This document shows, one piece after another, positions 1-33,184 of a stretch of DNA of 33,184 nucleotides (the stretch's first letter is position 1; the number at the start of each line of letters is the position of its first letter). Source of the DNA: Gammaproteobacteria bacterium. GTDB lineage: Bacteria > Pseudomonadota > Gammaproteobacteria > Steroidobacterales > Steroidobacteraceae. Below the pieces are notes generated by a model. That model was not told the DNA's origin, made no database searches, and saw only the letters and a list, made by a program, of their open reading frames with translations. The DNA lies in the NCBI GenBank assembly GCA_016874175.1, contig VGUP01000012.1:1-33184 (forward strand), read 5' to 3'. The position numbers were made by a program, and so were the translations under genes.

Positions 1-517
1 TGGTGTTCGGTGATACCTTGTCTTTGCGCATCGTCGCCACAAAATCACCAAGCCGCTCGTAATTGATATCGCGCAGAGCGTACTGACTGAAAAAGGGCTT
101 GATACGGAAGTTCAGTTGGCGCTTGAGGTCAGTTTCAAAACGCTGATTTCTCTCGCCTGAGGTCGCCTTCTGTCGATGCTCGTCCTGAAGACTATGCGCA
201 ACTCGGTTAAAGGATCGGCTTGTGGTGAGTGGGACGGAGTGATTGTTACGGAGCAGGTCTTCGTAGAACCGTTTGGCGTAGGCGATGGCTTTTGTCTTAC
301 TCTCTTCCTTCGTGCTCCGCTTGATACGCCTCTCACCGAAAGTCGCCCTCACCCACCAATAGGACGACGCAGGAATCCGAAAGATCTTTAGCCTTTCAGG
401 ATATCCACGAATCGTCTCGAGCGTCGCAGGGATCGGATTAGCGCGATGCGAGGCTTCCGCAGAGGCTGTATCAGCCTTCGAAGTAACGGAGCCTTGCTTA
501 GAGGGGTTCGCTTTCAC
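1..517 (-). CDS. Tyrosine-type site-specific integrase, N-terminal part (runs off left edge)
   Basis: An open frame of 172 codons runs leftward from a GTG at 517 to the window edge; an in-frame TAG lies just upstream of the start. After a polar leader of about 45 residues there is an arm-binding-like domain (SSYWWVRATFGERRIKRST, then KAIAYAKRFYEDLL). A helical core-binding, SAM-like domain follows (QLNFRIKPFFSQYALRDINYERLGDF). This order is known from phage and island integrases. The catalytic domain with its R-H-R-Y residues would lie beyond the edge and cannot be checked. The gene begins about 105 bases past the 3' end of tRNA-Phe and points away from it, the usual arrangement of an island integrase beside its attachment site. 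This stretch looks lower in GC than the chromosome to its right. The upstream AGAGG is close to the GTG, so the exact start is uncertain. The family call is firm; the type of element is unknown. Confidence 0.8.
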   Translation of the reverse strand, partial: MKANPSKQGSVTSKADTASAEASHRANPIPATLETIRGYPERLKIFRIPASSYWWVRATFGERRIKRSTKEESKTKAIAYAKRFYEDLLRNNHSVPLTTSRSFNRVAHSLQDEHRQKATSGERNQRFETDLKRQLNFRIKPFFSQYALRDINYERLGDFVATMRKDKVSPNT

Positions 518-549
518 CGCCTCTAGGATGACCTAAGAGGAGGCTAAAA

Positions 550-586
550 AGTAGTACGGGTGCGTTTCGGAGATTACCGTACTACT
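550..586. repeat. Perfect 10-bp inverted repeat between integrase and tRNA-Phe
   Basis: The arms AGTAGTACGG (550-559) and CCGTACTACT (577-586) are perfect complements around a 17-base loop. There is no T-run after either arm, so a simple intrinsic terminator is unlikely. The position, between the integrase start and the presumed attachment site, suits an operator, an integrase or excisionase site, or a structured leader. Its role is not known. Confidence 0.55.
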
Positions 587-622
587 ACGAATCGCGAAAA
601 ACACAGTTTCACACGAGGAAAA

Positions 623-698
<76 letters not shown>

Positions 699-734
699 AC
701 GCGGATCACGACACCCTCTGAACGAGGGGGCATC

Positions 735-764
735 ATTAAACCCGCGGCGGGACCCAGCCGTCAA
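735..764 (-). promoter_or_regulatory. Sigma-70 promoter of tRNA-Phe
   Basis: On the minus strand TTGACG (764-759) and TTTAAT (740-735) are separated by 18 bases, each one mismatch from consensus. A GC-rich discriminator (GATGCCCCC) follows, as expected for stable-RNA promoters under stringent control. Transcription should start near 728, giving a leader of about 30 bases that contains a CCCTC-TGAAC-GAGGG palindrome (714-728). The promoter lies in the stretch that only the frameshifted tail of the upstream permease gene covers. Confidence 0.65.
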
Positions 765-1512
765 GCATAGCGCCACGCAAGTCATTGATTTCTAGTGGGG
801 AAATAGTCCGTAGGCGGCGATTGCCACGAGTGCCGCGATCGAGGCGTAGCGGAATATCCACGCACGCTTCGGGGGTCAGCAACCGCAACCCGATGGCACT
901 GCCTAAGTAATACGCGGGCGCCATCGCGATTCCGTACAGCACACCACTCGCGGTCACGCCACCCACCAGCGTCAGCAACGCGAGTGTGCAGGTCTGCACG
1001 ATCGCAAAAAAAGTCAGCAAAGTTGCGCGCGTGACGCGTGGCGGAATTTCTTCGGCCAGCATGCCAATGATGACCGGTGGTCCGCCGACCCCACCAAAAC
1101 CGAACAGCGAGCCACTCGCTGCGCCTAGCACCGCGTTGCTGATCGGCTTGCGGATCGAGAAAGGAAACTTCCAACGCAGCGCGAGCCCGACCGACGCGAC
1201 CAGTACGATCACAGCGACGATGCGGCGTACGAGATCACCATCGATACTACTCACCAGCCACACGCCGATCGGCGAGGTGAGACAAGCCGCGATAGCAAGG
1301 GGCTTTGCGATGCTCCAATCCGTCTCGGCGCCCACTTGGCGCAAATTGGCGAGTCCCACTACGGCATTGACGATGAGAATAATGGAGGTTGCCGTCAACG
1401 GATCGACCAGCGTCATGAACACCGGCGCCATCACCAGCGCACCGCCGAACCCCGTGAAGCCGAGCACCACGCCGGCCAATAGTGTGACTGCCGCGAACTC
1501 GAGCCAAAGCAT
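736..1512 (-). CDS. TauE/SafE-family membrane permease, frameshifted near its 3' end
   Basis: This protein of the TauE/SafE (DUF81) family, which move sulfonates, sulfite or other small anions across the inner membrane, starts MLWLEFAAVTLLAGVVLGFT and keeps the two glycine-rich repeats (GFTGFGGALV and GFGGVGGPPV) at the heads of its two halves. The start ATG overlaps the yggX stop (TAATG), so translation is probably coupled. The last 48 or so residues in the current frame are polar and Arg-rich (IPLRLDRGTRGNRRLRT). A different frame gives a natural last helix, AWIFRYASIAALVAIAAYGL, and a stop at 792-794. One extra base (five Cs, complement of 871-875) or a 4-bp tandem duplication (ACGC twice, 860-867) explains the shift. 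The intact protein would have 238-239 residues. The frameshifted tail also overlaps the tRNA promoter. The substrate cannot be told. Confidence 0.8.
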   Translation of the reverse strand: MLWLEFAAVTLLAGVVLGFTGFGGALVMAPVFMTLVDPLTATSIILIVNAVVGLANLRQVGAETDWSIAKPLAIAACLTSPIGVWLVSSIDGDLVRRIVAVIVLVASVGLALRWKFPFSIRKPISNAVLGAASGSLFGFGGVGGPPVIIGMLAEEIPPRVTRATLLTFFAIVQTCTLALLTLVGGVTASGVLYGIAMAPAYYLGSAIGLRLLTPEACVDIPLRLDRGTRGNRRLRTISPLEINDLRGAMLDGWVPPRV

Positions 1513-1811
1513 TATTTTGCAGGCTCGACGTAACCCTCTGGCTTGGTCGCACCCGCACCAAACAGGAATTTTTCCATCTCGCTCTCGAGAAACTTGCGGG
1601 CCTTGGGCTCGATAGGTACGAGTCGATATTCGTTGATCAGCATGGTCTGGTGCGCGACCCAGCGCTGCCATGCTTCCTTGGAAATGTTTTTCCAGATGCG
1701 TGCACCGAGCTCGCCGGGATAAACAGGTCGCTCGAGACCGGGCGCTTCGCGTTTGAGTACGACACACTGCACCATCCGCACGGCCGGTGCTCCAGGGCTT
1801 GAATCTGTCAT
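1512..1811 (-). CDS. yggX: YggX family Fe(II)-trafficking / oxidative damage protection protein
   Basis: The 99-residue protein carries the family core: VQCVVLKREAPGL with its conserved Cys, YPGELGARIWKNISKEAW, QTMLINE and a C-terminal EMEKFLF. YggX is a small cytosolic protein linked to labile iron and protection of Fe-S enzymes from superoxide. It lies one base downstream of the mutY stop, which fits the widespread mutY-yggX pairing, since MutY is itself an Fe-S protein. The start at 1811 was chosen for the AGGAA about 10 bases upstream. It adds 12 residues before the usual family N-terminus; an ATG at 1775 (87 residues) is the alternative but has no clear ribosome site. The stop overlaps the next gene's ATG. 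Confidence 0.93.
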   Translation of the reverse strand: MTDSSPGAPAVRMVQCVVLKREAPGLERPVYPGELGARIWKNISKEAWQRWVAHQTMLINEYRLVPIEPKARKFLESEMEKFLFGAGATKPEGYVEPAK

Positions 1812-1812
1812 A

Positions 1813-2910
1813 TCAAAAATTTCCTGTGGTGAGACCGTCGAGCAGTTCCTTGATGGGAGCGGGCAAGCCGATACGGACTGCGCCTGCGGATTGACGCGCG
1901 TTATACCAGAGCACCTGCTGCGACTCCATGACGGCAGCCAAACTGCAGTCGCGAAAACGGATCAGCCGAATCTCGAGATCGAAATGCGTGAAGGCATGGC
2001 TGATCGCACCGAGACGCTCCGGCGTCGCGGGCTCTGCACAGCGAAAATGATTGCGGACGAAGGCCAGACAGGCGGATTCACTCATGAATTCGGGCACGCA
2101 CCACAGCCCACCCCAGATGCCGCGCTCGGGTCGTCGTTCGAGAAACACGGCACCCGCGGCGTCTTCGGCAATCAGCATGAAGCGCTGCTCGGCCCGGCGC
2201 AACGCGCGCGCCTTACGCGGTTTTGGCGTTGGCAATTCATGCTGACGGCCGCTGCGCCGCGCACTACAACTTTCGGCGAGCGGGCATAGCGCGCAGGCGG
2301 GACGACGGCGCGTGCAGAGCGTCGCACCCAGATCCATGATCGCCTGCGTGTAGGTCGCAGCGCCCTCGGCAGGCGTACAAGCATCGGCGAGTTGCCACAG
2401 CTGCTGCTCGATCGCGCGCTCGGCAGGATTTCCTTCGATGCCGAACGCGCGAGTCAGTACGCGCTTGACGTTACCATCGAGAATGGGATGACGCTGATCG
2501 AGCGCAAGCGCGAGGATAGCCCCCGCGGTCGAACGCCCGATCCCCGGCAAGCTCGCCACCTGCGTAAAACTTTGTGGGAAGACGCCCTCGAACTCATCGC
2601 GCACGCGGCGTGCGGCCTTGTGCAGATTGCGCGCTCGCGCGTAGTACCCAAGCCCAGTCCAAAGATGCAGTACTTCATCGACGGGCGCGTCGGCCAGCGC
2701 GATCACATCCGGAAAACGCTGCATGAAACGCTCGAAATACGGAATGACCGTGAGCACCTGTGTCTGCTGCAGCATGATCTCGGAAATCCACACCCGGTAG
2801 GGCGTACGGTCTTTTTGCCACGGCAGATCATGCCGCCCGCTGGCCGCGTGCCAAGCGACTAGGGCCGGACCGACCGCGGTGGGATCTGGAGTCGAGCTTC
2901 CGTGCTTCAT
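1813..2910 (-). CDS. mutY: A/G-specific adenine DNA glycosylase
   Basis: MutY removes adenine mispaired with 8-oxoguanine in base-excision repair. With the ATG at 2910 the protein has 365 residues. It shows the catalytic Glu (E44 in SEIMLQQTQV), the helix-hairpin-helix LPGIGRSTAG (121-130) and the catalytic Asp (D145 in ILDGNVKRV). Four Cys at 199, 206, 209 and 215 in C-x6-C-x2-C-x5-C spacing form the 4Fe-4S loop. The C-terminal third is the NUDIX-like domain that reads 8-oxoG. The frame is open further upstream, but those extra 38 residues do not resemble the family and run into the divergent gene's leader. It heads a mutY-yggX-tauE unit. The other GO-repair glycosylase, mutM, is at 24159. 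Confidence 0.96.
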   Translation of the reverse strand: MKHGSSTPDPTAVGPALVAWHAASGRHDLPWQKDRTPYRVWISEIMLQQTQVLTVIPYFERFMQRFPDVIALADAPVDEVLHLWTGLGYYARARNLHKAARRVRDEFEGVFPQSFTQVASLPGIGRSTAGAILALALDQRHPILDGNVKRVLTRAFGIEGNPAERAIEQQLWQLADACTPAEGAATYTQAIMDLGATLCTRRRPACALCPLAESCSARRSGRQHELPTPKPRKARALRRAEQRFMLIAEDAAGAVFLERRPERGIWGGLWCVPEFMSESACLAFVRNHFRCAEPATPERLGAISHAFTHFDLEIRLIRFRDCSLAAVMESQQVLWYNARQSAGAVRIGLPAPIKELLDGLTTGNF

Positions 2911-2976
2911 CGGACGTATTCTAAATGCCAGAATCGGGACGATGGGGTCTTGGGCTTGGGTCACGGAGGTCGGCAC

Positions 2977-4158
2977 ATGGGTGAACAAAGCAATTTCTTC
3001 TACGCCGTGCCGCAAGGTCGGCACGACATGCTAGTCAAACCCGATCGCGACGAGCTCGCGCGACAGGAGTTCGTGCGCGGCTTCAAGGCGTATATCCAGA
3101 GCGGCATCGTCCCCGGCGTACATGCCACCTACCACAATGAGGTGAAGCCGGCGTTCGAAAAACGCGAAGGCCACAGCCCGCGCGATCGCCACGAGATCCG
3201 CAAGCTGATGGTGGAGCATCCGCTGTTTCGCACCTACGCCTCGATGCAGCGCGTCAGCCAGGAACTACTGTGGGACACCGTGCTCGACTCGGTCGAGCGT
3301 GAGCTGCCGGCGATGGTCGCGCGCGCCACCAACCGCGAATCTTTGGGCACGCTGACGCTGGACCCCTCACTGCCGCTGCCCAAATATGCGGTGGGTGTCG
3401 ATATTCATTGCATGCCCGGCGGTTATGGCGGTGAAGGCGGGCCGGGTGATGTCGCCGTCGGTGCGCTCTACGACCGCGGTGTTTATTTGTACGCTCTCGG
3501 CATGATGGGGCCGATGAATGATGACATTGGCGGCTCGGCAGCCAAGTTCGTTCGCGACCGCTATCCCGATTTCAAGCCAAAACGCATTCTCGATCTCGGC
3601 TGCACCGTGGGGCACAGCACCCTGCCCTTCGTCGATGCTTTTCCGGAAGCGGAGGTACACGCTATCGATATCGGCCCCTCCTTGCTGCGTTACGCGCACG
3701 CCCGCGCCGAGTCGCTCGGCAAGCGCGTACACTTCTCGCAGCAAGATGCGGCAAAGACCCGCTTTCCGGATGGGCACTTCGATCTGATTACCTCGTCGAT
3801 TCTTTTTCACGAGACCTCGGGCAAGGCGCTGCCCGCGATCTTGCGCGAGTGCCATCGACTACTCGCCCCGGGCGGCATGGCCGTGCACGGTGATCTGCCA
3901 CCGTTCTGGGCGATGGATGAATTCAATCAGTTCATGCTCGATTGCGAGACCTACTACAACAACGAGCCCTACTGGGGTGCCATGCGCGAAGTCGATCAGG
4001 TCAAAGAAAGTATCAAAGCTGGCTTTTCCGCCAAAAACGTCGAGTTCTGCATAGCGCCTTCGGCGTATCGATCATCCGCAGGTCACGAACGCGACTTTCA
4101 GGCTGGTGAATTCGCCCCGGGCAACGCCTGGCAAGTGCTGGTGACACGCCGTGACTGA
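2977..4158 (+). CDS. Class I SAM-dependent methyltransferase, substrate unknown
   Basis: The 393-residue protein has an N-terminal helical part of about 200 residues, with no family that I recognise, followed by a Rossmann methyltransferase domain. Motif I is ILDLGCTVGHSTL (around residue 205), the acidic end of strand 2 is VHAIDIG, and post-motif segments are FPDGHFDLITSSILFHE and LLAPGGMAVHGDLP. The last two are typical of ubiquinone/menaquinone-type small-molecule methyltransferases. Motif I has CTVGH in place of the usual G-x-G, a known variant that still binds SAM. The start at 2977 follows GGAGG at a good distance. It is divergent from mutY (66-base gap) and overlaps the next gene by 8 bases, so the two probably share an mRNA and a function. 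Confidence 0.8.
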   Translation: MGEQSNFFYAVPQGRHDMLVKPDRDELARQEFVRGFKAYIQSGIVPGVHATYHNEVKPAFEKREGHSPRDRHEIRKLMVEHPLFRTYASMQRVSQELLWDTVLDSVERELPAMVARATNRESLGTLTLDPSLPLPKYAVGVDIHCMPGGYGGEGGPGDVAVGALYDRGVYLYALGMMGPMNDDIGGSAAKFVRDRYPDFKPKRILDLGCTVGHSTLPFVDAFPEAEVHAIDIGPSLLRYAHARAESLGKRVHFSQQDAAKTRFPDGHFDLITSSILFHETSGKALPAILRECHRLLAPGGMAVHGDLPPFWAMDEFNQFMLDCETYYNNEPYWGAMREVDQVKESIKAGFSAKNVEFCIAPSAYRSSAGHERDFQAGEFAPGNAWQVLVTRRD

Positions 4159-4531
4159 GCCCACCCGTCCGCAGGTTATCCGCGGCAAGGACATCAAAGT
4201 AAAGCGCAGCGTCAAAGGACGGCGCCCGCAGTTCTTCGATAATGCCGAGATCGATCGGCTGCACGGCATGATGATGGCAATGGCGACGGAAATGGCCGTG
4301 CTCTATCAGCGCATCGACACCATGGAGCGCATTGCTGCCAGCAAAGGCGTGATTCTGCGCGAAGAGCTCGCGAGTCACGTCGCTGACGCCGCTACCGAAT
4401 CCGAACGTGAAGTTTGGCGGCAAAAATTTCTCGATCGCTTGTTTTATTTGTATCGGGAAGAACTGGACGACCGCATGGCGCGCGAGAACGAGGCGCAGTA
4501 CCGTGCCTTCCTCGACGAGATCGCCAAATAG
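4151..4531 (+). CDS. Small helical protein of unknown function, coupled to the methyltransferase
   Basis: I do not recognise this 126-residue protein. It starts at a GTG inside the last codons of the methyltransferase (8-base overlap), which implies coupled translation. A basic N-terminus (VIRGKDIKVKRSVKGRRPQF) is followed by charged, apparently all-helical sequence with heptad-like stretches (IDRLHGMMMAMATEMAVLY, then VWRQKFLDRLFYLYREELDD). There is no signal peptide or membrane segment. The fixed linkage suggests a partner or adaptor of the methyltransferase, but that is inference from position only. It ends in TAG. Confidence 0.65.
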   Translation: MTEPTRPQVIRGKDIKVKRSVKGRRPQFFDNAEIDRLHGMMMAMATEMAVLYQRIDTMERIAASKGVILREELASHVADAATESEREVWRQKFLDRLFYLYREELDDRMARENEAQYRAFLDEIAK

Positions 4532-4573
4532 CTCGATTCGAGAACGCTCGGGGCGTCGACCCGCGCTTGGGTC

Positions 4574-6230
4574 GTGCCGCGTGCTTTGACTTGCGTGCTG
4601 GCTGACAAGCAGCTGGCCACTCGCGGCAGCCTCGGCACCCACCACCACAGCCGTTGCCGAAACGCTGCGCGAACGCGTCGAAGCCATTGAGGCTGGTGCC
4701 GAGCTCGGCGTCGAAGGCCAGCGGCTGCAAGCACAGCGCTCGCTCGCAAAGCTTTACGCTCTCAACGGCTATCAGCCTTATTGGGACGGGACGCGACTAC
4801 AGTCGCTGATCGAGGTCCTCGAAGATGTCGAGGACGACGGGCTGCGTCCAGCGGACTATCAGCTCGAAACACTACAGCGTCTATCCGCTCGTCGTCAAAA
4901 AACGGCGCTCGATCAGGCGCGGCTCGATCTCCTCGCCTCCGATGCCTTTGCGCTCGTGCTTTACCATCTTTATTTTGGCAAGGTCGATCCGGTCTCGCTC
5001 GATACAAACTGGAACTTCGACGTCCGCCCGATCCGCGAAACCGATGCCGTACGCTTCGTGCATGAAGTCATCCGGGACAATCGCATTCGCGGGAACGTGG
5101 CGCTCGCGCGGCCCGATCACTAGATGTACGCCGCGGGGCGCGAAGCGCTCGCCCAGCACCGTGCGATCGCCGCACTAGGCGGCTGGCCGGTAATTCCCGA
5201 GGGGCCGGTTTTGCGTGGTGGCATGAGTGACCCGCGAGTCGCGCTGCTGCGCCGCAGACTCGAGATATCGGGCGATCTTTCCGCAGTCGGCGCCACAAAA
5301 TGGTCAGGCACTTCTTATTTTTTTGATCCGCAGCTCGCGCAAGCACTGGCGCATGCGCAGTGTCGCCATCGACTCAGCGTCGATGGCCTGCTGGGCAGTG
5401 CCACCTTGCGCGCACTCAATGTGCCAGTGGAACGACGGATCGCCCAGTTGCGGGTGAACCTCGAACGCGGCCGTCAAGTGCTGCACGAGATTCGTGATGC
5501 TGATCTCGTGGTCGTTGATGTCGCCGGCTTCGAAGTGCACTACCTTCGCGCTCGCAAACGCATCTGGCAGGCGCGTGCGGTGATCGGTCAGCCCTATCGC
5601 AAGACACCAATCTTCAAGGCAAGCATCGACGACATCGTGCTCAATCCCACCTGGACAGTGCCGCCGGGCATCCTCGACAAGGACATCCTGCCGCTGTTGC
5701 GGAAGGGCGATCGCAGCGTTCTCGAACGCGAAAATCTGCAGGGGCTCGATCGCAGTGGCAAGGTGCGCGATCCCGCAAGTATCGATTTCTCGACTTTTAC
5801 GGCGCGCAGTTTCCCGTTCACGCTACGCCAAGACTCGGGTCCAACCAATGTGCTGGGGGTAGTCAAAATCAACTTCCCGAATCTGCATCTCGTCTATCTG
5901 CATGACACTCCCTCAAAATCTTTGTTCGATGAAACCAAACGCGCTTTCAGTTCCGGTTGCATCCGTACCGAACGACCGCTGGAACTTGCCGAACTGTTGC
6001 TGGTCGATCCGGTGCACTGGAATCGCGCAGCGCTCGATGCCGCCGTGGCGAGCGGCGAGACTCGCACCGTGCGGGTGCCGCGGCCCGTGCCAGTACTGAT
6101 CATCTATTGGACAGCCGATCGAGACGACGACGGCAGCATGGTTTTCAAGCCCGACCCCTATGGCCGGGATGCCCGTGAGCTTGCGGCGCTCGACAGACCT
6201 TTCCGGCCGGGCAAGCGTCCTCAGCTCTGA
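4574..6230 (+). pseudogene. YcbB/LdtD-like L,D-transpeptidase, interrupted by amber codon and probable frameshift
   Basis: L,D-transpeptidases of this type make 3-3 cross-links in periplasmic peptidoglycan. From 5124 there are 368 intact residues: a peptidoglycan-binding-like segment (DPRVALLRRRLE, VDGLLGSATLRAL) and the YkuD catalytic domain with HDTPSKSLF and the Cys motif SSGCIRTERP. The same frame continues upstream without a stop to 4590. It encodes the family's N-terminal domain (LAKLYALNGYQPYW, DVEDDGLRPADYQLE, FALVLYHLYFGKVDP) and is cut by a single TAG at 5121-5123. That upstream stretch has no usable start for well over 100 codons. A signal peptide appears only if frames are joined: GTG at 4574 (PRALTCVLA), then TSSWPLAAASA one base later. 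Two lesions suggest a dying gene or sequence errors. Without the N-terminus, an ATG at 5124 would yield a protein with no export signal. Confidence 0.75.
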
Positions 6231-6266
6231 TAGGCTAAGGGTCTGGTCGATTGGGGGCTTGCAAGC

Positions 6267-6956
6267 ATGGAAGACATCGGGCTCGCGCACGGGCTGCTCA
6301 AGTATCTGCATATCTTGTTGTTTGTTTATTGGCTGGGCGGCGATGCTGGCGTGTTCTACTCCAGTAAGTTCGTCACCAACACCACGCTCTCGCGAGATGC
6401 ACGGCTCGCAGCGTTCAAAATATTCATCAACCTCGACATGCTGCCGCGCTATTGCTTGGCCTTGATGCTGACGGTCGGTGGCGTGCTCGCCGAGTTCGTG
6501 GGCTATGAGCATCCACTGTGGCAAACCATCGCCATCGTCGCGCTCGGTCCCGTGTGGGTGTGGGTGGTGCACACCATCCACGCCAAAGAAGGTACCGACT
6601 TCGGCAAGATGCTCGCCACCTGGGACAAGCGTTTCCGCGTGTTCATGATCTTTGCGATCCTTGCCTCCGTGGCTTACCACTGGGTGACCGGTCCGCTGCG
6701 TCCCTACCCCTGGATCGCCGCAAAACTGTTGATCTTTGCCGCGCTGATCTTCTGCGGCTTCATGATTCGCATGAAATTGCCGCCCTTCATCGAGGGCTTC
6801 CGGACGCTCGCCAGCACCGGGCCCACGCCCGAAAGCGATCGCCAGATGATCGACGGCATGGCGGCCTGTCGACCCTATGTGCTGCTGATTTGGGCGGGCG
6901 TGGCGATCTCGGCACTGATCGGCGTGCTCAAGCCCGGTCAGGGGTCGATCGGCTGA
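6267..6956 (+). CDS. Six-helix inner-membrane protein, CopD-like appearance
   Basis: The protein has 229 residues with about six membrane segments: 8-28 (LLKYLHILLFVYWLGG), 62-80, 84-104, 124-142, 148-168 and 205-222. Histidines sit in or near helices (KYLHILL, WVVHTIHAKE, AYHWVTG), as in CopD or DUF2269-type proteins that may bind haem or copper, but I cannot assign a family firmly. The ATG follows a run of five Gs at a suitable distance. The stop codon directly abuts the GTG of the following exported protein, so the pair is likely one transcription unit. No function is assigned. Confidence 0.75.
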   Translation: MEDIGLAHGLLKYLHILLFVYWLGGDAGVFYSSKFVTNTTLSRDARLAAFKIFINLDMLPRYCLALMLTVGGVLAEFVGYEHPLWQTIAIVALGPVWVWVVHTIHAKEGTDFGKMLATWDKRFRVFMIFAILASVAYHWVTGPLRPYPWIAAKLLIFAALIFCGFMIRMKLPPFIEGFRTLASTGPTPESDRQMIDGMAACRPYVLLIWAGVAISALIGVLKPGQGSIG

Positions 6957-8234
6957 GTGAACGCCTGGCTGCCGGTGGCGGCGGGTCGCAGCGCACTCTG
7001 CGTGCTCGCTGCGCTCGGCCTCGTCGGCTTACTCGGCAACGAGTTGCGAGCAGATGTCACGCTGACGGGCATCGCCATTTTGCCGGCGCAGACCTTCGCA
7101 CCGGAAACCCCCTCTTCCGGCGGCTACGCGGATTACGGCCGCAAACTCGCCACCCCGCGATTCGAAGCGCAGCCCATCCAGGGAATAAGCGCGATCGTGC
7201 CCGTGGCGTGCAAGACGTTAAAGGGTGCCTCTACAAAGAAATCGTCGGCCAATACGCTACCCAAGGGCAACACACCCACCGAGTGGTGGGCGCTGTCGGA
7301 TAACGGCTTCGGCACCCGCGCCAATAGCGGTGATTACTGTCTGGCGATTTATCGAATCAAAACCGAGCCCATGCGCGCACCGGCAAAGCCCGAACGCCGC
7401 GCGCGACCAAAGCCAAAAAAGACTGCGCCGACCGTCACCGTCGTACAGCGCATTGCACTGCGTGATCCCGACCGTCACTTTCCTTGGCCGCTCACGCTCA
7501 GCACCGATCCCGATCGACCGCTCACGGGCGCCGATGCCGACCCTGAATCTTTGGTGGTGATGGACGATGGCAGCTTCTGGATCGGCGATGAGCACGGGCC
7601 CTGGCTGCTGCATTTCGGCGTCGATGGCCGGCTACTCGCAGCGCCGGTGGAACTCGTGCCCGGCGGCAGCGTGCTGCGTTCAGCCGCGCATCCCGAGGTG
7701 GTCAACGGCGGTAAAGTCGCCCGTCTCGGAGCTTCGAAGGGTTTCGAGGGGCTGGCTCGCGGGCTGCGTCCGAATACGCTCATCGCCATGCTCGAGGCGC
7801 CAATTCCCGGCGATCTCAGCGCCAGCGTTCGCCTGCTCGAATATGACCTCGCACTTCGCGCCTGGACCGGTCGCGAGTGGCTCTATCTGCTAGACAGCGC
7901 GGATCAGGCCGTCTCCGAGATCGTCCGCGATCCGTTCAGCGGCCCTGATGGTTATCTCGTCATCGAACGCGATGCGCTGCAAGGGCCGGCGGCGGCATTC
8001 AAAAAAATATTTCGCATTCATCTGGCGCGTTCGCCGGAGAAAACCCTCGCCGCCGATCTGCTGAACATTGCCGATCCGCAAAAAATTGCCGGTGGCACGG
8101 ATAAGTTTCGTTTTCCGTTCTTGACCACCGAGGCACTGTGGCCGACGGCGGCCCGCGAACTCATCGTGGTCAACGACAACAACTTCCCCGCAGCGGGCGG
8201 CCGCAGCTCGGTGGTACCCGACCCGACCGAGTAG
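6957..8234 (+). CDS. Exported esterase-like/phytase-like beta-propeller protein
   Basis: The 425-residue protein starts at a GTG immediately after the previous stop and opens with a signal peptide (ALCVLAALGLVGLL, Ala-rich end near residue 32). The body matches the 'esterase-like activity of phytase' family: GISAIV near the start, WWALSDNGFGTRANSGDY, DPESLVVMDDGSFWIGDEHGPWL, SKGFEGLARG, and VVNDNNFP at the end. A basic Pro-rich insert (KPERRARPKPKKTAP) breaks the first third. It probably acts in the periplasm on phosphate or phosphoester compounds; the substrate is unknown. The end is slightly short. After TAG at 8232 the same frame reads IFFRG then TGA, like the family's usual hydrophobic last residues, so the stop may be a recent mutation with little effect. 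The gene is convergent with qor (7-base gap). Confidence 0.8.
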   Translation: MNAWLPVAAGRSALCVLAALGLVGLLGNELRADVTLTGIAILPAQTFAPETPSSGGYADYGRKLATPRFEAQPIQGISAIVPVACKTLKGASTKKSSANTLPKGNTPTEWWALSDNGFGTRANSGDYCLAIYRIKTEPMRAPAKPERRARPKPKKTAPTVTVVQRIALRDPDRHFPWPLTLSTDPDRPLTGADADPESLVVMDDGSFWIGDEHGPWLLHFGVDGRLLAAPVELVPGGSVLRSAAHPEVVNGGKVARLGASKGFEGLARGLRPNTLIAMLEAPIPGDLSASVRLLEYDLALRAWTGREWLYLLDSADQAVSEIVRDPFSGPDGYLVIERDALQGPAAAFKKIFRIHLARSPEKTLAADLLNIADPQKIAGGTDKFRFPFLTTEALWPTAARELIVVNDNNFPAAGGRSSVVPDPTE

Positions 8235-8241
8235 ATTTTTT

Positions 8242-9216
8242 TCAGGGGATGAGCACAGTCGAGCCCGTGGTTTTACGGGCTTCGAGATCACGATGCGCCT
8301 GAGCGGCATCGGCGAGCGCATAGCGCTGACCGATATGCAGCTTGAATTTCTTTGACGACAGCGCACTGAACAAGGCCTTGGCCGCAGCATCGAGATCCGC
8401 TCGCTGCGCGATATAGGCAAAGAGCGATGGCCGCGTCAGAAACAACGAGCCGCGCTTCGACAGCTCGAGCGGCGAGATCGCGGGCGGCGGCCCCGAGGCA
8501 TTGCCGTAGGTCACCATCATGCCGAGCGGCGCCAGGCAGTCGAGCGAATCCATGAAAGTATCTTTGCCGACCGAGTCGTAGACGACCTTGACGCCCGTGC
8601 CCTTGGTAAGCGCACGAACCGACTCGACGATCTTGTCGCGGCCCACGACGAGCACATACTTGCAACCGCTTTTTTTGGCGAGTGCGGCCTTGGCCTCGCT
8701 GCCGACTACGCCGATCACCTTGGCACCCAAGGCTTTGGCCCATTGACAAAGAATAAGACCGACGCCGCCGACGGCGGCATGCACCAAAATCCAGTCACCG
8801 CTTTGCACGCGGTAGGTGCGCCGCAGCAGATATTCGGCGGTGAGGCCTTTGAGCATGAGCGCTGCCGCCTGCTCATCGCTAACACCGCGCGGCAACTTGA
8901 CGAGTCGCGAGGCTGGCAGATTGCGCAGCTCGCAGTAACTGCCAGGCACGGTGTGTACATAGGTCACGCGATCACCCAGTCGAAAATCTTTGACCTTGCG
9001 GCCGACGGCGGTGACGACCCCGGCAGCCTCGCGACCGAGACTGCCCGGAAAGGGCATCGGATAGAGCCCGGTGCGGTCGTATACGTCGATGTAGTTGAGA
9101 CCAATGGCGGTATGACGCAACTGCACTTCACCCTCGGCAGGCGCAGCAGTTTCGAGATCTTCGTAGCGCATTTTTTCGGGCCCGCCGGCCCAATGAATGC
9201 GGATGGCCTTCCCCAT
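8242..9216 (-). CDS. qor: NADPH:quinone reductase, zinc-independent MDR family
   Basis: The 324-residue protein is colinear with E. coli QorA: IGLNYIDVYDRTGLYPMPFP, GREAAGVVTAVG, GDRVTYV, AALMLKGLTAEYLLRRTY, the nucleotide-binding AAVGGVGLILCQWAKALGAK, VVYDSVGKDTF, LGMMVTYGNASG and GSLFLTRPSLFAYI. It lacks the structural-zinc Cys cluster of alcohol dehydrogenases, as expected for Qor. It transfers electrons from NADPH to quinones or enones in the cytosol. It starts 22 bases after the P-II stop on the same strand with no strong ribosome site of its own, so it may be read from the P-II promoter. Confidence 0.93.
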   Translation of the reverse strand: MGKAIRIHWAGGPEKMRYEDLETAAPAEGEVQLRHTAIGLNYIDVYDRTGLYPMPFPGSLGREAAGVVTAVGRKVKDFRLGDRVTYVHTVPGSYCELRNLPASRLVKLPRGVSDEQAAALMLKGLTAEYLLRRTYRVQSGDWILVHAAVGGVGLILCQWAKALGAKVIGVVGSEAKAALAKKSGCKYVLVVGRDKIVESVRALTKGTGVKVVYDSVGKDTFMDSLDCLAPLGMMVTYGNASGPPPAISPLELSKRGSLFLTRPSLFAYIAQRADLDAAAKALFSALSSKKFKLHIGQRYALADAAQAHRDLEARKTTGSTVLIP

Positions 9217-9238
9217 GACTCAATAAGCCTGTATCAAC

Positions 9239-10981
<1,743 letters not shown>

Positions 10982-11007
<26 letters not shown>

Positions 11008-12406
11008 TCAGATCGGGATAGGCGCCAAGCCGAAGAATGAGCAGCGCCGAGATCGCAAACATCGCGACATAAACCCAGAGCGCCGGCGTATGCGTGCCAA
11101 GCACGTCAAAGACGCGATTGGTGACGATGACCGCGGTGCCCGAACCCAGCGTCCATGAGGCGTACTGCCAACCGTAGTTCTCGCCATAGGCGCGATTGCC
11201 AAAGTAACGCGTGACCAGCACGGCGATGACATCGAGTTCGGCACCAGCGGCGAGCCCTATGCACACCGCAGCGACGAGCGCCGTCGTCCCGCTCGCATCG
11301 AGCGCGAGCATCGACACGCCAATGAGCGGGAAAGCCAAAATTGCCGAAGCGACTCGCGGCGCAAAAAATCGATCCATCAAGAAACCGGCAAATGCTCGGC
11401 CCACGATCAGCGCTAGCCCGAGCGCCGCCTGTACCGCAGCGGCCTGTTCGGGTTCGATGCCGCGGGCTCGCAGGATGGGAACGAGCGGAATCAGTACGCC
11501 ACCAATGCCGAAAGCGAGCGATAAAAACGCTACGAACATCAGCCAGAAATTTTTGGTACGCCGCGAGTCGGCCGCGCTGTAGCCCACCAGCGGCGGCGCG
11601 GTTACCACTGTCGCTGCAGCACGATCAGGCGCGACCAGATCCGGTGCAACGCCATCGAGGCCGAGGCCGACATCAGCGGGCGAGTCGCGCAGTTTCATGA
11701 AGACGATCGGCAGCGTGACCCCCAGCATCAGTACGCCGAGTCCGACATAAGCGCCACGCCAGCCGACCGTACCGATCAAATATTGCGAATAGGCCGACAA
11801 CACTGCACCTCCAATGCCGATGCCCGCCAATGCCGCGCCAAAGGCCTGGCCGCGCCGACGATCGAACCACGCGGCAATCACCCGCGAATAAGCGATCGAT
11901 GAAGTGCCTGCACCGATCAGCGGCATCAGCGCGAATACGGCGTAGAAGTGCAACAGGCTATCGCTCAACCAATAAAGCGAAATCATCGACGCAGCGACCA
12001 ACACCACACCGACGAGCGCCCAGCGTCGCACGCCCTGTCGATCAAACCATTTGCCAATGTAGAGCGACGACACCACGGTCACCACGGTGCCGATCAAGGT
12101 GACGATCGCGTATTCGGTCTGGCTCCAGCCGAATTCCTGCGTGATCGGTCCCTGGAATATGCCGATGGCAAACAGATTGACGGACGCGATGCCCGTAGCG
12201 AGACCGATCATGGTCGAGAACACGAGGCCACGCGTGCCCTGCGGCAGGGCTGCGAGCACTGCCGCCACGATCGCCAGCGCAATCACTGCGCCGCGGAAAA
12301 GGGGTGGTACGAAAAACACACCCACCAAACACACCGCCGCCAGCGCAACGAAGCGTCGATCGAGGTTCAGCGCTGCGTGCTCATCGGACGTATTCGCCTG
12401 CTGCAT
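10982..12406 (-). CDS. MFS transporter, monocarboxylate/oxalate-formate-like
   Basis: The 474-residue carrier starts at an ATG directly after a strong GGGGGAGC ribosome site. The MFS core begins near residue 60 (GLVFSTMIGLATGIASVNLF). It has the loop 2-3 signature region (IGKWFDRQGVRRWALVGVVL), the second-half start after a long polar loop (SRRTKNFWLMFVAFLSLAFG), and GRAFAGFLMDRFF as the matching loop 8-9 motif. Two extra hydrophobic segments (FVALAAVCLVGVFFVPPLF and GAVIALAIVAAVLAAL) precede the core, so 14 rather than 12 helices are likely. The pattern recalls the OFA/monocarboxylate group, but the substrate is unknown. The C-terminal codons overlap the convergent ferredoxin-reductase gene. 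Confidence 0.85.
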
Positions 12407-12473
12407 GCTCCCCCCAGCTGACCGCTGCGGCTCGGTACAATGCCGAAGCCCAAGCGATCATACCGGAGCCGAG

Positions 12474-13475
12474 ATGCGTATCACCTCAATCACGATGCTG
12501 CTCATTGCGTTCTCTTCCATCACGGTCGCGACCACGGCGTCGGCAGAGAAGCGAAAGAACATGGTTGCCATTGCCATTCACGGTGGTGCCGGCGTCATTC
12601 CACGCGATCAGCTCGGACCGGATGATGGCGCGAGCTACCGCGCCGGCCTCTCCGAGGCGCTCGATGCGGGCTATGCCGTGCTCGCAGCCGGCGGCAACAG
12701 TCTCGATGCGGTCACCACAGCCGTCCGTTTGCTCGAGGATAATCCGCTCTTCAATGCGGGCAAGGGCGCTGTGCTTGCTCATGACGGTTATGCCGAACTC
12801 GATGCCTCGATCATGGAGGGACGCACCCTCGCCGCCGGTGCCGTGACCGGCCTGCGCCACGTCAAAAATCCGATCGATCTTGCGCGCCGCGTCATGGAAA
12901 ACTCGCCGCATGTCTTTTTATCCGGCGCCGGCGCCGAAGAATTCGCGCTCACACAAGACCTGACGCTGGTACCCAACGAATACTTTGTAACTCCGACTCG
13001 CAAGCGCCAACTCGAGCGCGTGTTGCAAGGACGCGTCCAGGCGCGCAACGAGCTGCAGGGGCTGGGCACGGTCGGCGCGGTCGCGGTCGATGCGCAGGGC
13101 AATATCTCCGCAGCGACCTCGACGGGTGGCATGACCAACAAGCGTTGGGGCCGGATCGGCGACGCACCCGTCATCGGCGCAGGCACCTATGCCAATAACG
13201 CGAGCTGCGCAGTGTCGGCGACGGGCCACGGTGAGTATTTCATTCGCTCAGTCGTCGCCTACGACATTTGCGCGCTGGTCGAATACCGCGGCTGGACGCT
13301 CGAAAAAGCAGCCAAGGAAGTCGTCCACGGCAAGCTCATTCAGCGCGGTGGCGAGGGTGGCATCATCGCGGTCGACCCGCAAGGTAACGTGGCGATGCAG
13401 TTCAACAGCCCGGGGATGTTTCGCGGCATGCGCGACTCCGCAGGTCGCCGCGAAATCGCGATCTACGAAAAATAG
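12474..13475 (+). CDS. iaaA: Exported isoaspartyl peptidase / L-asparaginase (Ntn hydrolase)
   Basis: The 333-residue precursor has a signal peptide (MLLIAFSSITVATTASA, cleavage near 24) and then the plant-type asparaginase fold: AIAIHGGAGVI, NPLFNAGKGAVL, ELDASIMEGRTL. The autocleavage site is GTVGAVAVD, where Thr-199 becomes the N-terminal nucleophile of the beta subunit. ATSTGGMTNKRWGRIGDAPV and ATGHGEYFIR form the substrate pocket. It removes beta-aspartyl residues from dipeptides and hydrolyses asparagine, here probably in the periplasm. The start at 12474 was chosen for GGAG upstream and for the signal peptide; the longer frame upstream is antisense to the MFS gene. Its last 13 bases overlap the convergent gshA. 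Confidence 0.93.
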   Translation: MRITSITMLLIAFSSITVATTASAEKRKNMVAIAIHGGAGVIPRDQLGPDDGASYRAGLSEALDAGYAVLAAGGNSLDAVTTAVRLLEDNPLFNAGKGAVLAHDGYAELDASIMEGRTLAAGAVTGLRHVKNPIDLARRVMENSPHVFLSGAGAEEFALTQDLTLVPNEYFVTPTRKRQLERVLQGRVQARNELQGLGTVGAVAVDAQGNISAATSTGGMTNKRWGRIGDAPVIGAGTYANNASCAVSATGHGEYFIRSVVAYDICALVEYRGWTLEKAAKEVVHGKLIQRGGEGGIIAVDPQGNVAMQFNSPGMFRGMRDSAGRREIAIYEK

Positions 13476-15037
13476 CCGGCGAGAAACTCGGCAAAATCTT
13501 GCTGCGGCGCGCGCGCCATCGCCTCGGCGACAGTCAACGACTCGGCCGCTTCATCGGCGAATTCGCGTAGTCGCTGCTCGTTGGGCTGGTACAGATCAAG
13601 GAAATACGCCTTGTGCGCCGCCGACGTGCGCAGCGCCAGATCAAAGAATGACTCGCCAGTCTCGCGCAACTCGACGATCAGCCGCGCCGAGGGCGTGAGC
13701 GCAACGTCATCAAGCTTGGCCGCCTGCGCGGTGAGCGCTGCAGCATAGGGGCGCTGCGGATCGCCCTCGTCGAGCATCTCGCAAGCACCCTGCATCTGAT
13801 CAAGGATTTCGCGGGCCCATTCGAGCATGGGAACATTGCGCCCGTCGCGAACGAGCGTGAGCCCGGGCTCGCGTCCACGGCACGCCACCGTGACGTGATT
13901 GCGGTCGAGCGCCGCCTGCTCGGAAGTATCGATCAGCGGGCTGTCACGCATCAAACAAACCGCCAGAAAAGCCTCGACGAAACGCATCTTGCTCTGGTTG
14001 ACGCCCACCGGATCGAAGGCGCTGACATCGAGCGCACGCACTTCAACATATTCGACCCCGCCGCGGCGCAGGGCCTTGGTCGGTCGCTCGCCCGATCGCG
14101 CGACTCTCTTTGGTCGAATAAACGCGTAGTACTCGTTCTCGATCTGCAGCAAATTGGCATTGAGCTGCCGCCACTGCCCATCCACCTGCACACCGAGCCG
14201 TTCGTACTCGGGGTGCGGCTGACTGATGGCACGACTGAGATCGCCGACGTACTCTTCAAGACTGTTGACCGAGATCTCGAGTCCCGCTTGATTGCGATTG
14301 CGATAGCCGAGATCACTCATGCGCAACGAGGTCGCGTAGGGTTCCCAGGCCGTACCGCGACCGAACTCGGGCAATTGTTCACCACGTGCGCGCAAAAATG
14401 ATTTGCACACCGTCGGCGACACGCCAAATAAATAGAGGATAATCCAACCGTAACGACGGTAATTACGCAGCAGATTGAAATAGCTCTCGGAGACGAAATC
14501 CTGACCTTCGTCACGTGACTCGCGCGCAGCGGCCCAGATCGGCCACAAGCGCTCGGGAAACGAGTAGTTGAAATGCACGCCCGAGATGGCCTGCATCACG
14601 CGGCCGTAGCGGATGCCGAGACCCTCGCGATAAATCGTCTTCATACGCCCGACATTGGAAGGCCCGTATTGCGCGATCGGGATGCTCGCATCGCCATCCA
14701 CCACGCAGGGCATACTGGTCGCCCACAACAATTCGTCGCCAAGATGGCGATAGATGAACTGGTGCAGATCGCAAAGGTATTGCAAGAGCTCCCAGTTGGT
14801 GGTGAAGGTAGGCGTGACGAGCTCGATCAGGGCTTCCGAGTAATCGGTGGTGATGTGATCATTGGTCAGTGCCGAACCCAGTGCTTGCGGATGCAGTGTG
14901 GTCGCGATGCGACCTTCAGGATTCACCCGCAGCGACTCTTTCTCGACCCCACGCCGCCCGCCTTGCAGCACGCGCCGTTCACCACTATTGATGACGGCGG
15001 CCAGGCGTTTCTCGAAGACGCGGTCGATGCGACTCAC
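13463..15037 (-). CDS. gshA: Glutamate-cysteine ligase, gammaproteobacterial type
   Basis: The 524-residue protein has the length and motifs of E. coli-type GshA: RRGVEKESLRVNPEGRIA near the N-terminus, ITTDYSEALIELVTP, MPCVVDGDASIPIAQYG, SGVHFNYSFPERLW, YLFGVSPTVCKSFL, and YVEVRALDVSAFDPVGV. It makes gamma-glutamylcysteine from glutamate, cysteine and ATP, the rate-limiting step of glutathione synthesis, in the cytosol. The start is a GTG three bases after the stop of the DUF962 gene, with little ribosome site, so coupling to that gene is likely. The 3' end overlaps iaaA. Confidence 0.96.
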   Translation of the reverse strand: MSRIDRVFEKRLAAVINSGERRVLQGGRRGVEKESLRVNPEGRIATTLHPQALGSALTNDHITTDYSEALIELVTPTFTTNWELLQYLCDLHQFIYRHLGDELLWATSMPCVVDGDASIPIAQYGPSNVGRMKTIYREGLGIRYGRVMQAISGVHFNYSFPERLWPIWAAARESRDEGQDFVSESYFNLLRNYRRYGWIILYLFGVSPTVCKSFLRARGEQLPEFGRGTAWEPYATSLRMSDLGYRNRNQAGLEISVNSLEEYVGDLSRAISQPHPEYERLGVQVDGQWRQLNANLLQIENEYYAFIRPKRVARSGERPTKALRRGGVEYVEVRALDVSAFDPVGVNQSKMRFVEAFLAVCLMRDSPLIDTSEQAALDRNHVTVACRGREPGLTLVRDGRNVPMLEWAREILDQMQGACEMLDEGDPQRPYAAALTAQAAKLDDVALTPSARLIVELRETGESFFDLALRTSAAHKAYFLDLYQPNEQRLREFADEAAESLTVAEAMARAPQQDFAEFLAGYFS

Positions 15038-15040
15038 GGC

Positions 15041-15340
15041 TTACCAGAGAATACGGCCCGTGAAAACATCACGGGCCATGGCGAAATCGCCGCGCAGACT
15101 GAAGAGTGGATATTTGAAGATGGCCGGGGTGTTCCGTTCGAAAAAATAATGCCCGACCCAGGCCAGCGCATAACCGGTGACCAGACCGCTGAGCAGCAAC
15201 CACGGGTTGCCCGTCAAAAAAACCAGCAGTAACTGCGCGACGGTAAGAGTTGTGCCGACCACGTGCAGGCGACGCGAGGTCCGACTCGCGTGCTCGCCGA
15301 GATAAAACGGGTAAAACTCCTCGAAGGTCCTGAAGGGCAT
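15041..15340 (-). CDS. DUF962 / Mpo1-like membrane protein
   Basis: The 99-residue protein fits the DUF962 family: an opening FEEFYPFYLGEHASRTSRRLHVVGT, with conserved His residues, two hydrophobic segments (LLLVFLTGNPWLLLSGLVTGY), then AWVGHYFFERNTPAIFKYPL. Yeast Mpo1 of this family is an Fe(II) dioxygenase acting on 2-hydroxy fatty acids in alpha-oxidation; bacterial members are mostly untested. It sits three bases upstream of gshA in the same direction. The 141-base gap on its right, shared with the divergent lipoprotein gene, holds GC-rich palindromic sequence (15350-15395) and no clear promoter that I can name. Confidence 0.9.
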   Translation of the reverse strand: MPFRTFEEFYPFYLGEHASRTSRRLHVVGTTLTVAQLLLVFLTGNPWLLLSGLVTGYALAWVGHYFFERNTPAIFKYPLFSLRGDFAMARDVFTGRILW

Positions 15341-15481
15341 CGCGCCTCTCGCTGGCCTGCCCGCGGGCCGCGCTGCCGCGGCCCCGTTGTTCCGGACGGC
15401 CTAATAAGGCATCTTGCCGTGCTGGCCAAAGGGATTTCAAGGCTAAACGTGTTACGAAACCAGAAACGGAGATTGTGCTTC

Positions 15482-16927
15482 ATGATCGATCTGTCTTCGA
15501 CCCACTGGCCTCGTGCGCTGCTCGCGGGAGTCATGGTCACGCTGACCGCGTGTTCGACCACCGCCACGGTAGCGCCGCCCGCCGCTCGCGAACGCTCCGT
15601 GATTGCGCCGGCAACACCCACACCTTATCCCTCGACCTACAAGCCGGCAGCTTCGGTGCCAACGCTGATTCGCGGCGCGACCGTGTTGATCGGTAACGGC
15701 GAGCGACTCGATGACGTCGATGTCTTGATGAGCAATGGCAAGATCACTGCGGTCGGGCGCACGCTCGAAGTACCGACGGGCGCAGTCGTGATCGACGGCC
15801 GCGGCAAGTGGGTCACGCCAGGGCTCATCGATGTGCACTCGCATCTCGGTGTCTATCCTTCGCCCGGCGTCGAAGCACACTCCGACGGTAACGAGGCCAC
15901 GTCCCCCTCCACGCCCAATGTGTGGGCTGAACATTCGATTTGGCCACAGGATCCGGGCTTCGAGGCTGCGCTCGAAGGCGGCATTACCACGCTGCATGTG
16001 CTGCCGGGCTCCGCCAACCTCTTTGGCGGTCGCTCGGTCAGTGTCAAAAATATTCATGCGGTCAGCTATCAGTCAATGAAATTCCCGGATGCACCGCACG
16101 GTCTCAAGATGGCCTGCGGCGAGAATCCCAAACGCGTTTACGGTAATCGTCGTCAGTTGCCCTCCACTCGCATGGGTAATGTCGCGGGCTGGCGTGCGCA
16201 ATGGATCGAAGCGCAGGAATACATGCGCGATTGGCGGCAGTACGAGGCGCGTAGCGCAGCTAGTGCCAAAGATTTGCGGCCACCGAAGCGCGATCTACGC
16301 CTTGAGACGCTCGCCGGCGTGTTGCGCGGCGAGATCCTCATCCAGCACCACTGCTATCGTGCTGACGAAATGGCGATCGTGATCGATATGGCACGCGAGT
16401 TCGGCTATCGCGTGAGCACCTTTCACCACGCCACCGAGGCCTACAAAATTTCCAACCTGCTCGCCGAAAACAATATTTGTGCTGCAGTGTGGGCTGACTG
16501 GTGGGGCTTCAAAATGGAGTCCTATGACGCGATCCCTGAGAACATGATTCTGGTCGATGCTGCGCCTGGTGGCTGCACGGTGGTGCATTCCGACTCGGCC
16601 GAGGGCATACAGCGGCTTAATCAAGAGGCGGCGAAAGGCATGGCCTTTGGCAAGCGCATGGGCATCGATATCAAACCTGAGCATGCCATTCGCTGGCTCA
16701 CGGCCAATGCCGCCAAGGCGATCGGCCTCGAAAAGCGCATCGGCACGCTCGAGAACGGCAAGATGGCTGATGTCGTTGTCTGGAATGGCAATCCTTTCAG
16801 CGTATATGCACTCACCGAACGAATCTATGTCGATGGCGCACTGCGCTTTGATCGCAGCGCGCCACGTAATTTGCCGGAATCCGATTTCCTGCTTGGCCAG
16901 CCTGCTGCGGCGGGGGTGATCCGATGA
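15482..16927 (+). CDS. Exported amidohydrolase, lipoprotein
   Basis: The 481-residue protein begins with a lipoprotein signal (ALLAGVMVTLTAC, lipobox LTAC), so it should be anchored in an envelope membrane. The amidohydrolase fold follows: an N-terminal beta-sandwich (TLIRGATVLIGNGERLDDVDV), the metal motif PGLIDVHSHLGVYPSPG with HxH, later His residues (QHHCYRADE, STFHHATEAYK) and VHSDSAEGIQRL with the catalytic Asp region, then GIDIKPEHAIRWLTANAAKAIGL and GTLENGKMADVVVWNGNPF. It likely hydrolyses a cyclic amide or peptide; imidazolonepropionase- and prolidase-like enzymes look similar, and the substrate is unknown. GGAG lies about 12 bases before the ATG. Its stop overlaps the next start (ATGA). 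Confidence 0.88.
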   Translation: MIDLSSTHWPRALLAGVMVTLTACSTTATVAPPAARERSVIAPATPTPYPSTYKPAASVPTLIRGATVLIGNGERLDDVDVLMSNGKITAVGRTLEVPTGAVVIDGRGKWVTPGLIDVHSHLGVYPSPGVEAHSDGNEATSPSTPNVWAEHSIWPQDPGFEAALEGGITTLHVLPGSANLFGGRSVSVKNIHAVSYQSMKFPDAPHGLKMACGENPKRVYGNRRQLPSTRMGNVAGWRAQWIEAQEYMRDWRQYEARSAASAKDLRPPKRDLRLETLAGVLRGEILIQHHCYRADEMAIVIDMAREFGYRVSTFHHATEAYKISNLLAENNICAAVWADWWGFKMESYDAIPENMILVDAAPGGCTVVHSDSAEGIQRLNQEAAKGMAFGKRMGIDIKPEHAIRWLTANAAKAIGLEKRIGTLENGKMADVVVWNGNPFSVYALTERIYVDGALRFDRSAPRNLPESDFLLGQPAAAGVIR

Positions 16928-18204
16928 AACTTCTTGCAACGCTATCTTTGCTCGGTGCCGCATTTGCGACCACGCTCGCAGCGCCGGTCGCGCTTACCGA
17001 TACTGGCGGCAGCTCACTGCTGGTGCGCAATGCCACGGTGTACACCATGACGCATGATGCTGCAGCGGCGCTGAATGGTACCGACGTCCTCGTACAGGAT
17101 GGACGAGTCACGGCGATTGGCACGGCACTGGCAGCCCCGGCTGGTACTCGCGTCATCGAGGCCAACGGTCGAGCCCTGACCCCGGGAATCTTTGGCGGTC
17201 TCGGCCACATCGGTCTCGAGGAAATCGGCCTCGAGCAATCGACCGGTGACTACGCACAGCGACTCGGGCAGATGCGGCCGGAGTTCGACGTGACGCTCGC
17301 TTTCAATCCTGAGTCGATGTCGCTCGTAGTGCATCGCAGCAACGGCATCACTTTCAGCGTGCTCGCCCCTGCGGCGGCGCGCGGTGGCAGTCTGGTGGCG
17401 GGCCTTGGTGCGCCCATAGGACTCGATGGTTCGGCACCTGCACCCGCGCGCGCGATGTTCGTGGACTTGGGTGGTGACGCCAACGATTTATCGGGCGGTT
17501 CACGTGCGGCGCAGTTCATGCTGCTGCGTCAGGCCCTCGTCGAGGCGCGGGCACCTAACCTCGTGATGGTCCATCACGAGCGACTGCTTTCACTCTCGGG
17601 TCGACAGGTGCTGCTCGAGTTTCTCAAACGCAACAGTTTATTCGTGCTGCAAGTCGATCGCGCCATCGATATCCGTAATGCTCTGGCTTTCGCTCGTGAA
17701 GAGAAACTCAATGTCGCCATCCGCGGCGGTGCCGAAGCCTGGCGAGTTGCAACGGCGCTCGCCGCTGCACGGGTGCCGGTGATTCTCGATCCGCTCGACA
17801 ATCTGCCCGACAGTTTCGACAAGGTCGGGGCCACGCTCACCAATGCGGCGAGGTTGCGCGCTGCGGGCGTAACGGTTGCGATCTCCATCAACGACACCGA
17901 CGTCGATGATGCCGGCAAGACCCGTCAGGCCGCCGGCAATGCGGTCGCACACGGCATGCCGAAGTGGGATGCGATCGCTGCGGTCACTCGGGTGCCCGCT
18001 GAAATCTTTGGCGTAGCCGACCGCTTCGGCAGCATCGAGCGCGGTCGCACGGCTGATCTCGTGCTCTGGTCAGGCGACCCTCTCGAGGTGTCGAGTCTGC
18101 CGGATCTCGTGGTGACAGGCGGTCGCGTACAGACGCTCGAGTCGCGGCATACGGCCCTGCGCGATCGTCACTACGAGCGTGTCAAGGCTGGAATGGCCCG
18201 CTGA
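16924..18204 (+). CDS. Second exported amidohydrolase-fold protein, metal motif degenerate
   Basis: The 426-residue protein has a signal peptide (LLATLSLLGAAFATTLAA) and keeps the outer parts of the amidohydrolase fold: LLVRNATVYTMT, DVLVQDGRVTAIGTAL, and at the end FGSIERGRTADLVLWSGDPLE with VVTGGRVQ. At the place of PGLIDVHSH it reads TPGIFGGLGHIGLEEI, so the first His of HxH is gone. I find few His residues where metal ligands belong. It overlaps the first amidohydrolase gene by 4 bases (ATGA), so the two are made together. A non-catalytic partner forming a heteromer is a reasonable guess; an enzyme with different metal use is possible. Confidence 0.82.
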   Translation: MKLLATLSLLGAAFATTLAAPVALTDTGGSSLLVRNATVYTMTHDAAAALNGTDVLVQDGRVTAIGTALAAPAGTRVIEANGRALTPGIFGGLGHIGLEEIGLEQSTGDYAQRLGQMRPEFDVTLAFNPESMSLVVHRSNGITFSVLAPAAARGGSLVAGLGAPIGLDGSAPAPARAMFVDLGGDANDLSGGSRAAQFMLLRQALVEARAPNLVMVHHERLLSLSGRQVLLEFLKRNSLFVLQVDRAIDIRNALAFAREEKLNVAIRGGAEAWRVATALAAARVPVILDPLDNLPDSFDKVGATLTNAARLRAAGVTVAISINDTDVDDAGKTRQAAGNAVAHGMPKWDAIAAVTRVPAEIFGVADRFGSIERGRTADLVLWSGDPLEVSSLPDLVVTGGRVQTLESRHTALRDRHYERVKAGMAR

Positions 18205-18230
18205 GTAACTGACATTCTGAGCCTGAAAGC

Positions 18231-19523
18231 ATGCTGGTAGGAGTTGCAGCTCGTCGCGTTGCCGTGATCGGCGGTGCGCGTATTCCGTTCGCGCGGTCGC
18301 ACGGGGCCTACGCGCAGGTCGGCAATCTGCAGATGCTCACCGCGGCGCTACAAGCCGTCGTCGCCAAATATGGCCTCAATGGCTTGCGCCTCGGCGAGGT
18401 GGCGGCAGGCGCAGTGATCAAGCACTCGCGCGATTTCAACCTCGCACGCGAGAGCGTACTCGGCACCACACTGGATCCCCAAACCCCCGCCTTCGATCTG
18501 CAACGGGCCTGCGGTACGAGTCTCGAAGCAGCCATTGGCATTGCCAACAAAATCGCGCTTGGGCAGATCGACTGTGGCCTTGCTGGAGGGGTCGATACCG
18601 TCAGCGATCCGCCAATCGTCTATCCCCGTGCTTATCAGCAAATTTTGATGCGAGTCTTCCGTGCCAAAACCCTGAGTGGTTGGCTTGCGCCGTTTTTCTC
18701 GCTGCGCCCAGGGCATTTTAAGCCGCTGATTCCCGACGCCAGCGAACCGCGCACGGCGCTCTCGATGGGCGAGAGCTGCGAGCAGATGGCCAAGCGCTGG
18801 GGCATCAGTCGCGAGGCGCAGGATGCGCTCGCCTGCAACAGTCATCGTCATGCAGCGGCGGCCTGGCAGAGTGGATTCTTTGATGATCTGGTCGTGCCGT
18901 TCGAAGGTCTGCAACGCGACGACAATGTCCGCGCCGACAGTACCCCCGAAAAACTCGCGAAGCTGCGGCCGAGCTTTGATCGCTCGGGTTCGGGTACGCT
19001 AACCGCAGGTAATAGCACCCCGCTCACCGATGGCGCCTCGGCGGTGCTGCTCGCCAGCGAGTCTTGGGCGCGCGTCCACAATTTGCCGGTGCAGGCCTGG
19101 CTCACATTCGGCAAGGCTTGGGCTGTCGATTTTGTCAGCGGCGCAGAGGGCTTGCTCATGGCGCCTGCCTATTCCGTCCCTGCGATGCTCGACGATGCGG
19201 GTCTCGGCCTGCAGGACTTCGATTTCTTTGAAATTCACGAAGCTTTTGCGGCGCAGGTGCTGTGCACGCTGGCGGCTTGGGAATCGGCCGAATGGTGTCG
19301 TGACAAGCTCGGTCGCAGCACCGCGCTGGGCAGCATCGATCGCAGCAAACTCAACGTGAAGGGCAGCAGCGTGGCGATCGGTCACCCGTTTGCCGCGACC
19401 GGCGCACGGATCGTGGCTACGCTGGCGAAGTTGCTGGCCACGAATCCGCAAAGTCGTCGCGGCCTGATTTCGGTGTGCACCGCGGGCGGAATGGGCGTTA
19501 CCGCAATCCTCGATCGCACCTGA
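18231..19523 (+). CDS. fadI: Acetyl-CoA C-acyltransferase, FadI-type thiolase
   Basis: The 430-residue thiolase has the nucleophilic Cys-94 in QRACGTSLEA, HEAFAAQ, GHPFAATGAR and the second Cys in CTAGGMGV. The loop between residues 125 and 170 (PRAYQQILMRVF to LIPDASEPRTALSMG) is the insertion seen in FadI and the mitochondrial trifunctional beta subunit, rather than in FadA or AtoB. It releases acetyl-CoA in fatty-acid beta-oxidation. No fadJ-like hydratase/dehydrogenase gene follows, so its partner must be elsewhere. It ends three bases before the convergent dut stop. The family call is firm; the symbol is by the insertion. Confidence 0.87.
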   Translation: MLVGVAARRVAVIGGARIPFARSHGAYAQVGNLQMLTAALQAVVAKYGLNGLRLGEVAAGAVIKHSRDFNLARESVLGTTLDPQTPAFDLQRACGTSLEAAIGIANKIALGQIDCGLAGGVDTVSDPPIVYPRAYQQILMRVFRAKTLSGWLAPFFSLRPGHFKPLIPDASEPRTALSMGESCEQMAKRWGISREAQDALACNSHRHAAAAWQSGFFDDLVVPFEGLQRDDNVRADSTPEKLAKLRPSFDRSGSGTLTAGNSTPLTDGASAVLLASESWARVHNLPVQAWLTFGKAWAVDFVSGAEGLLMAPAYSVPAMLDDAGLGLQDFDFFEIHEAFAAQVLCTLAAWESAEWCRDKLGRSTALGSIDRSKLNVKGSSVAIGHPFAATGARIVATLAKLLATNPQSRRGLISVCTAGGMGVTAILDRT

Positions 19524-19526
19524 AGC

Positions 19527-19988
19527 TCAGCGCGTACCTGAACTCCCAAAGCCGCCAGCGCCGCGCGCCGTAGCGGTGAAATCTTCGACGACCTCGAGTT
19601 CGACCTGCACCACAGGCACCAGCACCAACTGCGCGATGCGCTCACCGGGCTGCACGGTGTAGCTCGCAGAGCAGCGATTCCAGCACGACACCATCAGCTG
19701 ACCCTGATAGTCGGAGTCGATCAGACCGACCAGATTACCGAGCACGATGCCGTGTTTGTGACCGAGCCCCGAGCGCGGCAGGATCACCGCCGCCAGCGCC
19801 GGATCAGCCACCCAGATCGCGAGCCCGGTCGGCAAAAGTTCTGCCTTGCCTGGCACGAGCTCCAGCGGTGCATCAATACAGGCGCGCAGATCGAGGCCCG
19901 CAGAACCCTCGGTCGCATAGGCCGGCAACGGAAAATCTTTGCCGATACGCGGATCGAAAACTCTTACCTTCAGTGCGCGACGACTCAT
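19527..19988 (-). CDS. dut: dUTP diphosphatase
   Basis: The 153-residue trimeric dUTPase has its five motifs in order: [49 protein letters not shown], and the flexible C-terminal [10 protein letters not shown] that closes over the substrate. It hydrolyses dUTP to dUMP, keeping uracil out of DNA and feeding dTMP synthesis. The start overlaps the coaBC stop by 4 bases (ATGA), the usual coaBC-dut pairing in gammaproteobacteria. Confidence 0.97.
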
Positions 19989-21295
19989 GCCTCTGCTCCT
20001 GCCGATCCAAGATTATGTGCTCCGCGAGCTCGCGACTCGGCAAGACGCCAGCCGATGATCTCGAGCAGACGACGTGCCACCTCGTCCTTGCTCGCCGGCC
20101 CGAGCTCTAGCCGTCCATCGGCCCAAAGCAAAACGAGTGCATTGTCGTCGCGATCGAAAACCTTGCCCTCGCCCACTTCGTTGGCAGCAATCAAATCGAG
20201 TTTCTTTGCAAGCAGTTTGCTGCGGGCGTATTGCTCGACGTCATGAGTCTCGGCGGCGAAACCCACCACGAAAGGACGATCGGCGCGCGCTGCGACCGCG
20301 GCCAAAATATCTGCCGTACGCTCGAGTGGCAGATCGATACGCTCGCTGGTTTTTTTGAGCTTGCGTGATGAGCGGGTCGCGGGTCGATAGTCGGCAACGG
20401 CCGCAGTACCGACGAGTACATCGAGTCCCGTCGCCTCGCGCTCCACGGCGCTCGCCATCTCTGCGGCGGTCTCGACATCGATGCGTCGCACGCCTTCGGG
20501 CGTCGGCAAGCTCACGGGCCCAGCGACCAGCACCACCTCGGCGCCGGCCGCATGCGCCGCGGCGGCCACGGCAAAGCCCATTTTGCCGCTGCTGCGATTG
20601 GTGATGTAACGCACGGGATCGATCGGCTCGCGCGTGGGCCCCGCGGTGATCAGCACGCGCAAGCCCGCGAGCGGTCGCGGCTCGTCGTTGGCCGCCGCCA
20701 CGACCCGAAGCGCCACCGCACGCGGTGGGCGATCGGCAAGCAGCGTCGAGGCCGCTTCCGCGATCTCGGCAGGCTCGAGCATTCGACCCGAGCCGATTTC
20801 ACCGCAGGCTTGGCTGCCGACATCCGGACCCAACAAATGCACACCATGACGACGCAAGGTAGCGACGTTGTGCTGCGTGACGGGTTTGTCCCACATGACG
20901 CGATTCATCGCCGGCGCGAGCGCCACCGGCGATTCGGTGGCGAGAATGAGCGTGGTGAGCAGATCGTCGGCTCGACCCGCAGCCACGCGGGCCAAAAAAT
21001 CCGCCGTCGCTGGCGCCACGAGCGCGAGGTCGGCCCAGCGGGCGAGCTCGATATGCCCCATCGAGGCCTCGGCAGCCGCGTCCCACAGTTCGGCCCGCAC
21101 CTCACGCCCCGAGACCGCCTGAAAAGTCGTCGGGGTCACGAACCGCTGTGCGCCGGGGGTCATCACCACCTGTACCTCGGCCCCACGTTCGCGCAGTCGC
21201 CGCACCAGATCAGGCGACTTGTATGCCGCGATGCCCCCGCTAACACCGAGCAGGATGCGTCGCCCGGCCAAGGTCGGTGGGGAAGTGGCACTCAT
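19985..21295 (-). CDS. coaBC: Bifunctional phosphopantothenoylcysteine decarboxylase / synthetase
   Basis: The 436-residue protein fuses CoaC (decarboxylase, FMN flavoprotein) and CoaB (synthetase), two consecutive steps from 4'-phosphopantothenate toward coenzyme A. The CoaC half shows [47 protein letters not shown] and the active-site Cys in [13 protein letters not shown]. The CoaB half shows [35 protein letters not shown] and [15 protein letters not shown]. The ATG at 21295 was preferred to a TTG at 21313. The last CoA step, coaD, is also in this window (25632). The 154-base gap to the divergent radC has no promoter that I can name with confidence. Confidence 0.96.
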
Positions 21296-21449
21296 CGGTG
21301 GATTATCGACCAAGCTGACTAAAAACGTCGATTGACCAAAGATTATGCCGGCCGCGGACTTCGGTTATGGGGCAGTCCAGCGAATTTTGCGACTCGCCCC
21401 GCGTCCCTGCAATGCGGAAGCTGCGGCGATTTCTGCGCCGGAGAGTCTC

Positions 21450-22142
21450 ATGTCCCTGACCACACCCCTGCCCTTGCGCGCCTGGTCTAGCGGTGAGCGC
21501 CCCCGCGAAAAACCGCTCGAGCGCGGGGTCGGCGCTCTCTCCGATGCGGAGCTGCTCGCGCTACTGCTAGGCACCGGTACCCGTGGCAGCGATGCGCTCG
21601 AACTCGCCCGTCGTTTGCTGCACGATCACGATGGCTTGCGCAATTTGCTCTCGGCGCCGGCGAGTCGAATGTTGGGCGCGCACGGCATGGGTCCGGCGCG
21701 TGTAGCGGCGCTGCAGGCGTCGCTCGAACTCGCTCGTCGTCACTACGGGGCCGCGCTACGTGCCGGGGTCTCGCTGAGTTCACCCCTCGAAACCCGCCGC
21801 TTTCTCAATGCGCAGTTGCGCGATCGGCCGTACGAGGTGTTCTGCTGTCTTTATCTGGACAACCGACATCGCCTGATCGCCTTCGAAGAATTGTTCCGCG
21901 GCACCATCGACGGCGCCAGCGTGCATCCGCGCGAGGTTTTGCGACAAACACTGGCGCATAACGCAGCAGCAGTCATCCTCGCGCACAATCACCCCTCGGG
22001 CATTGCCGAGCCGAGTCGCGCAGACGAGCTCATTACCGTACGACTGCGCGATGCGCTCGCGCTAGTCGATGTGCGTGTGCTCGATCACCTGATCGTCGCC
22101 CGCCCAGATACCCTCTCGCTCGCCGAGCGCGGTGTCTTGTAA
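21450..22142 (+). CDS. radC: RadC family JAMM/MPN protein
   Basis: The 230-residue protein has the N-terminal helix-hairpin-helix part (ALSDAELLALLLGTGTRGSDA, GLRNLLSAP, MLGAHGMGPARVAALQASLELARR). The JAMM metalloprotease-like domain follows, with metal motif HNHPSGIAEPSRAD and the upstream Glu in FEELFRGTIDG. RadC was once tied to recombination, but its role remains unclear. The position beside coaBC is standard in gammaproteobacteria. The start at 21450 follows GGAG; the frame is open 35 codons further up but without family similarity. Confidence 0.95.
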   Translation: MSLTTPLPLRAWSSGERPREKPLERGVGALSDAELLALLLGTGTRGSDALELARRLLHDHDGLRNLLSAPASRMLGAHGMGPARVAALQASLELARRHYGAALRAGVSLSSPLETRRFLNAQLRDRPYEVFCCLYLDNRHRLIAFEELFRGTIDGASVHPREVLRQTLAHNAAAVILAHNHPSGIAEPSRADELITVRLRDALALVDVRVLDHLIVARPDTLSLAERGVL

Positions 22143-22168
22143 CAAGGGTCGCGGTATATTTCGCGGCG

Positions 22169-23578
22169 ATGAGCGGAAACCTTCACGCTGCCATGGCGCT
22201 ACACCGCAAGGGTCGATTACGCGAAGCCGCGCGGATCTACCAAAAAATTCTGCAAGCGCAGTCGAACGAAGTGAACAGTCTGCATCTGCTCGGGGCGATC
22301 AGGCTCGCCGAGGGGGATGCTGAGGCGGCACGCGCGCTGATCGGTCGCGCGCTCGAACTCAAGCCCGATTACACCGAAGCCCATGTCAACATGGGCTCGG
22401 TGTATCGCGCACTTGGTCGGCCTCGCGAAGCGCTCGCCAGTTACGATACGGCACTTTCCATGCGCGCTGATCTGCTCGATGCCCATTACAACCGTGGCGT
22501 CGTGCTACAGGAAATAGGCGAGCTTGATGCTGCGCTCTCGAGCTATCGCATCGCCTGCTCGCTGCGCGCCAATCATGCCGAGGCGCTATCGAACTCAGCC
22601 TTGATATTTTTGATACGTGGTGACTTGGCGGCGGGCTGGCCGCTTTACGAGTGGCGACTCGCCACGCCGCAGTTTCTCGCAGCTCATCCGCAGAAACTCC
22701 CAGGTTCGCGCTGGAGCGGCAACGAATCTTTGGTAGGCAAAAGAATTCTGGTGTTCTGCGAGCAGGGTCTGGGCGATGCGCTGCAATTCGCCCGCTACCT
22801 GCCCCTGTTGGCCGAGCGGGAGCCACAGGCGCAGATCACTGTCTCGGCGCGGCCCGCCCTGCACCGAATATTCTTGCGTCTACACGGCGTCTCGGCGGTG
22901 ATCGACGGCGTCCAGGGAGGGGGTTTCGACTTCCACTGCGCCTTGCTCAGTCTGCCGGGAATATTCGGTACCACGCTCAAAGATATTCCGTCGGTACAGA
23001 CACCGTATCTTTCGGTCGATCAGCAATGGGTCGCGAGTTGGCGTAAATCTGTCGACGAAGCGCTGGCGGGTGAGCGCAGGCCGCGCGTTGGTCTGATGTG
23101 GAGTGGAGGCCAAGTCACGCCGATCAAAGGTCGAAGCATTCCGCTCGCCATGCTCGGCGAACTGCTCGCGCTGCCGGTCGACTTCATCAGCCTGCAAAAA
23201 GAAATCTCGCCCGACGATGCCGCCTTGCTGCGGACCCTGCCCAAGCTGCGTCATTTCGGAGCCCCGTTCTCAGACGTGCAGCAAACCGATTTCGCCGATA
23301 CGGCAGCGATCATTTCGCAACTCGATTGGGTGATCAGTGTCGACACCAGCGTTGCCCATCTCGCTGCCGCGCTGGGCAAAGAGACCTGGATTCCCTTGCC
23401 GAAGGTCAGCGACTGGCGCTGGCTCGAGGGCCGCAGCGACAGCCCCTGGTACTCGCAGGTACGGCTCTTCCGGCAGACGACGGCTGGCGATTGGGCACCG
23501 GTGCTTAGGGAGATTCGGGCCGGCATTACCGCGAGGCTATGGGCGGACGGTTGCCAGCGGCGGGCCGGACTGGTATAA
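22169..23578 (+). CDS. TPR-repeat protein with C-terminal glycosyltransferase-9-like domain
   Basis: The 469-residue protein opens with about four tetratricopeptide repeats (ALHRKGRLREAARIYQKIL, LGAIRLAEGDAEAARALI, MGSVYRALGRPREALASYD, RGVVLQEIGELDAALSSY; residues 8-150). The second half has the GT-B signs of heptosyltransferase-like proteins: GKRILVFCEQGLGDALQFARYLPLL, PRVGLMWSGG, then DWVISVDTSVAHLAAALGKETWIPLP and SPWYSQVRLFRQ. Such fusions are common in proteobacteria; most have no known substrate, and protein or cell-surface glycosylation is the usual guess. There is no signal peptide. It lies between radC and rpmB, and its 3' end contains the rpmB promoter. Confidence 0.85.
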   Translation: MSGNLHAAMALHRKGRLREAARIYQKILQAQSNEVNSLHLLGAIRLAEGDAEAARALIGRALELKPDYTEAHVNMGSVYRALGRPREALASYDTALSMRADLLDAHYNRGVVLQEIGELDAALSSYRIACSLRANHAEALSNSALIFLIRGDLAAGWPLYEWRLATPQFLAAHPQKLPGSRWSGNESLVGKRILVFCEQGLGDALQFARYLPLLAEREPQAQITVSARPALHRIFLRLHGVSAVIDGVQGGGFDFHCALLSLPGIFGTTLKDIPSVQTPYLSVDQQWVASWRKSVDEALAGERRPRVGLMWSGGQVTPIKGRSIPLAMLGELLALPVDFISLQKEISPDDAALLRTLPKLRHFGAPFSDVQQTDFADTAAIISQLDWVISVDTSVAHLAAALGKETWIPLPKVSDWRWLEGRSDSPWYSQVRLFRQTTAGDWAPVLREIRAGITARLWADGCQRRAGLV

Positions 23579-23579
23579 A
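23551..23579 (+). promoter_or_regulatory. Sigma-70 promoter of rpmB-rpmG, extended -10
   Basis: TTGCCA (23551-23556) and TATAAA (23574-23579) are 17 bases apart, each one base from consensus, with TGG just before the -10 (extended -10). The following GCGGCCC is a GC-rich discriminator as in stringently controlled ribosomal promoters. It overlaps the last codons of the TPR gene. The leader, starting near 23587, contains a GGCCC/GGGCC hairpin. Confidence 0.7.
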
Positions 23580-23649
23580 AGCGGCCCTTTGCTCGGGGGC
23601 CAAAGCACCCGGTCTTACTTAAACTACTGATTTCAAAAGGTTTCCTACG

Positions 23650-23886
23650 ATGTCCCGCGTCTGCGAACTCACTGGAAAGCGCCCGACCACGGGCAACCGC
23701 GTCTCGCACGCGAACAACAAGAAGCGTCGCCGCTTCCTGCCCAACCTGCACACGCAGCGTTTCTGGCTCGAGAGCGAGCAACGCTGGGTCTCGTTGCGCG
23801 TCAGCACCAATGCGCTGCGCACCATCGAGAAGAACAGTCTCGACGCGGTGGTCACCGACCTTCGCGCCAAGGGCATGAAGATCTGA
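23650..23886 (+). CDS. rpmB: 50S ribosomal protein L28
   Basis: The 78-residue protein is a full-length L28: [38 protein letters not shown], then [16 protein letters not shown] and a basic end. It contacts 23S rRNA in the large subunit. The first gene of the usual rpmB-rpmG pair, it has its own strong promoter inside the upstream gene. Confidence 0.98.
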
Positions 23887-23902
23887 GACGGAGCACTGAG
23901 TC

Positions 23903-24058
23903 ATGCGCGAAAAGGTCAAGTTGCTGTCGACTGCAGGTACCGGTCACTTCTATGTGGCGATGAAGAACAAGCGTCTGCATCCCGAGAAGATGGACGTCAA
24001 GAAATACGATCCGGTCGTGCGCAAGCACGTTGCCTACAAGGAAACCAAGATCAAGTAA
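23903..24058 (+). CDS. rpmG: 50S ribosomal protein L33
   Basis: The 51-residue protein begins [17 protein letters not shown] and ends [10 protein letters not shown], matching L33. It has no Cys, so it is the zinc-free (C-minus) form. It is about four residues shorter at the N-terminus than the E. coli protein; an in-frame TGA just upstream excludes a longer start. GGAG lies about 12 bases before the ATG, and the gene starts 16 bases after rpmB. Confidence 0.96.
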
Positions 24059-24108
24059 TCCCGAATCGAATAAGCAGGGCGCCCCGCACCGCGCGAGGGC
24101 TCTGCCGC

Positions 24109-24143
24109 AACGAAAGTCCTGCCATTGCGCAGACCTTTTCGTT
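24109..24143 (+). terminator. Hairpin after rpmG, possible terminator
   Basis: AACGAAA (24109-24115) pairs with TTTCGTT (24137-24143), extendable inward by a few pairs with a bulge, around a long loop. It lies between rpmG and mutM, and only a few bases separate it from the mutM start. There is no proper T-run, so termination is a guess. Confidence 0.3.
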
Positions 24144-24158
24144 TAACGTCGGTCATCA

Positions 24159-24979
24159 ATGCCCGAACTACCCGAAGTCGAGACCACCTGCCGCGGGATA
24201 GCGCCGCACGTCTGCGCTCGACGCATCGAAGATTTTTTGTTGCATGAGACCCGGCTGCGCTGGCCGGTGTCGCGCACCGTCGTTCCGCAACTGCGCGGCG
24301 CCGTGATCAAGAGCGTCAGACGCCGCGCCAAATATCTGCTGCTCGACATCGAGCGCACCGATGCCGATTCGCATGCAACGCTGATTCTGCACCTTGGCAT
24401 GTCGGGCAATTTGCGCGTGCTGCCGCGAGCGACGCCCAGACTGAAGCACGATCATTTCGATTTGCTGCTCGATTCGGGAATAACGCTGCGCTTCAATGAT
24501 CCGCGACGTTTCGGCTCGCTGCATCTCGTAAGCGGCGACCCGAATCAGCATCCGCTGTTGGCAGCGCTGGGACCCGAACCGCTCAATGACGCCTTCGATG
24601 CCGAATATCTTTGGCATAGATCGCGAGCACGTCGTGTTGCCGTCAAACCCTTTTTGATGAACGGACATGTGGTGGTCGGCGTCGGCAATATCTACGCCAG
24701 CGAAGCGCTATTTCGTGCTGGCGTGCGCCCCGGTCGTCAGGCGAGGCATCTCAAGCGTGACGAAATCGCGCGGATCGTCGCAGCCATCAAGCAGGTTTTG
24801 GCGATGGCGATCAAAGTCGGCGGAACGACCCTGCGAGACTACGTCGGTGCCGACGGTACGCCGGGCTACTTCAAACAAAAACTGTTCGTCTATGAACGCA
24901 CGGGCGAGCCCTGCAGAAAGTGTGGCGAAGCCATCCGTCATCGCGTTCAGGCGCAACGCTCGACCTATTGGTGCCATGC

Positions 24980-24992
<13 letters not shown>
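24159..24992 (+). CDS. mutM: Formamidopyrimidine-DNA glycosylase
   Basis: MutM excises 8-oxoguanine and formamidopyrimidines and cuts the strand. The 277-residue protein has the N-terminal MPELPEVETT, whose Pro-2 (after Met removal) is the nucleophile and Glu-3 the acid. It also has Lys-58 in RRAKYLLL, ILHLGMSGNLRV, NDPRRFGSL, VGVGNIYASEALF with the helix-two-turn-helix, and a C-terminal zinc finger C-x2-C-x16-C-x2-C. All catalytic residues are present. It follows rpmB-rpmG, the usual context, and overlaps the next glycosylase gene by 13 bases. Confidence 0.97.
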
Positions 24993-26727
<1,735 letters not shown>

Positions 26728-26761
26728 TTGCGGCGCAGGGTAGCCTAAAATCCGCCCCCGC

Positions 26762-27706
26762 ATGGCGAGCGAATCAAAACCCGGCTTTTTCCAACGACTG
26801 AAGGATCGCCTGACGCGGCCAGGCGGCAGCATCGGTTCAGGCCTTGCTCGCCTTTTCGGTGCGCGGCGGATCGACGACTCGATTCTCGAGGAACTCGAGT
26901 CGCGACTGCTCGCCGCAGATGTCGGCGTGCAAGTCACCGAAGAATTGCTCGATGGTTTGCGCAAGCGCGTAGCCCGCCAACAACTCGACAATGTCGATGC
27001 GCTGCTTGCAGCCTTGCGCAGCGACATCACGGCGCTGCTGGTGCCGGTTGCCAAGCCGCTCGTCATTGATCGCAGCGTGAAGCCCTACACCATCCTTGTC
27101 GTCGGCGTGAACGGTTCGGGCAAGACCACGACCATCGGCAAGCTCGCACATCGTTATCGCAGCGCGGGCCTCAAGGTAATGCTCGCTGCAGGCGACACCT
27201 TTCGCGCCGCTGCCGTCGAACAGATAGGTATCTGGGCCGAGCGCACGGGCGCCGAGCTCATCGCACAGCAGACCGGTGCCGACCCCGCCGCCGTGGCCTT
27301 CGATGCCTTCGCCGCAGCCCGTAGTCGCGGCGCGGATATTTTGATCGCGGATACCGCCGGTCGACTGCAGGCGCAAGCGCATCTCATGGAAGAACTGCGC
27401 AAGGTGCGCCGCGTCCTCGGCAAAGCGGATCCCGCGGCACCCCACGAAGTATTGCTGGTGCTTGATGCCAATCAGGGGCAGAACGCGCTCTCGCAGGCGC
27501 TGCAATTCCATGAGGCTGTAGGGGTCACGGGACTCGTACTCACCAAGCTTGACGGCACGGCAAAGGGTGGCATCGTGCTCGCGATTGCGCGCCGCCTGAA
27601 GCTGCCGATCCGTTTCATTGGTATCGGCGAGGGTGCCGAAGATTTCGGCGAGTTCGATGCCGCCGCTTTCGCCGCCGCATTGATCGAGGGAGGCAGTTCC
27701 ACGTGA
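26762..27706 (+). CDS. ftsY: Signal recognition particle receptor FtsY
   Basis: The 314-residue protein has a short basic N-terminus (ESKPGFFQRLKDRLTR), the N domain of the SRP GTPases (LEELESRLLAADVGVQVTEELL) and the G domain with GVNGSGKTTTIGKLA, DTFRAAAVEQ, DTAGRLQ, TKLDGTAKGG and GEGAEDFGEFD. It lacks the long acidic A domain of the E. coli protein, as in many bacteria. FtsY docks ribosome-SRP complexes at the inner membrane. It opens the ftsY-ftsE-ftsX unit, and its stop overlaps the ftsE GTG (GTGA). Confidence 0.97.
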   Translation: MASESKPGFFQRLKDRLTRPGGSIGSGLARLFGARRIDDSILEELESRLLAADVGVQVTEELLDGLRKRVARQQLDNVDALLAALRSDITALLVPVAKPLVIDRSVKPYTILVVGVNGSGKTTTIGKLAHRYRSAGLKVMLAAGDTFRAAAVEQIGIWAERTGAELIAQQTGADPAAVAFDAFAAARSRGADILIADTAGRLQAQAHLMEELRKVRRVLGKADPAAPHEVLLVLDANQGQNALSQALQFHEAVGVTGLVLTKLDGTAKGGIVLAIARRLKLPIRFIGIGEGAEDFGEFDAAAFAAALIEGGSST

Positions 27707-28380
27707 TTCGTTTCGATCATGTTTTCAAGCGCTATCCGAATGGTCGCGAAGCGCTGCACGACGTGTCTTTTGAGGTACGCGCGGGCGAACTCGTATTTCT
27801 CACGGGACGCAGCGGGGCGGGTAAGAGCTCGGTGCTCAAACTGATGACGCTGCTCGAGCGACCGACCCGCGGCACGGTCACGGTCAACGGCCAAGACACC
27901 GGCACTTTGCCGATGCGGGCGATTCCAGCATTTCGGCGGCGACTCGGCATCGTGTTTCAGGACCATCAACTTTTGATGGATCGACCGGTGTACGACAACG
28001 TGGCGCTACCACTGATGGTTTCGGATACGCGCTTTCGCGATATCGACAAACGCGTGCGCGCGGCACTCGATCAAGTCGGGTTACTCGACAAAGAACGGGT
28101 GTCGCCTGCGGAACTTTCAGTTGGCGAACAACAACGCGTAGGGATTGCGCGTGCGGTGGTAGCGCGACCCACGGTACTGATCGCAGATGAACCAACCGGT
28201 AATCTCGATCACGGACTCGCACGCGAAGTGATGCAACTCTTTCGCAGATTTCAGGATGCCGGCGTCACGGTACTGATCGCCACGCATGACATGGCGCTCG
28301 TGCGTGAGTTCTCGCAGCGCGAGATTCTGATCGACGACGGCAAAGTATTCAGCGGCGTCCAAGCGGAGCGTGCCTCGTGA
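27703..28380 (+). CDS. ftsE: Cell division ATP-binding protein FtsE
   Basis: The 225-residue ABC ATPase has Walker A GRSGAGKSSVLK, Q-loop FQDHQLL, Walker B VLIADEPTGNLD and the H-loop ATHD. With FtsX it couples divisome activity to activation of peptidoglycan hydrolases. The signature reads LSVGEQQRVGIARAV: the first Gly of LSGGE is Val, a one-base change (GTT for GGT), which is unusual in a family where this motif is nearly fixed. GTG start and 4-base overlaps on both sides (GTGA) show tight coupling with ftsY and ftsX. Confidence 0.96.
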   Translation: MIRFDHVFKRYPNGREALHDVSFEVRAGELVFLTGRSGAGKSSVLKLMTLLERPTRGTVTVNGQDTGTLPMRAIPAFRRRLGIVFQDHQLLMDRPVYDNVALPLMVSDTRFRDIDKRVRAALDQVGLLDKERVSPAELSVGEQQRVGIARAVVARPTVLIADEPTGNLDHGLAREVMQLFRRFQDAGVTVLIATHDMALVREFSQREILIDDGKVFSGVQAERAS

Positions 28381-29303
28381 CCTCGCCCATCATCTATCTC
28401 ACGCGACACGCACAGGCGTTTCTCGGCGCGCTCGGCAGATTGCTGCGTCGGCCGCTCGGCAGTCTGTTGACGCTGCTGGCCATTGCCGTTGCGCTCGCGC
28501 TGCCGGCCTCGCTCTGGTTGCTGGTCAAAAATGCACAACTCGCCACAGGTGATACCGGCGACGCCATCGAGATTTCGGTGTATTTCCGCCCGGGTGCAGC
28601 GCTGGAGAAAGCCGAGCAACTCGCTGCGTCGGCGCGCGTCAGGACCGAAGCAGGTACGGTGACCGTGATTTCCGCCGATGTCGCACTCGAAGAATTTCGC
28701 CGCTACTCGGGCTTTGGGGCAGCACTCGATTCCCTACAGGGCAATCCGCTGCCCCACGTCATCACAGTCAAACCGAAGCCCGATTACGCCAATCCTCGAG
28801 GCGTCGAGTCGTTACAGAAATACCTGCGGGCCTGGCCCGAGGTGGACAGCGTACAGGTGGACGGCGAATGGGTCCGCCGACTCAGCGCCATCCTCGACTT
28901 GATGCGCAACGTGCTCGGTGCTTTTGCGGGTTTGCTGGCGCTCGGCGTGTTGGTGGTCATCGGCAACGCCATCCGACTCGAAATCGGCGCTCACCGCGCG
29001 GAAATCGAAGTCACCAAGCTCGTCGGCGGATCAAACGCTTTTGTGCGCCGACCTTTTCTCTACGAAGGGTTTTTCCTCGGCTTGCTCGGCGGGCTGCTGG
29101 CCACCGGCATCACGGTGATTCTGGTGGTCGCGCTCGCCGAACCCGTCAGTCGCGTGTCGGCGCTGTACGGTGGACGCTATTTACTGAGCGGACTCGACCT
29201 CCTCGAAGCGGCGGCGCTCATTGGGCTCTCCGCGTTGCTCGGCGTCATTGGGGCTTGGCTCGGAGCAGCTCTATTAATCGCGAAAATCGAACCAAGAGAG
29301 TAG
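28377..29303 (+). CDS. ftsX: Cell division protein FtsX
   Basis: The 308-residue membrane protein has a cytoplasmic N-terminus, a first helix (LLTLLAIAVALALPASLWLL), a periplasmic domain of roughly 120-130 residues (EISVYFRPGAALEKAEQLAA), and then three helices starting at LGAFAGLLALGVLVVIGNAI with the FtsX segment EIEVTKLVGGSNAFVRRPFLYEG. It is the membrane partner of FtsE and passes the signal to periplasmic amidase activators. It starts at a GTG inside the ftsE stop and ends in TAG. The 112 bases that follow hold an AT-rich hairpin and the rpoH control region. Confidence 0.95.
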   Translation: MTSPIIYLTRHAQAFLGALGRLLRRPLGSLLTLLAIAVALALPASLWLLVKNAQLATGDTGDAIEISVYFRPGAALEKAEQLAASARVRTEAGTVTVISADVALEEFRRYSGFGAALDSLQGNPLPHVITVKPKPDYANPRGVESLQKYLRAWPEVDSVQVDGEWVRRLSAILDLMRNVLGAFAGLLALGVLVVIGNAIRLEIGAHRAEIEVTKLVGGSNAFVRRPFLYEGFFLGLLGGLLATGITVILVVALAEPVSRVSALYGGRYLLSGLDLLEAAALIGLSALLGVIGAWLGAALLIAKIEPRE

Positions 29304-29310
29304 CGAAATT

Positions 29311-29343
29311 GTCTTTTTGATTTACTCATGAATCAATAAAGAC
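29311..29343. repeat. AT-rich hairpin between ftsX and rpoH
   Basis: The arms GTCTTTTTGATT and AATCAATAAAGAC can form a 12-bp stem with one bulged T around the loop TACTCATG. It is strikingly AT-rich for this genome. It follows the ftsX stop by 7 bases and lies upstream of the CIRCE element. It has no T-run after it, so it may be a weak terminator or 3'-end stabiliser for ftsYEX, or a second regulatory site. Confidence 0.5.
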
Positions 29344-29364
29344 GTGATCGAATCTTGGGTCGGA

Positions 29365-29391
29365 TTAGCACTCAAAACACCCGAGTGCTAG
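29365..29391 (+). promoter_or_regulatory. CIRCE element (HrcA operator) upstream of rpoH
   Basis: TTAGCACTC (29365-29373), nine bases, GAGTGCTAG (29383-29391). The CIRCE consensus is TTAGCACTC-N9-GAGTGCTAA, so 17 of 18 arm bases match and the spacer length is exact. CIRCE is the binding site of the heat-shock repressor HrcA, normally found before groESL and the dnaK operon. Here it sits 24 bases before the rpoH start codon. hrcA itself is not in the window. Confidence 0.88.
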
Positions 29392-29394
29392 AAT
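29365..29394 (+). promoter_or_regulatory. Possible rpoH promoter overlaid by CIRCE
   Basis: TTAGCA (29365-29370, 4 of 6 to the -35) and TAGAAT (29389-29394, 5 of 6 to the -10) are 18 bases apart. The -35 lies in the left CIRCE arm and the -10 overlaps the right one, so bound HrcA would block RNA polymerase directly. A start near 29401 would place GGAGG (29401-29405) at the very 5' end of the mRNA, which is tight. Other promoters further upstream are possible. Confidence 0.45.
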
Positions 29395-29415
29395 TCGGCC
29401 GGAGGTTACGACCCC

Positions 29416-30297
29416 ATGTCCACACAGGTTCTCGCGCCCCGTTACACTGATCTGTCGCTGACCGGCCCGCTTGGCAGCCTCGACGCGTACCTCGACCGCG
29501 TGTCGAAGGTGCCGGTGTTGTCGCGCGAAGACGAACAGTCGCTGGCACGCCGCTTTCGTGAAGAAGGCGATGTCGATGCCGCACGTGCACTCGTACTCTC
29601 GCATCTGCGCTTCGTGGTGTACATTGCCCGCGGCTACTCGGGATACGGGCTGCCGATGGGCGATCTGGTGCAGGAAGGCAACGTCGGACTGATGAAAGCC
29701 GTGAAGCGCTTCGATCCCACAATCGGTGTGCGCCTGGTGTCCTTCGCTGTGCACTGGATCCGCGCCGAGATTCACGAGTACGTGCTGCGCAACTGGCGGC
29801 TCGTCAAAGTGGCCACCACCAAGGCGCAGCGCAAACTTTTCTTCAACCTGCGTCGCCTCAAAAAAAATCTGACCTGGTTGTCGCCCGAAGAGACTCGTAC
29901 CGTCGCCCGGGAACTTAGCGTCAGCGAATACGAAGTCACCGAGATGGAGCGACGACTCGCAGCGCGTGATCTGTCGTTCGATCCGACACCGGCCGAATCC
30001 GAAGAAGACGAAACCTACTCCCCCGCCACCTATCTGCCCGCACCCGATGCCGACCCGGCTACGCAAGTGGAAAGCGAAGAGTGGGAAGATGACACCCACG
30101 AACGCTTGGCCGCAGCGATGCAAGCGCTTGATGCCCGCAGTCGCGACATTCTCGCGAGCCGCTGGATGGCGGGCGATGCCGAGAAAGCGACCCTGCACGA
30201 CCTCGCCGCCAAATACGGCGTTTCGGCCGAGCGCATTCGTCAGCTCGAAGCGAACGCGATCAAAAAATTGCGCGGCTTGATGGTCGGGCCGGCCTGA
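29416..30297 (+). CDS. rpoH: RNA polymerase heat-shock sigma factor (sigma-32)
   Basis: The 293-residue protein has sigma region 2 ([42 protein letters not shown] and [15 protein letters not shown] are contiguous blocks, here cited as two motifs: [19 protein letters not shown] and [10 protein letters not shown]). The RpoH box [10 protein letters not shown] (138-147) distinguishes it from other group-3 sigmas. Region 4 is [19 protein letters not shown]. It directs polymerase to chaperone and protease genes. It follows ftsYEX as usual in gammaproteobacteria. GGAGG lies 10 bases before the ATG. The upstream CIRCE element suggests repression by HrcA, which would link the two heat-shock circuits. 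Confidence 0.97.
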
Positions 30298-30320
30298 TCG
30301 GCGGCCGACTCACTCGCCGA
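30298..30320. terminator. Weak hairpin between convergent rpoH and DUF4442 gene
   Basis: TCGGCG (30298-30303) pairs with CGCCGA (30315-30320) around an 11-base loop, directly after the rpoH stop. There is no T-run on either strand, so it is at best a partial, bidirectional terminator. Confidence 0.25.
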
Positions 30321-30341
30321 CCCGCTCAAAAGCAGACCAAC

Positions 30342-30896
30342 TCAATCGACCCCAGTTTCGGGCGCTGGCGGCGTGGTGGCCTTGGCATAGCCGCGCGGTC
30401 GGATCGCCACGGTATTCACGATGCGCGTGCAGCGCGTCCCGTCGCGCAAATAAAAACCGTATTCGAACGAGGGGGTCGCCCGGTGGTCACGCGCAAGTGC
30501 TGCGCGGATTTCGCGCTCTAGAGTCGCCGGAAACTCGAAGCGCAGTTCGAGATCGGTGCTGCCGCCGTGCTCGAAATCGACGGTGAACCCGCGCGTCCAT
30601 ACCGAATAACCGGGGAATACTCGAGCGCAGGCGAGTGCCGCGATCGGATCAGCGAGTGCGGCCTGATAGCCGCCGAACATCACCCCGCCCGGATTACGCG
30701 AAATCGCATTGAGCGGCAGCCGAATGCGCACACGCCGCCATTCGCGATCCATCTCCAGCACCTTGATGCGCATGAACCAGAACGGCGGATAAAACTCGAG
30801 CATGCGCGCATCCGACAAGATGCGACGATCGGACATGAAGCGCAGAAAGCGCTGCATCAACCGCGGACGCGGCGGCTTGGGGGGCGACTGACTCAC
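30342..30896 (-). CDS. DUF4442 hotdog-fold protein, thioesterase-like
   Basis: The 184-residue protein matches the DUF4442 hotdog group: FYPPFWFMRIKVLEMDREWRRVRIRLPLN is its first block (a polar surface strand after FMRIKV). NPGGVMFGGYQAALADPIAAL is the hotdog helix with the usual family layout, and YSVWTRGFTVDFEHGGSTDLE is the next strand. Relatives are considered acyl-CoA or acyl-ACP thioesterase-like, mostly untested. It begins at a GTG overlapping the stop of the deacetylase-family gene (GTGA), so the two are co-translated. Confidence 0.82.
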   Translation of the reverse strand: MSQSPPKPPRPRLMQRFLRFMSDRRILSDARMLEFYPPFWFMRIKVLEMDREWRRVRIRLPLNAISRNPGGVMFGGYQAALADPIAALACARVFPGYSVWTRGFTVDFEHGGSTDLELRFEFPATLEREIRAALARDHRATPSFEYGFYLRDGTRCTRIVNTVAIRPRGYAKATTPPAPETGVD

Positions 30897-31786
30897 GGAT
30901 TGAGCGCCTCTTCGAAAACGATACTGTGCAACATCGCGGTGCGCACGGCGTTCGGTGAATAGCCCCCCGCCAGCGTGATCACCAGCGGCACGCCGAGTTT
31001 GCGACTCCAGTCGAGTACACAGCGCTCGCGGGCGCGGACCCCGGCCTCGGAGAGGCGAAATTTGCCGTAACGATCGCCCTCGGCCACATCGACTCCGGCC
31101 AGATAAAACACGATGTCAGGGCAAAAATCTTTGGTGAGTGCAGGCAGATTTTCTTGCAGTGCAGACAGATAGGCGTCGTCATCGATGCCAGCGGGCAAAC
31201 CGACATCGAGCGTCGAGCGCATCTTGCGCGCCGGATAGTTCTTCTCACCATGAATCGAGAAAGTGAACACCGACTCGTCACCTTCAAAGATTGCGGCTGT
31301 GCCGTTCCCCTGATGGACGTCGAGATCGACCACCAGCGCCCGTTCGATGCGACGATCGGCCTGCAGTCGGCGGATGGTGATGGCGATATCATTGAGCACG
31401 CAAAAGCCTTCGCCATGATCGGCAAAAGCGTGGTGGGTACCCCCAGCGAGATTACCGGCACGGCCATCCTCGAGCGCTGCGCGGGCGGCGAGCAAAGTAC
31501 CCTGCACGGCAAGACGCGAACGGCGTAGCAAGCGCGGTGACCACGGCACACCGAGTGCGCGCTGCTCGGCTGCACTCAGACCGTGACCAAACAAGCGATC
31601 AAGGTATTCGCGAGTGTGCACGCGCTCGAGATCGGCGCGCGCCGCTTCGTCAGGAAGCATGATGCGTTCGGCCGGCAACAGACCGGCAGCGCGCAGCCGA
31701 TCGTGGACGAGGGTGTATTTCACCATCGGGAACGGGTGCCCTTCGGGCAGGGGCAGGTAATAGTCCGGATGGTGACTGACTTTCAA
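30893..31786 (-). CDS. Histone-deacetylase-family (arginase/deacetylase fold) protein
   Basis: The 297-residue protein has the zinc-dependent deacetylase motifs: paired catalytic His in GGTHHAFADHGEGFCVLND (118-119), metal ligands in VVDLDVHQGNGT (D156, H158), SIHGEKNYPARK, and the third ligand in AGVDVAEGDRYGKF. The C-terminal TLAGGYSPNAV holds the Gly-Gly-Tyr motif, where Tyr stabilises the intermediate. All catalytic residues are present. Bacterial relatives act on acetyl-lysine (AcuC), acetylpolyamines or other amides; no substrate can be read here. The start is a TTG at 31786 with no clear ribosome site, chosen because it gives the family N-terminus (HHPDYYLPLPEGHPFP). It is divergent from the ThDP enzyme (46-base gap). 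Confidence 0.88.
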   Translation of the reverse strand: MKVSHHPDYYLPLPEGHPFPMVKYTLVHDRLRAAGLLPAERIMLPDEAARADLERVHTREYLDRLFGHGLSAAEQRALGVPWSPRLLRRSRLAVQGTLLAARAALEDGRAGNLAGGTHHAFADHGEGFCVLNDIAITIRRLQADRRIERALVVDLDVHQGNGTAAIFEGDESVFTFSIHGEKNYPARKMRSTLDVGLPAGIDDDAYLSALQENLPALTKDFCPDIVFYLAGVDVAEGDRYGKFRLSEAGVRARERCVLDWSRKLGVPLVITLAGGYSPNAVRTAMLHSIVFEEALNP

Positions 31787-31832
31787 GTTGGGTCCGAATC
31801 GGCTAGAAGTAACGACATCTCAGGGGAGTACG

Positions 31833-33184
31833 ATGCACCAGTCGCTCACCGGCGGAATGGTAGTCAGCCGGGCGCTGGCACGCTACGGCATTCGCACCGT
31901 CTTCTCGCTCGCGGGGGCCTCGCACACTTTCCTGCTCGAGGCTTTGCAGCGGGACGGCTTGCGCATCATCAGCAATCGGCATGAATCCGGCTGCGTGAGT
32001 GCCGCCGACGGTTACGCCAGGGTCACGGGTCGTCTTGGCGTTGCGCTAATCATCGCGGATCAGGGCATGCCCAATGCCATCAACGGCATCGCCACCGCTT
32101 TTCATGCCTGCTCGCCGGTGCTGGTGTTGGTTGCGCGACTACCGGACTCGTGGACCGAAGCCGAATCGGAATATGACAACCTCAAGCATCCGCTGGTGGG
32201 CAGTATCAGCAAGTGGGCGCGTACCGTGCCGACTGCAGAGCGTCTGGCCGAATACGTGGATGCCGCGGCCAAACGCGCGCTGACGGGCCGGCGTGGTCCG
32301 GTGGTGCTGCAGATTCCACAGGAGTTCCTGCAAGCCAAAGTTACCGATGCAGCCGCTTTAATGCCGCCCATCCCGCAAGCCGCCCGCCCCGCTGCCGACT
32401 CTGCAGCCATTCTGCACGCGGCGCAGTTGTTGCAGACAGCAAAGAAACCGCTGCTGATTGCGGGGGCAGGTGCCTGCCATGGCGAAGCCAGTGATGCGCT
32501 GCGCGCGCTCGTCGAGCGCTGCGATCTGCCCATCGCAGGCAATGGACTCGGCCGCGGACTCGTGCCTGAAGATGGCGTTCGCTCATTCAGCTGGCCCGTC
32601 ATGCAACTCGTGGCGCGCGAGGCCGACGTGGTCTGCGTGATCGGTGCGCGCCTGAAGCAGCGTCTCGGCTATGGCCTGCCACCACGCTTCGCTGCGAACG
32701 CACAATTCATCCAGATCGACATCGAGGCCGAAGAACTCTCGCGCAATCGTCGCATCGGCGTCGCGATCGTCGCCGATGCCGGGCTCGCTTGTCGGCAAAC
32801 TCTGGAGGCGCTCGATACTCAGGCTTTCGATAGCGTTGCGACCCGCGCTAGCAAGACGGTGGGGCGAGCCGCTTGGGTACGCGAGGCGCTACAGGCCAGA
32901 TTCCAATATCTCGATACGCTGGCCGACTCAAAGATTTCGACAGATGTCATCCATCCGCTCGTACTCGGGCGGGCGATTGCCCGACGTGTGGACGCCGCGG
33001 CGATCGTGATCGGCGATGGCGCCGATATCCAGAATTGGATGTACGCCGCACTACCCGTTCGGCAGGCACCAGGGTTTCTCGATCACTACCCGATGGGGGC
33101 GATGGGTGTCGGCACGCCGCTTGCCGTGGGCGCCGCCGCAGCCGCGCGCGAAATCGCTGAGCAAACGGGGATCCAGCCCAGGCA
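31833..33184 (+). CDS. Thiamine-diphosphate-dependent enzyme, acetolactate-synthase-like (runs off right edge)
   Basis: An uninterrupted frame of 450 codons starts at the ATG at 31833 behind CAGGGGAG. The N-terminal PYR domain has the activating Glu in NRHESGCVSAADGYARVTG. The central domain (PLLIAGAGACHGEASDAL, VCVIGARLKQRLGYGLPP, FIQIDIEAEELSRN) resembles the acetolactate synthase group. The start of the C-terminal PP domain is visible (IVIGDGADIQNWM, then GAMGVGTPLAVGAAAA). The GDG-N metal motif of the PP domain should follow beyond the edge. Sequence flavour in the PYR and middle domains is close to oxalyl-CoA decarboxylase / 2-hydroxyacyl-CoA lyase enzymes, but acetolactate synthase-like proteins of unknown reaction are as likely. 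It has no regulatory subunit gene next to it in view. Confidence 0.85.
   Translation, partial: MHQSLTGGMVVSRALARYGIRTVFSLAGASHTFLLEALQRDGLRIISNRHESGCVSAADGYARVTGRLGVALIIADQGMPNAINGIATAFHACSPVLVLVARLPDSWTEAESEYDNLKHPLVGSISKWARTVPTAERLAEYVDAAAKRALTGRRGPVVLQIPQEFLQAKVTDAAALMPPIPQAARPAADSAAILHAAQLLQTAKKPLLIAGAGACHGEASDALRALVERCDLPIAGNGLGRGLVPEDGVRSFSWPVMQLVAREADVVCVIGARLKQRLGYGLPPRFAANAQFIQIDIEAEELSRNRRIGVAIVADAGLACRQTLEALDTQAFDSVATRASKTVGRAAWVREALQARFQYLDTLADSKISTDVIHPLVLGRAIARRVDAAAIVIGDGADIQNWMYAALPVRQAPGFLDHYPMGAMGVGTPLAVGAAAAAREIAEQTGIQPR

Follow-up and report, generated by a model that had tools for sequence, protein, structure and literature searches.

An HrcA operator predicted to lie over a sigma-E type and an extended -10 promoter of rpoH in a member of the Steroidobacteraceae and many other HrcA-bearing Gammaproteobacteria

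A near-perfect CIRCE element, the operator of the repressor HrcA, stands immediately before rpoH, which encodes the heat-shock sigma factor, in a genome of the Steroidobacteraceae and in nearly all of the close relatives that were read. The reading we consider probable is that this operator lies over the rpoH promoter and that HrcA would block two overlapping starts, a sigma-E type start among them, until GroE is titrated. HrcA/CIRCE and sigma-32 are usually seen as separate circuits, with groESL as their one point of contact, if any. Because CIRCE sits on the rpoH promoter in most sampled HrcA-bearing relatives, the two heat-shock circuits appear to be wired together. A sequence-only reading of this DNA had proposed that HrcA control of rpoH would merge them, and the proposal gains sequence support from the presence of hrcA and of a second CIRCE, before groES, in this genome, from the relatives, and from the association of the element with HrcA.

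The window, that is, the whole stretch of 33,184 bases that was analysed, contains ftsY, ftsE (27703-28380, + strand; TIGR02673, 285 bits, above cut-off), ftsX (28377-29303, +; TIGR00439, 305.2 bits, above cut-off) and then rpoH (29416-30297, +), in this order. The rpoH product, a heat-shock sigma factor of 293 amino acids, scores 399.7 bits against the equivalog model TIGR02392 (cut-off 323.1). Scored against the consensus inverted repeat TTAGCACTC-N9-GAGTGCTAA, the operator TTAGCACTC-AAAACACCC-GAGTGCTAG (29365-29391, +) matches 17 of the 18 arm bases around a spacer of exactly nine bases. It begins 61 bases after the end of ftsX and ends 24 bases before the rpoH ATG at 29416. No other site in the window resembles CIRCE with at most three mismatches, and none of 100 dinucleotide shuffles contained any CIRCE match, which bears out the original description of a 17 of 18 match with a nine-base spacer 24 bases before the gene. 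A ribosome-binding site, GGAGG (29401-29405, +), was recognised by eye. Downstream of rpoH, on the opposite strand, a 184-amino acid ORF (30342-30896) matches no NCBIfam model at E 0.001.

Two candidate promoters share letters with the operator. The extended -10 element TG-C-TAGAAT (29386-29394, +) is of sigma-70 type, with TAGAAT matching TATAAT at 5 of 6 bases; it overlaps the right arm of CIRCE and reaches 3 bases past the operator. A possible sigma-70 -35, TTAGCA (29365-29370, +; 4/6 to TTGACA by eye), lies within the left arm, 18 bases from the -10, and may consist of operator letters only. These elements bear out the initial remark that candidate -35 and -10 boxes fall within CIRCE; the sigma-E type promoter that is interlocked with the operator in relatives had gone unnoticed in that first reading. 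The alternative -35 TAGCAC, 17 bases from the extended -10, was judged to be operator sequence. The other candidate partly resembles the sigma-E promoter pattern GAACTT-N16/17-TCnnA: its putative -35, GAATCT (29350-29355, +), matches GAACTT at only 4 of 6 bases and is weak in this genome, and its putative -10, TCAAA (29372-29376, +), follows after 16 bases and takes two bases from the end of the left arm and three from the start of the spacer. At the -35 position, the relative G002, whose RpoH is 95% identical to that of the window and whose CIRCE scores 16/18, carries GAACCT, and the logo of relatives shows GGAACT. The extended -10 is the surer promoter in this genome, since it matches at 5/6 against 4/6 for the sigma-E -35, and sigma-E input at rpoH may be weakened here.

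The repressor and a second target are found in the same genome (2.56 Mb in 254 contigs, 96% complete). There is one hrcA match, full-length, on contig C155 (TIGR00331, 331.5 bits, cut-off 197.2), and a second CIRCE of 16/18 lies on contig C29 (19122-19148), where a groES match begins 52 bases after it. When the assembly was scanned with at most three mismatches, CIRCE-like sites appeared only at rpoH and before groES on C29, and none was found before hrcA. Because just these two sites are present in the assembly, the predicted HrcA regulon here consists of groESL and rpoH. The sigma factor of the second candidate promoter is also encoded: an rpoE match exceeds its cut-off (TIGR02939, 271.2 bits), and the two genes after it resemble RseA, at 26.7 bits, and RseB, at 132.6 bits, scores that fall short of the respective model cut-offs. 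Upstream of this rpoE, GAACTT-N16-TCTCA occurs at L206:1880, and the RpoE family match lies 108 bases further on.

Conservation among close relatives is nearly complete. Within the 60 nearest genomes, own included, CIRCE precedes rpoH in 49 of the 50 upstreams read; it scores at least 16/18 at all 30 rpoH loci of the first set, which includes the window's own, and at least 17/18 at 19 of the 20 loci of further relatives. Six more genomes have CIRCE beside the rpoH match, judging coordinates by eye (G024, G028, G050, G052, G055, G058). As for the remaining four, in G004 nothing but the C-terminal part of rpoH is present, and no RpoH-level match exists in G012, G022 and G030. Among the matches listed for named GTDB genomes, CIRCE of at least 16/18 was present at 79 of 79 loci with enough upstream sequence, an eightieth (L117) being too short; this set comprises the closest relatives of the query, partly the same genomes as the first set, and includes Steroidobacter agaridevorans, Thioalkalivibrio sp. 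XN8 and many Woeseiaceae. The sequence-only reading had advised looking for hrcA and other CIRCE sites and scanning the rpoH upstreams of relatives, and had staked itself on the presence of hrcA and on conservation before rpoH; the gene, the groES site and the conserved element were all found.

The single miss among the 50 upstreams, the order-level relative G047 (L368), has no HrcA match and no CIRCE-like site anywhere in its assembly. Its rpoH upstream also lacks the GAAC box, there is no RpoE match, and by eye part of the region is similar to a sigma-32 promoter, a possible sign of rpoH autoregulation in this genome. Two other genomes, G039 and G054, have two perfect CIRCE sites each, yet no HrcA match in the assembly; a missing contig or a diverged repressor may account for this. 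Unlike the window's genome, two order-level relatives also carry CIRCE before hrcA (17/18 at L243 in G043; 15/18 at L244 in G051).

A wider survey covered 369 Gammaproteobacteria genomes, own included, of which 268 have an HrcA match and 346 have rpoH (E 1e-60). It used a composite pattern (GAACT, ten bases, CIRCE with spacer AA, then A-M-T; at most three mismatches), which occurs in 133 of the 369; the reversed composite gave no match among the matches listed. At all 30 composite loci that were fetched, rpoH comes next. HrcA is present in 126 of the 133 composite-positive genomes and missing from 7 (Fisher p 1.6e-14, a value that ignores shared ancestry), and six of those seven assemblies are less than 90% complete. 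In addition, 82 rpoH upstreams were read, from the 30 best-scoring loci and from the 52 remaining composite-negative genomes among the matches listed, with G091 left out because its rpoH lies near a contig end. Among these, an rpoH CIRCE scoring at least 15/18 was present in 54 of 63 HrcA-bearing genomes vs 4 of 19 without HrcA. The 54 divide, among the matches listed, into all 11 composite-positive and 43 of 52 composite-negative genomes, and the nine HrcA genomes below this threshold include G400, which scores 14. Two of the four CIRCE-positive genomes without HrcA are assemblies only 73% (G158) and 79% (G375) complete, and the other two have a degraded site. The latter, G134 (L287) and G261 (L280), belong to one genus and are 99% and 97% complete; the arms of their rpoH CIRCE read TGTGCACTC and GAGTGTTAA, and such decay is expected of a relic that outlived its repressor. 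A rough extrapolation (126 + 43/52 of 142), which assumes that every composite match stands before rpoH and that the genomes sampled for their top rpoH scores represent the rest, puts CIRCE at rpoH in about nine in ten HrcA genomes. In a sample of 349 genomes from across the phylum, 10 carry the composite, own included, all of them among the 112 from the window's class; it occurred in none of the 237 genomes of other classes in this sample.

The letters that surround the operator differ between rpoH and groES. For rpoH, 109 sites of relatives were collected, two were dropped for short flanks, and the remaining 107 gave 102 distinct sequences, which were aligned on the operator. Outside the arms, the resulting logo has blocks at -16 to -11 (GGAACT), at spacer positions 2-3 (AA) and just 3' of the right arm (A, A/C, T). 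As a control, 37 non-rpoH CIRCE sites of the same clade were fetched, 35 of them before groES and 2 before hrcA; G031 has two weak CIRCE-like sites near groES, and the one counted is off the usual promoter place. The spacer AA is present in 91 of 102 rpoH sites vs 1 of 35 groES sites, and the T at the third base past the operator in 102 of 102 vs 1 of 35. GAACTT with at least 5 of 6 bases, at -17 to -14, occurs in 76 of 102 vs 1 of 35, where shuffled flanks lead one to expect 1.9%. Because the groES CIRCEs are without them, the conserved flanking letters are part of the rpoH promoter rather than of what HrcA recognises. Read against the consensus form of sigma-E/AlgU promoters, GAACTT-N16-TCnAA is best taken as such a promoter, with a -10 that would span the left arm and the spacer; TGCTAnAnT at the right arm would be an extended -10. 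The possibility that the GGAAC block is the -35 partner of the extended -10 was ruled out on spacing (~33 bases).

The groES sites instead keep a CTAT-A block that abuts CIRCE on its upstream side, at logo positions -6 to -1, with a TTGAAA-like block upstream by eye. Together these probably form a sigma-32 box, to judge from the logo block and inspection; a simple sigma-32 box expression matches 10 of the 35 sites at groES and none of the 102 at rpoH. Operator quality differs as well, the mean CIRCE match in the window's family being 16.05/18 for groES (19 sites) vs 17.37/18 for rpoH (30 sites). The left arm of the family's groES CIRCE is altered, mostly to TTAGCAGCC (13 of the 19 sites; L207 of the own genome included; L225-L242), unlike the rpoH CIRCE, which stays near consensus.

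Evidence for a sigma-E input extends to the class. Among the matches listed, the sigma-E pattern lies near CIRCE at 41 of 54 sites from HrcA genomes (1.3 expected from shuffles), and the T past the operator is present at 55 of 58 class CIRCE sites. The placement of the sigma-E pattern varies: among 45 listed sites, four of them from genomes without HrcA, GAAC is at -15/-16 in 30 and at -30/-31 in 9, the latter placing the sigma-E -10 just before CIRCE, not inside it. The pattern also occurs apart from the operator, in 4 of 15 listed upstreams without HrcA and without CIRCE (0.3 expected) and in 5 of 9 listed HrcA genomes without CIRCE at rpoH (0.2 expected). Upstreams of rpoE in 30 relatives contain the strict sigma-E pattern in 10 cases vs 0.5 expected, the nearest match in each having N16, although for three of these the distance to the family match is ~200 bases; the strict pattern is absent from the other 20. 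Nine relatives have no RpoE match at E 1e-60, including G028, which was left out of the upstream reading. The GAAC box is absent from G041 and G048, which have CIRCE and the extended -10, and from G047; it is kept in G011, G023, G043, G045 and, more weakly, G054, despite the missing RpoE match. The correspondence between the GAAC box and rpoE among relatives is thus imperfect. Overall, sigma-E input at rpoH appears to have good support in the clade but less in this genome.

These observations bear on whether sigma-E takes part at all. HrcA could simply act on the sigma-70 extended -10, with the GGAAC block doing something else or going unused here, and we regard this as a possible but unlikely account. 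The window's own promoter scores (4/6 against 5/6) lean toward it, as do G041 and G048 with their operator and extended -10 but neither the usual GAAC box nor an RpoE match at 1e-60; the correctly spaced GAACTT, matched in at least 5 of 6 bases at 76 of 102 rpoH sites when shuffles give 1.9%, the spacer AA that groES CIRCEs are missing, and the GAACCT of G002 speak against it.

Two further accounts were considered. CIRCE might act in RNA, as a hairpin in a read-through transcript from ftsYEX that hides or protects the rpoH start. Such a transcript is conceivable, given that the upstream genes are co-oriented and that ftsX ends 61 bases from CIRCE, but the pattern of conservation does not suit a hairpin: the left arm is near invariant in the 102 sites, and right-arm positions 21 and 27 vary while their partners are unchanged, so it is letters that are kept, not pairing. 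Conserved promoter letters surround the arms, and RNA made from these promoters would miss one or both arms, because the predicted starts lie inside or after the palindrome. A hairpin would not predict the association with HrcA either, and the account is improbable. Still less credible is a functionless palindrome, arisen by chance or left as a relic. Decayed copies do exist in G134 and G261, both without an HrcA match, but an element seen in 0 of 100 shuffles, kept near-perfect in relatives and frequent across the class can hardly be explained in this way.

The preferred reading is an HrcA operator over both candidate promoters. In Bacillus subtilis, HrcA is kept active by free GroE. The circuit predicted from the DNA, including binding, repression, titration, heat induction, the start sites and the use of each sigma factor, would run as follows. 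With GroE support, HrcA would occupy CIRCE and cover both -10 elements, so that RNA polymerase would be blocked at two starts. One, predicted near 29400, would belong to the extended -10 promoter and depend on the housekeeping sigma factor; the other, predicted near 29382, would in this lineage belong to a sigma-E type promoter with a -10 drawn from the left arm and spacer of CIRCE. Unfolded protein would take up GroE, HrcA would be released and rpoH would be transcribed. Sigma-32 would then drive groESL, which itself has CIRCE beside a sigma-32 type box, and fresh GroE would re-arm HrcA and shut both genes. Envelope stress, acting through sigma-E, would fire rpoH fully only with HrcA off. Because the groES CIRCE fits the consensus less well, repression of rpoH might be tighter than that of groESL.

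More broadly, we hold it slightly more plausible than its contrary that the composite of HrcA operator, sigma-E promoter and extended -10, with the operator either formed from the promoter letters or adjoining them, acts as an AND gate in most HrcA-bearing Gammaproteobacteria, and that the enteric and pseudomonad models are derived forms in which the repressor arm was lost and the sigma-E promoter retained. The gate would combine cytoplasmic unfolding, sensed through GroE and HrcA, with envelope stress, sensed through sigma-E, at one DNA site. The E. coli controls gave no HrcA match, and pseudomonads are not known to have HrcA. If this is true, HrcA/CIRCE and sigma-32 form one circuit in which GroE senses, transcriptionally, for the whole sigma-32 regulon, and the control of sigma-32 in E. 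coli is a remnant that followed HrcA loss. The design, a 60-base fragment with two sigma factors and one repressor, is directly testable.

The link between CIRCE and rpoH is itself of an already known kind. Table 8 of Rodionov et al. (2004; PMC545781) gives Geobacter sulfurreducens a CIRCE before rpoH, at -51 from the start, and predicts HrcA control of the heat-shock sigma factor, as proposed for the window. That organism is, however, a distant delta-proteobacterium, the table has an rpoH CIRCE for that genome only, and, unlike the clade described here, its Geobacter entry makes no mention of an overlapping sigma-E promoter. The sigma-E side of the arrangement also has precedents. Pseudomonas aeruginosa rpoH has a sigma-E/AlgU promoter, P3, as well as sigma-70 transcription (PMC13104619), and sigma-E binds at the rpoH promoter of Vibrio alginolyticus (PMC4890791); the available parts of these sources describe no HrcA operator, whereas here CIRCE overlaps the promoter. 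The available parts of PMC9866376 and PMC10696704 contain nothing on CIRCE at rpoH. Open-access literature, covered by titles and abstract openings and with most subscription journals outside it, did not join HrcA, sigma-E and rpoH in Gammaproteobacteria; the papers that bring HrcA, rpoE, rpoH and CIRCE together there concern, as far as those openings tell, Mesorhizobium and cyanobacteria. A 2003 survey by Permina and Gelfand reportedly, by its title, treats exactly the regulons at issue, and it may already list CIRCE before gamma-proteobacterial rpoH. What appears to be new is the frequency of the CIRCE-rpoH link in the sampled HrcA-bearing Gammaproteobacteria and its apparent fusion with a sigma-E type promoter. 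Compared with the familiar HrcA/CIRCE systems of the groESL and dnaK operons, the operator consensus and the repressor are the same, and the window's genome has a groES CIRCE too. At groES, however, CIRCE follows a sigma-32 type box, whereas at rpoH it appears to coincide in part with the -10 of a sigma-E type promoter and with an extended -10, and the target is the gene of a sigma factor.
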